Shown: in pieces, positions 1-64,000 of the stretch | Layout of the letters: every line of letters starts with the position of its first letter | How positions within the stretch are numbered: the first letter of the stretch is position 1 | Origin: Rosettibacter firmus | GTDB lineage: Bacteria; Bacteroidota; Ignavibacteria; Ignavibacteriales; Melioribacteraceae | NCBI RefSeq assembly: GCF_036860695.1 | Contig: NZ_JAYKGJ010000001.1 | Location: 434,001 to 498,000, forward strand | Reading direction: 5' to 3' | Length of the DNA: 64,000 nucleotides | Translations under genes and position numbers: made by a program | The notes under the pieces: generated by a model | Seen by the model: the letters and a program-made list of their open reading frames with translations, nothing else | Told to the model about the DNA's origin: nothing | The model's database searches: none

Positions 1-471
1 GCTATACTCTAAAAATCCACTTGTCCCTCTAATTGAAGCAACAACGGTAGGAGTAGTAAATTTAAATTCTTCATTTTCAGATTGTTTTTTAACATCAAAA
101 CTAATTAATCCCTTTTGAATGAAAGTATTTTTATTCATTAATTTTTCTTTTTTATCACCAAAAATATGTAGAATACAATTTTCCCGTACACGTAATAAAC
201 CCGAACCATCAGTAAATTTAACAAGTGCTAAAGATTTAAAACCAGTTTTAACTTCGTTCCCATCATAAAGCACTAATCCAATATTAGCTTTTTGCCAGTC
301 CGATTCATCTGCAGTTTTTCTATAATTAACATCTTTATAAACTTTAGTTACTAATGCAACCTGTGTATCAGAAGAATTTGAGTTTTTTGCTTTGTTGTTC
401 TCATTTTTTTCTTCAGGAAAGATTGATATATAAAAAGCAATAAAAAATAAAATTATTAATTTCTCTTTCAT
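1..471 (-). CDS. FecR-domain-like exported protein, 3' part cut by window edge
   Basis: The reading frame starts at an ATG preceded by AAGGGG at good SD spacing and stays open for 157 codons to the window edge, so the C-terminus is missing. The N-terminus is a short hydrophobic segment (MKEKLIILFFIAFYISIF), read as a signal peptide or anchor. A SH3-like region follows, with LVLYDGNEVKTG, then LVKFTDGSGLLRVREN, then TPTVVASIRGTSG near the edge. These are the hallmarks of FecR-type (DUF4880/FecR) domains, which sense or bind envelope ligands. It lies 18 bp downstream of the Fn3-like secreted protein on the same strand, so the two are probably cotranscribed. No sigma-factor gene is visible here, so classic FecR anti-sigma signalling is not supported. 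Domain identity is moderately secure; function is unknown. Confidence 0.7.
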   Translation of the reverse strand, partial: MKEKLIILFFIAFYISIFPEEKNENNKAKNSNSSDTQVALVTKVYKDVNYRKTADESDWQKANIGLVLYDGNEVKTGFKSLALVKFTDGSGLLRVRENCILHIFGDKKEKLMNKNTFIQKGLISFDVKKQSENEEFKFTTPTVVASIRGTSGFLEYS

Positions 472-489
472 ATTATCCCCTTCTATTTT

Positions 490-1566
490 TCATCTTGGAC
501 GAAAATTTCCAGATATGATAGAAGTTCTATCCAGTTCTAAATGATTCAAAATTCCCGTTAAATCAGAGAAACTTATAGCATTCCCATTTTCATCAAAGAA
601 TTGTATTTGTTCAAAATTAATATTACCACTTCTAAGAATATTTAAAGCATCTTCATCTATATGATCCCGAAGTAAATTTATTAATCGTTCTAATTCTATA
701 TTAGTTACTTTTTCTATATTTGTAATTTCACTGGCATCTGATATTTGTTTCCCAATTCTAAATGAAACTATAGGGCTCATCAACTCATCGGGACCACCAG
801 GCCTATTCACAACTGCTTTTATAGCCAGAACAATAGTTGTATCACTAATAAGTTCCCTATCGAGGTAATCAACTAAATTAATACTGGAAGTATCTTCAAC
901 TTCTTTATTATTAACCAGAGGATTTCCTGAATTAAGAGCTTGTTCATAAGTCTCACCCGGTTTTAGATAATTAGCTAAAATTTTGTAAGAATTAGCACCA
1001 AGAGATTTCGTCCATGTAACCAGTATTGAACCAATATTTTCAACACTCCCTTCATTTGGAGATAAAATAATTGGGGGAGAAGGATTCAGAAATATCAATT
1101 CTTTTGAATCGCTACTTACCAAGGTAGGATTATCAACAGGATAATAAAGATTTACTTCAATATTAAAAATCCCTGTTGGTTTTGCTATTTCTCTAATTTC
1201 AGAAACTATATTATCATTATACTCTTTTTTTACCAGTTCAATATCTTTATTTAGTTCGTCATTACTAAATATCCTTGAAATAAATGGTTTAGTTCTAAAC
1301 TCTGCTACTTTTACAGGTGCTTTATTTAGTTCTTTCCTCCATTCAATTTTACCTTCAACAATTACTTCTATACCTGGAGGATTAATAATTACCTGCATAA
1401 TTCGTGGCTGGTTTTGAAGATTTTCTTCAATAGCCAATGCAGCAAAATCAATAGTAGATAAATCGCCAAGGATATTTAATTGTATAGTTGGTGTTTGAGC
1501 TTTAACTATTGATATATATAAAATAAAAAAGAAAAAATAACATATTCGTTTTAAAACGTCTTCCAT
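490..1566 (-). CDS. Secreted protein with Fn3-like domain, function unknown
   Basis: This encodes 358 aa from the ATG that follows GGAGGGA by 4 nt; a longer frame starting 9 codons upstream has no comparable SD. Residues 1-24 form a signal peptide ending in VKAQ, a typical Bacteroidota cleavage context. The central part, roughly residues 160-270, reads like a fibronectin-type III or Ig-like module (SPNEGSVENIGSILVTWTKS, then ANSYKILANYLKPGETYEQA, ending PIVSFRIG). The C-terminal 80 residues are hydrophilic with a helical stretch (NIELERLINLLRDHIDEDAL). I recognise no catalytic motif. It is followed by the FecR-like gene, and the pair may form a small envelope operon driven by the extended -10 element upstream. 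Confidence 0.7.
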   Translation of the reverse strand: MEDVLKRICYFFFFILYISIVKAQTPTIQLNILGDLSTIDFAALAIEENLQNQPRIMQVIINPPGIEVIVEGKIEWRKELNKAPVKVAEFRTKPFISRIFSNDELNKDIELVKKEYNDNIVSEIREIAKPTGIFNIEVNLYYPVDNPTLVSSDSKELIFLNPSPPIILSPNEGSVENIGSILVTWTKSLGANSYKILANYLKPGETYEQALNSGNPLVNNKEVEDTSSINLVDYLDRELISDTTIVLAIKAVVNRPGGPDELMSPIVSFRIGKQISDASEITNIEKVTNIELERLINLLRDHIDEDALNILRSGNINFEQIQFFDENGNAISFSDLTGILNHLELDRTSIISGNFRPR

Positions 1567-1631
1567 ACATTCCCTCCTATAAATTAATTCCAAATATAAA
1601 TATCTGCTAAATAAAGTAAATATTTATTTGA

Positions 1632-1640
1632 ATTATAACA
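1632..1640 (-). promoter_or_regulatory. Extended -10 promoter element upstream of the Fn3-like gene
   Basis: On the minus strand the sequence reads CTTGTTATAATTC, that is TG-n-TATAAT, a full extended -10 box. It lies about 65 nt before the start codon of the Fn3-like gene. The -35 region is poor, as is usual for extended -10 promoters. A TATATTTG closer to the gene is an alternative, as it fits the Bacteroidota -7 consensus. Confidence 0.4.
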
Positions 1641-1769
1641 AGACTAAATTTGTGATTTAAACTAAACTACAGTGACTGGATAATAGTTTTGAAACAGTAG
1701 GAGTAAATTTTTATTGTAATAAATAAAATTACTATTTTAAGAGAAGTGCCCCCCTCCAGAATAAAAAAA

Positions 1770-2093
1770 TTAATTTACTTTTGGTTCTTTTCCCGGATTA
1801 ATAAATCCAAATTGTGGAGCTGGCTGTAAATCGATATTAATTTCACCAAAACGAGCTTCATATTTTTCAATATTATCTTTTAAGGCACGCATTAACATTT
1901 TTGCATGTTGAGGAGTAGTAATTATTCTTGCTAATACTTTAGCTTTAGGAACACCCGGAACTACTCTTGTAAAATCAATTATAAATTCAGCTGGAGAATG
2001 AGTTATGATAGCTAAATTCGAATAAATTCCTTCTGCTTCTTTTTCACCCAATTCAATATTAATTTGTTGTGGTTTTATTTCATCGTGTTCCAT
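1770..2093 (-). CDS. DUF3467 family protein
   Basis: This is a 107-aa soluble protein with no signal peptide. The start is the ATG of MEHDEIKPQQ, preceded by TTGGAG; a TTG four codons upstream lies on the SD itself and is rejected. The core shows the DUF3467 pattern: YSNLAIITHSPAEFIIDF, then a short TRVVPGVPKAKVLARIITTP stretch, then QHAKMLMRALKDNIEKYEARFGEI. The family is widespread in bacteria and small; its biochemical role is not established. A terminator hairpin separates it from the upstream TPR gene, so it may have its own promoter in the short gap. Confidence 0.85.
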   Translation of the reverse strand: MEHDEIKPQQINIELGEKEAEGIYSNLAIITHSPAEFIIDFTRVVPGVPKAKVLARIITTPQHAKMLMRALKDNIEKYEARFGEINIDLQPAPQFGFINPGKEPKVN

Positions 2094-2134
2094 AATATAC
2101 TCCAATTATTTATTAATCTATCTTGAGAGGTAAT

Positions 2135-2170
2135 GAAAAGAAAAAGCCCACACAGTTTGTAGTGTGGGCT
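2135..2170 (-). terminator. Rho-independent terminator after the TPR gene
   Basis: A perfect 9-bp stem AGCCCACAC / GTGTGGGCT (2145-2153 with 2162-2170) has an 8-nt loop and is followed on the minus strand by TTTTCTTTT. It ends the TPR-gene transcript before the DUF3467 gene. Confidence 0.85.
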
Positions 2171-2178
2171 CATAAAAT

Positions 2179-3342
2179 TTATTTTCTATATTGATCAGCT
2201 TTATTAAATGCTTCTTCAGATTTTTCTTTCATACCAAGATTTGCATAAACTTTACCAAGCAATTCCCATATAGTAGGTTCTTGAGGATTTACTGATAAAT
2301 ATTTTTCGAGGTAAGGAATTGCAGCACTAAATTTTTCTTTGTATGCATCCGAAACCTCTCCTTTCTCTTCCATTTCTTCTCTCATTTTAGCACCCCAACG
2401 AATATAAGTAACAGCTAAATTATAAACTGCGTTGGTATAATCTGGATCGAGCTCAATAGCTGCTTTAAATTGTTCCTCGGCTTCAGGATATTTATCAGCA
2501 TTCAATAAAAGAACACCATAGTTGTATCTGTAAAATTTATTATTTGGTTCTTTTTCTACTCCAGTTTTAAATGCCGTCATCGCAACATCTAACTTATTAG
2601 CAGAAATGTAAGCATTAGATAATCTTAATAAAATTTCACCATCATCGGGATATTTAGCCTGTCCTTTTTCCAGCACTTCAATAGCTTTATTGAAATTTTC
2701 ATATGCTTGAATACTATCAGCGGGATTTTTTGAAGTTTTATAATTATCAATTAATTGATTCCCCTTTTCAGTATAAATTTGTCCAAGCATTGCGAAAGCT
2801 TCGGGGGCAGTACCAATACTAACTAATTTTTCAAGAGGAGCAATAGTATCATCAATTCTATTCATATTCAAATAAGTATAAACAAGATTAATATATGCTC
2901 CAGCTGAATCTGGTTCACATAAAATTGCATTATTAAAATTTTCCGCAGCTTTTTCAAAAAACATATTCATAGAATCTTTATCGGTAGTTTTTGTAGCTTT
3001 GTTAAAAAAGCTTACACCTTTATTAAATCCAGTTGCCCAATAATATTTTTTTGATTCAACAATTTGTTGTTCAAATTTTTTACTAATTGATAGTGACTTA
3101 TCGAAAGCTTCCAACATTTTGGGAATATTACCTTCTTCACCATAAAGATATCCCAACAAATACCAGCCTTCGTCACTATTTGGGTTTTTCTGAACTTCTT
3201 TTAATAAAGTTTCTTTTGCTTTATCGTATTGTTTCTGGTTAATATAAAGTTTAGCACCAGTTAGTTCGGCAGATGCGCACTGGAATGCTGTAATTCCTAA
3301 TGCCATTCCTAATATACTTAGATAAATAAGTACTTGTTTCAT
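2179..3342 (-). CDS. TPR-repeat envelope protein, possible lipoprotein
   Basis: This encodes 387 aa with a strong AGGAG upstream of the ATG. The N-terminus is hydrophobic (MKQVLIYLSILGMALGITAF) and ends at QC-ASAE. The cysteine at about residue 22 makes a lipoprotein possible, although the box AFQC is not canonical. The rest is tandem TPR units: one pair at about 30-90 (YDKAKETLLKEVQKNPNSDEGWYLLGYLYG), others at about 125-165, 215-300 and 340-387, several with the W-LG-Y / A-F-KA pattern. TPR proteins are scaffolds; nothing names its partner. It is a single-gene unit with its own terminator, next to the end of the translation cluster. Confidence 0.8.
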   Translation of the reverse strand: MKQVLIYLSILGMALGITAFQCASAELTGAKLYINQKQYDKAKETLLKEVQKNPNSDEGWYLLGYLYGEEGNIPKMLEAFDKSLSISKKFEQQIVESKKYYWATGFNKGVSFFNKATKTTDKDSMNMFFEKAAENFNNAILCEPDSAGAYINLVYTYLNMNRIDDTIAPLEKLVSIGTAPEAFAMLGQIYTEKGNQLIDNYKTSKNPADSIQAYENFNKAIEVLEKGQAKYPDDGEILLRLSNAYISANKLDVAMTAFKTGVEKEPNNKFYRYNYGVLLLNADKYPEAEEQFKAAIELDPDYTNAVYNLAVTYIRWGAKMREEMEEKGEVSDAYKEKFSAAIPYLEKYLSVNPQEPTIWELLGKVYANLGMKEKSEEAFNKADQYRK

Positions 3343-3435
3343 TTATTCTCCTAAGTTTAAAAAATATTTAATTATGATATCAAAAATAACCAATTTAAAA
3401 TTGGCAAGTCAAGAAATTTTCCAATACAGTTTATA

Positions 3436-3464
3436 TAAAAATAAACCCTGTTTTTAACAGAGTT
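3436..3464 (-). terminator. Terminator of the pyrH-frr transcript
   Basis: On the minus strand, AACTCTGTT and AACAGGGTT (3456-3464 with 3444-3452) form a 9-bp stem with one T-G wobble and an AAA loop, followed by TTATTTTTATA. It sits just beyond the frr stop codon. Confidence 0.65.
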
Positions 3465-3492
3465 ATGTAAAATTGCAGTTTTCAAAAACTTA

Positions 3493-4053
3493 TTAAACTT
3501 CCATAATTTCTTTTTCTTTATGTTTAATTAGATCATCAATTTTAGCAATATGATCGTCTGTAATCTTCTGTACTTCTTTTTCTGCTTCTTTCAATTCATC
3601 TTCTGTGAGTTCTTTATTCTTTTCCATTTTTTTAAGATGTTCATTTGCATCTCTTCTTACATTTCGTAGTGCTATTTTAGCATCTTCACCGAATTTTTTT
3701 ACAAGCTTTACAAGCTCTTTTCTTCTTTCTTCTGTTAGTGGTGGAATAGGAATTTTAATATTTGTTCCATCACTTACTGGATTTAATCCAAGGTCAGAAG
3801 TAAGAATGGCTTTTTCTATAACACTAACCATACTCTTATCCCAGGGTGTAATAGATAGAGTATGAACATCGAGTACAGATAAATTACCTAATTGATTAAG
3901 TGGGGTTAATTTGCCATAATAATCAACTTTAATTCCATCTAAAAGTGCTGTAGTAGCTTTTCCAGTTCTAATCTTTGAAATTTCGTTTCTAAAGGCTTCT
4001 ATTGTTTTATCCATTCTTTGTTTGGCATCTTTAATTACAGGATTATTCATCAT
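3493..4053 (-). CDS. frr: Ribosome recycling factor
   Basis: This 186-aa protein has the usual family length. It works with EF-G to split post-termination ribosomes in the cytoplasm. Family signatures are visible: RMDKTIEAFRNEISKIRTGKA at the N-terminal helix, VDYYGKLTPLNQLGNLSV, TPWDKS, IPPLTEERRKELVKLVKK, and the C-terminal helix NKELTEDELKEAEKEVQKITD. GAGG precedes two consecutive ATGs by 5 and 8 nt, so the second Met may be the true start. It follows pyrH by 30 bp, the conserved tsf-pyrH-frr order. Confidence 0.97.
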   Translation of the reverse strand: MMNNPVIKDAKQRMDKTIEAFRNEISKIRTGKATTALLDGIKVDYYGKLTPLNQLGNLSVLDVHTLSITPWDKSMVSVIEKAILTSDLGLNPVSDGTNIKIPIPPLTEERRKELVKLVKKFGEDAKIALRNVRRDANEHLKKMEKNKELTEDELKEAEKEVQKITDDHIAKIDDLIKHKEKEIMEV

Positions 4054-4083
4054 ATTTGCCTCGCTATTTATGGTCGAAAATTT

Positions 4084-4812
4084 TTATGAAGGGAAATTAC
4101 CTACAGCAGTACCTACATTCTCACCAGTAACAACTTTCAATAAATTATCTGGCACATCCATATTAAATACAATAATTGGAAGGTTATTTTCCTGGCACAT
4201 ACTGACTGCAGTTAAATCCATCACTCTTAAATTCAATTTAAGAACATCCAGATAAGAAATTTGTTCGAACATATTAGCATTTGGATTTTTTTCTGGATCA
4301 GAATCATAAACACCATTTACACGTGTACCTTTAAAGATTGCATCTGCTTCGATTTCTACGGCTCTTAAGGTTGCAGCTGTATCTGTACTAAAATAAGGAT
4401 GACCTGTTCCAGCTCCAAAAATAACTACTCTACCTTTTTCAAGATGACGAATTGCTCTTCTTCTAATATAAGGTTCTGCAACTTCTTCCATTTTTATTGC
4501 TGTCATCAGTCGTGTATAAATTCCTTTATTTTCCAGTGCATTTTGCAATGCTAATGAATTAATAATTGTAGCGAGCATTCCCATCTGGTCGCCAGTAACT
4601 CTATCAATTCCTTGAGAAGATGCATTTAATCCTCTATAAATATTACCACCACCAATTACTATTCCAATTTGAACACCCAGATCGTGAACTTTTTTTATTT
4701 CATCAGCGAAATAATTTAGGACTTTTGGGTCAATCCCAAAATTCTGGTCACCCATTAATGATTCGCCACTAAGTTTAAGTAATATTCTTTTGTATTTTAA
4801 ATTGTGGTTCAT
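4084..4812 (-). CDS. pyrH: UMP kinase
   Basis: This encodes 242 aa of the bacterial hexameric UMP kinase family, which phosphorylates UMP to UDP with ATP in pyrimidine nucleotide synthesis. Motifs: [13 protein letters not shown] at the N-terminus, [11 protein letters not shown], the [19 protein letters not shown] helix, [37 protein letters not shown], and the C-terminal [12 protein letters not shown]. The length is normal. It lies between tsf and frr but is separated from tsf by a strong hairpin terminator, so some of its transcription may start locally or depend on read-through. Confidence 0.97.
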
Positions 4813-4840
4813 AGGTAGTGTATTTCATTTACTTAAGTCA

Positions 4841-4879
4841 ATATAAAAAAAAAGGTCTTATTTTGAAATAAGACCTTTT
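4841..4879 (-). terminator. Strong terminator between tsf and pyrH
   Basis: A 12- to 13-bp perfect stem (AAAGGTCTTATTT at 4851-4863 with AAATAAGACCTTT at 4866-4878) is followed on the minus strand by an uninterrupted run of T residues. It lies inside the otherwise conserved rpsB-tsf-pyrH-frr order and should reduce pyrH/frr expression relative to the ribosomal genes. Confidence 0.85.
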
Positions 4880-4884
4880 AATAA

Positions 4885-5754
4885 TCATTTCTTTTCATCG
4901 CTTAAGTGGAAGCGTTTAAATCTTAAAAGTTTTATTTGAGTATTATTTTGCTTATTAAATTCTTCAATCAAATTACCTACTTTTTTTGTGTTATCTTTTA
5001 CAAAGATTTGTTCAATTAAACAATTTTCTTCGTAGAATTTATTTAGTTTTCCCATTGCGATTTTTTCGAGAACCTGTTCAGGTTTTCCTTCTTTACGTGC
5101 TACTTCTTTATAGATTTCAAGTTCTTTATCGATAATTGATTTGTCAACTTCTTCTCTATAAATCGATATTGGTCTCATTGCAGCTATTTGCATTGCAATA
5201 TCTTTTAATACAGGTTGAAATTCTGGAACTTTATCTTGAGGAACATTTTCTGCTACTATAATTACACCAAGTTTAGAGCCGTGATGTATATAATCAACAA
5301 TTAAACCATTTTCTACATTCTCAAAAGCAAATCTTGATATTTCAATTTTTTCACCAATTTTACCAATTAAAGCATTCAATTCATCCTGAACATTTTTACC
5401 ATCCAAGTTCGATTGTAATAATGAATCAATATCAGCTGGTTTATTTGTGACCAATACTTCAGCTATAAAATTGGCAAACTTAACGAAGTCATCACTTTTA
5501 GCTACAAAATCTGTTTCACAATTTATTTCGAAAATCACAGCAGAATTTCCATTATTGAATACGCGGGTTAAAATTAATCCTTCATTAGCAGATTTTTCAG
5601 CTCTTTTAGCTGCAACAGCTGCTCCTTTTTTACGAAGCAATTCTATTGCTTTCTGGAAATCTCCATTAGCTTCTTCAAGAGCTTTTTTGCAGTCAATCAT
5701 TCCTGCACCAGTTTTCTCTCTTAGTTCCTTTACTTGAGTTGCACTTATTGCCAT
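4885..5754 (-). CDS. tsf: Translation elongation factor Ts
   Basis: This encodes 289 aa, near the usual length. EF-Ts is the nucleotide exchange factor for EF-Tu. Signatures: the N-terminal UBA-like region ATQVKELREKTGAGMIDCKK with ALEEANGDFQKAIELLRKKG, then the SANEGLILTR segment, the core VIFEINCETDFVAKSDDFVKF, and HHGSKLGVIIVAEN. A long coiled-coil dimerisation region and IAMGKLNKFYEENCL, a conserved EF-Ts element, precede the C-terminus. It follows rpsB by 22 bp, the standard arrangement, and is followed by a terminator. Confidence 0.97.
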   Translation of the reverse strand: MAISATQVKELREKTGAGMIDCKKALEEANGDFQKAIELLRKKGAAVAAKRAEKSANEGLILTRVFNNGNSAVIFEINCETDFVAKSDDFVKFANFIAEVLVTNKPADIDSLLQSNLDGKNVQDELNALIGKIGEKIEISRFAFENVENGLIVDYIHHGSKLGVIIVAENVPQDKVPEFQPVLKDIAMQIAAMRPISIYREEVDKSIIDKELEIYKEVARKEGKPEQVLEKIAMGKLNKFYEENCLIEQIFVKDNTKKVGNLIEEFNKQNNTQIKLLRFKRFHLSDEKK

Positions 5755-5776
5755 AATTTCCTCTTTAATTTCAAAA

Positions 5777-6697
5777 TTAATTATTGGTTTCTTGTGATGA
5801 TGTTTTTTCTTCTATTATATTTTCATTTTGTTCTGTTGGTTTTTGTTCAGCTTTTTGAGTTTTCTTTTTCTGTTCAGTTTTTCTATCATCGTTATTGAAT
5901 TTTACTCTTCTAATTCTACTTTTAGCTTGTTTTTTCTCGGTATCCTGTTCCTGTTCTTCTGTAACCTTTTTCTCTTTTTCTTTTTCAGCAGTTTCGTGAG
6001 CTTTTAGTTCTTTAGCTTTTTCATTACCTTCAATTACTGCATCGGCAATTACTTTAGTAATAATTTCAATAGTACGCGAAGCATCATCATTAGCAGGAAT
6101 TACATAATCAATCGGATCAGGGTCACAATTTGTATCGACAATAGCAATTACAGGGATATTCAATCTAACAGCTTCTTTAACTGCAATTGCTTCTTTTTTA
6201 ACATCAACAACAAACAAAGCACCAGGCAATTTGGTCATTGTTTCTACACCATCGAGAACTTTTCTAAGTTTTTCTTTTTCTCTAGTAAAGTGTAATCTTT
6301 CTTTTTTGGTAATTTTCTCAAAAGTACCATCACTTTCCATTTTTTCAATATTTTGAAGTCTCTTTACACTTTTACGTATAGTTGCAAAATTAGTTAACAT
6401 TCCACCGAGCCATCTTTCACTAACCCAGTTAGAATCACACCTTTTTGCCTCTGCAGCAATAGTATTTTTAGCTTGCTTTTTAGTACCTACAAATAGTACC
6501 TTTTTACCCTGAGCTACTATTTCAGTAACAGCTTCAGCTGCTCTATCAATAGCTTGTTGTGTTTTTTTCAGATCAATAATGTGAATCCCATTTTTTTCCA
6601 TAAAAATGTATGGTTTCATTTTGGGATTCCAACGGCGAGTCAAGTGACCGAAATGGGCACCAGCTTCAATTAGTTCTGTAAGTTGTACTCTTGGCAT
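5777..6697 (-). CDS. rpsB: 30S ribosomal protein S2 with long charged tail
   Basis: This encodes 306 aa, longer than the typical 230-260. The S2 core covers about residues 1-235: [71 protein letters not shown], and the [20 protein letters not shown] with [11 protein letters not shown] motifs. About 65 C-terminal residues are low-complexity, rich in Lys, Glu and Gln with an arginine patch ([12 protein letters not shown]), and are probably disordered. The ATG follows AGGAG by 6 nt. That SD lies at the base of the structured leader described separately. It is the first gene of the rpsB-tsf pair and lies downstream of rpsI. Confidence 0.97.
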
Positions 6698-6700
6698 AAT

Positions 6701-6796
6701 ATTCTCCTGTTTTATCTTCTACTCTCATCTTATCCTTCAATAATGGATAAGTTTGCTTTTCATCCCAAACGGGACACAGGAAGCAAATACGAGAGT
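6701..6796 (-). promoter_or_regulatory. Candidate rpsB (S2) leader: three-way junction with SD-pairing loop
   Basis: The minus-strand transcript of this gap folds into three helices meeting at one point. P1 is 8 bp (6789-6796 with 6721-6728, one G-U). P2 is 7 bp (6781-6787 with 6752-6758), capped by a 4- to 6-bp hairpin with a GUUU loop (6771-6776 with 6761-6766). P3 is a perfect 7-bp hairpin CUUAUCC / GGAUAAG (6745-6751 with 6729-6735). Only one base is unpaired at the junction. The internal-loop segment UUCCUGU (6776-6782) is complementary over 7 bp, one of them G-U, to the rpsB SD ACAGGAG (6704-6710). Known biology: S2 autoregulates rpsB-tsf in gamma-proteobacteria through a leader RNA. 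That this element does the same here is inference. Confidence 0.6.
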
Positions 6797-6821
6797 ATGA
6801 ATGGTTAAACAAATTAGTTGA

Positions 6822-7208
6822 TTATCTCTTAGAGAACTGGAATCTCTTTCTTGCTTTTTTCTGTCCGTATTTCTTGCGTTCGACCATACGAGGGTCGCGT
6901 TTCAATAAACCTTCAGCTTTAAGTATAGGACGAAAATCTGGATTAATATCTTCTAATGCACGAGCAATACCAAGTCGTATTGCATCAGATTGACCTGAAA
7001 CTCCACCTCCAGAAACATTTGCAAAAACATCATACTTACCTAATGTTTGAGTAACAACAAAAGGTAATAAGATATTATCACGATGTTCTTTCAGTGGAAA
7101 ATAATTTTCAAATTCTCTGTCGTTTACAGTAACTTTGCCCGAGCCATTTCTTAAATAAACTCTGGCTACTGCATTTTTTCTTCTACCGACAAATATTTTA
7201 TCTGCCAT
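6822..7208 (-). CDS. rpsI: 30S ribosomal protein S9
   Basis: This encodes 128 aa, the normal length. The start is the ATG of [16 protein letters not shown], with TGGAG about 9 nt upstream; a TTG one codon earlier is not needed. Motifs: [49 protein letters not shown], and the terminal basic tail [18 protein letters not shown], ending in the KR that reaches the ribosomal P site. It follows rplM by 12 bp, the near-universal rplM-rpsI pair. Confidence 0.97.
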
Positions 7209-7220
7209 CAAATCACTCCA

Positions 7221-7661
7221 TTATAAACTTAATACTTCAGGTTTTTGAGCTGCATGAGGATGAGATTCCCCAGCATAAACTTTTAGTTTCTTAATTAATT
7301 TTCTACCTAAACGATTTTTAGGTAACATCCCTTTAACAGCATGTTCAATTACAAATTCTGGCTTTGTAGCCATTAATTCAGAAAAACTTTTTATTTTAAC
7401 TCCACCTGGATACATCGTATGCCAGAAATATGTTTTAAGGGATTCTCTTTTCCCTGTTACACGTACTTTATCTGCATTAATAACAATAACATAATCTCCT
7501 GTATCCATGTTGGGTGTAAAAACTGCTTTGTGTTTACCTCTTATAATTCTTGCTATTTTAGCAGCCAATCTACCTAAAACCTGATCTTTAGCATCAACAA
7601 TATACCATTTTCGATTTGCTTCTTCAGGTTTTATAAATTTTGTAATCTTTTCTTGCTTCAA
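7221..7661 (-). CDS. rplM: 50S ribosomal protein L13, TTG start
   Basis: This encodes 146 aa from a TTG codon placed 5 nt after GGAGG, giving [20 protein letters not shown] at the N-terminus, the normal L13 length. A longer frame beginning at 7703 would start inside the -10 box of the promoter, so it is rejected. Motifs: [40 protein letters not shown], the [14 protein letters not shown] region, and [20 protein letters not shown] with [14 protein letters not shown]. It is the first gene of the rplM-rpsI transcript and binds 23S rRNA early in 50S assembly. Confidence 0.95.
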
Positions 7662-7702
7662 GATTTCCTCCAAATACAAAAATATACTTTTCAAAGGTTT
7701 CA

Positions 7703-7731
7703 AATATATTTCTATAGTTTTATAATGTCAA
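7703..7731 (-). promoter_or_regulatory. rplM: Sigma-70-type promoter of rplM-rpsI
   Basis: On the minus strand, TTGACA (7726-7731) and TATATT (7703-7708) are separated by exactly 17 bp. The predicted transcription start is near 7696, giving a leader of about 35 nt up to the TTG start of rplM. This is the cleanest promoter in the window. Confidence 0.8.
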
Positions 7732-8118
7732 GGAATTATGAATTTTAATTTTTGCATTTCTGAGATTTTACTATTTATTAATATATTTTGACGACATATT
7801 CAGCACCTGCTTTAATATCAAAATACCTATTGCACAATTAATCTTTTATAATTTTAGAATTGTATTGAAACTTTTATCAAAAGCTTATTTTTTGACTATT
7901 GCGTTTTGATATTAAATAAAGAATTTGAGTATTTCTATAAAAGTCAATTTAATATCTGTGTTTATAGTAAAATATTTTTACTTGTTTTTTACTGTTATCA
8001 TTATTCTTACCTTTGAAACAAATATTTTGAAAAACTTATTATAAATTATTATGAAATTAAACTTTTATTTAATCTTTAAATCAAAATTATATTTATTTGT
8101 CTAAAAAAATACAATAGT
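7732..8118. other. AT-rich divergent intergenic region between rplM and recQ
   Basis: About 390 bp with no coding frame longer than some 20 codons. It holds upstream sequence for the rplM promoter. On the plus strand TTGAAA (8013-8018) and TATTAT (8037-8042) are 18 bp apart and could drive recQ, leaving a leader of about 70 nt. I see no tRNA, convincing hairpin or repeat in the remainder. Confidence 0.5.
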
Positions 8119-10680
8119 ATGACTCCTTACGATGTTTTAAAAAATTTTTTTGGCTTTTCTGAATTTAAAGCTTATCAAAAGGAAATTATTGATTCAATAA
8201 TTAACGGAAATAATGTATTAGCTATTTTACCAACAGGTGGGGGTAAATCTCTGTGTTATCAAATTCCTGCTTTATTATCAAATTCTGTATCATTAGTTAT
8301 ATCACCATTGATTGCTTTAATGAAAGATCAGGTTGATTCATTAAATAAAAAAGGGAAAGTCGCAGCATTTATTAATAGTACTTTAAATCATAAGGAAATT
8401 CAATCGATATTAAATGAACTATCAACCAATAAAATTAAGTTACTTTATGTTTCTCCAGAAAAATTAGATAATATTCAATTTGCAGATATTATTAAATCTC
8501 TTCAACCTTCTTATCTTTTTGTTGATGAAGCACATTGCATTAGTGAATGGGGACATAACTTCAGACCAAGTTATAGAAAAATCAAGCAGTTTGCTGATTT
8601 TATAAATATTAAAAGAATTTCTGCATTTACAGCTACCGCTACTGAAGATGTTCGTAATGATATTATTGAACAATTGGGAATTATTGATGCTAAAGTTTTT
8701 GTCTATGGCTTCGAAAGAAAGAACTTATATCTTAACGTAATTAAAACGAAAGATAAAAAAGATATATTATTAAAACTCATCACTCCAGCATCTATACCTG
8801 CAATAATTTATACAGCCACAAGAAGTATAGCAGAAAATGTTCATGAATTTTTAAAACAAAAAAGAATTAAATCTGCATATTATCACGCTGGTTTAAATGC
8901 AGAAATGAGACGATTAATTCAAGATGATTTTCTGGAAGGTAGAATTAATCTTATTGTTGCTACAAATGCTTTTGGAATGGGAATAGATAAAAGTGATATT
9001 CGAACTGTAATACATTATAACTTTCCTTCTAATATCGAAAATTATTATCAAGAAATTGGTAGAGCTGGTCGTGATGGAAATCCATCAAATATTTTTTTGC
9101 TATTTGATGAGAAAGATATATCTATTCAGGAATACTTCATTAAAAATTCTATTCCACAAAAAGAACAGATAGAACTTGTTTACAATGCAATTTGTGATTA
9201 TGGTAATATTGCGTTAAGAAGTGTTTCTCAGAAAAATATTCCTATCGATCTAAATTTAATTTCATTTTTACAATCAAAAGGATTAAATAAGGCATTGATT
9301 GATGCTTCGATAAGAATTCTTGGTGAGTCTGGTTATATTAAGTATAATCCAGAAATATATAAAAATTACAAAGTGCAATTTTTAGTCGAACCTGACAAAT
9401 TGAACTCATTAATAAATAAAATTCAAGATAATGAATTAAAAGACTTAGTTTTATTACTTGTAAGAGATTATGGTAGTAATATTTTTCGTTACAGTGTGAA
9501 TATTAATCTTCTGAGATTATCAGAAATTCTTGGAGCTGATTCAAACAGTTTAATTGAATATCTTAAGTTACTCAACAATTCAAGTATTATTTCATATGAA
9601 GCTCCATCTCCCTATCCAACAGTTTCTCTCTCTAAACCGAGACTAAAAGGTAATGAATTAATTCTTGATTTAACAAAGACAAAAAAGTTAATAGAACATA
9701 ATAAAATTAAGCTCGAAAAAATATTGGGCTATATTCAAACTACTGAATGTCGATTCTCATATATCTTAAATTATTTTGGTGAATTTAAAGACAACTATAA
9801 ATGTGGAAGATGCGATAATTGTTCGGGAAGAACATTCAAATTATCCGATGATGAATTTCTACGAAACCACATTCTTCTTACTCTTGAAGAAATTAAAAAA
9901 CCAATCGATAAAAAAGAGTTAATAAAAATTCTACTTGGCAAAGATTTGAAATATCAGCACATTTCTACTTATGGTTCTTGTGAACTTTTTTCTACTATTG
10001 AAATAGATAATGTTCTATCCAATATGGAAATAGAAAAAGTAATAACATCCAAAAATGATTTAATTAATTATCAATCTTTTTCAAATTTATTAATCGACAG
10101 AGAAGTAGATATTCAAAAAAACTATGAAAGTGATTTAAAACTTTTCAACATATTAAGACAAATAAGAAAAGAAGTTGCAGAAAAATTTAATCAATCAGCA
10201 CAAATAATTTGTCCCGACAATATTTTAAGAGAAATTGCAAAGTTACGACCTCAAACCTATTCAGCATTTCTTGAAATTGATGGATTCAACAAAAGAATGT
10301 TTAACAAAATTGGAGAAGAATTTATTGCTGCAATAAAAGAATTTGAAAAAGATGAAAGTCTTTCTAATAAAATCAAAGAAAAAAATCTTCCACAAACTTC
10401 ATTTCAGATACTGGAATTAATACAAAAAAAGTATTCGTTAGAAGATATTGTTTCAATAACAAAGATTCCAGAATCTGTTCTTTCCATACAAATTGAAACA
10501 TTAATAGAAGCAATTCCTTCCTTAGAAATTGATTCTTTATTCGAAAAAGATGAGTTGAATGAAATCAATAATAAAATTGAAGCTGGCTTTACTGATCTTA
10601 AAGAATTAAGAAAAGCGTTGAATGAAAAAGTAAGTTATGCTAAACTTAGAATTGCTCTTGCAAAGAAAAGAGTTAATTAA
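8119..10680 (+). CDS. recQ: ATP-dependent DNA helicase RecQ, long C-terminal form
   Basis: This encodes 853 aa, longer than the roughly 600-aa E. coli enzyme. RecQ unwinds DNA 3'-5' in recombinational repair and replication-fork processing. Helicase motifs: LPTGGGKSLCYQIPA (Walker A, about residues 38-52), VDEAHCISEWGHNFRPSY (DEAH, about 136), ATNAFGMGIDKSDIR, and QEIGRAGRDG (motif VI). The zinc-binding region CGRCDNC at about residue 562 starts the RQC domain. An HRDC-like segment covers about 690-740 (NILREIAKLRPQTYSAFLEI). The last about 100 residues form a helical extension like the helix-turn-helix tail of long bacterial RecQs. No SD is obvious; the leader is A-rich. Confidence 0.95.
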   Translation: MTPYDVLKNFFGFSEFKAYQKEIIDSIINGNNVLAILPTGGGKSLCYQIPALLSNSVSLVISPLIALMKDQVDSLNKKGKVAAFINSTLNHKEIQSILNELSTNKIKLLYVSPEKLDNIQFADIIKSLQPSYLFVDEAHCISEWGHNFRPSYRKIKQFADFINIKRISAFTATATEDVRNDIIEQLGIIDAKVFVYGFERKNLYLNVIKTKDKKDILLKLITPASIPAIIYTATRSIAENVHEFLKQKRIKSAYYHAGLNAEMRRLIQDDFLEGRINLIVATNAFGMGIDKSDIRTVIHYNFPSNIENYYQEIGRAGRDGNPSNIFLLFDEKDISIQEYFIKNSIPQKEQIELVYNAICDYGNIALRSVSQKNIPIDLNLISFLQSKGLNKALIDASIRILGESGYIKYNPEIYKNYKVQFLVEPDKLNSLINKIQDNELKDLVLLLVRDYGSNIFRYSVNINLLRLSEILGADSNSLIEYLKLLNNSSIISYEAPSPYPTVSLSKPRLKGNELILDLTKTKKLIEHNKIKLEKILGYIQTTECRFSYILNYFGEFKDNYKCGRCDNCSGRTFKLSDDEFLRNHILLTLEEIKKPIDKKELIKILLGKDLKYQHISTYGSCELFSTIEIDNVLSNMEIEKVITSKNDLINYQSFSNLLIDREVDIQKNYESDLKLFNILRQIRKEVAEKFNQSAQIICPDNILREIAKLRPQTYSAFLEIDGFNKRMFNKIGEEFIAAIKEFEKDESLSNKIKEKNLPQTSFQILELIQKKYSLEDIVSITKIPESVLSIQIETLIEAIPSLEIDSLFEKDELNEINNKIEAGFTDLKELRKALNEKVSYAKLRIALAKKRVN

Positions 10681-10999
10681 TCACATTAGTATTTTTTAAA
10701 TCCTGCAGGTATGTATTAGCTTTTTTGAAAAAATTCTGCCACTTCTCAATGTCTGTTTTTAAATTTTTCAAATAGTTCTCAAATTCTTCTCTACTGGTAT
10801 TATATTTTTCATAAAGTTTTTTCTGATTTATCTTAAGTGAATCTAAATTATAAGAATATTTTTCTTCCAGTATGATATTTTCTACATAGATACGAATAGC
10901 AGTATCTTCATCAATTTTTTTTTCTGAGCAGTTAACAATTAAAAGCAGAATAGAAATAGCAAATAATACAATGTGATTATTTCTTTTTACTTGCTTCAA
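10673..10999 (-). CDS. Small lipoprotein, DUF4296-like
   Basis: About 108 aa from a TTG with AGAG upstream; a GTG six codons earlier is also possible, and there is no in-frame ATG near the start. The N-terminal helix NNHIVLFAISILLLIVNC ends in a plausible lipobox cysteine, so this is probably an outer-membrane or periplasmic lipoprotein. The mature part is helical (EDTAIRIYVENIILEEKYSY, then YEKYNTSREEFENYLKNL), matching the layout of Bacteroidota DUF4296 lipoproteins. It overlaps the end of the upstream rhomboid gene by 23 bp and the recQ 3' end by 8 bp (convergent). Function unknown. Confidence 0.6.
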   Translation of the reverse strand: MKQVKRNNHIVLFAISILLLIVNCSEKKIDEDTAIRIYVENIILEEKYSYNLDSLKINQKKLYEKYNTSREEFENYLKNLKTDIEKWQNFFKKANTYLQDLKNTNVIN

Positions 11000-11897
11000 A
11001 TAAAATTCTCTTTTCACGTTCGGTTAAATTTTTATAACCACTTTGGCTTATTTTATCGAGTATTCTATCAATTTCTTCCTGAGTAATTTCTTCCTCTTTG
11101 CTTTTTGAATCGATATCATAAAACTCTGCTTCTTCAATATCTTTTGAGAAGGATGGTTTTCTGAATCTTGAAGAAAATTTAAAATTAGATTTCTTATGAT
11201 ACGTGCTAAATATATTCCTAAATTGAAAGTCATATCTTCTATCGATAAGAATAAATAAAAATCCTGTAACAGCTCCACCAATGTGAGCAAGATGAGCTAC
11301 TAATGTTGGTTCGTTAACGGATAAGAATTCGATAACTACTAAGAATGCTATTAAATATTTTGCCTTAATTGGAATTAAGAAATATAAAAATATATATCTA
11401 TCAGGGAAAAACATTGCAAAGGCAATCATAATACCAAACACAGCACCAGATGCACCAATAGTTGGAGCCAATGATTCAGAAAATAAAGGTGCTAAAAATA
11501 ATTGAAATAGACCTGCACCAAATCCACACAGCAAATAATAAATTAAAAACTTTCTTGACCCAAGAATATTTTCCAATTCCATCCCGAACATCCAGAGCAT
11601 AAACATATTGAAAAGAATATGAGTGAAATCGCCGTGCATAAATTGATAAGTTAAAAATTGCCATATCTTAAAATTATATGGCATACCTGCACTATCAATA
11701 CCTGTAATAGGATTTAAAGCAAAATATCTATTTAAAATATACCAGCCTGGAACACCACCAAAACTGATACTATCAAAAATTATTTGTATCAGAAATACAC
11801 CAGCATTGATAATCAATAGATTTTTAATTACTGGTGGGAAAAAAGAAAATCCTCCAAAACCAGAAGGCCGATAATAATCTCTCGAATCTAAACTCAT
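10977..11897 (-). CDS. Rhomboid family intramembrane serine protease
   Basis: This encodes 306 aa with AAGGA before the ATG. Rhomboids cleave substrates within the membrane using a Ser-His dyad. Seen here: a first membrane helix (IKNLLIINAGVFLIQIIF), the FMHGDFTHILFNMFMLWMFG segment, the catalytic GASGAVFGIMIAFAMF motif (Ser in GASG), and AHLAHIGGAVTGFLFIL with the catalytic His. About 90 C-terminal residues are cytosolic, charged and lack the core fold (KSKEEEITQEEIDRILDKIS). This matches soluble tails in related Bacteroidota rhomboids. The downstream small lipoprotein overlaps its 3' end, so the two are probably cotranscribed. Confidence 0.93.
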   Translation of the reverse strand: MSLDSRDYYRPSGFGGFSFFPPVIKNLLIINAGVFLIQIIFDSISFGGVPGWYILNRYFALNPITGIDSAGMPYNFKIWQFLTYQFMHGDFTHILFNMFMLWMFGMELENILGSRKFLIYYLLCGFGAGLFQLFLAPLFSESLAPTIGASGAVFGIMIAFAMFFPDRYIFLYFLIPIKAKYLIAFLVVIEFLSVNEPTLVAHLAHIGGAVTGFLFILIDRRYDFQFRNIFSTYHKKSNFKFSSRFRKPSFSKDIEEAEFYDIDSKSKEEEITQEEIDRILDKISQSGYKNLTEREKRILFEASKKK

Positions 11898-12164
11898 ATA
11901 CTTCCTTATTTACAGTTCAACTATAAAATTATAATTTCTTTTCCAAAATATCCAAACCATTGTATTTTTTCTTTAATACATCGTACATAATGTTTTGATT
12001 TGTACTTAGGTAATCGAAGCTATAATTAAACTTTACTTGATTATTTGCAGTTATTATTATTTACTTTTTAGTATTTATAAACATAAAATTCTGAAATATA
12101 TTTTCACTTAATTAAAATAAAAATCTGCCAACAATTTTTAGTTTTTCTTAGGTAGTTTTTCAAA
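11898..12164. other. Intergenic region with a possible rhomboid promoter
   Basis: This AT-rich gap lies between the rhomboid start and the pgk terminator. On the minus strand a perfect TATAAT (11928-11933) sits about 30 nt upstream of the rhomboid ATG, with a weak TTGGAT 16 bp further upstream. No gene, RNA or repeat is otherwise visible. Confidence 0.4.
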
Positions 12165-12202
12165 CATTAATAAAAAAGAGCAAGAGTTATATCTTGCTCT
12201 TT
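12165..12202 (-). terminator. Rho-independent terminator of pgk
   Basis: An 11-bp perfect stem AAAGAGCAAGA / TCTTGCTCTTT (12175-12185 with 12192-12202) has a 6-nt loop and is followed on the minus strand by a T-run. It lies 6 bp beyond the pgk stop codon. Confidence 0.9.
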
Positions 12203-12208
12203 CTTTGA

Positions 12209-13408
12209 TTAATTATCATCGTTTAATGCCGCAACTCCAGGAAGAACCTTCCCTTCCAAAAATTCAAGTGAAGCACCACCACCTGTTGATACATGTGATA
12301 CTTTATCTTCGAGTCCAGCTTTTTTAATAGCAGCTGCTGAGTCACCACCACCAATAATTGTTATAGCACCTTTTTCAGTTGCTTCTGCCAGAGCTTTTGC
12401 AATTGCTTCGGTACCTTTTGCAAAATTATCAAATTCAAATACACCAAGTGGACCATTCCAGATAATTGTTTTACTTTCAAGAATTACTTTTCGGAATTCT
12501 TCAATAGTTTTAGGTCCAATATCAAGTCCCATTTTATCTGATGGAATTTTATCTGAATCAACAATCATTGAAGGTGATTCATTTTTAAATTCAGAAGCAA
12601 CTACATTATCAACAGGTAATAAAACTTTTGCACTGGACTTTTTGAATTTTTCGAGCATTTCTTTTGCTAATTCAAGTTTTTCTTCTTCGAGAAGAGAAGT
12701 TCCAATTTCATATCCCATTGCTTTATAAAAAGTATAAGCCATTCCACCACCAATTAAAAGGTTATCAACTTTTGGTAATAAATTTTCAATAACATCAATC
12801 TTACCAGAAATTTTAGAACCTCCAAGTATTGCAGTAAATGGTCTTACAGGATTAGCAATTGCTTCTCCAAGATAATTTAATTCTTTCTGCATAAGATAAC
12901 CTGCAGCACATACTTTAATAAATTTTGTAACACCTTCGGTCGAAGCATGAGCTCTATGTGCACTTCCAAAAGCATCGTTAATATATACATCTCCCAGTTC
13001 TGCTAATTGCTGAGCAAAAGCAGGATCATTTTTTTCTTCTTCGGCATGGAACCGTAAATTTTCTAAAAGCAAAACTTCTCCTTCTTTCAATGAATCAACA
13101 ATCGCTTTAACCTGTTCGCCAACACAATCAGGAGCAAATTTCACTTCCATATCAAGCAATTCACCTAAACGAACTGCAACAGGTTTTAATGTATACTTTG
13201 GATTAGGAGCTCCTTTAGGTCTTCCAAGATGACTCATTAAAATGCATTTACCACCTTCATTAATGATCTTCTTAATAGTTGGTAAAGCAGCTGTAATTCT
13301 CAGGTCATCAGTAATATTCATGTTTTCATCGTAAGGGACATTAAAATCAACACGAACAAGAACTCGCTGTCCTTTTAGATTAACTTTGTCAATACTCAGT
13401 TTTTTCAT
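12209..13408 (-). CDS. pgk: Phosphoglycerate kinase
   Basis: This encodes 399 aa, the usual bacterial length. The enzyme makes ATP and 3-phosphoglycerate from 1,3-bisphosphoglycerate in glycolysis. Signatures: [20 protein letters not shown] at the N-terminus, [77 protein letters not shown], the [14 protein letters not shown] segment, and [15 protein letters not shown] with [21 protein letters not shown] lies upstream of the ATG. It follows gapA on the same strand, but a terminator lies between them. Confidence 0.98.
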
Positions 13409-13470
13409 TTTAATCCTCCTGTTTTGGGATTTTTCTGATTCGAAAATTAGAAGATAGTAACAATATATAC

Positions 13471-13508
13471 AAAAAAGACGCAGCCGATATAATTCGGACT
13501 GCGTCTTT
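13471..13508 (-). terminator. Hairpin terminator between gapA and pgk
   Basis: A 10-bp stem AAAGACGCAG / CTGCGTCTTT (13474-13483 with 13499-13508) is extended by CCGA/TCGG inside, and TTTTTT follows on the minus strand. It sits 17 bp past the gapA stop. As no strong promoter is visible between it and pgk, pgk is probably fed by read-through. Confidence 0.88.
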
Positions 13509-13525
13509 ACAAAGTTTTTATAATA

Positions 13526-14611
<1,086 letters not shown>

Positions 14612-14632
14612 TTAATGTAAAATTTGGCTTGC

Positions 14633-14661
14633 AATATAGTTAATAATTAAAGAATTTTCAA
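14633..14661 (-). promoter_or_regulatory. gapA: Sigma-70-type promoter of gapA
   Basis: On the minus strand TTGAAA (14656-14661) and TATATT (14633-14638) are separated by 17 bp. The predicted start lies about 35 nt before the gapA ATG. Confidence 0.75.
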
Positions 14662-14825
14662 TTTACAAACATAATTATTTTAATAATTTTAGTTAAATAC
14701 TGAATTTAACTTATAAAATAAGGGATATTTGCTTTTTACTCTTTTATTTTTTTGAAAAAAGAGATTTGTGATAAATTTAAAAAAGTTTATTTTTCAACTT
14801 GAATAAATAAAATTACTTGGATTGA

Positions 14826-15509
14826 ATGATGAACACCTCTGAGTTTTTATCATTTGTACCAATATTTTCTGAACTTCCGACTGATGAATTAATAAAAATT
14901 GAAAAAATAGGAAGCAAAAAAAAATATTTAAAAAATGAAATTATTCTAAAGGAAGACGAAGCTGGAACAGCACTTTTTGTTATTGTATCAGGTAAAGTTA
15001 AAGTCGCGAGAACAAGTGCTGATGGAAAAGAAGTAATATTAACTATCTTATGTGAGAATGATTTTTTTGGAGAGATGGCAATATTAGATGGACAAACTCG
15101 TTCGGCTACAGTAATTGCTATGGAAGACACTGAACTATTTATAATTCAGAGAAATGATTTCTTAAATCTTTTATCAACACATCCTGAAGTATCAATAGCA
15201 TTACTTCAGGAATTAACAAAAAGATTAAGAGCTGCTGATGTTAAAATTAAAGCTCTCTCTCTTAAAGATGCAGAAGGTAAAGTTGCAACCGTTCTTCTTC
15301 AATTAGCTGATGATATTGGAAAAATTAAACATGGTCAGGTTGAATTAGAAAATTTACCTAATCAACAAGATTTAGCAAATATGGCAGGTACATCTCGAGA
15401 AACAATATCAAGAACATTACATGCATTTGCTAAAAAAGGTCTAATTGAAATTGACGGTTCCAAAATTCGTATTATTGATTATGAAAAATTTAAGGAACTT
15501 TACAGTTAA
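14826..15509 (+). CDS. Crp/Fnr family transcriptional regulator
   Basis: This encodes 227 aa; two adjacent ATGs make residue 1 or 2 the start. An N-terminal cyclic-nucleotide-binding-like domain covers about residues 10-125 (EIILKEDEAGTALFVIVSGK, then GKEVILTILCENDFFGEMAI and LDGQTRSATVIA). A linking helix and a winged HTH follow (LPNQQDLANMAGTSRETISR, about 180-200). No N-terminal cysteine cluster is present, so an FNR-type iron-sulfur oxygen sensor is unlikely; the ligand is unknown. The stop codon overlaps the start of the downstream PHP gene by one base, so the two are translationally coupled. It is divergent from gapA. Confidence 0.9.
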   Translation: MMNTSEFLSFVPIFSELPTDELIKIEKIGSKKKYLKNEIILKEDEAGTALFVIVSGKVKVARTSADGKEVILTILCENDFFGEMAILDGQTRSATVIAMEDTELFIIQRNDFLNLLSTHPEVSIALLQELTKRLRAADVKIKALSLKDAEGKVATVLLQLADDIGKIKHGQVELENLPNQQDLANMAGTSRETISRTLHAFAKKGLIEIDGSKIRIIDYEKFKELYS

Positions 15510-16339
15510 TGTCACTTAAAGTCGATTTGCATATTCATACAGTATATTCAGATGGTGTTTATACTCCTTTTGAAATAATAGAAAAAGCTCACCAATCAGG
15601 TTTAAGTATTATAAGCATTACAGATCACGATAGTGTTAATGGAATTAAAGAAGCAATAAATTATGGAAAAGAAAAAGGTATTGAAGTAATTCCTGGCTTA
15701 GAACTCAGTACCGATTTAGAAGATAAGGAAGTGCATCTGCTTGCATATTTTATTGATTATGAAAATGAAGAATTATTGAAATACCTAAACTTTTTTCGAG
15801 AAGAAAGATTATATCGTGCAAAAAGGATTATTCAGAAACTTCGTAATCTTGGTTTATCTATAACAATAGATGATGTAATAGATAGAGCAAAAAATTCTGC
15901 AATTGGTCGACCACATATTGCTTATACACTTGTAGATCTTGGATTAGTAAAAAATTATACCGAAGCATTCGAAAAATATTTAGGGGATAATTGTCCAGCA
16001 TACGAAAGAAAAATTCACATCTCACCAACAAGTGCATTAAAACTTATTAACGAAGTTGGTGGCCTTTCATTTATTGCTCATCCTGGATATATGAAAGAAT
16101 CTATTCTACTTAACATAATTAAAGCAGGAATTGATGGAATTGAAGTAATACATCCAAGTCACAACGAAAATCAGATTAACTTTTATCGTGGTATTGTAAA
16201 TCAATATTGTCTTTTAGAAACAGGTGGTTCAGATTTTCACGGTGGAAAAAAGAACGATGAAGAGAACTTTGGAAAATTCACAATCTCACTTAATCAAGTT
16301 GAAGCAATGAGAAAAATGCTTCTAAGAAATACTGCATAA
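15509..16339 (+). CDS. PHP-domain phosphoesterase (TrpH / RNase AM type)
   Basis: This encodes 276 aa. PHP domains bind a trinuclear metal centre and hydrolyse phosphoesters. E. coli TrpH/YciV-type members act as 3',5'-nucleotide phosphatases or 5'-3' RNA exonucleases. Metal ligands are visible: VDLHIHTVYSDG (HxH), SITDHDSVNGI, a glutamate in IPGLELST, HLLAYFIDY, the insertion helix GRPHIAYTLVDLGL, FIAHPGYMKE, EVIHPSHNE and TGGSDFHGG. It is coupled by a 1-bp overlap to the Crp/Fnr gene. The specific substrate cannot be deduced. Confidence 0.88.
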   Translation: MSLKVDLHIHTVYSDGVYTPFEIIEKAHQSGLSIISITDHDSVNGIKEAINYGKEKGIEVIPGLELSTDLEDKEVHLLAYFIDYENEELLKYLNFFREERLYRAKRIIQKLRNLGLSITIDDVIDRAKNSAIGRPHIAYTLVDLGLVKNYTEAFEKYLGDNCPAYERKIHISPTSALKLINEVGGLSFIAHPGYMKESILLNIIKAGIDGIEVIHPSHNENQINFYRGIVNQYCLLETGGSDFHGGKKNDEENFGKFTISLNQVEAMRKMLLRNTA

Positions 16340-16440
16340 TTTATTTTCTTTTGCACTTCTTATTTATAACAAAAAAATTCTAAATTTGACAAACAGTTTA
16401 TTCCTAATAGTGAAATTATATCCTTAATCAAAGAGGATTT

Positions 16441-18648
16441 ATGAAAAATTTATTATTAATATCAGTTATTTTATTGTCTTCATTAAAAGCTCAAAATATT
16501 GGTGAATGGAAAATTTTTTCCGATATGAAAGATGTTCAAGCAATAACAAAAACAAATGATGGAATATGGGCTGCTACTACAGGAGGAGCATTTAAATATA
16601 ATTTTTTAGATGAATCTATCATTACATTAACAAAAGCAGAAAAATTAAATAGCCAGATTTTGACAGCAATAAATGTTGATAACGATGGTAAAATATGGTT
16701 TGGTACTTTCGAAGGATACATAATTTCATATAATCCCATTGAGCAATCAGTAAAAAACATACTTGATATTTATAAATCTGGTAAATCACAAAAAAGAATT
16801 AATAATATTTATACAAAAAGTGATACGATTATTGTATCAACAGATTTTGGATTGGTTTTAATAAACTCCAGAAACTATTTTCTTTATGATACTTTTTTGA
16901 AATTGGGAGATTTTCCTTCAGAGTTAAAAATTAAATCTGCTATAAAAACTTCATTAATCTATGCATGCACTGTTAATGGCATTGCTATTCAAAAGCCAGG
17001 CACTATCAATTTATCTGCACCAGAATCCTGGCTTACTTTTAAACTTTATAGTGATATTCCAGCTTCTTCGATAAATAAAATTGTAGAGTGGAATAATAAA
17101 ATTTTAATTGCTACTGATAATGGAATATTCTTATTCGAAAATAATAAGTGGAATTCATTTCTTCTTCAAGAGAATAATGTTAATGATATTTATGCAAACG
17201 GAAATAATCTTTTTATAATTACAAATAATTCCTTATATCAATATTCTGATAATGAATTAAAAATAATTTACGAAGATTTTTCCAGTACATTTACTTCTGT
17301 AATTTATGGTAATTCAAAAATTTATATCGGCTCTAACAAAGGCTTAATTGAAATAAATGGGAACACAATTAAGGAAATATCACCAGAAGGTCCACCTAAA
17401 AATTTGTTTATCAATTTAGCTGTTGATGGTAATAGCAATCTCTGGGTAGCAACAGGTAAAGATGGAGCTGGTATTGGTTTTATGAAATTTGATGGAGAGA
17501 AGTGGACATTATTCAATAAACAAAATTATCCACAACTACCATCAAACGATTATTTCAATGTATACGCTGGATTTGATAATACGATCTATCTTGCAAATTG
17601 GGGTAATGGAATTACAATTTTTAAGGACGGCAATATTGAAGTTTACAAAAAAGACAATAGTCCTCTTATAGGAATTTCAAAAGACACAAATTTTATCGCA
17701 ATACCAGATATTAAACAGGATTCAAAAGGAAATGTGTGGATTGCAAATTCAGAAACTATAAGTAGAAAATTATTAAGTGTATTTACAAAAGAAAAAAAAT
17801 GGTATAGTTATTCATTTATTAATCCAACATTAACAGAAAATGATGTAATATTTAAATTAGTAATAGATCAATATGACACAAAATGGTTCTTACTGTTGAA
17901 AGGTCAACTTGGACTCTATTATTTTAATGAAAACGGAACTTTTGAAAATCTTAATGATGACAAATATGGATATTTAGGCACAAACAATGGTTTAATATCA
18001 GAGGTTGTTACCGCATTGGCAGTAGATAAAAGAGGTCAGCTTTGGATTGGAACTAATAAAGGCATGAATTTTATTCCCGAGCCTTCAAATCCAAGAATTT
18101 CAGATATCACAATACCATCATTAAGAAATCAAAGTATCACTTGTATTGCAGTCGATGCTCTGGATCTCAAATGGGTTGGTACAAAGAATGGTATTTTTGT
18201 ATTATCATCCGATGGTTTGCAACTATTAGAACGTTATACATCAAGTAATAGTCCATTACCAGATGATGATATTAGAAGCATAGCCATTGATGAAATAAAA
18301 GGTAGAGTGTATATAGGTACAGATTATGGTCTGGTAATGATACAAACAAGTTCAATAAAACCAGTTGATAGTTTCAATGAACTTTTTGTGTATCCCAATC
18401 CATTCACCTTAGAAGGGAAAAATAATTACGTAACAATAGATGGATTGATAAGAAATTCTCTTATAAAAATTATTGATATAAACGGGAACCTAATTAAAAG
18501 TATTAAAACTCCCGGGGGAAAAATTGCTTTATGGGATGGAACGGATGCAAATGGTAATTTAGTAGGAAGTGGTATCTATATTATTATTGCATATGATGAA
18601 GAAGCAAATAATGTAGCAACTGGAAAAATTGCTGTAATCAGAAAATAA
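16441..18648 (+). CDS. Secreted two-component-type propeller protein with type IX C-terminal domain
   Basis: This encodes 735 aa with a strong AAAGAGG before the ATG. Residues 1-18 are a signal peptide ending in LKAQ. The body is built of propeller blades with the Reg_prop signature W-x-G-T/A-x-x-G: GIWAATTGGAFKY, IWFGTFEGYI, LWVATGKDGAG, LWIGTNKGMNF, KWVGTKNGIFVL and VYIGTDYGLVMI. The last about 85 residues form an FlgD/CTD-like Ig module (VYPNPFTLEGKN to TGKIAVIRK), the sorting signal of type IX secretion. The layout recalls PorZ of Porphyromonas gingivalis, a propeller partner of the PorU sortase, but sequence alone does not prove this. It precedes the ABC-F gene by 1 bp. Confidence 0.82.
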   Translation: MKNLLLISVILLSSLKAQNIGEWKIFSDMKDVQAITKTNDGIWAATTGGAFKYNFLDESIITLTKAEKLNSQILTAINVDNDGKIWFGTFEGYIISYNPIEQSVKNILDIYKSGKSQKRINNIYTKSDTIIVSTDFGLVLINSRNYFLYDTFLKLGDFPSELKIKSAIKTSLIYACTVNGIAIQKPGTINLSAPESWLTFKLYSDIPASSINKIVEWNNKILIATDNGIFLFENNKWNSFLLQENNVNDIYANGNNLFIITNNSLYQYSDNELKIIYEDFSSTFTSVIYGNSKIYIGSNKGLIEINGNTIKEISPEGPPKNLFINLAVDGNSNLWVATGKDGAGIGFMKFDGEKWTLFNKQNYPQLPSNDYFNVYAGFDNTIYLANWGNGITIFKDGNIEVYKKDNSPLIGISKDTNFIAIPDIKQDSKGNVWIANSETISRKLLSVFTKEKKWYSYSFINPTLTENDVIFKLVIDQYDTKWFLLLKGQLGLYYFNENGTFENLNDDKYGYLGTNNGLISEVVTALAVDKRGQLWIGTNKGMNFIPEPSNPRISDITIPSLRNQSITCIAVDALDLKWVGTKNGIFVLSSDGLQLLERYTSSNSPLPDDDIRSIAIDEIKGRVYIGTDYGLVMIQTSSIKPVDSFNELFVYPNPFTLEGKNNYVTIDGLIRNSLIKIIDINGNLIKSIKTPGGKIALWDGTDANGNLVGSGIYIIIAYDEEANNVATGKIAVIRK

Positions 18649-18649
18649 A

Positions 18650-20593
18650 ATGATTGATATAAAAAACTTATCGATTCAATTTACAGGTGAAAATTTATTT
18701 GAAAATGTTAATCTTAAAATAGGTAAACATGATAAGATAGCTCTTGTGGGATCTAATGGTAAAGGGAAATCAACTTTTTTGAAATTGATTTATGGTCTTG
18801 AAAAACCTGAGAGCGGTGAAATAATTAAACAAAAAGGAATTAGAATTGGTTATCTCCCGCAGGATTTAATTTCATTTCACAGCAAAACACTTTTCGACGA
18901 AGTAAAATCTTCTATAATTGAATTAAAATCGATAAACGAAAAAGAAAAAGATATTCTTTCTGCGTTGAATTCAAATAACATTTCTGAAGATGATCGCATA
19001 GAATTAATTGAAACACTCGGTGAATTACATTATCAAAAAGAAAATCTTGATTTTTATAATGTAGAATCAAAAATAAAGAAAATACTTATAGGATTAGGTT
19101 TTGAAGAAAAAGATTTTGGAAGATTAACAGATGAATTTTCTGGTGGCTGGCAGATGAGAATCCAGCTTGCTAAAATTTTACTTGGTGATAACGATGTAAT
19201 TCTACTTGATGAACCAACAAACCATCTTGATATTGATACACTCACATGGTTAGAAGATTTCTTAATTAATTACAAAGGTGCATTAATTATTGTTTCGCAC
19301 GATAGAGATTTTATTAATAAAGTTACCAGCAAAACTCTCGAAATATTTAATAAACAAATTAATTTTTTCCCTGGTACTTACGATCAATATCTCAGTTTCA
19401 AAAAAGAAAGAGAAATAAAACTAAGAGCAATTGAAAAAAATCGAGAGAAAAAGATAAAGGAAATTGAAAAATTTATAGAAAGGTTCAGATACAAGGCAAC
19501 AAAAGCACGTCAGGTACAGAGTAGAATTAAACAAATTAATAAACTTGAAACAATAGAAATATTAGAAGAAGAGAAAAAAATTGAAATAAAATTCCCCGAG
19601 CCTCCTAAAAGTGGAGCTATTCCATTAGAATTAATCAATGTTTCTAAATGTTACAACAATAATGAAGTCCTAAAAGACATTAATATAAAAATTGAACGTG
19701 GAGAAAAAATTGCAATAGTTGGTCCAAATGGAGCCGGTAAAACTACATTAGCAAAAATTATCGGGAATAAAATTGATATAACTTCTGGCAAAGTTATTTA
19801 TGGATACAATACATTAATTTCTTATTACGAACAAGAAGTAGCAGATAGCTTGAATCCAGATTTAGATTTAATTGATACACTCGAAGAAATTAATGATGAA
19901 TTAACTCCAGGTCAAATCAGAAATTTACTTGGAGCTTTTCTTTTTTCTGGTGATGATGTTTTCAAAAAAGTAAAAGTTCTTTCTGGTGGCGAAAAAAGTA
20001 GAATTGCTTTAGCTCGACTTTTATTAACAAAAAGTAACTTAATTATTTTAGATGAGCCTACAAATCATTTAGATTATAACTCAAAAGAAATTTTGCAAAA
20101 AGCTCTCGTTGATTTTACAGGGACATTAATTATAGTTTCACACGACATCGATTTTCTAAAACCCATTGTAAATAAGGTTTACGAAATAAGAAATCACAAA
20201 CTCAAAGTGTATTATGGTGGAATTGAATATTATCTTCAAAAAAGAAATGAAGAATCAGAAATTGAAAATTCTGAGTCCCCACAAATCACAAATAAAGCAT
20301 CACGCAAAGAACAGAAAAGAATTGAAGCTGAATTAAGACAAAAAAAGTATAACAACACTAAAGATTTAAGAAAACAGTTAGAACTCTGTGAAAGTGAAAT
20401 TATTAAATTAGAAAATTTAAAGACCCAACTCGAAAATGATTTAACAAAGTATGAAATATTTAGCAATCCAACACTGGCAAAAGAAAAAAATAATGAATAT
20501 GAAAAAATAAAAATATTATTAAATAACGAATATAAGAGATGGGAAGATTTAAATAATCTATTAGAAGAGATCGAAAAACAATTTAGAATATAA
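18650..20593 (+). CDS. ABC-F family ATPase (ribosome-associated)
   Basis: This 647-aa soluble protein has two ABC domains and no membrane segments. The first Walker A is VGSNGKGKSTFLK (about residues 34-46), with signature DEFSGGWQMRIQLAKILL and Walker B VILLDEPTNHLDID. The P-site tRNA-interaction-motif-like linker is highly charged (REKKIKEIEKFIERFRYKAT with KARQVQSRIKQI). The second domain has VGPNGAGKTTLAK, LSGGEKSRIALARLLLTKS and IILDEPTNHLDYN. A C-terminal coiled coil covers about 560-647. Relatives (Uup, EttA, YdiF/YfmR) act on ribosomes or DNA structures; the exact subfamily is uncertain. Its end is 11 bp from the convergent ROK gene. Confidence 0.93.
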   Translation: MIDIKNLSIQFTGENLFENVNLKIGKHDKIALVGSNGKGKSTFLKLIYGLEKPESGEIIKQKGIRIGYLPQDLISFHSKTLFDEVKSSIIELKSINEKEKDILSALNSNNISEDDRIELIETLGELHYQKENLDFYNVESKIKKILIGLGFEEKDFGRLTDEFSGGWQMRIQLAKILLGDNDVILLDEPTNHLDIDTLTWLEDFLINYKGALIIVSHDRDFINKVTSKTLEIFNKQINFFPGTYDQYLSFKKEREIKLRAIEKNREKKIKEIEKFIERFRYKATKARQVQSRIKQINKLETIEILEEEKKIEIKFPEPPKSGAIPLELINVSKCYNNNEVLKDINIKIERGEKIAIVGPNGAGKTTLAKIIGNKIDITSGKVIYGYNTLISYYEQEVADSLNPDLDLIDTLEEINDELTPGQIRNLLGAFLFSGDDVFKKVKVLSGGEKSRIALARLLLTKSNLIILDEPTNHLDYNSKEILQKALVDFTGTLIIVSHDIDFLKPIVNKVYEIRNHKLKVYYGGIEYYLQKRNEESEIENSESPQITNKASRKEQKRIEAELRQKKYNNTKDLRKQLELCESEIIKLENLKTQLENDLTKYEIFSNPTLAKEKNNEYEKIKILLNNEYKRWEDLNNLLEEIEKQFRI

Positions 20594-20604
20594 TATTAAG
20601 TTCA

Positions 20605-21576
20605 TTATTTACCAGGTAATAATTCTTCCGAAAGTGATATACCACCATACAATGCTGCATCATCACCTAATTTAGTTGCTACAAGTTTCGTTTCTTTTCC
20701 ACAATCTACAATTACAGAATTATGAAATGCTTCTTTTATTAAAGGCATCATAAAATCTTGCAATGCTTCAATAACACCTCCACCAAATACAATTGTATCA
20801 AAGTTTAGAAAAGTAGTTAAACTGCCAATTACTGTTCCAATAACTTCACAAGCTTTAGAAACGTGTTTAACTGTCAGAAGATCATTCTGTTCAACAGCAT
20901 AAGCAAGATCTTTACTTTTTATAGGTTTACCAGTAGATATTAATTCACTCAATAAACTTTTTTTCCCTTTTTTTATTTCTTTTTTAATTGCTTTTACAAT
21001 TGCTAACCTGCTTGCTGTTAATTCAAATGTCTTTAATGTTTTCTTTGAAGAAAAGTAACCTTTTTTATTAACAAGCATATGACCAATTTCTCCAGCATAA
21101 AATGTAGAACCACGATATAACTGACCATTAAAGAATAAAGCACTCCCTATCCCGGTTCCAATAAAAACAATCAACATATTTTTAACATTATCATCAAACT
21201 CAAATTTTTTAATCCCGAGTCCTGCAAGATTAACATCATTTTCTACTAATATTGGAATAGAAAGATGTTTAGAAAGTGCATTTTTTATGTTATAATTCTG
21301 AATACCTAAATTAGGAGCATTAGAAATAAAACCTGTAAAAGGATTAACAGTTCCTGGCACGCCTATACAAATTGCTTTAATATTTTTTTGCATTAACTTA
21401 TTTTTAGAAATCAAATCATTAACTGAATTTGAAATCAGGTTTGTTAATCCATCTGTTCCATTATTAATTTCAGTTGGGACTTTTAATCTGTCAACAATTT
21501 TATTCTGGCTATCGATAAGTGCAGAAAGAATTTTTGTACCACCTAAATCAATTGAGATTAAAAAACTTTTATCCAT
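20605..21576 (-). CDS. ROK family sugar kinase lacking the usual zinc motif
   Basis: This encodes 323 aa with AGAGGAG before the ATG. The N-terminal phosphate-binding motif SIDLGGTKILSALID and the ROK signature region FIGTGIGSALFFNGQLYRGS with GEIGHML (catalytic-site H) are present, as is VFGGGVIE near the C-terminus. ROK kinases usually have CxCGxxGCxE after GHM. Here that stretch reads NKKGYFSSKKTLKTFELTAS and has no cysteine, so the structural zinc site is absent. Sugar specificity (glucose, N-acetylglucosamine or other) cannot be called. It is convergent with the ABC-F gene and divergent from bshC. Confidence 0.88.
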   Translation of the reverse strand: MDKSFLISIDLGGTKILSALIDSQNKIVDRLKVPTEINNGTDGLTNLISNSVNDLISKNKLMQKNIKAICIGVPGTVNPFTGFISNAPNLGIQNYNIKNALSKHLSIPILVENDVNLAGLGIKKFEFDDNVKNMLIVFIGTGIGSALFFNGQLYRGSTFYAGEIGHMLVNKKGYFSSKKTLKTFELTASRLAIVKAIKKEIKKGKKSLLSELISTGKPIKSKDLAYAVEQNDLLTVKHVSKACEVIGTVIGSLTTFLNFDTIVFGGGVIEALQDFMMPLIKEAFHNSVIVDCGKETKLVATKLGDDAALYGGISLSEELLPGK

Positions 21577-21743
21577 TAGCTCCTCTTAAAAATATTAAAT
21601 TTCAGTGTAACTAAAATTTTATTAAATTGTTATAAAGTTTAAATAAATTATTTTACATACAAGAAAAGTTATTATTTACTTTCAAATATAAATGTAATTC
21701 TATGGAAAGGTAAATTATTTTTAAATAACAAATGGAGTTTTGA

Positions 21744-23369
21744 ATGTATATAAACTATTCTGATATTCCCGGTTATCAAAATTTATTTCTCGATTATATT
21801 TACGAATTTGATAATGTAAAAAAATTCTATAGAAATAATTTTCGTGATATTGAGTCGTACGAAAAATTATTTAATGAATTAGAAAATTATAACCGTCCTC
21901 ACCGTACAGAATTAGCTAACTTAATAAAAAAACAGTATCAAAATATTAAAATATCCAAACAAACTGAATCAAATATCGAAGCACTTTATTCCAACAAAAC
22001 CTTTGTGGTATGCACAGGACAACAATTAGGAATTTTTGGCGGGCCTCTTTATACAATTTATAAAACTATTACTGCAATTAAACTTTCAAATTACTTAAAA
22101 GAGCGATACGAAAATTATCAGTTTGTCCCGGTTTTCTGGCTCGAAGGAGATGACCACGATTTTGAAGAAGTGAGAAAAATAACATTAATTAATAATAACA
22201 ACGATATAATCACTCTAAAATATAACGATGGACTTGAAGAAGAAATTAATCGTGGTAGTATAGGCCATAAATTTTTTGACAACAACCTGGAGAATATATA
22301 TAAAGAAATTGAGATAAATATTAGAGAAACAGAATTCAAAAATTCTATAATAGAATTTTTAAAAGCATTTTATAAACCCAATACAACTTTTTTAGATGCA
22401 TTTAAAAATCTAATGATAAAGCTATTCGATGAGTATGGATTAATAGTCTTTAATCCGCTTGAACCAGAGATAAAAAAATTATTATCACCAATTTTTTCAG
22501 AAGAAATTATAAACTACAGAAATCATACTTTAGAACTTGTAGATAGGAGTGCTGAACTCGAAGAAATTTATCACGCTCAGGTAAAAGTTAAACCTATTAA
22601 TTTATTTTATATAGATAATAATGAGAGATTATTAATTGAACCTGTTGACGATGAATATCGATTAAAAGGGAGAAGAAAAAGATTCACAAAAGAAGAATTA
22701 TTAAATCAACTCAACCAAAATCCTGAAAAATTCAGTCCAAATGTTTTACTTAGACCAATATGCCAGGATTATCTATTCCCTACTGCATTTTATGTAGCCG
22801 GGCCATCGGAGATTAGCTATTTTGCACAGCTAACACCACTTTATAAAATTTATAATATTATTCCACCAATTATTTATCCACGTGCTTCTGCTACAATTGT
22901 AGAAAAAAATATTAAAACAGTTCTTGAAAAATATAACTTGGATTTTATCAATCTTTTTACAAGCGAAGATGAACTGATAACAAAAATCGTAAATCAAAAT
23001 TCTAACATCGATATAAATAAATTATTTGAAGATACACTGAATAATCTTGAACAATTAATGTCACTATTAAGAGAAAATTTAGTTAAAGTTGATAAATCAT
23101 TATCCGATATAACAAATAAAACCAAGATCAGAATGGAAGAAAATTTATCTTACTTGAAAAATAAAGCACAGGAATTAGAAAAAAGTAAACACGAAATAAC
23201 TATACGCCAGATTACAAAAGTGCGAAATATTATTTACCCAAATAATAACTTACAGGAAAGAGAACTAAACTTTATATATTTTGCAAATAAATATGGTTTT
23301 GATATTCTAAAATGGATTTATAACGAATTAGCAATTAACAAATTTGAGCATCAGATTTTAGAATTATAG
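21744..23369 (+). CDS. bshC: Putative cysteine ligase BshC (bacillithiol synthesis)
   Basis: This encodes 541 aa, the family length, with GGAG before the ATG. BshC is assigned to the last step of bacillithiol synthesis, adding cysteine to glucosamine-malate. Family motifs: VVCTGQQLGIFGGPLYTIYK (nucleotide-fold start, about residues 86-105), FVPVFWLEGDDHDFEEVRKI, VLLRPICQDYLFPTAFYVAG, GPSEISYFAQLTPLYKI, and a long coiled coil at about 425-490. No bshA or bshB is in the window. The 3' end overlaps the convergent aroA by 19 bp. Confidence 0.95.
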   Translation: MYINYSDIPGYQNLFLDYIYEFDNVKKFYRNNFRDIESYEKLFNELENYNRPHRTELANLIKKQYQNIKISKQTESNIEALYSNKTFVVCTGQQLGIFGGPLYTIYKTITAIKLSNYLKERYENYQFVPVFWLEGDDHDFEEVRKITLINNNNDIITLKYNDGLEEEINRGSIGHKFFDNNLENIYKEIEINIRETEFKNSIIEFLKAFYKPNTTFLDAFKNLMIKLFDEYGLIVFNPLEPEIKKLLSPIFSEEIINYRNHTLELVDRSAELEEIYHAQVKVKPINLFYIDNNERLLIEPVDDEYRLKGRRKRFTKEELLNQLNQNPEKFSPNVLLRPICQDYLFPTAFYVAGPSEISYFAQLTPLYKIYNIIPPIIYPRASATIVEKNIKTVLEKYNLDFINLFTSEDELITKIVNQNSNIDINKLFEDTLNNLEQLMSLLRENLVKVDKSLSDITNKTKIRMEENLSYLKNKAQELEKSKHEITIRQITKVRNIIYPNNNLQERELNFIYFANKYGFDILKWIYNELAINKFEHQILEL

Positions 23370-24643
23370 CCTAATGCTGCCAATTGATTTAAAAATTCTG
23401 GATTAGATACAGATACGCACTCAAAATTATTTATATCACCTCCTTCTTCAAGCAGCATTGACATAACTGCAAAAGCCATTGCAATTCTATGATCACCATA
23501 ACTTTCAAATACAGGCTTTTTTACATTTACTTTTCCATATACTTCAAATCCATCCTCAAATTCGTTAACATTCAAGCCAGCATTTTTAAAATTAGTACAC
23601 AAAGCTTTTATGCGATCAGATTCTTTTACTCTAAGTTCCTTAGCATTTGTTATTTTAAATTTCCCATCTGCAAATACTCCAGCAATTGAAAGAACTGGAA
23701 TTTCATCAATTATATTTGGGATCAATTCAACAGGAATATCAACATTCTTTAAATCACTGCTCATAATTCTTATATCACCTTTCTTTTCTCCATTTTCAAT
23801 TAATTCATTTTCGATAAAAATTTTGCCACCCATTGATTTCAATACACTAAGGATACCAGTTCTCGTTTCGTTAAGAGAAACATTTTCAATAAGAATATTT
23901 GAATCTTTAGATAGCAAACCCAGTACAATAAAAAATGCTGCTGTTGATATATCTGCAGGTACAGTAATATCAATACAAGTTGGATAATTTTTCTTGGATA
24001 CAAAAATTTTTGTCCCTTCATCTGATATTTCAGTTTTAAGTCCAAGTAATTTTTCTGTATGATTTCTTGTAGGAACTGGCTCTATAATTATCGATTCATC
24101 CTCAAGATGAAGAGCTGATAATATAATTGCACTTTTAACCTGAGCACTTGCAACTTTCATTTTATAATTAATAGGATGTAATTTGTTTGAAGGCTTGATT
24201 ATCAGTGGTAATGTTCCTTTCTCTGATGCAATTATATCTGCTCCCATAGAATTGAGTGGTTCTACAACTCTCATCATTGGTCTTTTGGAAAGTGATTCGT
24301 CACCAGTAATTATTGATTCAAAACTCTGTGCACATAATAATCCACTTAATAATCTTGCTGTAGTACCTGAATTACCAGCATATAATTCACCATCTGGCTT
24401 TAAGAAATTTTTAAATCCTCTTCCTTCAATAATAATTTTATCTTCATCATATTTAAATTGAACACCAAGCTTTTTAAAACATGATATAGTAGACTTAACA
24501 TCATCAGCATTAGAACAATTTTTAACAATCGATTTCCCCTCTGCCATAGAAGAGAACATTATTGCTCTATGAGATATTGATTTATCTCCTGGTAGATACA
24601 ATTGACCATAAAGATTTTCTACATAATGAAAATTCTGAATCAT
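23351..24643 (-). CDS. aroA: 3-phosphoshikimate 1-carboxyvinyltransferase (EPSP synthase)
   Basis: This encodes 430 aa from an ATG that overlaps the trmH stop as ATGA; a GTG four codons earlier is less likely. The enzyme joins PEP and shikimate 3-phosphate in aromatic amino acid synthesis. Motifs: LYLPGDKSISHRAIMFSSMA, YAGNSGTTARLLSGLLCAQS, SLSKRPMMRVVEPLNSMGA, ASAQVKSAIILSAL, the AKELRVKESDRIKAL segment and ESYGDHRIAMAFAVMS. It is the last gene of the overlapping ymdB-like-folD-deoC-hicB-trmH-aroA operon. Confidence 0.97.
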   Translation of the reverse strand: MIQNFHYVENLYGQLYLPGDKSISHRAIMFSSMAEGKSIVKNCSNADDVKSTISCFKKLGVQFKYDEDKIIIEGRGFKNFLKPDGELYAGNSGTTARLLSGLLCAQSFESIITGDESLSKRPMMRVVEPLNSMGADIIASEKGTLPLIIKPSNKLHPINYKMKVASAQVKSAIILSALHLEDESIIIEPVPTRNHTEKLLGLKTEISDEGTKIFVSKKNYPTCIDITVPADISTAAFFIVLGLLSKDSNILIENVSLNETRTGILSVLKSMGGKIFIENELIENGEKKGDIRIMSSDLKNVDIPVELIPNIIDEIPVLSIAGVFADGKFKITNAKELRVKESDRIKALCTNFKNAGLNVNEFEDGFEVYGKVNVKKPVFESYGDHRIAMAFAVMSMLLEEGGDINNFECVSVSNPEFLNQLAALGYNSKI

Positions 24644-25230
24644 TTTTGACACCATTTATCTATTAATTCATTAAGTTCATTCTCGTTTAATTCAGATTTC
24701 TCATACATACCAGCTAAAGTTCTTTGACGTTGACACTCATATAATGTAACAGCTGCAGCTACAGATACATTCAAACTTTGAACCATTCCACGCATTGGGA
24801 TATAAAACAATTCATCAGCAAGCATTTTTAATTCGTCAGATATACCACGATGTTCATTACCAAAAACCAATGCAATTTTTTTTGTAAAGTCTATTTCATA
24901 CAAATTTTTAGCACTTTTATCAAGATAGCTTGCATAAATTGTAAAACCTTCATTTTTTAATGATTGAATACACTCATTAACATTATCAAATTTCTCTATA
25001 TCAATCCATTTATTTGCCGAAGCTGAAGTAACTTTACTTATTTTAGGGAAAGTTTCTTTTGTATATAATAAAGTAATCTTAGGTACACCTACTGCATCAC
25101 ATGTTCTAAAAATTGCACTAACATTATGTGCATCATGAATATTTTCAATTACAACTCTTAATGAAAATTGTCTTGCAGTAGCAGCTGCTGTAATTTTTTT
25201 TAGTCTCTCAGGTGTTCTGAATCTTTTCAT
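24640..25230 (-). CDS. trmH: TrmH/SpoU family RNA 2'-O-methyltransferase
   Basis: This 196-aa SPOUT enzyme probably methylates G18 of tRNA. Motif 1 is VVIENIHDAHNVSAIFRTCD with the conserved Asn and Arg, motif 2 is ALVFGNEHRGISDELKMLAD, and motif 3 is IPMRGMVQSLNVSVAAAVTL. The N-terminus (RTPERLKKITAAATARQFS) and the C-terminal extension after the knot resemble TrmH rather than RlmB, but the assignment between these SpoU subgroups is not certain. The ATG overlaps the upstream hicB-like stop by 4 bp, and its stop overlaps aroA, so translation is coupled on both sides. Confidence 0.88.
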   Translation of the reverse strand: MKRFRTPERLKKITAAATARQFSLRVVIENIHDAHNVSAIFRTCDAVGVPKITLLYTKETFPKISKVTSASANKWIDIEKFDNVNECIQSLKNEGFTIYASYLDKSAKNLYEIDFTKKIALVFGNEHRGISDELKMLADELFYIPMRGMVQSLNVSVAAAVTLYECQRQRTLAGMYEKSELNENELNELIDKWCQK

Positions 25231-25457
25231 TGATTCTTATCGAATATAATTTTATACACAATTTTATTCCCTTCTTTTCGAGCTTTATCAATTTTTAATT
25301 TTAGATTTGATTCTGCCTGAATATAGAATTTAAAAAGTTCAATGGTTTTGTTTATAGCTTCTTCTTCGATGTGAGCCCAGCTTTCGCAACCTTTTAAAGA
25401 AGGTATTTCGGCTGTAAATCCGTCATCAGTTTTTGTAACAATTAAATCTAAAACCAC
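25227..25457 (-). CDS. HicB-like small protein, no toxin partner visible
   Basis: This encodes 76 aa with a GTG start that shares a base with the deoC stop. The sequence has the HicB N-terminal fold pattern: LIVTKTDDGFTAEIPSLKGC, then a helix with AHIEEEAINKTIELFKFYIQ. In toxin-antitoxin pairs HicB neutralises the HicA RNase. Here there is no HicA-like frame on either side and no DNA-binding C-terminal domain, as the tail is only about 20 residues after the fold. It is tightly embedded between deoC and trmH, which suggests a domesticated, non-toxin role. Function unknown. Confidence 0.7.
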   Translation of the reverse strand: MVLDLIVTKTDDGFTAEIPSLKGCESWAHIEEEAINKTIELFKFYIQAESNLKLKIDKARKEGNKIVYKIIFDKNQ

Positions 25458-26323
25458 TAGTAACCACCTGATTGAGATTCACCTTTTACTATTTTAACAC
25501 TTGCACTTGCTCCTATTCTATCTGCACCACTTTTAATCATCAAACGAGCATCTTCTGCTGTTCTTATTCCTCCAGAAGCTTTTACACCCACAGAAGAACC
25601 AACAACATATTTCATTAAAGCAACATCGCTGGCGGTTGCACCTCCTTTACTAAAGCCAGTAGAAGTTTTTACGAAATCTGCTTTTGCTTCTTTGCTTATC
25701 AAGCACGCAATTACTTTTTCTTCATCAGTTAATAGAGCAGTTTCAATAATTACCTTGCATATTCCTTTATGCTTTTTAGTAACCAATACAACTTGATTAA
25801 TATCATTAAAAACATATTGATACTCTTTTTGTTTAAGCATTCCAACATTAATCACCATATCAATTTCCTGTGCACCATTTTGAAGTGCCTGTTCAGCTTC
25901 AAATCTTTTTACCTCTGTTGTTGTTGCTCCCAAAGGGAAACCAACTACAGTACAGACTTTTACATCAGAATTTTTTAATAAATCTCTGCATAATGTTACA
26001 TAACATGGATTAACACATACAGAAGCAAATCCATAAGTTTTAGCTTCTTCACATAATTTTTTAATTTCATCTGGAGTAGCTTCTGGTTTTAATAGCGTAT
26101 GATCAATCATCTTTGCAATATCTCGATTTGTCAATTCATCACCAATGCCTGGACCTGCTGCAATTCTTTCTGCTCCATTTTCGATTATATTTTTAACTGC
26201 AGTTGGCTGATCGATTACATTTCTTTCCCAACCAGCACAGGTTCCTTCTTTACAATAAAAGTCCTGTAAAGCTTTTTCTATTAACACTTGAGAAATTATT
26301 TTTTCAATTAATGATGTATCCAT
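25457..26323 (-). CDS. deoC: Deoxyribose-phosphate aldolase with N-terminal extension, possible BMC cargo
   Basis: This encodes 288 aa against about 220 for ordinary DeoC. The aldolase interconverts deoxyribose 5-phosphate with glyceraldehyde 3-phosphate and acetaldehyde. The core starts near residue 66 ([20 protein letters not shown]) and has [61 protein letters not shown], the Schiff-base lysine in [16 protein letters not shown], and [20 protein letters not shown]. The extra about 65 residues open with a helix, [20 protein letters not shown], whose alternating hydrophobic pattern resembles BMC encapsulation peptides, followed by a CKEGTCAGW linker. DeoC is a core enzyme of sugar-phosphate-utilising BMCs, and BMC shell genes lie about 8 kb away. 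Cargo status is inference. The start overlaps folD by 20 bp. Confidence 0.92.
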
Positions 26324-27209
26324 AGTTTTTTTCTAAAGATTTTATAAAAGCTAAAAAAGTATTTTTCAAAAGCATAGCTATTGTCATTGGTCCAACACCA
26401 CCTGGAACGGGAGTAATATATGATGCTACTTTTTCTACTTCATCAAATTTTACATCACCAACTATTCTGTAACCCTTTTTCGAATTTTTATCTTCTATTC
26501 TATTAATCCCAACATCAATCACTACCACTCCTTCTTTCACCATATCAGATGTTATAAAATTTTCTTTACCAATTGCAGCAATTAAAATATCTGCATCTTT
26601 TGTATATCTGTTTAAATCTTTTGCAGCTGAATGACAAATTGTTACAATTGCATTCGCTCCATCTTTCTTTTGTAATAACATATTGGCAATAGGTTTACCT
26701 ACAATATTGCTTCTGCCAACTACAACAACATGTTTACCTTTTGTTTCAATTGAATATCTTTTAAGTAATTCAACTATGCCATAAGGAGTACAAGGATAAA
26801 AAGTATCGTTACCTATTACAAGATTACCAACATTAACAGGATGAAAACCATCAACATCTTTCGAAGGTAAAATTGTTTCTATGATTTTCTGCTCACTAAT
26901 ATGTCCAGGCAGAGGTAATTGAACTAAAATTCCATGATAATTATCATCATGGTTATATTGATTTACAATATTTATTAAATCTTCTTCACTAATATTAGAT
27001 GATAGTTTTTCTACTTTAGAATTCATACCTATTTCATTGCAAGCTTTACTTTTAGATGAAACATATAATTGAGAAGCTGGATTATCACCAACAAGTATAG
27101 CTACAAGACCAGGTACTTTACCAGTTTTATCTTTTACTTCCTGTATTTTTAATTTTAATTCTTTTTTAATTTCTTCTGAGATTTTTTTACCATCGATTAA
27201 TATAGCCAT
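26304..27209 (-). CDS. folD: Bifunctional methylenetetrahydrofolate dehydrogenase/cyclohydrolase
   Basis: This encodes 301 aa starting at the ATG of [19 protein letters not shown], one base after the ymdB-like stop; eight further codons upstream are in frame but unnecessary. FolD makes 10-formyl-THF from methylene-THF with NADP. Motifs: [33 protein letters not shown] (catalytic Lys region), [68 protein letters not shown], and [16 protein letters not shown]-type [20 protein letters not shown] at the end. The downstream deoC begins inside its last 20 bases. Confidence 0.97.
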
Positions 27210-27210
27210 T

Positions 27211-28014
27211 TTATCGCTCAACTTTTTTTTCAAAATCCGGGAAAAAAATTCTTTCTATTTCTTTTGTTCTACCATTATTAGAATCAATCCTTAAAAAAAC
27301 TCCACATAAGTGAACATTATCAACAGCCGGCTGGTATTTTTGAGGAGTTTGATACAGAAACCGATTTATTGCCGCATCTGTTTTCATACCAATAACAGAA
27401 TCATAAGGACCTGTCATTCCACAATCAGTAATATAACCAGTTCCTTTAGGAAAGATTCTTTCGTCTGCTGTTTGCACGTGAGTATGAGTACCAATAATAG
27501 CGGAAACTTTTCCATCTAAATAATTAACAAGAGCAACTTTTTCTGCTGTAGCTTCGGCATGAAAATCTATAATTATTACATTTGTTTCCTGCTTAATTTT
27601 AGGAATTATCCAATCACTTGTTCTAAATGGGCAATCAATTGCAGCCATAAATGCTCTTCCTTGCAAATTAATTACTCCCACTTTTCCTTTTGGAGTTTCT
27701 AATATAAAATATCCATTCCCAAAAGTTCCTTTTGGATAATTGAGTGGTCGTAAAACTCTTGGATCTTTTTTAAGAAATTCTTGAGATTGATGTTTATCCC
27801 AGGTATGATTCCCACCAGTAATAACATTCACACCAAGTTCAAAAAGAATTTTGGCTTCTTTTTCGGTGCAACCTTTACCATCAGATACATTTTCACCATT
27901 AACAATAGTAACATCAGCTCTATACTTTTTTTGTAATGATGGGAGCCACATGTTTACTATGTTTAATCCTGGTTGACCTACTATATCTCCAATAAAAAGT
28001 ATGTTTATATCCAT
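27211..28014 (-). CDS. YmdB-like metallophosphoesterase (TIGR00282 family)
   Basis: This encodes 267 aa, the normal length. It has the binuclear metallophosphoesterase motifs ILFIGDIVGQPG, IVNGENVSDGKG, VITGGNHTWDKHQ, VINLQGRAFM, VIIIDFHAEATAEKVALVNY, VSAIIGTHTHVQTADERIFP and TDCGMTGPYDSVIGM. Bacillus YmdB is a 2',3'-cyclic nucleotide phosphodiesterase affecting RNA decay and multicellular behaviour. Whether this member shares that role is not shown. It is the first gene of the six-gene overlapping operon with folD and aroA. Confidence 0.92.
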   Translation of the reverse strand: MDINILFIGDIVGQPGLNIVNMWLPSLQKKYRADVTIVNGENVSDGKGCTEKEAKILFELGVNVITGGNHTWDKHQSQEFLKKDPRVLRPLNYPKGTFGNGYFILETPKGKVGVINLQGRAFMAAIDCPFRTSDWIIPKIKQETNVIIIDFHAEATAEKVALVNYLDGKVSAIIGTHTHVQTADERIFPKGTGYITDCGMTGPYDSVIGMKTDAAINRFLYQTPQKYQPAVDNVHLCGVFLRIDSNNGRTKEIERIFFPDFEKKVER

Positions 28015-28135
28015 ATCTAAAACTTTTAATAAGAAATATATTGAAAATGGAAAGAATAACGAAATTACTATGTAAATAAAGAAAAAAAATTTTGTAAGAA
28101 TTAATATCGATTCATTAATTATTTTGTTTTATTCT

Positions 28136-28144
28136 TGTTATAAT
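28136..28144 (+). promoter_or_regulatory. Extended -10 promoter upstream of the DnaQ-UvrC-like gene
   Basis: TG-T-TATAAT is a complete extended -10 box, about 50 nt before the chosen ATG. No good -35 is present. The same TTGTTATAAT string occurs on the minus strand near 1632-1640. Confidence 0.4.
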
Positions 28145-28194
28145 CTCTAATTAAATAAGTGTTTATTAAATTTGTCAATAAAAAAATTATAACT

Positions 28195-29841
28195 ATGGAT
28201 TTAAAAGAAATCCCATTCGAAAAAGCTGATTATTGTGTATTTGATTTTGAAACAACAGGAACTTCTCCATCATTAGATAAAGTAATAGAAATTGGTATAG
28301 TGAAAATAAGTAAAGGGAAAATTATAGATACTTTTCAATCATTTATAAATCCTGGAAGACCAGTCCCATATTTTATAACATTAATGACTGGAATAACAAA
28401 CTCGGATGTTTCAAATGCTCCATACTTTGAAGAAGTATATTATAAAATAAAGGAATTTGTAGGTGATTCTATTTTAGTAGCACATCATCTAAATTTTGAT
28501 TATTCCTTTTTAAGAAATGAATGTGCAAATGCAAATCTGGAAATGCTAAACAATTATACTGTATGTACATTAAAACTTGCAAAGAGATTATTCCCTGAGT
28601 TACCAAGTAAATCTCTTGGCAGTTTAACCCGACATTTTAAAATCCGTCATAAAAATATTCATCGAGGGTTGGGAGATGCCTTAGCAACTGCAAAGATATT
28701 CTTAAAAATGTTTCCATATCTACGAAACGATCATAATGCAGATACTGTTGCTGATATCATAAATTTTCAAAATATTCCTGCATCCAAACCTTTCAAAATT
28801 ATCAAAAAGAAATTAGCAAGTGATTATGCATCAATCCCAGATTCTCCAGGAGTTTATTTCTTTAAGAATTCAAAAGATGAAATAATTTATATTGGGAAAG
28901 CAAAATCACTTAAGCAGAGAATTAGCAATTACTTTTTAAATAATGTTCCCCGTAAAACAAAAGAAATTATTAGAAAAGCTCACCGAATAGATTTTCAAAA
29001 AACAAATACAGAATTAACAGCTCTTCTTGCAGAAGCCGAATTGATTAAAAAGTATAAACCAAATTTAAACACATTATTAAAAAGGTATTCCAATAATTAC
29101 TTTATTCGAATTACTAATAACCATGAATACCCTAAAGTTGAAGTTGTATCCACTTTCGATTTTGATGGTAATGATTACTATGGACCCTATCCAAATAGAG
29201 ATATTGCTAATTCAATTAAAGAAATAATTGATAAGACTTTTTTACTCAGAGAATGCACCGATAAAGATTTCAATAAAAAGAAAAAATGTTATTTAAGTGA
29301 AATTGAAAGATGTCTTGCCCCTTGTGTTTATGATATCAAAGATAAATATGAAAACGAATTAAATCTGGTGAATGATTTTTTAAGTGGACATAATCAATCT
29401 GCCATCGATAGACTTTTAAGAAAAATGAAGCAGTATAGTGAACAAAAAAAATATGAAGAAGCAGCTGCCACACGAGATACAATCAATTCGATCTTGAATC
29501 AATTACATAAAGCCTCGATACTCTCAGAACCCATAAATAAAGCAAAGGTATTGATTGAAATTGCCGGGACAAAGCACAACGATTATATTCTAATGCTTGA
29601 AGGAAAACTTTATATTAGAAATTTTATAATTGATGAAAAAAGTTTATTTGATGAAAAATTAGAAGATTATTTTGAAGGTACCAAAAATCTTTTTGATGAA
29701 GTTACACCGGCAGATCTTGAAAAAATGAAAATTTCTTTAAGCTGGTTAAGCAAAAACAGGCAGAGAATTAAAATTCATTATCTTAGTAAATATTCAGGGA
29801 TAACAGAGCTTGCTAAAGATTTATTATTTTTATATCGTTAA
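28195..29841 (+). CDS. DnaQ-type exonuclease fused to UvrC-like GIY-YIG endonuclease
   Basis: This encodes 548 aa from the ATG of MDLKEIPFEKADY; an in-frame GTG 12 codons earlier lacks an SD. Residues 5-175 are a DEDDh 3'-5' exonuclease: CVFDFETTGTSPSLDKVIEI (Exo I), LVAHHLNFDYSFLRNE (Exo II), and HRGLGDALATAKIF (Exo III with His). Residues about 220-310 are a GIY-YIG nuclease like the UvrC N-terminus (IPDSPGVYFFKNSKDEIIYI, then GKAKSLKQRISNYF). A UvrC-type cysteine cluster with CYLSEIERCLAPC and a UVR-like helix with KYEEAAATRDTINSIL follow. The UvrC C-terminal nuclease and HhH domains are absent. Fusions of this kind occur in several phyla, and a DNA-repair role is likely. Confidence 0.9.
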   Translation: MDLKEIPFEKADYCVFDFETTGTSPSLDKVIEIGIVKISKGKIIDTFQSFINPGRPVPYFITLMTGITNSDVSNAPYFEEVYYKIKEFVGDSILVAHHLNFDYSFLRNECANANLEMLNNYTVCTLKLAKRLFPELPSKSLGSLTRHFKIRHKNIHRGLGDALATAKIFLKMFPYLRNDHNADTVADIINFQNIPASKPFKIIKKKLASDYASIPDSPGVYFFKNSKDEIIYIGKAKSLKQRISNYFLNNVPRKTKEIIRKAHRIDFQKTNTELTALLAEAELIKKYKPNLNTLLKRYSNNYFIRITNNHEYPKVEVVSTFDFDGNDYYGPYPNRDIANSIKEIIDKTFLLRECTDKDFNKKKKCYLSEIERCLAPCVYDIKDKYENELNLVNDFLSGHNQSAIDRLLRKMKQYSEQKKYEEAAATRDTINSILNQLHKASILSEPINKAKVLIEIAGTKHNDYILMLEGKLYIRNFIIDEKSLFDEKLEDYFEGTKNLFDEVTPADLEKMKISLSWLSKNRQRIKIHYLSKYSGITELAKDLLFLYR

Positions 29842-29855
29842 TTAAATTATCCTTA

Positions 29856-30143
29856 TCAGGGAACAAACCTCATAATTAAATAACGAATTATATAAGCTGA
29901 TAATAAAACAATTAAACCATAGAGCAACAAAACTTTTAATGAATCTTTTGTAAATCTATAAGTTGAAAGATAACCACGCCAGCCACATTCTTTACATCTA
30001 TAAATCTTAAAAAAAGTCAATCTCTTTATAATTTGTTCTTTCATATTTCTTGAATGAGAACTATGAAGTGTTAATGCCGATTTACATTCCGGGCATTTTA
30101 TGTATAATGGATTAATATTTGTAAATAATTTGAATGCCCTCAT
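29856..30143 (-). CDS. Small membrane protein with two-CxxC zinc ribbon
   Basis: This encodes 95 aa. The N-terminal half has paired CxxC motifs, IKCPECKS and YRCKECGWRG, about 34 residues apart, as in zinc ribbons. The C-terminal segment LKVLLLYGLIVLLSAYIIRY is a single membrane helix. It is the last gene after the TauE/DUF1634 pair (gap 10 bp), so the three may be cotranscribed. I do not recognise a named family; function unknown. Confidence 0.72.
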   Translation of the reverse strand: MRAFKLFTNINPLYIKCPECKSALTLHSSHSRNMKEQIIKRLTFFKIYRCKECGWRGYLSTYRFTKDSLKVLLLYGLIVLLSAYIIRYLIMRFVP

Positions 30144-30153
30144 TTTATTGTTC

Positions 30154-30522
30154 CTATCCTAATTTTAATGAAAAAAATATTCCCATTAATATGCTAATAA
30201 TTAAAATTACTGAAACAATTAATGTTATATAAAAAAATTTTATATCCCTATTTTTATAGAAATAAATTACTGAAATAAAAACTCTCAGAATTGGAGTCAT
30301 TATTAAAGTAATGGTGCCTGAATATAAAAATGGTTCTGGTTCTAGCCTCAGGATATTTTGAATAAATTCAATAAAATTATGAATCTTATTTTCTTGAACC
30401 GCATTAAAGTTATCATATTTTAAGAGCATTAGCAATAGTCCAGCTACATAAAAAAATATAGTCAAATAAATTCCAGTAGAAAGTATTCTTGATACGGTTT
30501 TATTTAATTGAGCATTTTCCAT
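30154..30522 (-). CDS. DUF1634 family membrane protein
   Basis: This encodes 122 aa with three membrane helices at about 15-35, 55-85 and 95-118 (ILSTGIYLTIFFYVAGLLLM, then FLYSGTITLIMTPILRVFIS, then FFYITLIVSVILIISILMGI). DUF1634 proteins are commonly encoded beside TauE/SafE transporters, as here (gap 10 bp after the TauE stop). It probably acts as a small accessory subunit of that transporter. Substrate unknown. Confidence 0.82.
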   Translation of the reverse strand: MENAQLNKTVSRILSTGIYLTIFFYVAGLLLMLLKYDNFNAVQENKIHNFIEFIQNILRLEPEPFLYSGTITLIMTPILRVFISVIYFYKNRDIKFFYITLIVSVILIISILMGIFFSLKLG

Positions 30523-30532
30523 AAAATAATCT

Positions 30533-31408
30533 CTAAAAGATGTTAAGATTCATTCCATCAGATAATCCTTTTAAAATCATTCTAATCGATAGATAACCTG
30601 CTACAGCTGTAAACAAAAGCTTTATAAATCTACTCTTGAATTTATTCATTATACTGCTTCCAAAAGTTGCCCCCGCTATTGTTCCTATTGCTACAGGTGC
30701 AACATAATGCGAATCAACTGCCCCACTCAAAAAATACAATGTGGAACTTGTTGCTGCTGTAACTCCAATCATAAATTTGCTTGTTGCTACAGAGACTTTC
30801 ATTGGTACTTTCATTAAACTATTCATTGCAGCAACTTTTATTATACCTCCTCCAATTCCTAGTAATCCAGAGCCAACGCCCGCTAATAAAGATACAAAAC
30901 TACCACTTAATGGTTTATGAACTGCATATTCTACTTTTTTATTCAATGCTAAATCATAAAAAGAATCTTTTATTGATATTAATTTTTCTAATTTGTCTTC
31001 GGTATTAAACTCAGTATTAAAATTATTAGAATCATCAGCTGCACGAGTTATATAAGAATAAATAGCCATCGTAAAAACCAGCAGTCCAAATATTATACTT
31101 AATATCCAGCCGTGCAACACAAGAGCTAAAAGTGCACCTAACAATGCTCCTAGAGTAGTCGATATCTCAAGAAACATTCCTAATTTAATATTAGTAATTT
31201 CTTGCTCTACATATTTATTAGCACCTGCTATTGATGTTGCAATAACAGATATTAGACTTGCAGCAATTGCATTGTGGACTGGAACTTTATAAATGAGTGT
31301 TAAAGCTGGAACTATAATAATTCCACCACCAATCCCAACTAATGAACCTAATAATCCTGCAAAGGCTGATATGATGACAAGTAATAAAATATCAATGAAC
31401 ATTGGCAT
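30533..31408 (-). CDS. TauE/SafE family anion exporter
   Basis: This 291-aa polytopic protein has the TauE/SafE duplicated motif: AFAGLLGSLVGIGGGIIIVP near the N-terminus and LLAGVGSGLLGIGGGIIKVA near residue 175. About eight hydrophobic segments are visible. The family moves sulfite, sulfoacetate or related anions across the inner membrane. The first ATG overlaps the protease 3' end by 17 bp; a second ATG two codons later is equally likely. With the DUF1634 gene it forms a standard pair. Substrate not determinable. Confidence 0.88.
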   Translation of the reverse strand: MPMFIDILLLVIISAFAGLLGSLVGIGGGIIIVPALTLIYKVPVHNAIAASLISVIATSIAGANKYVEQEITNIKLGMFLEISTTLGALLGALLALVLHGWILSIIFGLLVFTMAIYSYITRAADDSNNFNTEFNTEDKLEKLISIKDSFYDLALNKKVEYAVHKPLSGSFVSLLAGVGSGLLGIGGGIIKVAAMNSLMKVPMKVSVATSKFMIGVTAATSSTLYFLSGAVDSHYVAPVAIGTIAGATFGSSIMNKFKSRFIKLLFTAVAGYLSIRMILKGLSDGMNLNIF

Positions 31409-33041
31409 TCAGTAATTTATTATAGAGTTGTGAATTATTGAGAATAGAAAGAGCAACTTCAAATTGTTTATCATATTTTAATGATTCAAGAATCCTGCCT
31501 ATTCTACCAACAGTTCTTGCTGCTAATTCTTCTTTAATTAAACTTACAATTTCATCTTTAAACCTATCAATTTCGATAAAGTTGTTCTCTGATATTTTAT
31601 CGAGTGTTTTATTTAATTGTTCTACAAAATTCTCTCCTAATCCTTCTTCTCTTGCATATTGTTTGAGTTGTTCAATCATTTTTTCGATTGGGGATACAAA
31701 CTGGAATCTTTGATCTTTTAAATAATTCTTAAATTCTTGAATTAAGTAGCTATCTGAAATTACGTTTAAATTATTTATAGGCTTTTTATTATAAAGATGA
31801 GTTGCAAATCTGAAGAACATTCCATCAGCAAGCAATCTCTGAATTAATTTTGATTTTGATTTATTATAAACTATCGAATCTGGTGTAATTCCACCTGCCG
31901 AAAAAACTTTTCTTTTATTATCAGTTTTAAATTCATTCTGAAATTGAACAGTATTTTGCAGAAGTACTTTATTTTTTTCAGAGTAATTAACTTTTTGAAT
32001 ACATCGTCCACTTGGAGTAAAATATCTTGCAGTAGTAATTTTCAAAGAAGTATTATATGAAAGTGGAATAACTGTTTGAACCAATCCTTTGCCAAAAGAA
32101 TTAGTTCCAACTATAACAGCTCTATCATGATCTTGAATTGCACCAGCAACAATTTCGGATGCAGATGCAGAACCTTCATCAATTAACACAGCTAATTTTG
32201 GATTTGCTGCAATTGGTTCTTCATTAGAATAATATTTTTTTATACTGGAACTATCCCTCCCTTTTACAGTTACTATTAATGCCCCTTTCTGTAAAAATTT
32301 TTCACACACATCAATTGCAGCATCAAGTAAACCTCCTGGATTACCTCTCAAATCCAGAATTATTGATTCAATATTTTTTTTCGATTTTAATTCCAGTAAA
32401 GCTTTTTTAACTTCTTCTCCTGCACTTCTTGAAAAACCACTTAATTTTAGATAAACATTATTGGAATTCTCAGGAACAAATCCATAAAACGACAGATTTT
32501 TTACTTCAATTTCTTCTCTAATTAAATTGAATATTAATTCTTCGTTTACTCCTTCTCTTTTGATTGTTAGTTTAACTGTAGTACCTGGTTCACCTTTTAA
32601 TAAATTACTCAGTGATTCATAATTATCTTTATTAACTGGTGTATCATCCACTTTAATAATTACATCACCAATTCTTAATCCCTGTCTTTGAGCTGAGTAT
32701 CCTTCAATTAAATCTACAATCGTAACATTTTCATTTCTTAGACCTACTGTTGCTCCAATACCTCCATATTTACCTTTTGTTATTATGTCAATATCTTTCT
32801 GATGAACATCATCAATAAAATTTGTATACGGATCCAATGACTCCAGCATCCCTGTAATTCCAGCTAACATAAATTCTTTTGGATTAATTGGATCGACATA
32901 ATTAATTGCTACTTCTTTATAGACTCTACCAAAGATATCGATGCTTTTATTTATCTCGAAATAAAAATCAGAATCATATCTTACAAAACCAGAAAATATT
33001 AGAATAAACATTCCAGCAAATAATATTTTATTCCTCATCAT
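31392..33041 (-). CDS. S41 family carboxyl-terminal processing protease
   Basis: This encodes 549 aa with AAGGAG before the ATG. The N-terminal hydrophobic segment KILFAGMFILIFSGFV is a signal or anchor. A PDZ domain is visible at about 95-165 (YGGIGATVGLRNENVTIVDL with GLRIGDVIIKVDD). The S41 core has IESIILDLRGNPGGLLDAAI, VLIDEGSASASEIVAGAIQD with the catalytic serine, and VIVGTNSFGKGLVQTVIPLS with the catalytic lysine. These proteases trim or degrade periplasmic proteins from the C-terminus. It is cotranscribed with tmk upstream and TauE downstream, which overlaps by 17 bp. Confidence 0.93.
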   Translation of the reverse strand: MMRNKILFAGMFILIFSGFVRYDSDFYFEINKSIDIFGRVYKEVAINYVDPINPKEFMLAGITGMLESLDPYTNFIDDVHQKDIDIITKGKYGGIGATVGLRNENVTIVDLIEGYSAQRQGLRIGDVIIKVDDTPVNKDNYESLSNLLKGEPGTTVKLTIKREGVNEELIFNLIREEIEVKNLSFYGFVPENSNNVYLKLSGFSRSAGEEVKKALLELKSKKNIESIILDLRGNPGGLLDAAIDVCEKFLQKGALIVTVKGRDSSSIKKYYSNEEPIAANPKLAVLIDEGSASASEIVAGAIQDHDRAVIVGTNSFGKGLVQTVIPLSYNTSLKITTARYFTPSGRCIQKVNYSEKNKVLLQNTVQFQNEFKTDNKRKVFSAGGITPDSIVYNKSKSKLIQRLLADGMFFRFATHLYNKKPINNLNVISDSYLIQEFKNYLKDQRFQFVSPIEKMIEQLKQYAREEGLGENFVEQLNKTLDKISENNFIEIDRFKDEIVSLIKEELAARTVGRIGRILESLKYDKQFEVALSILNNSQLYNKLLNANVH

Positions 33042-33058
33042 AGTACTCCTTTCAAAAC

Positions 33059-33691
33059 TTAATTAAAATTTTCAATATGATTAATTATAATATTATGTAT
33101 CTCTTCGATAGTCAATAAGCCATTAATTTTTTTTATTCTTTTTTCTTTTTCACAAAGATATAAATAACCTTTTCTTACTCTTTCATAAAAATTAATTTTT
33201 TCTGAATCAATTCCATTTGGGGATGTTTCTATTCTATCTAAATCTATATTTTTAACCTTCGACATTCTTTTCAATACTTCATCAACAGGTATGTCAATGA
33301 AAAAAGTAATATCGGGGATTGCATTATTTATTACAAATTTTTGAAGTTGAATTACAAATTCAATCTGCATATTTCTTCCAAATCCCTGATAAGCAATTGA
33401 CGAATCATGATATCTATCTGAAATCACATAATATTTTTTTTCAAGTGCAGGTAATATAATTTCACGAACCAGTTGTGCACGACTTGCAGCAAAGAGTAAT
33501 AATTCTGTTTCATTTTGCATTTTATCATTTAATTTATCAAGTAAAACATTTCTTATCTGTTCTGAAATAGTTGTGCCGCCAGGTTCTCGTATTACTATAA
33601 CATTATGTTTTTTTTCTTTCAGATAATTTTCAAGAAGTTTTACCTGTGTGGATTTACCACAAAAATCTAATCCTTCAAATGTTATAAACAT
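33059..33691 (-). CDS. tmk: Thymidylate kinase
   Basis: This encodes 210 aa, the normal length, phosphorylating dTMP to dTDP. The P-loop reads FITFEGLDFCGKSTQVKLLE; a Cys replaces the usual Ser or Gly before GKST. It is followed by the DR/REPG motif VIREPGGTTISEQIRNVLL, the LLFAASRAQLVREIILPAL helix, and VISDRYHDSSIAYQGFGRNM. It lies 2 bp from the YbbR-like stop and 17 bp before the protease gene. Confidence 0.96.
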   Translation of the reverse strand: MFITFEGLDFCGKSTQVKLLENYLKEKKHNVIVIREPGGTTISEQIRNVLLDKLNDKMQNETELLLFAASRAQLVREIILPALEKKYYVISDRYHDSSIAYQGFGRNMQIEFVIQLQKFVINNAIPDITFFIDIPVDEVLKRMSKVKNIDLDRIETSPNGIDSEKINFYERVRKGYLYLCEKEKRIKKINGLLTIEEIHNIIINHIENFN

Positions 33692-33693
33692 AT

Positions 33694-34611
33694 TTAAAAT
33701 TGTTTTATTATGAACTCAAGTTTATTAGGTTTAACATCCAGCAGTTCAGTATAATCTGGTATTTCAATTTTTGGTTGAATTACATTTTCTTCGCTCATTA
33801 CTGCATCCCAGTAATCTACATATACTTTTAAACTATCATTCGTAAGTCTTCCAAGTTTGTTAATACCTCCTCTTAAAACAATGCTAACTTTAGGTGGATA
33901 TAAAATTAATTGTTTCGAATTAGGAACATTTCTTACCTCGACAAATAAATCATCAAAAGCTCTTTCAACTATTTTTTGGACATCAAATTCTACTTTACAC
34001 TTTGTAACCGAAAATGTAACTCCTTCAATACTTTTTAAATTAACTTCTGAAATAATTTTCTCACTGACATTATTAAAAACTACGGAATCTGTTTCAACTT
34101 CATTAATAAATTGCAATATACTGGCTGGTCCAGAAACTTCAATTTCTGCGGGAGTAATTATAATATCAGAAACCAGTGCATAATCTTTTGCAAAATTTAT
34201 TTTAATATTAGGCTTTATACGTACTTTTTTTGTTACAGTCTTATCAATTTCTATCGAAATGACAGGTGGATTAATTTCAAGGACAGTCACTAAAGATGAA
34301 AGCCAGATATTATTTTCTAATTCATCTCTCAAGTTAACTTTATATTTACCAATTTTATGATGGACTGATACCTTAAACGTATTATTACTGGTCAGAGTTA
34401 ATTTTGCTAATTCCCAGCCTCTTGCTTTTAATTTTAGTAATACTTCATTATTTGATAAATAACTTGGAGTATAATTTTCTGGTAAATCAACAATTTCGAT
34501 CGGGACAGTAATTGTTTCGACATAATAATCTGAAAGGGAGACCGATCCCCATAATATTAATGAGAAAAGAATTATAAATACTATAGGAATAATTTTGTTC
34601 TTCATATACAT
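33694..34611 (-). CDS. YbbR-like domain membrane-anchored protein
   Basis: This encodes 305 aa; ATGs at codons 1 and 3 are both possible. An N-terminal helix, KIIPIVFIILFSLILWGSVS, anchors it. Three YbbR-like beta domains follow, each with the pattern VEIVDLPENYTPSYLSNNEV, ISGPASILQFINEVETD-type VSGPASILQF, and VEVRNVPNSKQLILYPPKVS. YbbR (CdaR) regulates the diadenylate cyclase CdaA in Firmicutes, where it is encoded next to cdaA. No cdaA is seen in this window. A terminator lies directly upstream. Confidence 0.82.
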   Translation of the reverse strand: MYMKNKIIPIVFIILFSLILWGSVSLSDYYVETITVPIEIVDLPENYTPSYLSNNEVLLKLKARGWELAKLTLTSNNTFKVSVHHKIGKYKVNLRDELENNIWLSSLVTVLEINPPVISIEIDKTVTKKVRIKPNIKINFAKDYALVSDIIITPAEIEVSGPASILQFINEVETDSVVFNNVSEKIISEVNLKSIEGVTFSVTKCKVEFDVQKIVERAFDDLFVEVRNVPNSKQLILYPPKVSIVLRGGINKLGRLTNDSLKVYVDYWDAVMSEENVIQPKIEIPDYTELLDVKPNKLEFIIKQF

Positions 34612-34612
34612 A

Positions 34613-34646
34613 AAAATATAAAAAAAACTCCACTATTGTGTGGAGT
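34613..34646 (-). terminator. Terminator of the BMC shell transcript
   Basis: An 8-bp perfect stem AACTCCAC / GTGGAGTT (34625-34632 with 34639-34646) with a 6-nt loop is followed on the minus strand by TTTTTTTATATTTTTA. It ends the two-gene shell operon and abuts the YbbR-like start codon. Confidence 0.88.
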
Positions 34647-34672
34647 TATAAAATCTGTTCATCCAAATTTTG

Positions 34673-35341
34673 TTATCTGAGTTGATTAAAATAATTTATT
34701 AATTGATCCCTGTTTGCTCGTGAAATTTCTCTTCCTTTAATCGGGAAGTTTTTAAAACTTCTGGCAAGATGACGTAACTTGTGCACATTTAGTTTTGAAA
34801 GCTCTTCTTCAGGTGGGATTTCTGTTAATACATCAGCTTCTTTGCCATCAGTTTCAGGAAGGTTGTTTGTTAATTCTTTTAAAGCTTCTGTTTTCAATTT
34901 ATTTAGATGTGAATTGTATTCAGTATGTTTTTCTTTTTTAGAATTTACTTCTTTTTTTTGCTTTTTTGGAGATAGCTCATCAGTGGAAATTTGTTGTTCA
35001 TCAAAAAATGTAGGATTATTTAAATTATTATTTGGTGCAATATTATCATTCTTTTCAGTAGTAACAATTTTATCATTAAAAATTAAGTTATCCAGTTGAT
35101 CATCTGGTCTTGGTATTACATGTGCAGAAATTAATTGGCTAACTCTTTGAGCTGCAGCTGCTCCTGCTTCTACTGCTGCTTTAACTGCTGCCACTTCTCC
35201 AATTACTTTTACAGTAACCAGTCCTGCAGAAATTTTTTCTTTGCTAACCAACTGCACATTTGCAGTTTTAACCATTGCATCAGCAGCTTCGATTGCACCA
35301 ATTAAGCCTTTGGTTTCTATTAAACCGAGTGCTAATTCCAT
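34673..35341 (-). CDS. BMC shell protein with disordered linker and Rho_N/SAP-like tail
   Basis: This encodes 222 aa. Residues 1-90 are a BMC-H shell domain ([20 protein letters not shown], then [20 protein letters not shown], ending [11 protein letters not shown]). Residues about 91-175 are a charged, low-complexity linker. Residues about 178-222 ([16 protein letters not shown], then [19 protein letters not shown]) match the helical Rho_N/SAP pattern, a small fold often used for nucleic-acid or protein binding. BMC-H hexamers tile the facets of protein-shelled compartments; the tail would project from one face. It is 11 bp downstream of the minimal BMC-H gene and ends at a strong terminator. 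Shell-domain identity is certain; the tail's role is unknown. Confidence 0.92.
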
Positions 35342-35352
35342 ATTATAAAAAA

Positions 35353-35634
35353 TTATTTAGGTCGTTTCGGAAGAATCATTTCAACATCAGAATGAGGACG
35401 TGGAATTACATGAACCGAAACCAATTCACCTACTCTTTGAGCTGCAGCTGCTCCAGCATCGGTTGCAGCTTTAACTGCTCCTACATCACCACGAACCATA
35501 ACGGTAACATATCCACCACCGATTGTTTCTTTACCGATTAATTCTACTTTTGCTGCTTTTACCATAGCATCGGCGGCTTCAATTGCCCCGACTAATCCTT
35601 TGGTTTCGATCATTCCAAGTGCATCAAGTGACAT
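35353..35634 (-). CDS. Bacterial microcompartment shell protein (BMC-H)
   Basis: This 93-aa single-domain BMC-H protein is of PduA/CcmK type. The start, [20 protein letters not shown], the [20 protein letters not shown] strand-loop, the [20 protein letters not shown] helix and the C-terminal [13 protein letters not shown] are all canonical. The [13 protein letters not shown] region lines the hexamer pore. GGGAG precedes the ATG, and a near-consensus promoter lies directly upstream. No pentamer (BMC-P), aldehyde dehydrogenase or other signature enzyme is adjacent; the neighbours are ruvX and spoT. The compartment's other parts must lie elsewhere in the genome. Confidence 0.97.
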
Positions 35635-35669
35635 AAATTTGCTCCCAATATTGGTTAATTTTTATGTTC

Positions 35670-35698
35670 AAAATAGTTTTTATAGTGAAAAATGTCAA
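35670..35698 (-). promoter_or_regulatory. Sigma-70-type promoter of the BMC shell operon
   Basis: On the minus strand TTGACA (35693-35698) and TATTTT (35670-35675) are separated by 17 bp, ending about 35 nt upstream of the shell gene ATG. A 10-bp palindrome CCAATATTGG (35645-35654) lies between the -10 and the SD and could bind a regulator or just be leader sequence. Confidence 0.7.
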
Positions 35699-35704
35699 TT
35701 TCAT

Positions 35705-36142
35705 TTATTTTTTATTTGAAATTTCTCTTAAGTAATCTTCAAGTATTACTGCTGCAGAATTTTTATCTAATAATCCTTTGTCTCTCCTTTTTTTCTTTGA
35801 TGGCACAGATTCAATTATTCTTTGCTTTGCTATTAGTGATGAATATCTTTCATCAACCAATTCAACAGGTAGATTAAAAATTTTTTCTATTTCTTCTTTT
35901 AGTTTAATTATGTTTGGAAATATTTGTGATTGTTTCCCATTTTCTTTCAAAGGATTGCCAATGATAATTTTCTTTACATTATATTGTTCAATTATTTTTT
36001 TTAATTCACCAAAAATACTTTTATTATTTTCTAATGTTATAAGTGGATATGCAAAAATATTTAATGGATCTGTAATAGCTAATCCTATTCTCTTTTCGCC
36101 ATAATCAATTGCAAGAATTCTTTCTTCGTTATTTTGATTCAT
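35705..36142 (-). CDS. ruvX: Putative Holliday junction resolvase RuvX (YqgF)
   Basis: This encodes 145 aa from the ATG of MNQNNEERILAIDYGEKRIG, with GAGA upstream; a TTG ten codons earlier lies before the spoT stop and is rejected. YqgF/RuvX proteins have an RNase H-like fold and process pre-16S rRNA and possibly Holliday junctions. Motifs: ILAIDYGEKRIGLAITDP, KKIIIGNPLKENGKQS, PVELVDERYSSLIAKQRI, and KGLLDKNSAAVILEDYLREI with the metal-binding aspartate. It lies 10 bp after spoT and before the BMC promoter. Confidence 0.92.
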   Translation of the reverse strand: MNQNNEERILAIDYGEKRIGLAITDPLNIFAYPLITLENNKSIFGELKKIIEQYNVKKIIIGNPLKENGKQSQIFPNIIKLKEEIEKIFNLPVELVDERYSSLIAKQRIIESVPSKKKRRDKGLLDKNSAAVILEDYLREISNKK

Positions 36143-36152
36143 AATCTCTTTT

Positions 36153-38348
36153 CTAATGTTTATTAGAGTCAAATCTTTCTACTGAATATACTCCATTTAT
36201 TTTTTTTAGTCTTTCAATTAATTTATTTAAATGATCCAGATTTTTAACGTACACAGTTATTGTTCCTTTAAATATCGAATCTTCTGCACTCATATTGACT
36301 GACTTTATATTTGTATTCTCATAATTTGTAATGCAATTAGAAATATCTTTTAATATTCCAGGTACATCTTCGCCTTTAATAATAAGTCCAGCAATAAAAT
36401 AAGAACCATCTGCTTTTGGCCAGGTTACTGGAACCAATCTATCATCACCAGCTTTAAGTTTATCAATTAAATTTCTACAATTTTTACGATGTATTTTAAT
36501 TCCTTCGCCAATTGTTACATAACCTATTATTGGATCTCCTGGAATTGGATTGCAACATTTAGCGTAACTAATTGCCAATCCTTTTTGTTCACCTTCAACA
36601 ACAACACCACCTGCTGTAAATCTTGCAATGTCTGCAAATTTATCAAATGGTAATTCAATGCTTTGTTTTTGTTCAACTTCTTCTTGAGGTTTGAAAATTT
36701 CATCAAGGTTAACTTTATTTTCTGCTATTGCCTTATAAAAACTTCTAATATTATCAAATTTATGTTTGCGTGATATTTTAACTATTTCATCAGGAGTAAG
36801 CGATAGCTTCAGTTTTTTTAATTTTTTATCTAATATTTCTTTGCCTGCTTCAACTAATTTTTCTTCTTCTTTATTAAGATATTTTCTTATATGGTTTCTT
36901 GCTTTTTGTGTTTGAACAAATTGCAACCAGCTTTTATTAGGATGTTGATTTTTCGAAGTAATAATTTCGACCATATCACCACTATGTAACTTTGTATCAA
37001 GAGGTACAATTTTTCCATTAACTTTTGCTCCAATACATTGGTCACCAATATTACTATGAATTTCATAAGCAAAGTCAACAGGAGTAGAATTAATAGGTAA
37101 ACGCTTTAACTCACCTTTAGGTGTAAATACATATATTTCGTCTTGATACAAATTCAGTTTAAAACTTGTTAAAATTTCTTTTGTGGCTTCATCTTTAGAT
37201 GCATTTTCAAAAATATCTCGAACCCAACTTACCCATTCTTCAAGTTCTTTATCTGTTGTTGTGATTTCTTCTTTATATTTCCAGTGAGCAGCAACTCCAC
37301 GCTCAGCAATTTCGTGCATTTTTCTTGTTCGAATTTGTATTTCAACTAATTTCCCTTCTGGTCCAATTACAGTAGTATGAAGTGACTGGTAATTATTTTT
37401 TTTAGGGACTGAAATAAAATCTTTAAATCGGTCCGGGATTGGCTTAAACAATTCTGTAACTATTCCATAAGCAAGATAACATTGATTTTTATCTTCAGTT
37501 TCCAAAATTATTCTAATAGCCAGTATATCATAAATCTGTTCGAAAGGTAAATTTTGTTTAATCATTTTACGATAAATGCTGAATAGATGTTTGGGGCGAC
37601 CACTAATTTCGAATTTGAGATTTTCTGCTTTAAGTCTTTCTTCGATTGGTTTAATAACTTTATTAATAAATGCTTCTCGTTCTTTTCGAGTATCATTAAT
37701 TTTTTTTGCTAAACTATTATAAGCTTCTCTATTTAAATATTTGAAAGCAAGATCTTCGAGTTCCCATTTAATTGCTCCCAATCCAAAACGATGAGCAAGC
37801 GGTGCATAAATTTCCTGAGTTTCTTTTGCGATTCTTAATTGTTTTTGAGGTGATACAAATTCCAGAGTGCGCATATTATGAAGTCTATCTGCAAATTTAA
37901 CAAGTATTACTCGCACATCTTTTATCATCGATAAAAGTAATTTTCTATAATTTTCTGCTTTTTTCTGATCTTCAGTTTTCTGAATTTCTTGTTCTTTGAA
38001 TATACCACCCATTTTTGTAACGCCATCAACAATTTCTGCTACATCGGGACCAAATTCTTTAGCAATGAATTCGAGCTTAATATCTGAATCTTCAACTACA
38101 TCATGAAGTAAAGCACTCACTACAGAAATATCATCGAGAGGAATTTCTTTAGCAATAATCATTGCAACTTCGTATGGATGGTTAAAATATGGCTCTCCAG
38201 ATGCCCTGAAATCATTTTTATGACATTCATAACTAAATTGAAAGGCTTTACGAATTAGATTTTCATCAACAGAATGTAAATTATTTCTACATACAGCAAG
38301 TAATTCATCTAACATTCGTTCATGTTTTATTTTAACGGAGGTTTCCAT
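36153..38348 (-). CDS. Bifunctional (p)ppGpp synthetase/hydrolase RelA/SpoT
   Basis: This long Rel protein of 731 aa turns (p)ppGpp over in the stringent response. The HD hydrolase domain is intact (HPYEVAMIIAKEIPL, LLHDVVEDSDIK, and RLHNMRTLEFVSPQKQ). The synthetase has FSIYRKMIKQNLPFEQIYDI and the signature KNNYQSLHTTVIGPEGKLVE, so both activities are likely. TGS (YVFTPKGELKRLPINSTPVD), a zinc-finger-like region with CCNPIPGDPIIGY, and a C-terminal ACT domain follow. The AAGG upstream is only 1 nt from the ATG, so the start is not firm. It is followed by ruvX after 10 bp. Confidence 0.96.
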   Translation of the reverse strand: METSVKIKHERMLDELLAVCRNNLHSVDENLIRKAFQFSYECHKNDFRASGEPYFNHPYEVAMIIAKEIPLDDISVVSALLHDVVEDSDIKLEFIAKEFGPDVAEIVDGVTKMGGIFKEQEIQKTEDQKKAENYRKLLLSMIKDVRVILVKFADRLHNMRTLEFVSPQKQLRIAKETQEIYAPLAHRFGLGAIKWELEDLAFKYLNREAYNSLAKKINDTRKEREAFINKVIKPIEERLKAENLKFEISGRPKHLFSIYRKMIKQNLPFEQIYDILAIRIILETEDKNQCYLAYGIVTELFKPIPDRFKDFISVPKKNNYQSLHTTVIGPEGKLVEIQIRTRKMHEIAERGVAAHWKYKEEITTTDKELEEWVSWVRDIFENASKDEATKEILTSFKLNLYQDEIYVFTPKGELKRLPINSTPVDFAYEIHSNIGDQCIGAKVNGKIVPLDTKLHSGDMVEIITSKNQHPNKSWLQFVQTQKARNHIRKYLNKEEEKLVEAGKEILDKKLKKLKLSLTPDEIVKISRKHKFDNIRSFYKAIAENKVNLDEIFKPQEEVEQKQSIELPFDKFADIARFTAGGVVVEGEQKGLAISYAKCCNPIPGDPIIGYVTIGEGIKIHRKNCRNLIDKLKAGDDRLVPVTWPKADGSYFIAGLIIKGEDVPGILKDISNCITNYENTNIKSVNMSAEDSIFKGTITVYVKNLDHLNKLIERLKKINGVYSVERFDSNKH

Positions 38349-38408
38349 TCCTTATACATAAAAGTTATTTTTCAAAATCTTATACAAAAAAACATAAATT
38401 TAGTTCAA

Positions 38409-39035
38409 TTAGAAAGTACCAAAAGTTCTATCTCCAGCATCTCCAAGTCCAGGCAGAATGTATCCATTATCATTTAGTTTCCGATCTAAAGCTGCAGTAT
38501 AAATAAGTATATCTGGATGTTCATTATTCATTTTTTCAATGCCTTCTGGAGCAGAAATTAAACAAGCTAAGAAACATTTTCCAGCTCCATTTTTCTTTAA
38601 AAAATTGAACGAAGCTGCTGCACTTCCACCTGTGGCAAGCATAGGATCAAGAAGTATTGTAATAGACTGATGAAGATTGTTTGGTGTTTTATAATAATAA
38701 TCTACAGGTTTCAAAGTCTTTTCATCTCTTTGTAATCCTATGTGTCCTACTTTTGCTTCGGGAATTATTTGTAAAAAAGATTCTATCATACTTAATCCTG
38801 CTCTGAGTACAGGGACTAAAACAATTTGATACTTTAATTTATAACCTTTTGTTTTTTCAAGAGGTGTTTCCACTTCATATTCTTCCAGCTCAAAATTTTT
38901 AGAAATCTCAATTGCAAGTGAAAATGAAATACGACTCAAAGCATATCTGAACTCAGCAGGTTGAGTATTTTTATCACGCAAGATTGTAACATCTCTTTTT
39001 ATAAGTGGATTATCTACTATAATTAAATTTTTCAT
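38409..39035 (-). CDS. upp: Uracil phosphoribosyltransferase
   Basis: This encodes 208 aa, the family length. The enzyme salvages uracil to UMP with PRPP. Motifs: VDNPLIKRDVTILRDKNTQP, VPVLRAGLSMIESFLQIIPE, VGHIGLQRDEKTL, the PRPP loop LLDPMLATGGSAAASFNFLK, and the C-terminal YILPGLGDAGDRTFGT. The ATG overlaps the upstream flavoprotein stop by 4 bp, so translation is coupled. Confidence 0.97.
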   Translation of the reverse strand: MKNLIIVDNPLIKRDVTILRDKNTQPAEFRYALSRISFSLAIEISKNFELEEYEVETPLEKTKGYKLKYQIVLVPVLRAGLSMIESFLQIIPEAKVGHIGLQRDEKTLKPVDYYYKTPNNLHQSITILLDPMLATGGSAAASFNFLKKNGAGKCFLACLISAPEGIEKMNNEHPDILIYTAALDRKLNDNGYILPGLGDAGDRTFGTF

Positions 39036-40399
39036 AATGAGTCCTTATTGAGTTTTTTACCGAGAATTGTCATTAAATTAATAAATGGAGAAAGTGGTGG
39101 TGTATAATTGAAACTAATATTCGACAATTCACTTACTTTTATATTGTTATTAATAAATGATGAAATTAAATCTGCATAGCCAGAAACTTCTTTACCACCA
39201 AGGAAAAATGCTCCCAAAATCTTTTGTGTATATTTTTCATAAATTATTTTACCAAAAACTTTTTGTGAATCTGGCATAACATGAACCAAGTTATTTGCTG
39301 TTGCAGAAATCGACTCAAATTTAAATTTATTTTCCTTTGCTTCTACAGAATTAATTCCAACATAAGCTAAATATTTATCAAATACTTTTACTGCTGCATT
39401 TTTTATAACAGGTTTAATGTATGCATTTCCACCAGCTGCATTTTCGCCAGCAATATGTCCAGAATTATATGCTATGGTTGCAAGTGGTATATAATCATCT
39501 TTATTTGTTATTTTATTTTTAATCTCTATACAATCTCCTGCAGCATAAATATTAAAATCTGTTGTCTTAAGTTTTTGGTCTACTTTTATTCCACCATATT
39601 TACCAACCTGAAGCGAAGAAGAAACAGCTAAAAAATTATTTGGTCCAAATCCAATTGCAATTAAAATTAAATCAAAATCAAATTCCCAGCCTTTATATGT
39701 AATTGCTTTTAATTTCCCGTCACTTATTTTATACTTCACATCATGTGCATCACCCAGAAAATTAATTTTATTTTTTTCGAGAATTTCTTTTATCAAATGA
39801 CTGATTTCAATATCTGAAGAAGGCATTGGTAAGCTTTCTTTTTCGAGAATTGTAACATCAAAACCTAATTTATGAAATGCTTCTGAAGCTTCGAGTCCTA
39901 TATACCCACCTCCTATAATCAGAATTTTTCTTACATGATTGTTCTCAATAAAATTTTTTATAGCAAGGTAATCTTTAACATTTTTTAGAGTAAATACATT
40001 TTGCAAATTTTTTGGTAAAGAAGGAATATATTTTGCAATAGAACCTGTAGCAAGGATTAATTTATCATATTGTTCTTCGTATCGATGATTTGATAATTTA
40101 TTAAGAACAGTAATTGTTCTTTTTGTTCTATCTATTTTTTCAACATAATGATTTAAATAAACTTTAACCCCTTTTTCTTTTTCAAAAGTGTGCTGATCAA
40201 AAAAAATAATTTCTTTCCAATCCTTAATTTCATTTGATAAGACATAAGGTAATTCACATGTACCGGTAGAAATAAATTCTCCTGCTTCAAACATTATCAC
40301 ATCAGATTCAGGGGAAGTTCTTTTTGCTTTTGCTGCTGCAGCTGGACCAGCAGCGTTTCCCCCTACAACTAATATCTTATTTGGTTTTGGGAACATCAA
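39032..40399 (-). CDS. CoA-disulfide-reductase-like FAD/NAD(P) oxidoreductase
   Basis: This 455-aa protein is in the pyridine nucleotide-disulfide oxidoreductase class with a single active cysteine. FAD motif: KILVVGGNAAGPAAAAKAKR. The redox cysteine is in FISTGTCELPYVLSNEIKDW, the position of Cys43 in CoA disulfide reductase. NAD motif: ILIIGGGYIGLEASEAFHKL. FAD motif II: DFNIYAAGDCIEIKNKIT. The C-terminal dimerisation domain contains the usual GKIIYEKYTQKILGAFFLGG. Relatives are CoADR, NADH peroxidase/oxidase and NAD(P)H sulfur reductases; which one applies here is open. It overlaps upp. Confidence 0.9.
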   Translation of the reverse strand: MMFPKPNKILVVGGNAAGPAAAAKAKRTSPESDVIMFEAGEFISTGTCELPYVLSNEIKDWKEIIFFDQHTFEKEKGVKVYLNHYVEKIDRTKRTITVLNKLSNHRYEEQYDKLILATGSIAKYIPSLPKNLQNVFTLKNVKDYLAIKNFIENNHVRKILIIGGGYIGLEASEAFHKLGFDVTILEKESLPMPSSDIEISHLIKEILEKNKINFLGDAHDVKYKISDGKLKAITYKGWEFDFDLILIAIGFGPNNFLAVSSSLQVGKYGGIKVDQKLKTTDFNIYAAGDCIEIKNKITNKDDYIPLATIAYNSGHIAGENAAGGNAYIKPVIKNAAVKVFDKYLAYVGINSVEAKENKFKFESISATANNLVHVMPDSQKVFGKIIYEKYTQKILGAFFLGGKEVSGYADLISSFINNNIKVSELSNISFNYTPPLSPFINLMTILGKKLNKDSL

Positions 40400-40475
40400 T
40401 ATTTTATAATTTTAACTGAAATATAATTAATTTCTTTCTGAATGGTAAAAATGTTTAGATAAGAAATATTATTAC

Positions 40476-41789
40476 TTATTTTTCTTTGAATGAAATTGTT
40501 ATTGGTACTCCTTCGAAGCCGAAATGTTGACGAATCAATCTTTCAAGAAATCTTTTATAAGATTCAGGAATATATTTGTGCTGATTTGCAAAGAATAAAA
40601 ATATTGGATAATGTTTTCCCACTTGAGTAATGTATTTTATCTTTATTTCTTTACCTGTAGGAGTTGCAGGAGGAGGAGTGTTTTGAATTTCTGGAAGTAA
40701 TACTTCATTTAATTGACTTGTAGGTATTTTCTTTTTTCTTTCTTCATGAATTTTTAATGCGAGGTCAATCAATTTAAAAATTCTTTGTTTTGTTAAAGCA
40801 GAGATTGTTATTATTGGAGCATAGTCAACAGTTTTCATTTTTGCACGAATTGCATCTTCGTATCTTTTTGCAGTATTAGTATCTTTTTCGATTAAATCCC
40901 ATTTATTTATCGCAATTATTAAACCTTTTCTTCTTCTAACAGCTTCTTGAATAATCTTTTGGTCTTGATGCTCAAGACCGAGTTCAGCATCTAAAAGTAA
41001 AATAGCAACATCACAATCCCATAGAGCACGATAAGTTCTAACATTTGCAAAAAATTCTATATTTTCTTTGATTCTTGATTTTCTTCTCAAACCTGCAGTA
41101 TCAACCAGCACAATTTCCTGACCATAATATTTTAAGACAGAATCGATGCTATCTCTTGTAGTTCCAGGAATATCTGTAACAATAGTTCTATCATAACCAA
41201 GCAAAGCATTTACTAAAGAAGATTTTCCTACATTTGGTTTACCAATAATTGCAAGACGCAATCTATAATCTGGTTCTTCTATTTCTTGAGGTGGAGGTAA
41301 ATGTTTTAATAAATCATCTAAAAAATCTCCAAGATTTCTACCATTCAAAGCAGATATATCAAAAACTTTTTCAATACCCAGTGAATAAAAATCATTTTTA
41401 TGCGATTCCATTTCTGGAGCATCTGCTTTATTTACCAGCAAGTAATATGGCTTTGGAGATCGACGAATTAAATTAGCAATCTCTCTATCAAGTGGTGTTA
41501 GCCCACTTTTTCCATCAACAACAAATAAAATTACATCAGATTCATCGAGTGCAATTTTAATTTGTTCACGAATTGCGGCTTCAAACAAATCCTCTGAATT
41601 TGGTACAAAACCTCCTGTATCAATCAATCTAAAATGTCTACCATTCCATTCAACATCGCCATAAATTCTATCACGAGTCACACCTGCAACGTCATCAACA
41701 ATCGACTTTTTTGTTTTAGTCAATCTATTAAACAAAGTCGATTTACCTACATTAGGTCTTCCTACAATAACTACAACTGGCTCTTTCAT
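40476..41789 (-). CDS. der: Ribosome-associated double GTPase Der (EngA)
   Basis: This encodes 437 aa with two consecutive GTPase domains and a KH-like C-terminus, needed for 50S assembly. First domain: VVIVGRPNVGKSTLFNRLTK, VTRDRIYGDVEW, RLIDTGGFVP, and VNKADAPEME. Second domain: LAIIGKPNVGKSSLVNALLG, TTRDSIDSVLKY, LVDTAGLRRKSRIKENIEFF, and INKWDLIEKD. The KH domain ends VPITISFKEK. The length is normal. It lies 8 bp after the DUF5683 gene, so it may be cotranscribed with the surface block. Confidence 0.97.
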   Translation of the reverse strand: MKEPVVVIVGRPNVGKSTLFNRLTKTKKSIVDDVAGVTRDRIYGDVEWNGRHFRLIDTGGFVPNSEDLFEAAIREQIKIALDESDVILFVVDGKSGLTPLDREIANLIRRSPKPYYLLVNKADAPEMESHKNDFYSLGIEKVFDISALNGRNLGDFLDDLLKHLPPPQEIEEPDYRLRLAIIGKPNVGKSSLVNALLGYDRTIVTDIPGTTRDSIDSVLKYYGQEIVLVDTAGLRRKSRIKENIEFFANVRTYRALWDCDVAILLLDAELGLEHQDQKIIQEAVRRRKGLIIAINKWDLIEKDTNTAKRYEDAIRAKMKTVDYAPIITISALTKQRIFKLIDLALKIHEERKKKIPTSQLNEVLLPEIQNTPPPATPTGKEIKIKYITQVGKHYPIFLFFANQHKYIPESYKRFLERLIRQHFGFEGVPITISFKEK

Positions 41790-41797
41790 AGTTTACT

Positions 41798-42646
41798 TTA
41801 AAATTTATATTGCAAATTTAATTGTGGATAATAGAATGTTCTATATCCAATTTCATATCTTTTTAATTCTGCAGATACTTGTAATCTTTTATTATATCTG
41901 CTTGCACTCCAGGCTGCATCAAGAGCACTAATAATATGATTTGTAATAATAATTAAAACGGCTTTATAAGCTATATTATAAAAGTCATTAGCTTTACCTC
42001 TTTCTTTAGAATAGTAAATAAAATTAGGTGTTAAAGGATCGCCGTAATTAAATGGTGTATTTTCATCACCAAAGTCATCCCAGCCAACATTAAATTGAGG
42101 ATACTTACCAATCATTTCATAATATTGTTGATCTCCGAAAGGAGCTAAATGATGTGAATAGTAATTCCCAATTGCACTTTCAAGCTTATTTAGCTCAACC
42201 CAGTTAACAGTACCATCTGAATTAAAAACTTTATAATTATTTATATTTATATCTGGATTAATTTTTGTAGCATTTGTTATTGTCCAGAGTGCATAACGAT
42301 TTACACTCCAGTGTTGATTTGCAAAGTTCTGGAAATAATTTGTTTGATCGTCACCTTTTTTATCATAAATTAATCCAACTGTTATTGCTGTGGCTTCAAT
42401 TGCAAAATAAATAACACTTTTTACATAACTTTTTGAATAAAATTGTCCTGCACCAGGTAGAGCAAAAGACAAAGCTGCACCAACTAATGGAGATTTCTTT
42501 TCTATTCCTCCTGAAGGAGTGAATTTATTATTGAAAGAATTTTCAAATGAAATTTGAGAATCCAGTTTTAAAATGCCTGTTAATTCATTTTTTTGAGCAA
42601 TTAATTGTGTTATGCTTAAAACAAAAAATAAAATTAGTTTTTTCAT
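41798..42646 (-). CDS. DUF5683 family membrane or outer-membrane protein
   Basis: This encodes 282 aa with AAGAGG before the ATG. A signal peptide (MKKLILFFVLSITQLIAQ) is followed by the DUF5683 core SPLVGAALSFALPGAGQFYS with KSYVKSVIYFAIEATAITVG, two hydrophobic segments with the PGAGQ signature. A later hydrophobic helix (AYKAVLIIITNHIISALDAA) and a C-terminus ending in aromatic beta-strands (YYPQLNLQYKF) suggest an envelope location. Function is unknown. It lies between the metallopeptidase fusion and der with short gaps. Confidence 0.75.
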   Translation of the reverse strand: MKKLILFFVLSITQLIAQKNELTGILKLDSQISFENSFNNKFTPSGGIEKKSPLVGAALSFALPGAGQFYSKSYVKSVIYFAIEATAITVGLIYDKKGDDQTNYFQNFANQHWSVNRYALWTITNATKINPDININNYKVFNSDGTVNWVELNKLESAIGNYYSHHLAPFGDQQYYEMIGKYPQFNVGWDDFGDENTPFNYGDPLTPNFIYYSKERGKANDFYNIAYKAVLIIITNHIISALDAAWSASRYNKRLQVSAELKRYEIGYRTFYYPQLNLQYKF

Positions 42647-42661
42647 TTTTTACCTCTTTAC

Positions 42662-45600
42662 TTAAAAATTAAAATCGAATAATATACCACCATAAAAATT
42701 CCATTCTTTACCATAAGTAACATTTTCACCTAAAATTTTCCTGGAATATTTATCAAATGAATAAGCAGCATTGAAGAATAAACTTGTCGGGAATAAATAA
42801 AATGAATTCATTTTTATTCTCAATTCTATACCAGCTCCTTTCTTGAAATTTTTAATCGAAGGAATTTTACCATTCCATGCATTCCCAAGATCTCCATATA
42901 CTGACATATAAATTTTATCAATGTAAAGGTGTCCAATTCTTTTATCGATATTTTTAAATAATGGGAATCGATAAGTTAAATTAATCCATCCAAGTTCATT
43001 CCCGCTAATCGAATAAAATGGATAACTTTTCATTCCAATTAATCCACCAAGATAAAAATCAAAAAAGTCTGGAACAGTTGGTCCCAAGATTGTTCCAGCT
43101 CTCAATTGTGCTGTAAGTGTATGATCTTTTAATATTTCTATATATTCTTTCCAGTTAAGTTCGATTCGATGAAAATTAAAATTATCATAGACTGGTTTTA
43201 AAATCCCATCTTCAACATTATACTTACCATCAGGATTATATCGATTAAATTCATAATCATATTTTAATTCAATTTTTCTACCCACAGGGTTTATATCCGA
43301 ATCAATTGTAGGTTTAATTGCTTCGTGAACATATTTGACTTGAAAATCTTTTCCAATAAAATAAGTATCATTTGTTGTTGGATACAACAATGTAGAATTC
43401 GGAAAAATAAAACTACTAAGAGTTGCAGTATAGCTGCTAAATATAAATCTAAATTCAAGATTATTTCCTTCTGTAATAATTTTATGTCGTAAAAAGAAAT
43501 CACTTTCAAACAAATTATAAGTTACATCTGTACGTGTATTGTAAGAAGCATCGAGCGAATCAAAGATTATCAAAGTATTAGCTTTTCTACTTACGCTATA
43601 AAGTTCAACGCCAGCTTCTGGTCTTAAACCTAACTTAAAAAGGATTGGTAGTTTATCTCTATACTCAAAAGATAAAAATAAATCTCGCTCAAAAAGTTTG
43701 TTTATTGCTCCCCCTGCAAAAAAGCTGAATCTATTTAAGTAATCACTCGATGCTATGTAAATGCCAGGTTTAATTCTATCAATTGCATTATTTGATGTTG
43801 TATAATTATCATAACGAATAAATGGAATTATACTAACACGAGAAAAATAACCTGAATATTTTTTTGATTCTGCATTCAATAATTTTGTATCATCATAGTT
43901 TATTAGATGATAAATTTTATCTTTATCTAAATCACCTTTTGGTTGATCTTTGGAAAGAGGAGGATTATTTCTCCAGACATATTTTTTTGATTCATCAACT
44001 TTTTTCTGATCTTCTTTTGATAAATAAAAAATCTTAAATCCATCAGATGTATAACCTGAATAAACAATATTTCCTGAGTTATCTATTGCTGGTTGAAAAG
44101 CTCCACCTACAACATTAGTAATTCGATGAATTTCTTTTGTAGACAAATTCATTTTGTATAAGTTAAAGATTCCAGTTTCATCAGATGAAAATATTAAATT
44201 CCCTTCGTTATCAAATACAGCATCTCGATTATCGTAACCATTGTGAATTAATATCGAAAAATCAGATCCATCAATATTAACTTTTGCAATTTCTCTTGTG
44301 TTTTTTAATGAATAGCCAAAAACGATAAAACTACCATCTGGAGAAAATTTTGGATTATAAACCTGTTCGCCACTATTAAACAATGTGAGTTGTTTAAAAC
44401 CTTTCCCATCAATATTAACAATACCTATATTGGTTGTTCCATCTCTTTGAAATAAGAAAACAATTTTTTCCCCATCAGGAGAAACACTGGGATTGTTTGC
44501 TCTTAATCCAAAAGTAAGTCTTTTACTTTTACCAGTATTCATATCATAGACATATAAATCATGAATATTATTCCATCTTGGATTATCGTCACTCAACTTT
44601 GCATATACTAATTTATTCTCACCAGGAATTTTAGATATAGTAGAACGAACCTGAGGCACAAGTAATTTTTCTTTTTTTGTTTTCAGATCAAGCAAATAAA
44701 TTGAGGAGAGGCCAAAGTAGTCGTTTTCTTTGTTTGATATGTATGCAATTTTAGTATTATCAATAAAAACAGGATAAAAATTACCGAAACCAACAGGAGT
44801 AATAATTTCTCCTTCAATTTTATTATTAATTACATCTGCTATTCTATCACGATAATCTTTTTTAATAAATTCTGTCCATTCATTATACAAATCTTCGCCA
44901 GTAATACCTAAAACATCTTTAATTGCAGCATCAATAGTAAAGTTAGAAAGTTTACCAAGAAGACGAGAAATTTTTTGAATTTTGTCTTCACCATATTTTT
45001 GTGAGATATAACGTACAAGTGCAAATCCAGAATTATAGACTGATTCGTTTCCTAAACTTGTTTTATCAAAAACTCCCATTTGGTTCCAGGTTAGCAACTT
45101 ATTATCGAGTGCATAACATCTCAAAATCATATCGCGATGAGTATCCCAGTCATCATAACCAAATTCTTTTCTCATATATTGTGCAGTTCCTTCTGCAAAC
45201 CAGGCCGGTACATTTACTGTAGCAATTGGATACGAAGCAATAAAATTAGGAAATCCATAGAGTATATCAGGCCTTCTTTTTTTCTCATAATTCATAAATT
45301 GAAAATAAATTGCAGGAATTTTTCTACCTAATTTCATTGCTGATTGTATTTGTACCATATGAGTAAACTCATGAGATATTACATTTCGAAGCCAGTTATG
45401 AGTGCCTCTTAAATCAAAATCGAGTGCAGAAGCCCATATTTCAATTTTATTATCAAAGAAATATGTAGCTCCATTCGAATAATCATCTATATCTTTAATT
45501 ACAAAATGAACTGGTTCTGGTTCATATTCATAAAGAGAAGTAATTGGTTCCCATACTTCTTCTGCAATTTTTAAAACAGTTTTTGCTGTTCTTTCTGCTT

Positions 45601-45727
45601 CTGGATGATAATGTACAAATACATGCTCACCTTTAATTGTTAACCATTCATATTCCGGTTCGTATTCATTAAATTGTGCATAAATAAGAATAGGTATAAA
45701 AAGTATTGTGTATAAAAATTTTTTCAT
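42662..45727 (-). CDS. Metallopeptidase - TolB-like propeller - outer-membrane barrel fusion
   Basis: This encodes 1021 aa with signal peptide MKKFLYTILFIPILIYAQ. Residues about 20-280 form a gluzincin-like peptidase (peptidase MA-like): VISHEFTHMVQIQSAMKLGR gives HExxH at about 116-120, and VPAWFAEGTAQYMRKEFGYD gives the third zinc ligand (E in WFAEG) at about 177. Residues 310-600 are PD40/TolB-type blades (NPSVSPDGEKIVFLFQRDGT, then KFSPDGSFIVFGYS). The C-terminal about 380 residues alternate aromatic strands and end in FYGGILFDFNF, a typical beta-barrel end, with surface-antigen-like GLIGMKSYPFYSISGNELGW. It is probably an outer-membrane protease or propeller receptor. Substrate unknown. 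Confidence 0.8.
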   Translation of the reverse strand: MKKFLYTILFIPILIYAQFNEYEPEYEWLTIKGEHVFVHYHPEAERTAKTVLKIAEEVWEPITSLYEYEPEPVHFVIKDIDDYSNGATYFFDNKIEIWASALDFDLRGTHNWLRNVISHEFTHMVQIQSAMKLGRKIPAIYFQFMNYEKKRRPDILYGFPNFIASYPIATVNVPAWFAEGTAQYMRKEFGYDDWDTHRDMILRCYALDNKLLTWNQMGVFDKTSLGNESVYNSGFALVRYISQKYGEDKIQKISRLLGKLSNFTIDAAIKDVLGITGEDLYNEWTEFIKKDYRDRIADVINNKIEGEIITPVGFGNFYPVFIDNTKIAYISNKENDYFGLSSIYLLDLKTKKEKLLVPQVRSTISKIPGENKLVYAKLSDDNPRWNNIHDLYVYDMNTGKSKRLTFGLRANNPSVSPDGEKIVFLFQRDGTTNIGIVNIDGKGFKQLTLFNSGEQVYNPKFSPDGSFIVFGYSLKNTREIAKVNIDGSDFSILIHNGYDNRDAVFDNEGNLIFSSDETGIFNLYKMNLSTKEIHRITNVVGGAFQPAIDNSGNIVYSGYTSDGFKIFYLSKEDQKKVDESKKYVWRNNPPLSKDQPKGDLDKDKIYHLINYDDTKLLNAESKKYSGYFSRVSIIPFIRYDNYTTSNNAIDRIKPGIYIASSDYLNRFSFFAGGAINKLFERDLFLSFEYRDKLPILFKLGLRPEAGVELYSVSRKANTLIIFDSLDASYNTRTDVTYNLFESDFFLRHKIITEGNNLEFRFIFSSYTATLSSFIFPNSTLLYPTTNDTYFIGKDFQVKYVHEAIKPTIDSDINPVGRKIELKYDYEFNRYNPDGKYNVEDGILKPVYDNFNFHRIELNWKEYIEILKDHTLTAQLRAGTILGPTVPDFFDFYLGGLIGMKSYPFYSISGNELGWINLTYRFPLFKNIDKRIGHLYIDKIYMSVYGDLGNAWNGKIPSIKNFKKGAGIELRIKMNSFYLFPTSLFFNAAYSFDKYSRKILGENVTYGKEWNFYGGILFDFNF

Positions 45728-45750
45728 CTGTAATTATGATTTGTGTTAGA

Positions 45751-48700
45751 TTATTTGACCACTGCGATTTTTATAACTCTACTTGCAAATTTTCCTGAAG
45801 ACGATTTGACTTCAATGTTTGCATAATAAATACCACTCGATACATTTTTAACATTCCATTTAATTTCGTTATCATAACCACCATTTGCAAAACCACTCAG
45901 TTCATCAACTAAATCTCCTGCTAAATCAAATATCCTTACCTTAAATTCTGAATTTTCTAAAACATAAAAACGAATAAATGTTTCATCGTTATAAACTGGA
46001 TTTGGCCAGTTATAAACTTTTTCTTCCGGGAAAAATCTATTATCGTTCGAATTAATTTTTGAATACTCCATAGATGAATTGTTAGTTGAATTTGAGAATT
46101 CACTATTCCAGCTTTTAGATTTTAAACTATTAGCCAATCCTATTATCCATTGAATCATATATTTTTTTTTATCAATTAAAATAATTGATTGTAATGATAT
46201 TGGTGACATTGAGAGAGGTAAAAAATCAAATATCACTGGTGTAGCAACTATTTCACTACCTATAGAAATGGGAAAAGGATCAATAACTTTTCCAGTCTCA
46301 GAATTAAAGACATAAAGATTTCCCTTTTTTGAAACAGTAACAATATCAATAATTCCATCGCTATTTAAATCTGTAGTTAATGGTACAAATAAAAAATCTT
46401 CTCCATTCGGCTCGGTAATAGGATAATTATCTAATAGTACTCCATTTAGATTGTATGCTTCTATTCGATTACCATTAGTAATTAATATTGTCCCTTCTCC
46501 ATTTTGTGAATTTCCAAACAATGAAAAAGAATTAATTTGTTTTTCTGAATTAATGGTAAATTCCTTACTAACAATTCCATTATTAATTACATAAAAATGA
46601 TTCTGTTCTGATAAAACAATATTCGTAATAGTTGAATTTGTCTGGTCATTAAGTAGTGCTATTCTCAATGGTTTATATGGCAACACTAATTTAAAATTAT
46701 CTGAATCATAAAAAGCTGAACTGGTAATTAATGAAAAATAATTTTTATTATTAATCAATGGTTTACTGATTTGAAGAATTTCTTCATCTGCGATATTAAT
46801 AACTTCATATTTTATTTCTTTATCACTTTGCAATGATTGGATATAAATTTTTAATATCGAACCATTAGAAGTACCTGCATATGCAACAGGTTGATTATCT
46901 TCAATTGAAATTAAAATTGGAGAGGTTATTTCAATCGATAAGTCAATACTTTTAAAAAATTCGTCCGTAAGATTTTTTATCAAATAATTTAATTTATTCC
47001 CAGATGAACCAAAGATATAATCGTATCCATTATAATTGATTGATGCAATACTTTTCTGACTGAAATTATCATATTTATTTAAAAGTTCCCCATTTCGAGT
47101 AAATACAATTAAATCATTTCCATTTAGAATATAATAGTAATTATAATTTCCAGCTGGAACGCTTAAAGCCTTTATGTTAGATAAATCAATAAAATTAGAA
47201 TACACGGGCTTTACAAAATTATCTCCAAATTTAATTTCAAAAGACATTTTGTTATCGGAAGCAGAAAAATTTTCGATAGTAATTAAACTGTGAGCTCCAC
47301 TGTTTGATTTTGTATCTGGTTTTGTATCAGGTCCAAATTTGTTTTTATATAATTTTGCTTTATTGCCCGCAAACCAGAAATCTTCTTCACTACCAATTCC
47401 ATAAAAATCTCCAAGAATCGAAGTAAAATGTTCACCAATATCTTGAATTCCATCAGCTTCTTCTACATCTACACCTCTGTTTTTAATATCAGCATTAATT
47501 TGATTTATAGAAATTTTTTCATTAATTATTTTTTCATCGATATGCCATATCACGATCCCATTACCAGGCAAAGCCCAGTCAAATTCGTCAACATCCACAA
47601 CTACACCAGCCAATGTGTCAACGTTACTAAAATTAAATCTTGGTTTATCTTTATCAACATGAAATGTGTGAATAGTATTTCCAATTTTATAAGTTACATT
47701 CACACCATCTTTATTTACATCACGCTGTCTATTTTCTATTAAATAATATTCAGTAGAATTTATAGGGATTTTAACAACAGTTGTATCGTTTAGTTGAGCA
47801 GCCAGTTGAGCAACTAAATTTATTTTTTTATCAACTTTATCAATTACAACAGGTTGTATCCAGCCAAGATAAATTTTTTCCCAAGCAGAAGGTTCAGGTG
47901 GAAAAATTCCATTGAATGCAAATAAAGCATTCCCATCCATTAAACCAAATCTATCAATAGCAGTAACACCAGTTTTTGTATCAAATAAATCTGGTAATCC
48001 TAAATAACTTGCAATGTTACCAACTATTAAACCATTAATCGACATTTGAAATAAAATCTTTTCTCCGAATGATTCTATTTCTTTTGATTCTGTTGTAGGA
48101 AGTATAATTGTGTTTTTAATTAAATAATTACTGGTTTTAAATCCATTAAAATTATTTCCCAGAATTGATTTTAATTTTTCTTCGCTCAAATAAACAGAAG
48201 GCAAATCTCTTTCAATTCCCAATCTTCCATTGGGATAATATGCACTTCCTACACCAGCGTGAAAGATTGTAAATAGATCATACTTTGAAAAATCAAAATC
48301 TGCATAAATAGAATCAGCTTTATGCCAGACTTCCTGAGCAAATTTTGCAAGATTCGATAAATCATCTAAGTTATTTGGTGGTGGAGAATAATTTCTCATA
48401 ATTTGAGAAACAGTAACTATTTCAGGTAATACAGTATATGAAATATTTAATTTGCCCTTAGAAACTTTTTTAAAATAATTCTTGGCAAACTCGAGATGAT
48501 TTTCAAAATATCTTACATCGTGTGGATATGGATCTAAGATTGTATCACCATAATCCTTTGAATAAATTGAACCAAATTTTCCGTTACCAAAAGTATTTGG
48601 ATCATTATCTTCTTTGAACTCAACAAGAACTGCAAGAATTCTCAATGTATCCGATGAATTAAGAAACTTTGCTTTACCAGAAAAATTATTTGTCGTAAGA

Positions 48701-48765
48701 TTAAAAGATTGGGCAGATAAGCTGCCCAATCCTATTAAAAAAGAAAATAAAATTATTTTTTTCAT
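45751..48765 (-). CDS. M6-like secreted protein with lost zinc site and type IX C-terminal tag
   Basis: This encodes 1004 aa with signal peptide ending in LSAQ. Residues 40-320 resemble the M6 (InhA-like) metalloprotease domain: DTLRILAVLVEFKEDNDPNT, YFKKVSKGKLNISYTVLP, YDLFTIFHAGVGSA, and YLGLPDLFDTKTG with FGLMDGNALFAF. In active members the segment before LGLPDL is HExxHxx. Here it is GNIASY, so both histidines and the glutamate are missing and the protein is predicted not to cleave. A propeller-like FG-GAP region covers about 560-880. The last 80 residues are a type IX sorting domain (KVYNWPNPVYNDETFIRFYV to RVIKIAVVK). It is directly downstream of porV (6 bp) and porU. Confidence 0.82.
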   Translation of the reverse strand: MKKIILFSFLIGLGSLSAQSFNLTTNNFSGKAKFLNSSDTLRILAVLVEFKEDNDPNTFGNGKFGSIYSKDYGDTILDPYPHDVRYFENHLEFAKNYFKKVSKGKLNISYTVLPEIVTVSQIMRNYSPPPNNLDDLSNLAKFAQEVWHKADSIYADFDFSKYDLFTIFHAGVGSAYYPNGRLGIERDLPSVYLSEEKLKSILGNNFNGFKTSNYLIKNTIILPTTESKEIESFGEKILFQMSINGLIVGNIASYLGLPDLFDTKTGVTAIDRFGLMDGNALFAFNGIFPPEPSAWEKIYLGWIQPVVIDKVDKKINLVAQLAAQLNDTTVVKIPINSTEYYLIENRQRDVNKDGVNVTYKIGNTIHTFHVDKDKPRFNFSNVDTLAGVVVDVDEFDWALPGNGIVIWHIDEKIINEKISINQINADIKNRGVDVEEADGIQDIGEHFTSILGDFYGIGSEEDFWFAGNKAKLYKNKFGPDTKPDTKSNSGAHSLITIENFSASDNKMSFEIKFGDNFVKPVYSNFIDLSNIKALSVPAGNYNYYYILNGNDLIVFTRNGELLNKYDNFSQKSIASINYNGYDYIFGSSGNKLNYLIKNLTDEFFKSIDLSIEITSPILISIEDNQPVAYAGTSNGSILKIYIQSLQSDKEIKYEVINIADEEILQISKPLINNKNYFSLITSSAFYDSDNFKLVLPYKPLRIALLNDQTNSTITNIVLSEQNHFYVINNGIVSKEFTINSEKQINSFSLFGNSQNGEGTILITNGNRIEAYNLNGVLLDNYPITEPNGEDFLFVPLTTDLNSDGIIDIVTVSKKGNLYVFNSETGKVIDPFPISIGSEIVATPVIFDFLPLSMSPISLQSIILIDKKKYMIQWIIGLANSLKSKSWNSEFSNSTNNSSMEYSKINSNDNRFFPEEKVYNWPNPVYNDETFIRFYVLENSEFKVRIFDLAGDLVDELSGFANGGYDNEIKWNVKNVSSGIYYANIEVKSSSGKFASRVIKIAVVK

Positions 48766-48771
48766 AGGGAA

Positions 48772-49962
48772 TTAAATTCCTCGAGGAAATCCTAATTGTT
48801 TTTGTGGGACAGCACCCCAGCCAATTAATAAAGTAAATCTCAAGGTATTATTGAGTGGATGATTTTCACCATTCTTAAATACATCGGTTGTTAAATAACT
48901 AAAATCAAAGCCATAAAGATCATATCGAATACCCGCACCAAGAGTTACAAACTTTCTATTTCCAAAAGCTGGATCTTCATAGAAAAATCCAGCACGTAAA
49001 GCAAACATAAAATCACCAGGCTGACCATACCAGTATTCTAATCCAGCAGATGTGTTGATATCACGAATTTCTTCACCTAATGATTGATCTGCCCAGGCAG
49101 TAAATATTGCTTCGTAAAAATCTTTTCTCTTTTTCTTAACAGTATTTGTAGTATCAACCTGACCTCTGAAAGCTTGACCTTTATCAACAAGCAACTTACT
49201 AAAATCAAGAGTAAGAGTTAATGAATTAAAATCATCCTGGAATAACCTTGTTGCCAATCCAAGTCGAAAGTTAGTTGGAATAGGATCTGCTTGAGCTTGA
49301 TCTATATAATAAATTTTTGGACCAATATTACTGAGATTTATACCAAGACTAAAACGATTTCCCATATCACCTATAAAAGGTAAGTTAAGATGTTCGGGAC
49401 GCCACATAGTTCCAATATCAAAACTAACAGTAGTAGCAACACCTTTCCCCTGTTCGGCTTCTGTTGGTTTATCTGCAAGGCGGCTATGAATTAATCTAAA
49501 ATTTAAACCCAAACCCCAATCATTACTTAATTTTGTAGCATAACCTACAGTCAAAGCTGCATCATAAGATCTAAAAGTACCTACAGGCTCAGGTGAATTT
49601 GAAAGTGTACGAACAAATTCTCCATAGTTCATATAAGTAATACTTGCAGTAATGCTACCACTTATATCTTCGATATATTTACGAAAAGTAGCATAGTCAT
49701 AAAATAAATCAAGATGAAATTCTGGTAACCAATTGCTATGAGTAAAACTAACTTCAGCTCCTGTTAAGAAAGCAATTCCTGCAGGATTCCAGAAGATTGC
49801 AGCAGAATTATCAGCTAAACCTGTCCCTGATTCACCAATTCCACCTGCTCTTGAATCTGGTGCAATCAATAAAAATGGTAAAGCAGCTTCACCTTGTGCT
49901 TTGATGTTTCCATAACTCCAAATCATTAATAACGATATCATCAACATCAATATTCTTTTCAT
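48772..49962 (-). CDS. porV: Type IX secretion outer-membrane protein PorV
   Basis: This encodes 396 aa with AGGAGG before the ATG. After a signal peptide (about 22 residues, ending NIKAQ) comes the PorV/PorQ family opening FLLIAPDSRAGGIGESGTGL with ADNSAAIFWNPAGIAFLTGA, followed by FadL-like barrel strands and an end rich in alternating hydrophobic residues. In Porphyromonas PorV shuttles cargo from the translocon to the PorU sortase on the outer membrane. Here it is encoded immediately after porU and before a tagged substrate, which supports the assignment over PorQ. Confidence 0.9.
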   Translation of the reverse strand: MKRILMLMISLLMIWSYGNIKAQGEAALPFLLIAPDSRAGGIGESGTGLADNSAAIFWNPAGIAFLTGAEVSFTHSNWLPEFHLDLFYDYATFRKYIEDISGSITASITYMNYGEFVRTLSNSPEPVGTFRSYDAALTVGYATKLSNDWGLGLNFRLIHSRLADKPTEAEQGKGVATTVSFDIGTMWRPEHLNLPFIGDMGNRFSLGINLSNIGPKIYYIDQAQADPIPTNFRLGLATRLFQDDFNSLTLTLDFSKLLVDKGQAFRGQVDTTNTVKKKRKDFYEAIFTAWADQSLGEEIRDINTSAGLEYWYGQPGDFMFALRAGFFYEDPAFGNRKFVTLGAGIRYDLYGFDFSYLTTDVFKNGENHPLNNTLRFTLLIGWGAVPQKQLGFPRGI

Positions 49963-50036
49963 TCTTGCCTCCTGATTAAATATATTTTGTAAAATATTAA
50001 CTAAAAAATTTTTCTGACTTAAAATATAAAATTTAT

Positions 50037-53000
50037 TTATCTGATAATTGCCAGTTTCCCAAGTGCACTACTCTTAAATTTGCCATCTTCAGATTCTACA
50101 ATTACTTTGTAAAGATATGTTCCATTTGCAATTAAATTACCATCTTCGTCCCTGCCATCCCAATCAATTCTTACAAATTTATCGTTTATATTTCTTTCTT
50201 CTATTTCTTTTATTAATCTTCCTGCAACTGTATAAATTTTTATTTTAACATTAATTGGAGCTGCAATATTCTGCTGAAATGTAAAAGTTGTATTCGAAGA
50301 AAAAGGATTAGGGAAATTATAAATATCTCGAATACTTAATCCAGTTTCTGGAGATAAAACAGTAAAATAAGCTTCTTCGGAAGAAAAATTATTAAACACA
50401 TCCCAGGCTTTAATTTTAATTTTATAATCACCTGGCTGAAATGAAGTAAATTTGTATTTTATCACGCCTGATTTACCAGCCGAGTTCAAATCTCCAATAA
50501 AATAATTTGTAAAATCAATAGCATTGTTTTCATCATCGTTGATTATTCCTTCAAGTTTGTGTCCAATTCCAGTTCCTGTTGTATTAATTCCTGTTTGATC
50601 TTTAAGTTTTACTATCAAAGTAAAATCTGGATTGACAAGGTAGGAATTATCATAATTCTCATCATCAAAAAAGATCTCAATTTCTGGTCCCTTACCATCA
50701 TTAATTGCATAAGGATTAGTTCCTCCAACAATTATATTGCTTGTATATCCAATTCCATCAACTTCGTCATTAAAAATATATGCCGTTATTTTACCATTTT
50801 TATTTTCATAAGAAATATCTTTAGGTACAACAAACTCAGTTTGAAATTTCCCGTCATTAACTGTAGTTCTTCCTCGATAGATTAATCCACCAGGCATAGT
50901 TACTGTATAATTCATTTCAGTAAATTCAATTTGTCTATCTGAATCATAGACACTTATAATTGCTTCACCATTATAATTCATTGGTTCATTCTTAGAATTT
51001 CTTACAGTCCCTTCAATTCTTACTTCGCCAAGTGCATTAATTTGAACATAAGTATTTAATGATTTCCCATTAATTGAATCTATTGAAGTATTTAAAACAG
51101 GTTCATCCAGTCTAATCGTAGGATCACAAAATAGATGAAATTTCTCATCGTTCATTTGTGTACGTATTTGTTTGGTCAGGAAGTATGCTATTCCAATTCT
51201 AACTGGTAATTTATTCTCATCAACACGAGTGAAAAGATTAGTATAAAATGTATTATTAATTTCAGCATTTTGATCTGCATAAACAACCCTTGCAGCAGTA
51301 AAAGCTCCAATTGCACCACTATTTGGCATTGCAATCATAATTTCAGTAGAACTCTGTTCATTTGGATCATCATATTTACCAAAGTCGCAAGTAGCAGCTG
51401 TTAAAAAGAAATAATTTTTATTTTTTAATTGTGGTATAGTGGATACTTTTTCAAATACATATTCATGAGCCCATGTATTTGGATTACCATGACCAATCCA
51501 GTTCAAAATCAATGTACCATTATTTACAGAATTTATAATTGCTTTATTAACATCAGGTTTTCTTCTACCCAAACCAGTGTAAACTGTTGGATAAGCTGCC
51601 AGATATATTTTATTATGATAAAAATATTTTGGAATAATATTTAATGATAGATACTCAGATTGTCTTGTATGCATATCACCATCATCCCTTCCAACTGCCT
51701 GTGGTCCATCATCTGCTACAAGTGTTATTGTAGATCGCCAAATACCTTTTTCGAGGTTATTTTCGTATTCAATAATTTTGTTGATTACAGCATCTGCCTC
51801 GCTTTCTGATTGGACAGGTAATCTACCCATTACTAAATCTGCCTTTTTATCATTCCCGGATACACGAGCATAATAATCATCAGAAACATAAGATGCTATC
51901 TCATCAAGCGATTCAACAGTTTGATAAGTTGGGACAAAGTTTTTATCTGTTGATTCTTTTATTGTATTAAGATAATCATAATCGCCATCTCCAAACAACA
52001 ATACATATAAAGGTTTAGTTTGCCAGTTATCATAAGCATATTTAAGAAAATTTCTAATTGCAGTTGGATCTAACATTCCACCAGCAAATTCATTCATAAT
52101 ATCATCCACATAAAAAGCTGATGTATTTATTTTATTTGGTGATTGAGTCATTCGATAATTTACATATCTTTCAACTTGATTGCGGAAATATTTATTCGAA
52201 ATAACAATTAGTTCACTCCCTGAAATATTACTTTTCACATCCACAGTTGTTATACTTGTTCCATTTTGTGGTGTTTTAAATACACTTGGATTTACTGCAA
52301 TATATTTTGATACTTTGTTTGCTGTCTCACTGGCTTGAAATTTTATTTCCCCGCCACTTATTGTAGCTCCATCAATTAATTTAACATCCCAGCTATCAGT
52401 TACATCAAAAACTAAAATATTACTATTAGAAAAATTTGTTATTCTATATTCAATTATACTTGAAGTATCTTTTGAAAAGAATAATAAATAATCTCCAACA
52501 GCTTCTAATTTTCTTTTATATTCAATTTCAAAATAATCAAGATAAACTTTCACACCACTTGAAGTTGTTCCCAGAGTAAATTTAAGATTGCTTCTTTCGT
52601 CTGCAAGATTTCCTTCATAAGAAGCAATCCCTGCATCTGCTCTTCCATAATAATAATCATATATTCTTGGAATCATTCCATTATAAATAATTTTATTACT
52701 CTCACTTACAGTATAAAAGACATTTGCTGTAGATGTATTTATCAATCTAAAATTATAATTAATTTTCGAGTTAGGTAATATTCCATTTAATGTGGTTAAG
52801 TAATTTCGACTATTTCTTGTACCGCTAAATTCGTCACCAAAATATTCTCTACCAGAAGGACCAACTTTTATGCTATCTTTATCATAACTTTTATATGATA
52901 AAGTAAATTGCTGTTGATAAGCATTGGGGATGCTCAATGAATTTTTTTTACTAATTCTTTTTCCGTTTGTCTTACCAAAAGTTAACCAGTAATAACTTTT

Positions 53001-53963
53001 TTTTGTATATGGATGCTTAACTCTAACAATCTTTCTCATTGAAGAATTATATTCCCATGCTTCTGTATTTCTTCCATAAAATAAAATGTAATCTGATTGA
53101 TCAAATTTACCATCGTTCTCACCTTCTATAAAAATAGCAATTTCATTAAATCCAATATTACTTTGATTCATATAGTTTTCTGGTAAAGCATAACCACAAA
53201 TACTAAAAATCTGTATTGTTCTTGGATCTACTGAATTAACATCAATCCCTAAACTCTGAAGAAAATTTCTGTCAATTTTATAGATTCCTTCTTCTAACAC
53301 TTCGAAACGATACCATTGACCACTGCCAAGTATAGGTCCTGCAGTTTTATAAAACTTTTTAGGCAATCCCCAATATTTAGCTACATCCCAGTTTAAAACT
53401 GCATATCTAAGAAAATCATCTTTTATTAATTCTCTGTTTTCAGTTAGTTTATTAAAATCGATGCTTACAACAATTTTCCTGTAAACTCTTGTAACTTTTT
53501 TCTGGTAATCTATTTGAATTGGATAAATAATTAAACTTTGCACAGGAAGATTTCTAATTAATCCATACTCACCAAATGTTACTAATTCATTTTCTAAAGT
53601 AAAATTTTTGTAATTATTTATTAGTGAAATTGCTGAATCTTTTTTAGAAATATATATACCATCAAACTCTGTAAATTCTGCTGAAATAATTTTTATAGAA
53701 TTTCCAAATTCAGAAGGGACACCAATGTTTACTTCTCTTACTGGTAATTCAATACCCTGATCTAACTTAGATAAATAAGTATGAGGAATTGTGATGTTTA
53801 TAAATTTTTCATTATTTATTTGAAAGAAATTAGTATCAGATATTACTGGAGTATATTCAAATATTAGTGAAGAGGTACTTGAAGAAAGAATTCTAATATC
53901 CTGAGAAAAAGCCACAGTATTTAAAACACAAAAGAGAAATATTATAGAGAATTTTTTTTTCAT
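50037..53963 (-). CDS. porU: Type IX secretion sortase PorU-like, C25 peptidase
   Basis: This encodes 1308 aa from the ATG of MKKKFSIIFLFCVLNTVAFS, a clean signal peptide; an ATG nine codons earlier would bury it. The gingipain-like C25 domain has the catalytic histidine in LILNWIGHGNPNTWAHEYVF (about residue 824) and cysteine in YFFLTAATCDFGKYDDPNEQ (about 858). The N-terminal part is Ig-like with a propeptide-like region. The C-terminus carries an FlgD-like domain (IYNFPNPFSSNTTFTFQQNI, then VRIDWDGRDEDGNLIANGTY). PorU cleaves C-terminal signals and attaches cargo to anionic LPS at the cell surface. It lies upstream of porV (74 bp) with its own putative promoter. Confidence 0.93.
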   Translation of the reverse strand: MKKKFSIIFLFCVLNTVAFSQDIRILSSSTSSLIFEYTPVISDTNFFQINNEKFINITIPHTYLSKLDQGIELPVREVNIGVPSEFGNSIKIISAEFTEFDGIYISKKDSAISLINNYKNFTLENELVTFGEYGLIRNLPVQSLIIYPIQIDYQKKVTRVYRKIVVSIDFNKLTENRELIKDDFLRYAVLNWDVAKYWGLPKKFYKTAGPILGSGQWYRFEVLEEGIYKIDRNFLQSLGIDVNSVDPRTIQIFSICGYALPENYMNQSNIGFNEIAIFIEGENDGKFDQSDYILFYGRNTEAWEYNSSMRKIVRVKHPYTKKSYYWLTFGKTNGKRISKKNSLSIPNAYQQQFTLSYKSYDKDSIKVGPSGREYFGDEFSGTRNSRNYLTTLNGILPNSKINYNFRLINTSTANVFYTVSESNKIIYNGMIPRIYDYYYGRADAGIASYEGNLADERSNLKFTLGTTSSGVKVYLDYFEIEYKRKLEAVGDYLLFFSKDTSSIIEYRITNFSNSNILVFDVTDSWDVKLIDGATISGGEIKFQASETANKVSKYIAVNPSVFKTPQNGTSITTVDVKSNISGSELIVISNKYFRNQVERYVNYRMTQSPNKINTSAFYVDDIMNEFAGGMLDPTAIRNFLKYAYDNWQTKPLYVLLFGDGDYDYLNTIKESTDKNFVPTYQTVESLDEIASYVSDDYYARVSGNDKKADLVMGRLPVQSESEADAVINKIIEYENNLEKGIWRSTITLVADDGPQAVGRDDGDMHTRQSEYLSLNIIPKYFYHNKIYLAAYPTVYTGLGRRKPDVNKAIINSVNNGTLILNWIGHGNPNTWAHEYVFEKVSTIPQLKNKNYFFLTAATCDFGKYDDPNEQSSTEIMIAMPNSGAIGAFTAARVVYADQNAEINNTFYTNLFTRVDENKLPVRIGIAYFLTKQIRTQMNDEKFHLFCDPTIRLDEPVLNTSIDSINGKSLNTYVQINALGEVRIEGTVRNSKNEPMNYNGEAIISVYDSDRQIEFTEMNYTVTMPGGLIYRGRTTVNDGKFQTEFVVPKDISYENKNGKITAYIFNDEVDGIGYTSNIIVGGTNPYAINDGKGPEIEIFFDDENYDNSYLVNPDFTLIVKLKDQTGINTTGTGIGHKLEGIINDDENNAIDFTNYFIGDLNSAGKSGVIKYKFTSFQPGDYKIKIKAWDVFNNFSSEEAYFTVLSPETGLSIRDIYNFPNPFSSNTTFTFQQNIAAPINVKIKIYTVAGRLIKEIEERNINDKFVRIDWDGRDEDGNLIANGTYLYKVIVESEDGKFKSSALGKLAIIR

Positions 53964-54063
53964 CACAATTAACTTAGTATTTAATAACATTTAATAATAA
54001 ACAAAATTGTTCAACAGCAGTAAAAAAATTCTCTATAATATCTCTCCGCAAATTTTGAGACCA

Positions 54064-54093
54064 AATTTAGAGAAAATAAACACTACTTGTCAA
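54064..54093 (-). promoter_or_regulatory. porU: Possible promoter of the porU-porV operon
   Basis: On the minus strand TTGACA (54088-54093) and TAAATT (54064-54069) are 18 bp apart, about 100 nt upstream of the porU ATG. The -35 is perfect and the -10 is weaker. Confidence 0.5.
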
Positions 54094-54114
54094 GTAAAAC
54101 ATTCAATAAGCAGT

Positions 54115-54684
54115 TTATAAGCCTAATTTATCTTTAATCTTTTTCATTGCATTAATACAGAATTGAATATGTTCTTCGAGAGGGATTCCCAGTTCTTGAG
54201 CTCCTTTGATAATATCTTCTCTGCTAACTGCACGAGCAAAAGCCTTATCTTTCATTTTTTTGATAACAGATTTAACTTCAACTTCATCTATAGTTTTCGA
54301 AGGTCTTACATAAGCAACAGCAGTTAAAAATCCTGCTAATTCATCACATGCAAATAAAACTTTTTTAAGCAATGTATTGCGAGGAATATTAGTATATTCT
54401 GCATGTGACATAATTGATTCAATAAATTCTTTTTCAAAACCAAGTTGACTTAATATTTCAGCACCTTTATAAGGATGCTCTTCTGCAGTTGGATATTTTT
54501 CGTAATCAAAGTCATGCAACAAAGCTACATTGCCCCAATATTCAACATCTTCACCAAATTTTTCTGCATATGCACGTACACATGATTCAACTGCCAGAGC
54601 ATGTTTAATTAATGCTTCGCTTTTTGTGTATTCTTTTAATAATGATAAACAATAATCTCGATTATGCATTTGATCGTTATTCAT
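54115..54684 (-). CDS. HDIG/HD-domain hydrolase
   Basis: This encodes 189 aa. HD phosphohydrolase signatures: HALAVESCVRAYAEKFG, NVALLHDFDYEKYPTAEEHP with the HD pair, KGAEILSQLGF, SHAEYTNIPRN, and KVLFACDELAGFLTAVAYVR. This architecture is common among uncharacterised bacterial HD hydrolases acting on nucleotides or phosphate esters. It follows nth by 9 bp and is probably cotranscribed with it. Confidence 0.85.
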   Translation of the reverse strand: MNNDQMHNRDYCLSLLKEYTKSEALIKHALAVESCVRAYAEKFGEDVEYWGNVALLHDFDYEKYPTAEEHPYKGAEILSQLGFEKEFIESIMSHAEYTNIPRNTLLKKVLFACDELAGFLTAVAYVRPSKTIDEVEVKSVIKKMKDKAFARAVSREDIIKGAQELGIPLEEHIQFCINAMKKIKDKLGL

Positions 54685-54693
54685 AAAATTAAT

Positions 54694-55344
54694 TTAATTA
54701 GTTGTTAGTTTACATGAAGGACAATATTTACAAATTACACACTGTTCGCATTTAGGTCTACGAGCAATACAAACTTTTCTTCCATGTAGTATTAAAAGAT
54801 TTGAAGAAGCAATCCAGTATTTTTCAGGGAGTAACTCTCTTAATCTTAGTTCAATTTTAAGTGGATCTGATGTATTAACAAAACCCAGTAAATTTGTTAA
54901 TCTTGTTACATGTGTATCTACTGCAATTGAAGGAATATTAAATGCATTACCTGCTACTACAGATGCAGTTTTTCTGCCAACTCCTGGTAGTTTACAAAGT
55001 TCTTCAAAGTTATCAGGAACTTTACCATTATATTTATCTACAAGTGCAGTACAACATTTTATTATGCTTTTAGCTTTTTGTTTATAAAAGCCAGTTGAAT
55101 AAATATCTTTTTCTAACTCTTCGGGAGGAATTGATAAAAAGTCCTGTGGTTTCTTATATTTTTTAAATAAATCTTTTGTGACCAAATTTACTCTTTCATC
55201 AGTACATTGTGCAGAAAGAATTGTAGCAATTAATAATTGAAATGGATTAGAATAATTAAGTGCTGTTTTAGGTTCTGGATATTCTTTTAATAGAATATTG
55301 ATAATTTTAGCAATACGTTTTTTATCTTCTGCAAGATTATTCAT
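54694..55344 (-). CDS. nth: Endonuclease III
   Basis: This 216-aa protein has the normal length. The bifunctional glycosylase/AP lyase removes oxidised pyrimidines. Seen here: NPFQLLIATILSAQCTDERV, the helix-hairpin-helix CKLPGVGRKTASVVAGNAFN (catalytic lysine in GRKTA), IAVDTHVTRLTNLLG with the catalytic aspartate, and a [4Fe-4S] loop C-x6-C-x2-C-x5-C in VCIARRPKCEQCVICKYC. It lies 9 bp upstream of the HD gene and just downstream of the tRNA-Glu unit. Confidence 0.97.
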   Translation of the reverse strand: MNNLAEDKKRIAKIINILLKEYPEPKTALNYSNPFQLLIATILSAQCTDERVNLVTKDLFKKYKKPQDFLSIPPEELEKDIYSTGFYKQKAKSIIKCCTALVDKYNGKVPDNFEELCKLPGVGRKTASVVAGNAFNIPSIAVDTHVTRLTNLLGFVNTSDPLKIELRLRELLPEKYWIASSNLLILHGRKVCIARRPKCEQCVICKYCPSCKLTTN

Positions 55345-55359
55345 AATAATGAAAATAAT

Positions 55360-55436
55360 TGGTAGCGCATACGGGATTCGAACCCGTGATCTCCGCCTTG
55401 AGAGGGCGGCGTCCTAAGCCACTAGACGAATGCGCC
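55360..55436 (-). tRNA. tRNA-Glu, anticodon CTC
   Basis: Full cloverleaf on the minus strand: acceptor GGCGCAT/ATGCGCT with a G-U end pair, D-arm with GTCTAGTGGCTTAGGAC, anticodon stem CCGCC/GGCGG around the loop CTCTCAA (anticodon CTC, reading GAG), and T-arm ACGGG-TTCGAAT-CCCGT. Discriminator A is followed by encoded CCA. All stems pair well, so this is the functional copy. It is 17 bp downstream of the GIY-YIG gene. Confidence 0.95.
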
Positions 55437-55453
55437 ATTTATTAAAAAACAAA

Positions 55454-55696
55454 TTAAATAATTTTATTCTCTTTTAGCCAACGATATCCTTCTACCGTCT
55501 TAAAATATTTTTCTCTCCGCATTGCTTCTTTTCTTGTTTCATACATTTCATAATAATGTATTTCATATGGCATATGACCCTTCGTATACCGTATCTTCCC
55601 TGCATTGTGGTACTTTATTCTTTTCTGTAGATTATTGGTCGAACCGTAATAATAAGTCCCGTCTTTTTTACTCTTTAATATATATGCATAAAACAT
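55454..55696 (-). CDS. Small stand-alone GIY-YIG endonuclease
   Basis: This encodes 80 aa that are almost entirely one GIY-YIG domain: YAYILKSKKDGTYYYGSTNN carries the two motif strands (YAY and YYG), LQKRIKYHNAGK the catalytic arginine, and ETRKEAMRREKYFKTVEGYR the conserved glutamate-containing helix. Such single-domain proteins (UPF0213/SLX1-like) are frequent and multicopy in Bacteroidota; some behave as selfish nucleases. The gene is wedged between the interrupted tRNA-Glu copy (21 bp upstream) and the intact tRNA-Glu (17 bp downstream), and probably shares their transcript. A weak SD is present. Confidence 0.88.
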   Translation of the reverse strand: MFYAYILKSKKDGTYYYGSTNNLQKRIKYHNAGKIRYTKGHMPYEIHYYEMYETRKEAMRREKYFKTVEGYRWLKENKII

Positions 55697-55717
55697 TTTA
55701 CAAGTCTCTTATTACCA

Positions 55718-55818
55718 AGCGCATACGGGATTCTTCCATTGGAATCCCTTTGGGAGAACCCGTGATCTCCGTCCCGACATTGTCGGAGCGGCGTCCTAAG
55801 CCACTAGACGAATGCGCC
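55718..55818 (-). pseudogene. tRNA-Glu copy interrupted by palindromic insertions in anticodon and T loops
   Basis: This 101-bp stretch matches the 73-bp tRNA-Glu body base for base in acceptor, D-arm and most of the T-arm, but has two changes. In the anticodon arm 10 bases of the intact gene are replaced by a 16-base palindromic block (55772-55787) carrying CCGAC-ATT-GTCGG, which removes the anticodon. In the T-loop a 22-base insertion (55734-55755) splits TTC from GAA. It consists of two 11-base hairpins, TTCC-ATT-GGAA and TCCC-TTT-GGGA. No CCA is encoded after the acceptor. It cannot act as tRNA-Glu. The GIY-YIG gene begins 21 bp downstream. Confidence 0.85.
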
Positions 55819-55952
55819 ATAAAAAACTTAATTACATTAAGATATTGTTTTATTCTACCACAAAGTTTAAAAAAATTCAACAACAATTTTGATTTAATAT
55901 TTACAATTCAAAAATAGAATTACAAATCTCTAATATCAATTATAAAAAAATT

Positions 55953-56900
55953 TTATAATCCCATTTCTTCCAGCAATGCTGAGATTTTATTTACATCTTC
56001 TTCATCTAATTGATAATCATCTGCATTAATATTTTCAAGTACCTGCTGACTATTTCTAGCTCCAACAATTGCTGCAGTTACTGCTTTATTTCTTAGAACC
56101 CATGCAACAGCAAGATTTCCTACTGTTTTATTTGCTTTTGCAGCAATTGGTCTAAGTTTTTCTACAAATTCGAGTGCTTTTGAAAGAAATGGTTCCTGGA
56201 ACATTCTATTTTTTCTTCGCCAATCGTCTTCTGCAACTTTACTCATATCAAATTTACCTGTAAGTAAACCAGCTTGCATTGGGCTATAAACAACAACTCC
56301 AATTTCATTTTTCAAACAATAAGGTAATATTTCTTTTTCGATATCTCTACGCAATAAACTATATGGTGGCTGAAGCGATTGTACATGTTTAATTTTCATA
56401 CATCTTTCAAGTAAAGGTACATCAAAATTACAAACACCAATATATCTTACTTTACCTTCCTCCTGTAATTGAATCATAGTTCCCCAAGAATCTTCAACAG
56501 GAGTATTTGGATCAGGCCAGTGAAATTGATATAAATCGATATAGTCTGTTTGTAATCTTCTCAAACTATCTTCAATTTCTTTTCTAATACTATCTGGTTT
56601 TAAGTTTACAACTGCATTACCTTTACCATCGTTGATCATTCCACATTTTGTTGCAATAAATACTTCTTCACGAATTCCTTTTATTGCTTTCCCAACAACT
56701 TCTTCCGAATGACCAAATCCATAAACGGCAGCAGTATCTATCCAGTTAATTCCTTTATCTAATGCTGTATGAATTGCTTTTATAGATTCCTCATCATCCA
56801 CTTTTCCCCAACCGTATTGCCATGGACCTCCAATAGCCCATGCACCAAAACCAATAGTAGTAATAAAAGGACCATTTTTACCTAATTGACGTGTATTCAT
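55953..56900 (-). CDS. Aldo/keto reductase
   Basis: This encodes 315 aa with TGGAG before the ATG. It is a TIM-barrel oxidoreductase using NADPH. Motifs: FITTIGFGAWAIGGPWQYGW, GINWIDTAAVYGFGHSEEVV with catalytic Asp and Tyr, EVFIATKCGM with Lys, and DYIDLYQFHWPDPNTPVEDS with the catalytic His. IGVVVYSPMQAGLLTGKFDM and the VGARNSQQVLENINA cofactor loop complete the fold. Substrate cannot be deduced. It is a single gene between tRNA genes. Confidence 0.94.
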   Translation of the reverse strand: MNTRQLGKNGPFITTIGFGAWAIGGPWQYGWGKVDDEESIKAIHTALDKGINWIDTAAVYGFGHSEEVVGKAIKGIREEVFIATKCGMINDGKGNAVVNLKPDSIRKEIEDSLRRLQTDYIDLYQFHWPDPNTPVEDSWGTMIQLQEEGKVRYIGVCNFDVPLLERCMKIKHVQSLQPPYSLLRRDIEKEILPYCLKNEIGVVVYSPMQAGLLTGKFDMSKVAEDDWRRKNRMFQEPFLSKALEFVEKLRPIAAKANKTVGNLAVAWVLRNKAVTAAIVGARNSQQVLENINADDYQLDEEDVNKISALLEEMGL

Positions 56901-56973
56901 ATTATCTCCAGAAATTTTTTAACAAACAAAATAGAAGGCTTTTTGATTTGTAAGTAAATAGATTTTTTAATTG

Positions 56974-57046
56974 CTGCCCCGCCAGGGCTCGAACCTGGAG
57001 ACTTCTGATCCAGAGTCAGACGTGTTGCCAATTACACCACGGGGCA
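56974..57046 (-). tRNA. tRNA-Gln, anticodon CTG
   Basis: Cloverleaf on the minus strand: acceptor TGCCCCG/CGGGGCA, D-arm with GTGTAATTGGCAACAC, anticodon stem TCTGA/TCAGA around CTCTGGA (anticodon CTG, reading CAG), and T-arm CCAGG-TTCGAGC-CCTGG. Discriminator G; CCA is not encoded. All arms are well paired. Confidence 0.95.
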
Positions 57047-57122
57047 AATTTTGTATTACAAAATTAACTAAGTTTATTTAACGAACCAAAATCTCTCAAT
57101 TGATTTTTTATATCATAGTGAA

Positions 57123-60100
57123 TTACTTAATTATATTTATATTAACTGGGTTATCGTTTACATCCCATATTTTTGAATTAGAAGAATCGACAATTTTAAT
57201 TCTTAATTGTGTAGATGGTAATGTTACTTTTACTGAACCAAATACAAAATCCCAACCATAAGCACCAGTAGAAGGATAATTTGTTACAATTGGATACCAA
57301 GTACCTTCTGCACCATTTTGTATACTGTAATAAATATTCACATTTCCAGATATTGCATAGCTTGTCCATGTAATTAACATTGGCCAGTGTTCAGATGGTT
57401 TTGGATCTGTCATTTCATCTTGAGTCAAATAAAAGTATTGACCACCATTTGGATATTCAATTCTAATTTTTCTACTTGAATGAATTGAGAAATAATCATC
57501 AGATTCATCTAAAGCTGTTATGCCTGGATCTGCTGAAGAGATTCTAATTTTACAATTATCAGAACTATCAGGTTTAACTTGATCCTGATGACCTGGAGCC
57601 CATACAAATATTCCATCATTTTCTGTACTCGAAGCACCAGGAACAACATACCAAGAACCACCACCATTAGTGGACCATTCTATTTTTACTTTTTGAATAT
57701 TATTAGCATTCCATCTAATTTCATATGGATGATAATTTTGCACATCCGATGTTGGAACTCCGGCTTTACTTACGAGCCATTGTTCTCCACCATTAGGTAC
57801 TAATATTTTTATTGTAGGAGCAGGTTTAACTTTAAATACACCATCAGAATAATCCATAGGTGAACTATCCACAGCATCACTAATTCTAATTACATAATTA
57901 TCCGATACAATTGAAAAGCTTGCTTCGTATGAACGAATTCCATTTCCTTCGTCAACTCCTGCTACACTATCAACCAATACTTTCCAATCATAATCATTGG
58001 TAGAGTTATATGGATTAAATTCGATCTTAACAAATTCAATTCCTGTTGATTTCCACTTTATTTTGAATTTCTCACCAGATATTATTTCAACTCCAGAATA
58101 TGGATATACCACTTCAATTGTTTGACTCGGTTGAATTGTAAATGTACCATTACTTTCATCAGAAGGCTCATTATCCTCAGCATCTCTTACTCTAACTTTA
58201 CATTGAGTAGAATTAACTGCAGGTACTGGATTCCATTCATATGAACCTGAACTTGAAATATTTTGTGCTATTGGTATCCAGCTTAAACCATTATTAACTG
58301 TATACTCAATATTAACATTATTTATTCCTTTTGAATCCCATGTTATATTTTTTGAAGTTCCAGCTTGCCATACTTCTCCACCATTTGGTGATATTACTCT
58401 TATCGATTGGATTACAAGATTTGAAATCTGGAAATTATTATCAGACAAATCATAAGGTATTCCATCATCCGCATCGCTAATCTTTATTTTGCATTGATTT
58501 GAATTTATATTTGGTATATCTCTCCATATATATGAACCTGTACTCGGTATACCATTTACAATTGTTGTCCAGCTACCTCCTCCATCTGTTGTATACTCTA
58601 TTTTAACATTTTTTATATTCTCTGATTCCCACCTAATTTCTTCAGGTGTTCCATAATGCCAGCTTTCACCTCCATTGGGTTCCAATACTTTAACTCTTGG
58701 TTCAGGCTCGATTACAAAGAAATTATCACTTTCATCAGATGGGAATCCATCCGATGCATCACTAATTCTTATCTTACAATTTGTCGATGCAGTATTTGGA
58801 ATTATTGACCAATTATAAAATCCTGTGCTTGATGTACTATTTACAATTGTATTCCATGAAATTCCATTGTTTGTTGTATATTCAATTTTAACATCATTTA
58901 TTCCTGCTGCCTCCCACTTTATACTGTATGATGAACCTGCTATTAAACTTTCTCCTCCATTTGGACTGGTAACTTTAATTAATTGATTCCCTTTATTAAT
59001 TATTGTAAATACTTCATCTGAAACATCTGCTGGAATTCCATCATCTGCATCACTAATTCTCACTTTGCATAGCAACGAACTCACATTTGGTATTGAACTC
59101 CAGCTATAAACTCCATCACTTTCTGTTCTACTTACAATTGTATTCCACACTGCTCCATTATTAGTTGTATATTCTATTTTTACATATTCAATATTTGTAG
59201 ATGTCCATTTTATATTATCACTTGAACCAGCATACCATTCTTCATTTCCATTTGGTGTTAATACTGTTATTCTGGGTTCTGGTAGAACTGTAAATGTTCC
59301 ATCACTTTCATCAATGGGTGAGCCTTTTTCGTAATCGAAAATCCTTATTTTATATTGATTTGATGGAGTTGTAAAACTTGTAACATACATCCCATTAGAA
59401 GGTGTCTTATCTACAATTTTATCCCAGGTGATTCCATTATTTGCAGAAACCATTATAGTAACATTTTCTACTCCAATTGATTCCCATTTTATTGTATCAA
59501 CCACCCCAGCTACCCAGTTTTCTCCACCATTAGGATATATAACTTTAATTTCTGGTTTCGGAACTATCTTAAATACTTTTTCACTTTGTGCCACTGGTTC
59601 GCCATCTTCTGCATCACTAATTCTAACAAGGCATTGTGTAGATAATGTATTTGGGACGTTCCATTCATATGCTCCTGAATTTGTTAGATTATTTACAATT
59701 TCATTCCAGGTTAAACCATTATTTGATGAATATTCTATTTTAACTTTTTTTATACCAACAGAAGACCAGGAAATACTTTGCGAAGTTCCAGCCTGCCAGG
59801 TTTCTCCACCATTTGGACTAATAATTCTTATTACCTGTGTAAGTTGAGTTGTTATTTCAAAAGTATTATCGGAAACATCCCAGGGTTCGCCATCTTTAGC
59901 ATCATAAACTCTTATTTTACATAATTTTGAATTTACATTTGGGACTTCTTTCCATTCATAGAAACCAATACTTGGATAAGATTCAACTATAGTATTCCAG
60001 TTATAGCCATTATTTGTAGTGTATGCAATTTTTACATTCTCAATATTTTCTGATTCCCACTCAATTTTTTGTGATGAGCCTGCAAGCCAGACCTCATTAC

Positions 60101-60806
60101 CATTAGGCATTTTTACAGCTATTTTAGGTTCTGGTAAAATATTAAATGGTTTTTCACTTTCTGCCGAAGGGATTCCATCTTTTGCATCTTTGATTCTAAC
60201 TTTAGCTAATGTTGAAGGTGTATTTGGAATTGGTTCCCAATAATATATTCCTGTATTTTTTCTATCGACTGCAATTAAATTCCAGTGATTCCCATTATCA
60301 GTAGTATACTCTATTACAACTGAATCAATTCCAGTACTAAACCATTTAATTTCTTTTGAACTACCTGCTTCCCATTCTTCGCCACCATTTGGAGATGTAA
60401 TTTTCAAACTTTCATTTGTACTTCTTATAATACTAAATACATCATCACTTTCATCTGCCGTAGTTCCATCAACTGTTGCAACTCTAATTTTGCACTGTGT
60501 TGATATTATACTTGGAACAGGAAACCACATATAAATGCCGAGATTTTTCAAACTGTCAGCAATCATAGTCCAGTTTAAGCCATTATCTACTGAATATAAA
60601 ATTTTAATAAGTGAATTGGTTTTCCCGCTCCATTTTATTTCAAAAGAACTTCCTTCTATAATTGATTCGCCTCCGTTAGGGGATAAAACTTTTAATTGGG
60701 TAGTAACATCCTGCCCATCTGGTCCTGTAAGATCACCTTCCTCTTTTAACTTACAGGAAGAAAGAACTACTATTATAGCAATTAATATAAATATGATTTG
60801 TTTCAT
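57123..60806 (-). CDS. Surface lipoprotein of about 12 Ig-like SPNGGE repeats
   Basis: This encodes 1227 aa with GAGGGG before the ATG. The signal MKQIIFILIAIIVVLSSC ends in a lipobox cysteine. After it come twelve repeats of roughly 90-100 residues. Each opens with a variant of SPNGGExWxAGSS and continues through IxWxSxxIxxVxIEYTTNNG, then GxYxWxxIPN and CKIRISDAxDGxPxDxSD. The sequence fits all-beta Ig/Fn-like domains resembling the Ser-Thr-rich glycosyl-phosphatidyl-inositol-anchored membrane repeat family (Kre9/Knh1-type). Repeats 2-9 are the most alike; the last three diverge. It is probably an extracellular adhesin or structural stalk. Function unknown. Confidence 0.85.
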   Translation of the reverse strand: MKQIIFILIAIIVVLSSCKLKEEGDLTGPDGQDVTTQLKVLSPNGGESIIEGSSFEIKWSGKTNSLIKILYSVDNGLNWTMIADSLKNLGIYMWFPVPSIISTQCKIRVATVDGTTADESDDVFSIIRSTNESLKITSPNGGEEWEAGSSKEIKWFSTGIDSVVIEYTTDNGNHWNLIAVDRKNTGIYYWEPIPNTPSTLAKVRIKDAKDGIPSAESEKPFNILPEPKIAVKMPNGNEVWLAGSSQKIEWESENIENVKIAYTTNNGYNWNTIVESYPSIGFYEWKEVPNVNSKLCKIRVYDAKDGEPWDVSDNTFEITTQLTQVIRIISPNGGETWQAGTSQSISWSSVGIKKVKIEYSSNNGLTWNEIVNNLTNSGAYEWNVPNTLSTQCLVRISDAEDGEPVAQSEKVFKIVPKPEIKVIYPNGGENWVAGVVDTIKWESIGVENVTIMVSANNGITWDKIVDKTPSNGMYVTSFTTPSNQYKIRIFDYEKGSPIDESDGTFTVLPEPRITVLTPNGNEEWYAGSSDNIKWTSTNIEYVKIEYTTNNGAVWNTIVSRTESDGVYSWSSIPNVSSLLCKVRISDADDGIPADVSDEVFTIINKGNQLIKVTSPNGGESLIAGSSYSIKWEAAGINDVKIEYTTNNGISWNTIVNSTSSTGFYNWSIIPNTASTNCKIRISDASDGFPSDESDNFFVIEPEPRVKVLEPNGGESWHYGTPEEIRWESENIKNVKIEYTTDGGGSWTTIVNGIPSTGSYIWRDIPNINSNQCKIKISDADDGIPYDLSDNNFQISNLVIQSIRVISPNGGEVWQAGTSKNITWDSKGINNVNIEYTVNNGLSWIPIAQNISSSGSYEWNPVPAVNSTQCKVRVRDAEDNEPSDESNGTFTIQPSQTIEVVYPYSGVEIISGEKFKIKWKSTGIEFVKIEFNPYNSTNDYDWKVLVDSVAGVDEGNGIRSYEASFSIVSDNYVIRISDAVDSSPMDYSDGVFKVKPAPTIKILVPNGGEQWLVSKAGVPTSDVQNYHPYEIRWNANNIQKVKIEWSTNGGGSWYVVPGASSTENDGIFVWAPGHQDQVKPDSSDNCKIRISSADPGITALDESDDYFSIHSSRKIRIEYPNGGQYFYLTQDEMTDPKPSEHWPMLITWTSYAISGNVNIYYSIQNGAEGTWYPIVTNYPSTGAYGWDFVFGSVKVTLPSTQLRIKIVDSSNSKIWDVNDNPVNINIIK

Positions 60807-60966
60807 CTTCCCCTCGGCTATAATTCCACATTGATTTAATTAAATTTAATAAATAAACTTATTTTAATTAAGAAAAATCTTGCATAATTTGTGCCTGTAA
60901 TCAATTATATATTTTCATAATTCATAATCGAATATTAATTTTTATTTTTTAATAACAAAATAAAAA

Positions 60967-61881
60967 ATGACAAATAAATTACTTTATAGATTCCCGATGA
61001 ACAATTTATCCAAAATCAGGGGAATAACTTATTACATGTTAATTTTACTTATAGCTAACCTTATTTCCTTAAATGTAAAAATTTATGCTCAATCTTTTTC
61101 GCTTCTAAAACAAATTGGATCTTTTACTTCTGCTATATCTTTTAGTATTAATCCAGCAGGCTTTATTTATGTAACAGATGCTTCAACAAATGAAATAATT
61201 AAATTAGATACTCTTGGCAATATTCTAAAAACAATCGGTGGCTATGGTTTTGACAATAATTCATTTGACTTCCCGATTGATATTTTCTCAACGACTTTAA
61301 ATGTTTATATTGCAGATAAGTACAACGATAGAATACAAATCTTTGATAAAGATCTAAACTATATCTCTTCACTTTCTTCTAATTCATTCGATAATGAACT
61401 TTACAAATTTAGATATCCAGTTGGAGTAGTAGTATCAAATCAAGGTGATATTTTTTTAATAGATTCCGATAATTCAAGAATACTGAAATTTACATCGGCT
61501 GGAAATTTTCTTATTGAAATAGGTAGTAATGAATTTGGAGAATATGCTCTTAAGAATCCCAAAACTTTTGCAATAACAGATAATAAAATTCTGGTTATTG
61601 ATGATAATTTACTTTTAATATATGATATATTTGGGAATGGAATTTCAAAATTACAACTGAAAGAAAAGCCTAATAATATTAATGCAACAAACTGGGGAGT
61701 AACATTTTGTAGCGATAATAAAATCTATTACTCTTTAATTACAAATAACTTTATTGATTTTGACTTTAAAACATTCAATCCCCTGCTTGAAGAACTTATT
61801 ACTGACTGTTTAATTTTTAAAAACAATCTATATATACTTACCCCAAAAACTATTTATGTATTTCAATTAATAAACGATTAA
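60967..61881 (+). CDS. NHL-type beta-propeller exported protein
   Basis: This encodes 304 aa. The hydrophobic segment YYMLILLIANLISLNVKIYA at about residues 20-39, with AQ after it, is a signal peptide; starts at codon 1 or at the ATG of MNNLSKIRG are both possible. Blades resemble NHL/6-bladed propellers: FIYVTDASTNEIIKLDTLGN, VYIADKYNDRIQIFDKDLNY, VSNQGDIFLIDSDNSRILKF and ILVIDDNLLLIYDIFG. It lies 7 bp upstream of the DUF2085 gene. Function unknown; likely binding rather than catalysis. Confidence 0.8.
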   Translation: MTNKLLYRFPMNNLSKIRGITYYMLILLIANLISLNVKIYAQSFSLLKQIGSFTSAISFSINPAGFIYVTDASTNEIIKLDTLGNILKTIGGYGFDNNSFDFPIDIFSTTLNVYIADKYNDRIQIFDKDLNYISSLSSNSFDNELYKFRYPVGVVVSNQGDIFLIDSDNSRILKFTSAGNFLIEIGSNEFGEYALKNPKTFAITDNKILVIDDNLLLIYDIFGNGISKLQLKEKPNNINATNWGVTFCSDNKIYYSLITNNFIDFDFKTFNPLLEELITDCLIFKNNLYILTPKTIYVFQLIND

Positions 61882-61888
61882 TAATAAT

Positions 61889-62344
61889 TTGAAATTAACT
61901 ATTAGACTGATATTATTTTTAATCACACTTATATGGTGCATTGGATTTTTATATGAATGTTTAATTAGATTTTTCCCATTCCTAATTTCTTATTATCCAT
62001 TTATTAAAAAAACTTATTCTTTAGTATGCCATCAGGATTCTAAAAAATTAATTGAGCTTAGTTGCGGCAATTTACTCGTATGTTCAAGATGTACTGGAAT
62101 TTATGCAGGATCACTAATCATTTCATTTGTTTTGCTTTTTACAAAAAAGATTCCTTCTGTTAATAAAAGATATTTTTATTTAGCATTAATTCTATTAGTT
62201 ACAGATGCACTATCAACAACAATTCATTTGTACAATTATTCCAGAACTTTAGCTTTTTTTACAGGTCTATTTTTTGGTTCAATTCTATTTTTATATTTTT
62301 ACAAAAGTTTGATAAATCTTTTTAGTGAATCTATTAACAAATGA
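61889..62344 (+). CDS. DUF2085 family membrane protein
   Basis: This encodes 151 aa; no ATG is in frame, so TTG is the likely start, without a good SD. The DUF2085 signature is present: SLVCHQDSKKLIELSCGNLL followed by VCSRCTGIYAGSLIISFVL, that is a conserved CHQ and CxRCxGIY set that may bind a metal. Four hydrophobic helices are visible. It overlaps the next gene by 4 bp (ATGA). Function unknown. Confidence 0.8.
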   Translation: MKLTIRLILFLITLIWCIGFLYECLIRFFPFLISYYPFIKKTYSLVCHQDSKKLIELSCGNLLVCSRCTGIYAGSLIISFVLLFTKKIPSVNKRYFYLALILLVTDALSTTIHLYNYSRTLAFFTGLFFGSILFLYFYKSLINLFSESINK

Positions 62345-62838
62345 AAAAATATCTTTCCTCATTCGTAGCAGGATTTGGAGCTGGAGTATTACAGGTCGTA
62401 CCTTTCATAAAAAGTTTTACCTGTTGTTTAATAATACCAATAGCATCATATGTTGCCATTCTATTAGATAGGAAAGCAACAAAAAATTTTGGTATTGTAC
62501 GTACCAAGCACGCTTTTATGATTGGCTTAATGACTGGTATTTATGCAGCATTGTTTGGGACAATGTTTGACATAATCATTACTTTCATCACAAAGAATAA
62601 TGATATTGTTGAAATGCTTCCCGAGTTGCAGAGAATGATTAATAATTTCCCTTTTGATGAAAATGTAAAAACTCAGGTAATAAGTTTATTACAAATTGTT
62701 AGAGATGAAATTATTCAATATGGATTTTCTTTTATTTACACTCTTTCTATAATAATCAATAATTTTATCATAAATACAATTTTTGGTATTATTGGCGGTT
62801 TAATAAGTGCACAAATAATAAACAGTAGAATAAAATGA
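62341..62838 (+). CDS. DUF4199-like membrane protein
   Basis: This encodes 165 aa. The N-terminus VAGFGAGVLQVVPFIKSFTC and a second pair of helices (FMIGLMTGIYAALFGTMFDI and later NTIFGIIGGLISAQIIN) with an amphipathic middle resemble DUF4199, a Bacteroidota membrane family of unknown role. It is coupled by ATGA overlaps to the genes on both sides. Confidence 0.6.
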   Translation: MKKYLSSFVAGFGAGVLQVVPFIKSFTCCLIIPIASYVAILLDRKATKNFGIVRTKHAFMIGLMTGIYAALFGTMFDIIITFITKNNDIVEMLPELQRMINNFPFDENVKTQVISLLQIVRDEIIQYGFSFIYTLSIIINNFIINTIFGIIGGLISAQIINSRIK

Positions 62839-63131
62839 TCTCAGCAATAATTTTAGCAGCACATCTAATTTTTATTACTTATATATTCACAAAAAAATGG
62901 CAGGAAGAATCTTTAAGTGCTGGTTTGATCAATGTGGCTTTAATAATCATTCTTTTTTCTGTAGGCTGGTCAATTAGTACAACTGTTGTTAAAATATTTT
63001 TTGACGAAAAAGGTTTAGGCATACATTTTAATGCAGATACAATTTCGCTTACATTACTTTCAATTGCAGAATTCTTTTTCTATCGCTTTTATTATAAAGA
63101 TGAATCTATTGAAGACGATAAGGAAATGTAA
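62835..63131 (+). CDS. Small membrane protein, function unknown
   Basis: This encodes 98 aa with three hydrophobic segments (ISAIILAAHLIFITYIFT, VALIIILFSVGWSISTTVV, ISLTLLSIAEFFFYRFYY). It overlaps the DUF4199-like gene by 4 bp and the tail of the convergent tonB by 26 bp. I recognise no family. It is probably the last gene of the propeller-DUF2085-DUF4199 operon. Confidence 0.65.
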   Translation: MISAIILAAHLIFITYIFTKKWQEESLSAGLINVALIIILFSVGWSISTTVVKIFFDEKGLGIHFNADTISLTLLSIAEFFFYRFYYKDESIEDDKEM

Positions 63132-63783
63132 TAATTGCTGTTTGTTCAACTTGTTTAGCATTAGGTGGTAGTGGCTCAAATCTCCATTGTCTTAAAGAAT
63201 TGATAGCAGCCATTTCTAAACGTGCATCTGCTTTTATTAAAGGAAATATTTTTCCAACTGTTCCATCAGGTAAAATAGTAAACTTTAATTTAACATCAAT
63301 TTCTTTTGATACTCCTTCTGGATATTCTGGTAAAATGTAACTATAAATTTTGCGTATCCCTTTACCACCAAAATCAAGTTCAAAACCAAATCCTCCAATT
63401 CCTTGACCTGAGTTTTCTGTACCTCCGGATTTTTGTTGATTATTATTTAGCGATCTTATTTTTTCTTTAGCTAAATCTTTTTGATTTTTCTTATCAGTTT
63501 TTGTTATTACGTTTTCTTCATCATATGTTCGAGCTTTTGGTAATTCAACTTTTTGTTGTTCGTCTTTTTTTAATGGTTCTTGTTTTGGTTGTTGCTGAAG
63601 TGTTCCAATATCCTGCCCCGGTGGACCAGAAGTTCCAGCACTTATTCCACTTCCAAAACCAATTGTAACGTATTCCTCTTCACCCAATCCAGTAGAAAAA
63701 TTAATAAATGCAAAAACCACGATTAGTATTGCATGTAGAATTATTGAAATAATATATGAAATATTTCTTGGATTTTTATTCAT
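63106..63783 (-). CDS. TonB-like energy transducer
   Basis: This encodes 225 aa. An N-terminal membrane helix (IISIILHAILIVVFAFINFS) is followed by a Gly/Pro/Gln-rich periplasmic linker. The C-terminal TonB domain, about residues 145-225, has the typical YPEGVSKEIDVKLKFTILPD with GTVGKIFPLIKADARLEMAA and NSLRQWRFEPLPPNAK. TonB couples the proton-motive force from ExbB/ExbD to outer-membrane receptors. It begins 1 bp after the exbD stop, confirming the pairing. Confidence 0.9.
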   Translation of the reverse strand: MNKNPRNISYIISIILHAILIVVFAFINFSTGLGEEEYVTIGFGSGISAGTSGPPGQDIGTLQQQPKQEPLKKDEQQKVELPKARTYDEENVITKTDKKNQKDLAKEKIRSLNNNQQKSGGTENSGQGIGGFGFELDFGGKGIRKIYSYILPEYPEGVSKEIDVKLKFTILPDGTVGKIFPLIKADARLEMAAINSLRQWRFEPLPPNAKQVEQTAIITFPYRLQ

Positions 63784-63784
63784 A

Positions 63785-64000
63785 TCAGAATGTTTCTTTT
63801 TCTGTTTCTATTGTAAATCTATCGATACCAATACCTTTAGCTGCATCAATTACTCGAATTATTAAATCGATTTTTACAGATTTATCTGCTCGTATTATTA
63901 AATTATTTTCTCTGGTTGTTCGTTTTGTTAATTCAAGTTTACCAGCAAGTTTATCAATACCGATTTCTTCACTACCTAAAAATATTCTACCCTGTTCAGT
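63785..64000 (-). CDS. ExbD/TolR-family protein, C-terminal part
   Basis: Seventy-one codons and the stop are seen; the 5' part lies beyond the right edge. The segment ends with the periplasmic ExbD core, NNLIIRADKSVKIDLIIRVI with DAAKGIGIDRFTIETEKE, matching the conserved region after the single membrane helix. Together with the adjacent tonB it forms an exbB-exbD-tonB type operon, with exbB expected just outside the window. Confidence 0.85.
   Translation of the reverse strand, partial: TEQGRIFLGSEEIGIDKLAGKLELTKRTTRENNLIIRADKSVKIDLIIRVIDAAKGIGIDRFTIETEKETF

Follow-up and report, generated by a model that had tools for sequence, protein, structure and literature searches.

Upstream of rpsB in the Ignavibacteria species Rosettibacter firmus lies a structured leader RNA that, on sequence comparison, is homologous to the S2 leader of Proteobacteria and Bacillota, from which it has diverged. 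The element is probably an autoregulatory leader of rpsB-tsf, in which an excess of ribosomal protein S2 (uS2) would stabilise a pseudoknot and thereby hide the Shine-Dalgarno (SD) sequence of rpsB. New here are the lineage, the fusion of one pseudoknot strand with the SD and the replacement of a kink-turn-like loop by a three-way junction. A search of the open-access literature found no S2-type leader described from Ignavibacteria or from Bacteroidota, and no S2 leader with an SD fusion or a kink-turn. These findings widen the range of a pan-bacterial leader by a lineage where Rfam t44 reached its cut-off in only one of the 267 Bacteroidota genomes searched, and they show that a three-way junction has taken the place of a kink-turn-like loop inside a single RNA family. 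Because the pseudoknot strand is the SD itself in Ignavibacteriales, the leader also offers a concrete and mutable model for the working of the family and for the evolution of its geometry.

Structure of the rpsB leader

The window, that is, the whole stretch of 64,000 nt of R. firmus DNA analysed here, contains the leader on the minus strand at positions 6698..6799, from a CAUAC sequence to the base before the AUG of rpsB (45.3 bits with the covariance model R1 and 37.7 bits with model R2 over the whole model). The minus-strand RNA spanning 6698-6800 folded with an energy of -30.2 kcal/mol, compared with -17.5 ± 3.1 kcal/mol for 200 dinucleotide shuffles (z -4.05), none of which was as stable as the leader (0/200). 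The MFE structure comprised, all on the minus strand, a P1 helix of 9 bp formed by UACUCUCGU (6789..6797) and AUGAGAGUA (6720..6728), a P2 helix of 7 bp formed by UUUGCUU (6781..6787) and AAGCAAA (6752..6758), an upper hairpin UGUCCC-GUUU-GGGAUG (6761..6776; consensus GUCCC/GGGAU) and a P3 hairpin of 7 bp, CUUAUCC/GGAUAAG (6729..6751). P1, P2 and P3 meet in a three-way junction whose sole unpaired base is A6788. This fold bears out the three-helix junction with one unpaired base proposed in the initial annotation, including its two helices of 7 bp, while P1 has 9 bp instead of the 8 proposed.

A CCUG internal loop sits in the P2 arm below the upper hairpin. Here the sequence UUCCUGU (6776..6782, minus strand; core CCUGU, 6780-6776) is complementary over seven positions, one of them a G-U pair, to the SD ACAGGAG (6704..6710, minus strand) located 6 nt before the AUG; the initial annotation had claimed this 7-bp pairing. 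These two strands are the 5′ and 3′ strands of the pseudoknot considered below. A nested fold computed for a wider region also paired the SD with an upstream UUUGUUU.

Conservation and covariation of the nested helices

We fetched 80 rpsB loci from Ignavibacteria and other Bacteroidota, and the same leader could be seen by eye in nearly all those with enough upstream sequence. Among 24 Ignavibacteriales leaders, P1, P2, the upper hairpin and the pseudoknot kept 98.4% of cells paired; changes on both sides had accumulated in 13 pairs, a number that none of 500 shuffles equalled, and sliding the partners by one column lowered the pairing to ∼50%. With 51 diverse leaders aligned by R1, double changes occurred in 17 of 18 pairs (1/500 shuffles as high). 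The 24-leader test is the cleaner of the two because the R1 alignment is fitted to the structure. Of the pairings for which covariation had been suggested as a check, P1, P2 and the upper hairpin covaried in relatives, as did the SD-loop pairing across Bacteroidota (see below), while P3 turned out to be confined to a single genus. When R1 was run over 149 genomes of the class, it returned 58 matches at E ≤ 0.01, all of them directly upstream of rpsB and 23-175 nt before the S2 domain (58/58). Another 15 matches were weaker; two of these were also at rpsB and the others look like chance.

Some leaders carried insertions. Small extra hairpins were present between P1 and the SD in L005, L022, L039 and L040, with the pseudoknot strand kept. 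Large extra hairpins lay just 3′ of the P1 5′ side in L070, L071, L075, L076, L078, L081, L145 and L147, which retained the other parts of the leader and the pseudoknot despite these inserts.

A three-way junction in place of a kink-turn-like loop

P3 was present only in the window and in its two same-genus genomes (L002 and L003), and absent from the other leaders examined. It pairs in all three leaders with different sequences, L003 having a U-U/U-U internal loop. Elsewhere, the loop between P1 and P2 had a recurrent composition: of 150 distinct leaders, 129 showed nGA in its 5′ strand and GAn in its 3′ strand, and most of these 129 had GnnGAn as the 3′ strand. A kink-turn consists of a three-nucleotide loop followed by tandem G-A and A-G pairs (nGA / GnnGAn). 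Because the nGA/GAn loop of these leaders shows conservation and no covariation, its kink-turn geometry is putative. The window, L002 and L003 depart from the consensus, with GUA on the 5′ side plus P3, and P3 occupies the place of the Gnn in the kink-turn-like loop of their relatives. As the consensus is broken and P3 appears in one and the same genus, the three-way junction represents a genus-level replacement. An L7Ae-type ligand was also considered; no match to such a protein (PF01248) was found in the window's genome, although not all kink-turns require one.

The pseudoknot and its overlap with the Shine-Dalgarno sequence

The pseudoknot was nearly invariant within Ignavibacteriales, its 5′ core CCUGU being identical in the 24 leaders. 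By itself this invariance counts for little, since the SD is formed by the very same 3′ strand, and support for the pseudoknot therefore comes from other lineages. To measure it, the 5′ site was fixed by the adjacent hairpin, blind to the tail, and the tails were shuffled 2000 times. In 147 distinct Bacteroidota leaders the mean pairing was 3.79 bp, compared with 2.67 ± 0.07 bp with shuffled tails, and 0/2000 shuffles reached the observed value. The excess persisted without the CUGU class (3.16 vs 2.41 bp, 92 leaders) and when each distinct pseudoknot sequence was represented by a single leader (2.97 vs 2.38 bp, 73 leaders), these figures being no exact probabilities because shuffling leaves relatedness in place. 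Across Bacteroidota the general form was nnnGU/ACnnn, with variants such as UCGGGU/ACCCGA (L188, six pairs), UGGAGU/ACUCCA (L199), CGGGGU/ACCCCG (L220) and GAAGU/ACUUC (L051); in L004 the pairing was CCGU/ACGG, each side one base shorter than the CCUGU/ACAGG of its relatives.

The 3′ strand of the pseudoknot overlapped the SD in 55 of 150 leaders, nearly all of them belonging to the ACAGG class of Ignavibacteriales. Further cases of overlap were L004 and the pair L055/L166, with ACCCGGAGG; the overlap in L055/L166 is apparently separate from the Ignavibacteriales case. In 65 of the 150 leaders the strand lay upstream of the SD (median 6 nt), and 26 had no recognisable SD. By eye, L183 and L184 present a CCCU/AGGG pseudoknot inside an SD-like run, a possible further overlap. 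Bacteroidia ribosomes are reported to disregard SD sequences (PMC9976891). In the window, SD sequences preceded 20 of 47 ORFs against a background of 5%. Since the organism uses SD sequences, closure of the pseudoknot in Ignavibacteriales would directly mask a functional ribosome site.

A putative S2-controlled lock

S2 autoregulation is the natural reading of a conserved rpsB leader with an SD-pairing loop. The binding of S2, the repression and the direction of the switch are inferred from homology and position, and the likely course of events would be as follows. When free S2 is lacking, P1, P2 and the upper hairpin would form and the SD ACAGGAG would be open to the ribosome. Once S2 exceeded its 16S rRNA sites, it would bind the folded leader and stabilise the UUCCUGU/ACAGGAG pseudoknot; with the pseudoknot closed, the landing site would be hidden and translation of rpsB would fall, that of tsf falling too by coupling. 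In most relatives the kink-turn-like nGA/GAn loop would bend P2 back to the 3′ tail and so aid pseudoknot closure, a job that the P3 three-way junction would do in the window's genus. It is plausible, if still tentative, that an ancestral pseudoknot slid onto the SD in Ignavibacteriales, yielding a direct S2-controlled lock, and that the kink-turn aiding this lock in relatives gave way to a three-way junction in the genus. In E. coli S2 represses rpsB-tsf, and the details of this autoregulation are unclear because the operator leaves out the ribosome-binding site (RBS) (PMC10931766). Given an E. coli operator without the RBS, SD locking cannot be the mechanism of the whole family.

The leader and its pseudoknot might also be real and yet act as a static brake or as an mRNA-stability element, with no protein switch. 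The duplex energies, -8.0 kcal/mol for the pseudoknot and -7.4 kcal/mol for the SD with a presumed anti-SD, the assembly having yielded no 16S gene, are similar enough to make a constitutive equilibrium possible. The nested fold does not force the pseudoknot, and its stability is a duplex-energy estimate only. We consider this explanation unlikely, since a complex fold has been kept at a single gene in different phyla and the E. coli homologue is described as S2-responsive in vivo (PMC2704228, PMC10931766).

Gene neighbourhood and the identity of the ligand

The leader belongs to a minus-strand cluster with the order rplM, rpsI, rpsB, tsf, pyrH and frr (names read from the translations), in which the rpsI-rpsB gap measures 124 nt. 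The gene downstream of the leader, rpsB (5777..6697, minus strand), encodes S2 (306 aa; Pfam PF00318, E 1.4e-98) and is followed by tsf (4885..5754, minus strand), an ORF whose identity as elongation factor Ts (EF-Ts) was read from its sequence. In Bacteroidota the leader was almost always preceded by rpsI (78/78 long loci with a strict rpsI pattern). This arrangement could point to a different true ligand encoded in the cluster or belonging to the ribosome, be it S9, L13, EF-Ts or S2 with S1, the last being in keeping with a report that in E. coli S2 represses effectively only together with S1 (PMC10931766). The rpsB regions of other phyla, which we took from PLSDB records, argue otherwise: there, rpsB is followed by tsf and no rpsI was annotated before it, and the homologous leaders of E. 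coli, Catenovulum, Sphingomonas and Bacillus stand before rpsB-tsf without an annotated rpsI ahead, so that S9 and L13 are not constant partners. Because tsf follows and rpsI is unannotated before it in other phyla, the constant partner of the leader is rpsB, and the constancy of rpsB and tsf as neighbours, which rpsI does not share, favours S2 over S9 or L13. A ligand other than S2 by itself is thus improbable, and S1 may act as a helper of S2 at the leader.

In three relatives (L010, L019 and L023), the stretch between rpsI and the leader contained GC-rich inverted repeats with T runs behind them, resembling intrinsic terminators, which suggests a separate promoter for rpsB in some relatives.

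Kinship with known S2 leaders

With Rfam at gathering thresholds, the leader was unmatched and the window gave two tRNA genes only (55363-55436 and 56974-57046, both on the minus strand); t44 (RF00127, gathering score 44 bits) gave no match at E ≤ 10 in window positions 6500-7000. As the window is below the t44 gathering score, we call its leader a divergent homologue and not an Rfam t44 RNA. In relatives, t44 matched at the exact position of the leader (L080, L083, L064 and L082), and in 267 class and phylum genome searches of Bacteroidota, 21 of its 23 matches at E ≤ 1 were at rpsB, with best scores of 44.9 bits in G128, the only one above gathering, and 43.0 bits in G076, just below it. A first t44 search of 39 relatives was set aside: its matches were weak, and among those from other genomes the two of lowest E-value (L084 and L085) were not at an rpsB leader. 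Model R2, built from Bacteroidota leaders only, recovered the rpsB leaders of Bacillus velezensis (L228, 47.3 bits), Acetoanaerobium (L229, 33.9 bits) and E. coli (L092, 23.4 bits) and, more weakly, those of Fusobacterium and Catenovulum. Alphaproteobacterial leaders matched Rfam RF01815.

The matches of t44 at Bacteroidota rpsB and of R2 at Bacillus and E. coli rpsB indicate a homologous core and speak against the suggestion of the initial annotation that the leader could form a new class. Its proposal of a distinct architecture finds no support either, since the P3 junction is a genus-level trait and the combination of P1, junction and pseudoknot is the plan described for the rpsB motif (PMC2704228). 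An independent S2-leader class that converged on the same architecture is highly improbable: the window leader has no Rfam match and R1 scores the E. coli leader at 6.1 bits only, but R1 and t44 both recognise several of the same leaders (L083/L123, L080, L159, L207, L209 and L210) and R2 finds leaders of phyla outside its training set.

A different candidate leader in Bacteroidia

Many Bacteroidia were without the S2-leader element. Several of them presented instead, immediately ahead of rpsB, the sequence GUUUAGNAUCYAA followed by a variable stem and GUAAAC (L233-L243, L201, L202 and L230); in an alignment of this candidate leader (A4), the variable stem looks complementary by eye. A pattern search of 119 Bacteroidia genomes returned 11 matches in 11 genomes, all directly upstream of S2 as judged by translation (11/11), and two matches in the control. 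Those of these leaders that were compared with Rfam gave no credible family match. This putative leader is a better candidate for a new class than the leader of the window.

Comparison with known systems

The Bacteroidia L13 leader (rplM, rpsI and rpsB; PMC7247131) shares the gene cluster and the broad phylum with the window leader. It is set apart by its description, in which L13 is the likeliest ligand, the regulated genes start at rplM and the structure is unrelated to other L13 leaders (PMC7247131).

The rpsB motif (Meyer et al. 2009; PMC2704228) is described as a P1 helix topped by a junction from which two variable stems emerge, together with a pseudoknot between the P2-P3 joiner and the 3′ extension after P1, S2 being suggested as the regulator. 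The window leader follows the same plan: it lies upstream of rpsB-tsf, its P1 is capped by a junction with P2 and P3, its pseudoknot reaches the 3′ extension and intermediates connect it to the family by homology. In the portion of the report considered here, the motif is placed in Proteobacteria, Cyanobacteria and Firmicutes, with Bacteroidota and Ignavibacteria unmentioned, and is described without an SD fusion or a kink-turn (PMC2704228).

With t44 (RF00127), the leader shares a location directly upstream of rpsB, P1, an inner stem and a hairpin (GUGCCC..GGGGU in t44, GUGUCCC..GGGAU in the window), a conserved GGAGG/AGAAG followed by AAC after P1, and a pseudoknot to the tail (GGGGU/ACCCC in t44, as read from E. 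coli L092, and CCUGU/ACAGG in the window). The differences are that the pseudoknot strand of the window is the SD, whereas the E. coli RBS lies outside the operator (PMC10931766), and that most relatives of the window leader have a kink-turn-like loop, for which its own genus has P3.

Follow-up and report, generated by a model that had tools for sequence, protein, structure and literature searches.

Why should a nuclease gene of only 80 codons lie between two copies of the same tRNA gene, one intact and the other interrupted? The locus that raises this question is part of a 64-kb window (the whole stretch of DNA that was analyzed), and a preliminary description had suggested that it represents a compact mobile unit. 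Sister genomes, homologues at other tRNA genes, and empty sites in Flavobacterium support that suggestion, and we consider the region to be one copy of a minimal mobile element specialized on tRNA genes and made up of a tRNA-derived segment and a nuclease gene ~80 codons long, with a probability of roughly 0.6. Two properties go beyond what had been described: the tRNA loops are interrupted by structured hairpins that are specific to the lineage, and the intact copy is not the same one of the two at every locus.

Read on the minus strand from 55818 to 55360, the order is a broken tRNA-Glu copy, an 80-codon open reading frame (ORF), and an intact tRNA-Glu(CUC) (Table 1), which confirms the earlier account by means of ARAGORN, Rfam, and PF01541. 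Its gap sizes on the two sides of the nuclease gene (21 and 17 bp) were also correct, as was its statement that the flanks beyond the tRNA bodies do not match (31 of 50 positions identical versus a shuffled mean of 27, i.e. no real match). The only ORF separating the two tRNA copies encodes the 80-aa GIY-YIG protein; an integrase or recombinase is absent. Neither ARAGORN nor Rfam called the broken copy (55718-55818) as a tRNA. It retains three blocks of 30, 15, and 16 nt (55789-55818, 55756-55770, and 55718-55733; 61 nt in total), all 100% identical to the intact tRNA-Glu(CUC). The anticodon is lost, 18 nt having been swapped for 12 nt, and the T-loop is split between C56 and G57 (GGGTTC^GAATCCC) by a 22-nt double hairpin that reads TCCC-AAA-GGGA/TTCC-AAT-GGAA on the minus strand, that is, a 4-bp stem with a 3-nt loop, twice. 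This is the sole instance in the window, and ten shuffles gave none. A candidate promoter upstream of the broken copy could possibly drive the broken copy, the nuclease gene, and the intact tRNA as a single unit.

Table 1. Features of the tRNA-Glu/GIY-YIG locus and its flanks (window coordinates).
Feature	Position	Strand	Evidence or remark
Endonuclease III gene nth; syntenic flank, outside the element	54694..55344	-	
Intact tRNA-Glu(CUC), CCA encoded at its end	55360..55436	-	ARAGORN; Rfam RF00005, 65.7 bits
Stand-alone 80-aa GIY-YIG nuclease gene, Slx1-like (UPF0213/YhbQ/YazA branch)	55454..55696	-	PF01541, E 1.2e-15
Broken tRNA-Glu copy	55718..55818	-	Direct comparison with the intact copy
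22-nt double hairpin in the T-loop	55734..55755	.	Only one in the window
Hairpin segment CTCCGACAATGTCGGGAC, 18 nt, substituted for 12 nt of the anticodon arm	55771..55788	-	Copy-versus-copy comparison; fold
Candidate promoter TTGAAT-17-TGxTAGAAT, upstream of the broken copy	55852..55880	-	Consensus match only; not above chance frequency in the region
Aldo/keto reductase gene; flank syntenic in G001 and G002, outside the element	55953..56900	-	

Comparison of the same locus in two congeners of the window genome (G000) revealed one occupied site (G001) and one empty site (G002). In G002, the reductase gene, one intact tRNA-Glu, and nth follow one another with no nuclease gene. G001 carries a nuclease 75% identical to that of the window in the order intact tRNA, 3' partial copy with a double hairpin, nuclease, and full-length copy with a double hairpin. 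The order is thus swapped relative to G000, with the intact tRNA upstream and the full-length broken copy downstream of the nuclease. A fixed arrangement shared by all relatives, which would have spoken for plain vertical inheritance, is therefore not what these genomes contain. The encoded CCA noted previously does end the intact tRNA-Glu of the window; it is not conserved in G001 and G002. At one tRNA position, the copies in G000 and in G001 each carry the base of their own species (GGCTTAGG versus GGTTTAGG), so that either they originated at the site itself or conversion keeps them alike. Import of the tRNA part is less compatible with these bases than is in-place duplication or conversion. 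Since one congener carries the element at the same locus and a large number of independent genomes, some of them from isolates, share the architecture, an assembly artefact, which the preliminary description had named as a possible undoing, was ruled out.

The window nuclease consists of a GIY-YIG domain (PF01541, E 1.2e-15), and its AlphaFold model has a pLDDT of 95.5. In a Foldseek search, the predicted fold came closest to 1zg2, a bacterial Slx1-like protein, followed by Slx1-Slx4, with lower scores for I-TevI and UvrC; 1zg2 is the top match by sequence as well as by structure. The catalytic residues Y5, Y16, R26, H30, and E62 are conserved at no less than 97%. The dN/dS ratio lies between 0.055 and 0.31 in the five nuclease pairs with usable dS, which points to purifying selection, and one near-identical pair gave 0.7 on few changes. 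NCBIfam contained no match for the window protein. A PADLOC search for defense systems likewise returned no match, and the idea of a defense system was dropped for that reason.

The association of this nuclease with tRNA genes extends far beyond one locus. The window genome itself has four more nuclease loci, located 10 to 25 bp after tRNA-Leu, Ser, Cys, and Pro, the Ser locus having two copies. Two censuses based on GIY-YIG family searches were carried out. In five well-assembled relatives, where only retrievable loci were checked, 26 of 43 small GIY-YIG genes lay within 640 bp of a tRNA gene in the same direction (long ones, 0 of 4), and in nine genomes of other groups 22 of 44 sampled small genes lay by a tRNA (long ones, 0 of 3); by our own estimate, chance linkage would be about 1%. 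Across the 14 genomes, no small GIY-YIG gene had an antisense tRNA only, and long GIY-YIG frames were linked in 0 of 7 cases. A search with a query alignment retrieved 79 database loci, most of them with a nearby same-strand tRNA, spanning Bacteroidota, Ignavibacteria, and Calditrichota, together with single records labeled Verrucomicrobia, Zixibacteria, Omnitrophota, Nitrospirae, Cloacimonadota, and Patescibacteria, labels that derive from metagenome bins. The expectation that homologues would be found beside other tRNAs was thus borne out for Ser, Arg, Cys, Pro, Leu, Asp, Asn, Lys, Val, Met, Ala, Gln, Tyr, and Ile. At two loci (L184 and L192), nuclease genes were observed behind four tRNA-Asp or four tRNA-Val genes in a row. 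Phage and plasmid collections yielded seven and three weak matches, respectively, and only one viral contig contained a relative (L290, with tRNA-Lys close downstream of the nuclease); with matches so few and weak, carriage by phages or plasmids was dropped.

In a tree of 148 small GIY-YIG proteins, built on 85 columns and weakly resolved, 24 proteins fell into one well supported clade (SH-aLRT 98) with no member near a tRNA gene. In contrast to this sister clade (0/24), 107 of the 124 subfamily members adjoin same-strand tRNA genes of about 15 isotypes. Among the 17 exceptions, nine lie no more than ~220 bp from the end of a contig, and L096 was scored as lacking a tRNA because the tRNA finder missed two tRNA-Ser copies owing to a run of N; Rfam detected nothing beside the nuclease loci without tRNA. 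Isotypes cluster on the nuclease tree yet switch often (25 changes versus a shuffled mean of 54.5), and the lineage of the window nuclease, which otherwise sits at tRNA-Ser, has moved to tRNA-Glu. Two loci devoid of tRNA have repeats of their own: a small GIY-YIG gene of the sister clade (L007) lies amid dispersed repeats of the type TCATTCTGA...GAATCT, and another nuclease gene (L123, 2063-3304) has arrays of 8-nt repeats such as TGTGACTC on its flanks.

A site that is empty in some genomes and occupied in others, as exemplified by G002 and G001, was also found in Flavobacterium, in agreement with what had been predicted for a mobile unit. Downstream of yqeY, 25 of the 28 readable species have a single tRNA-Arg(TCG) and no nuclease, versus several syntenic sites that are occupied (L208, L222, and L226; likewise L105, L120, L124, and L125). 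Occupied sites contain the 5' part of the tRNA up to the anticodon loop, split by a palindrome, then the nuclease and the intact tRNA, or the reversed order. Some of the empty sites may also be losses. Tandem units, each made up of a nuclease gene and a broken tRNA piece, are present as three near-identical 289-bp copies after tRNA-Leu (G064), as three copies before tRNA-Arg (L115), and as three 350-bp copies after tRNA-Val (G083). Two contigs of the last genome (C6 and C8; L238 and L239) both end in identical three-unit nuclease arrays, which are probably one longer array collapsed in assembly.

At most loci, the tRNA is present again, in full or in part, on the far side of the nuclease gene, with retained blocks that are mostly 100% identical. 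We looked for a fixed insertion point in the tRNA and found none; because the endpoints of the broken copies vary, a single insertion site is not definable, and no constant att core occurs at one tRNA position. With the integrase absent and the endpoints variable, an ordinary tRNA-integrating element was ruled out. The host flank upstream of the tRNA is also duplicated at 8 of the 31 testable loci, too few for flank duplication to serve as a general explanation. The interruptions mostly lie at loops: 48 of 57 distinct exact junctions (43 loci) touch the D-, anticodon, or T-loop, where ~29% would be expected by length. The corresponding p-value of 1e-17 is too strong since the loci are related; the trend is plain nonetheless. 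Of the inserts in broken copies, 34 of 68 are exactly 22 nt long.

Double hairpins are constrained in structure rather than in sequence. Among 31 of them, the named structure is paired in 92.7% of cells versus 74.8% in shuffles, with 39 two-sided changes versus 8.4 in shuffles (0/500), which means that the stem sequences vary by locus while complementarity is kept. They occur at 0.57 per kb near the nuclease versus 0.018 per kb further away. In 352 kb of scanned loci, 45 lay near the nuclease and 3 elsewhere, and REP-like dispersed repeats were rejected as their source on these counts. The presence and type of hairpin track the nuclease phylogeny (9 changes versus 29). Double hairpins are found at all six Glu loci and, among other isotypes, at Ser only. 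The Arg(TCG) lineage mostly has one palindrome of 16-24 nt at the D-loop edge, and in 126 kb the Flavobacterium palindrome turned up only in tRNA copies that are broken. In the Cys lineage, a hairpin takes the place of the segment from the anticodon to the T-arm, with stems that differ among genera yet stay complementary. Hairpins were also seen in two other settings. The window genome has tandem 3' pieces of tRNA-Glu(UUC), tRNA-Arg(ACG), and tRNA-Val(UAC) that are free of nuclease and carry the same T-loop double hairpin (L010 1300-2100, L011 1366-1534, and L288; C1:757682-760720, C1:295623-298656, and C2:370600-372200); these are possibly remnants or non-autonomous copies. At L004 (~1501-1743), a nuclease gene after tRNA-Cys has an in-frame hairpin-like insert, TCCCTGGGAATCCATCCCTTTGGGAGCA, which resembles the double hairpins of the tRNA copies.

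Taken together, the empty and occupied versions of one site (G002 versus G000 and G001; Flavobacterium), the tRNA linkage, the second copies, the loop-placed and lineage-bound inserts, the identical tandem units, the purifying selection, and the Slx1-like structure argue for a mobile element, and we infer the following route for its movement. The Slx1-like GIY-YIG nuclease would cut or nick an unoccupied tRNA gene, and repair would copy the nuclease gene in and duplicate the tRNA, with the tRNA stretches on either side acting as homology arms. As the duplication and the restored tRNA indicate, the host would retain a working tRNA after insertion, and the nuclease would then be flanked by one intact and one disabled copy. 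The hairpins of the lineage, whose loop placement and covariation are given above, remove the anticodon or T-loop of the spare copy and would probably block re-cutting, tRNA activity, or recombination with the intact copy that would delete the nuclease. The gene is oriented in the tRNA sense and would probably be read off the tRNA promoter. Fresh breaks between the repeats may have given rise to the observed tandem arrays and to the swap of the intact copy. Since Slx1-type enzymes have branched DNA as their substrate (PMC7017083), a role for cruciforms at the tRNA arms or hairpins would be attractive. Several points count against this reading or parts of it. The intact tRNA, the presumed target, is still beside the nuclease, which leaves self-protection unaccounted for; the broken copies have variable endpoints; empty sites may reflect loss; the tree is weakly resolved; and the 8/31 flank duplications together with the species-own base in both copies speak against import of the tRNA part. 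We hold only tentatively, at slightly below even odds, the fuller proposition of an autonomous element of <0.5 kb in which a structure-specific 80-residue nuclease and a hairpin-armored tRNA copy spread together through tRNA genes in many bacteria and the hairpins function in mobility or self-protection.

The position of the inserts invites a different explanation, namely that mobility resides in the hairpins themselves, with the GIY-YIG protein as a structure-specific mobilizer that opens DNA hairpin loops and inserts small hairpins into them, as in REP/RAYT systems, with tRNA arms extruded as cruciforms as its preferred targets. Inserts at the apical loops of tRNA arms (48/57), a nuclease from the Slx1 branched-DNA branch, hairpin types that follow the nuclease lineage, the nuclease-free T-loop double hairpins of L010, L011, and L288, and the similar insert inside the nuclease ORF of L004 would all be in keeping with it. 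We consider it unlikely, given that the hairpins, unlike REP families, are not dispersed, being almost absent away from nuclease loci, and that each locus has a stem sequence of its own instead of copies of one master. It is distinctly unlikely that the nuclease performs a domesticated host function, maturing or controlling tRNA or tRNA gene copy number and retained near tRNA genes through selection, with the broken copies as regulatory RNA or decoys: one would expect more constancy of such a function than the patchiness at syntenic sites, the many isotypes, the identical arrays, and the order swapped between congeners suggest, even though the nuclease is always sense to the tRNA and very close to it, is under purifying selection, and is accompanied by covarying hairpins that imply a conserved structure.

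An addiction module of the toxin-antitoxin type, in which tRNA or its genes are the target of the nuclease and the copy with the hairpins serves as a protective decoy, would explain why the anticodon or T-loop of the copy is destroyed and the remainder is identical; co-transcription of the unit would agree with it weakly. The fold is that of a DNA nuclease, however, PADLOC had no match, and an intact tRNA gene is always adjacent, which makes such a module very improbable. Least credible of all is a neutral origin, with tandem tRNA duplications trapping the nuclease gene by chance and hairpins left as repair scars in decaying sequence. The flank duplications at 8/31 loci and the variable endpoints can be cited in its favor; tRNA linkage far above chance, recurrence across phyla, inserts of constant length and position, and the identity that broken copies otherwise keep with the intact tRNA disfavor it.

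If the mobile-element reading is true, the element would be among the smallest autonomous mobile elements known. It would reside, several times per genome, in tRNA genes that are essential to their hosts in Bacteroidota, Ignavibacteria, Calditrichota, and further phyla, and would have escaped notice because its gene resembles an ordinary small nuclease. It would illustrate how a parasite can keep its host alive even though a universally conserved gene provides its landing site, its homology arm, and its promoter. It would also account for odd partial tRNA genes in annotations and assign a function to numerous Slx1-like proteins that are still unplaced, and it would be a natural example of structure-coded DNA hairpins that go with one nuclease lineage.

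In the open-access literature, we found no prior description of such an element, and its recurrence beside many different tRNA genes in several phyla points to a very small type of mobile element that has apparently gone undescribed. We rate the class as new because the defining features of each neighboring family were absent or could not be shown; the enzyme fold is already known. The protein shares the fold and the domain-only size of UPF0213 (YhbQ, YazA), with GIY-YIG catalytic residues and an Slx1-type fold. The prokaryotic Slx1-like family has been described as repair-related and vertically inherited (PMC1564403), and the sister clade in our tree differs in having no tRNA linkage (0/24). 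Integrase-borne elements with tRNA attachment sites leave an intact and a partial tRNA copy (PMC9897764); the target and the two copies are alike here, whereas the present unit has no integrase or other gene, measures <0.5 kb, and shows loop hairpins and tandem arrays. The Allomyces mitochondrial double-hairpin elements and the repetitive hairpin elements of sponges consist of two adjacent short hairpins, some of them inside structural RNA genes (PMC2800124). Adjacent hairpins of this kind occur here in the Ser and Glu lineage only, and, unlike those dispersed and nuclease-free elements, the present hairpins are limited to the broken tRNA copies and go with the lineage of the nuclease. REP/REPIN sequences with RAYT also couple short palindromes to a small nuclease gene; in our case the protein is a GIY-YIG nuclease instead of a tyrosine (IS200/IS605-type) transposase, the palindromes are not dispersed, and the stems differ by locus.

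The closest parallel is found in free-standing homing endonucleases, whose genes, as here, are present or absent at homologous sites. Insertion of such a gene abolishes or displaces the site that the enzyme recognizes; at the present locus, one tRNA copy is broken and an intact tRNA stays adjacent. Site-specific double-strand cleavage and super-Mendelian inheritance are further hallmarks of these endonucleases. SegB of T-even phages is a free-standing GIY-YIG homing endonuclease whose gene lies beside tRNA genes, is thought to cut in tRNA-containing DNA, and drives tandem amplification of the tRNA-nuclease segment (PMC13096335). The present loci resemble it in the GIY-YIG gene beside tRNA genes and in tandem amplification with the tRNA. 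SegB is phage-borne, whereas the present element lies in chromosomes and has almost no matches in viral and plasmid collections, and its cassette comprises an 80-aa Slx1-like domain alone plus a hairpin-broken tRNA copy. On the best reading, the element would work in the manner of SegB and other free-standing homing endonucleases, differing in the branch of its nuclease and in a tRNA copy disabled by hairpins.
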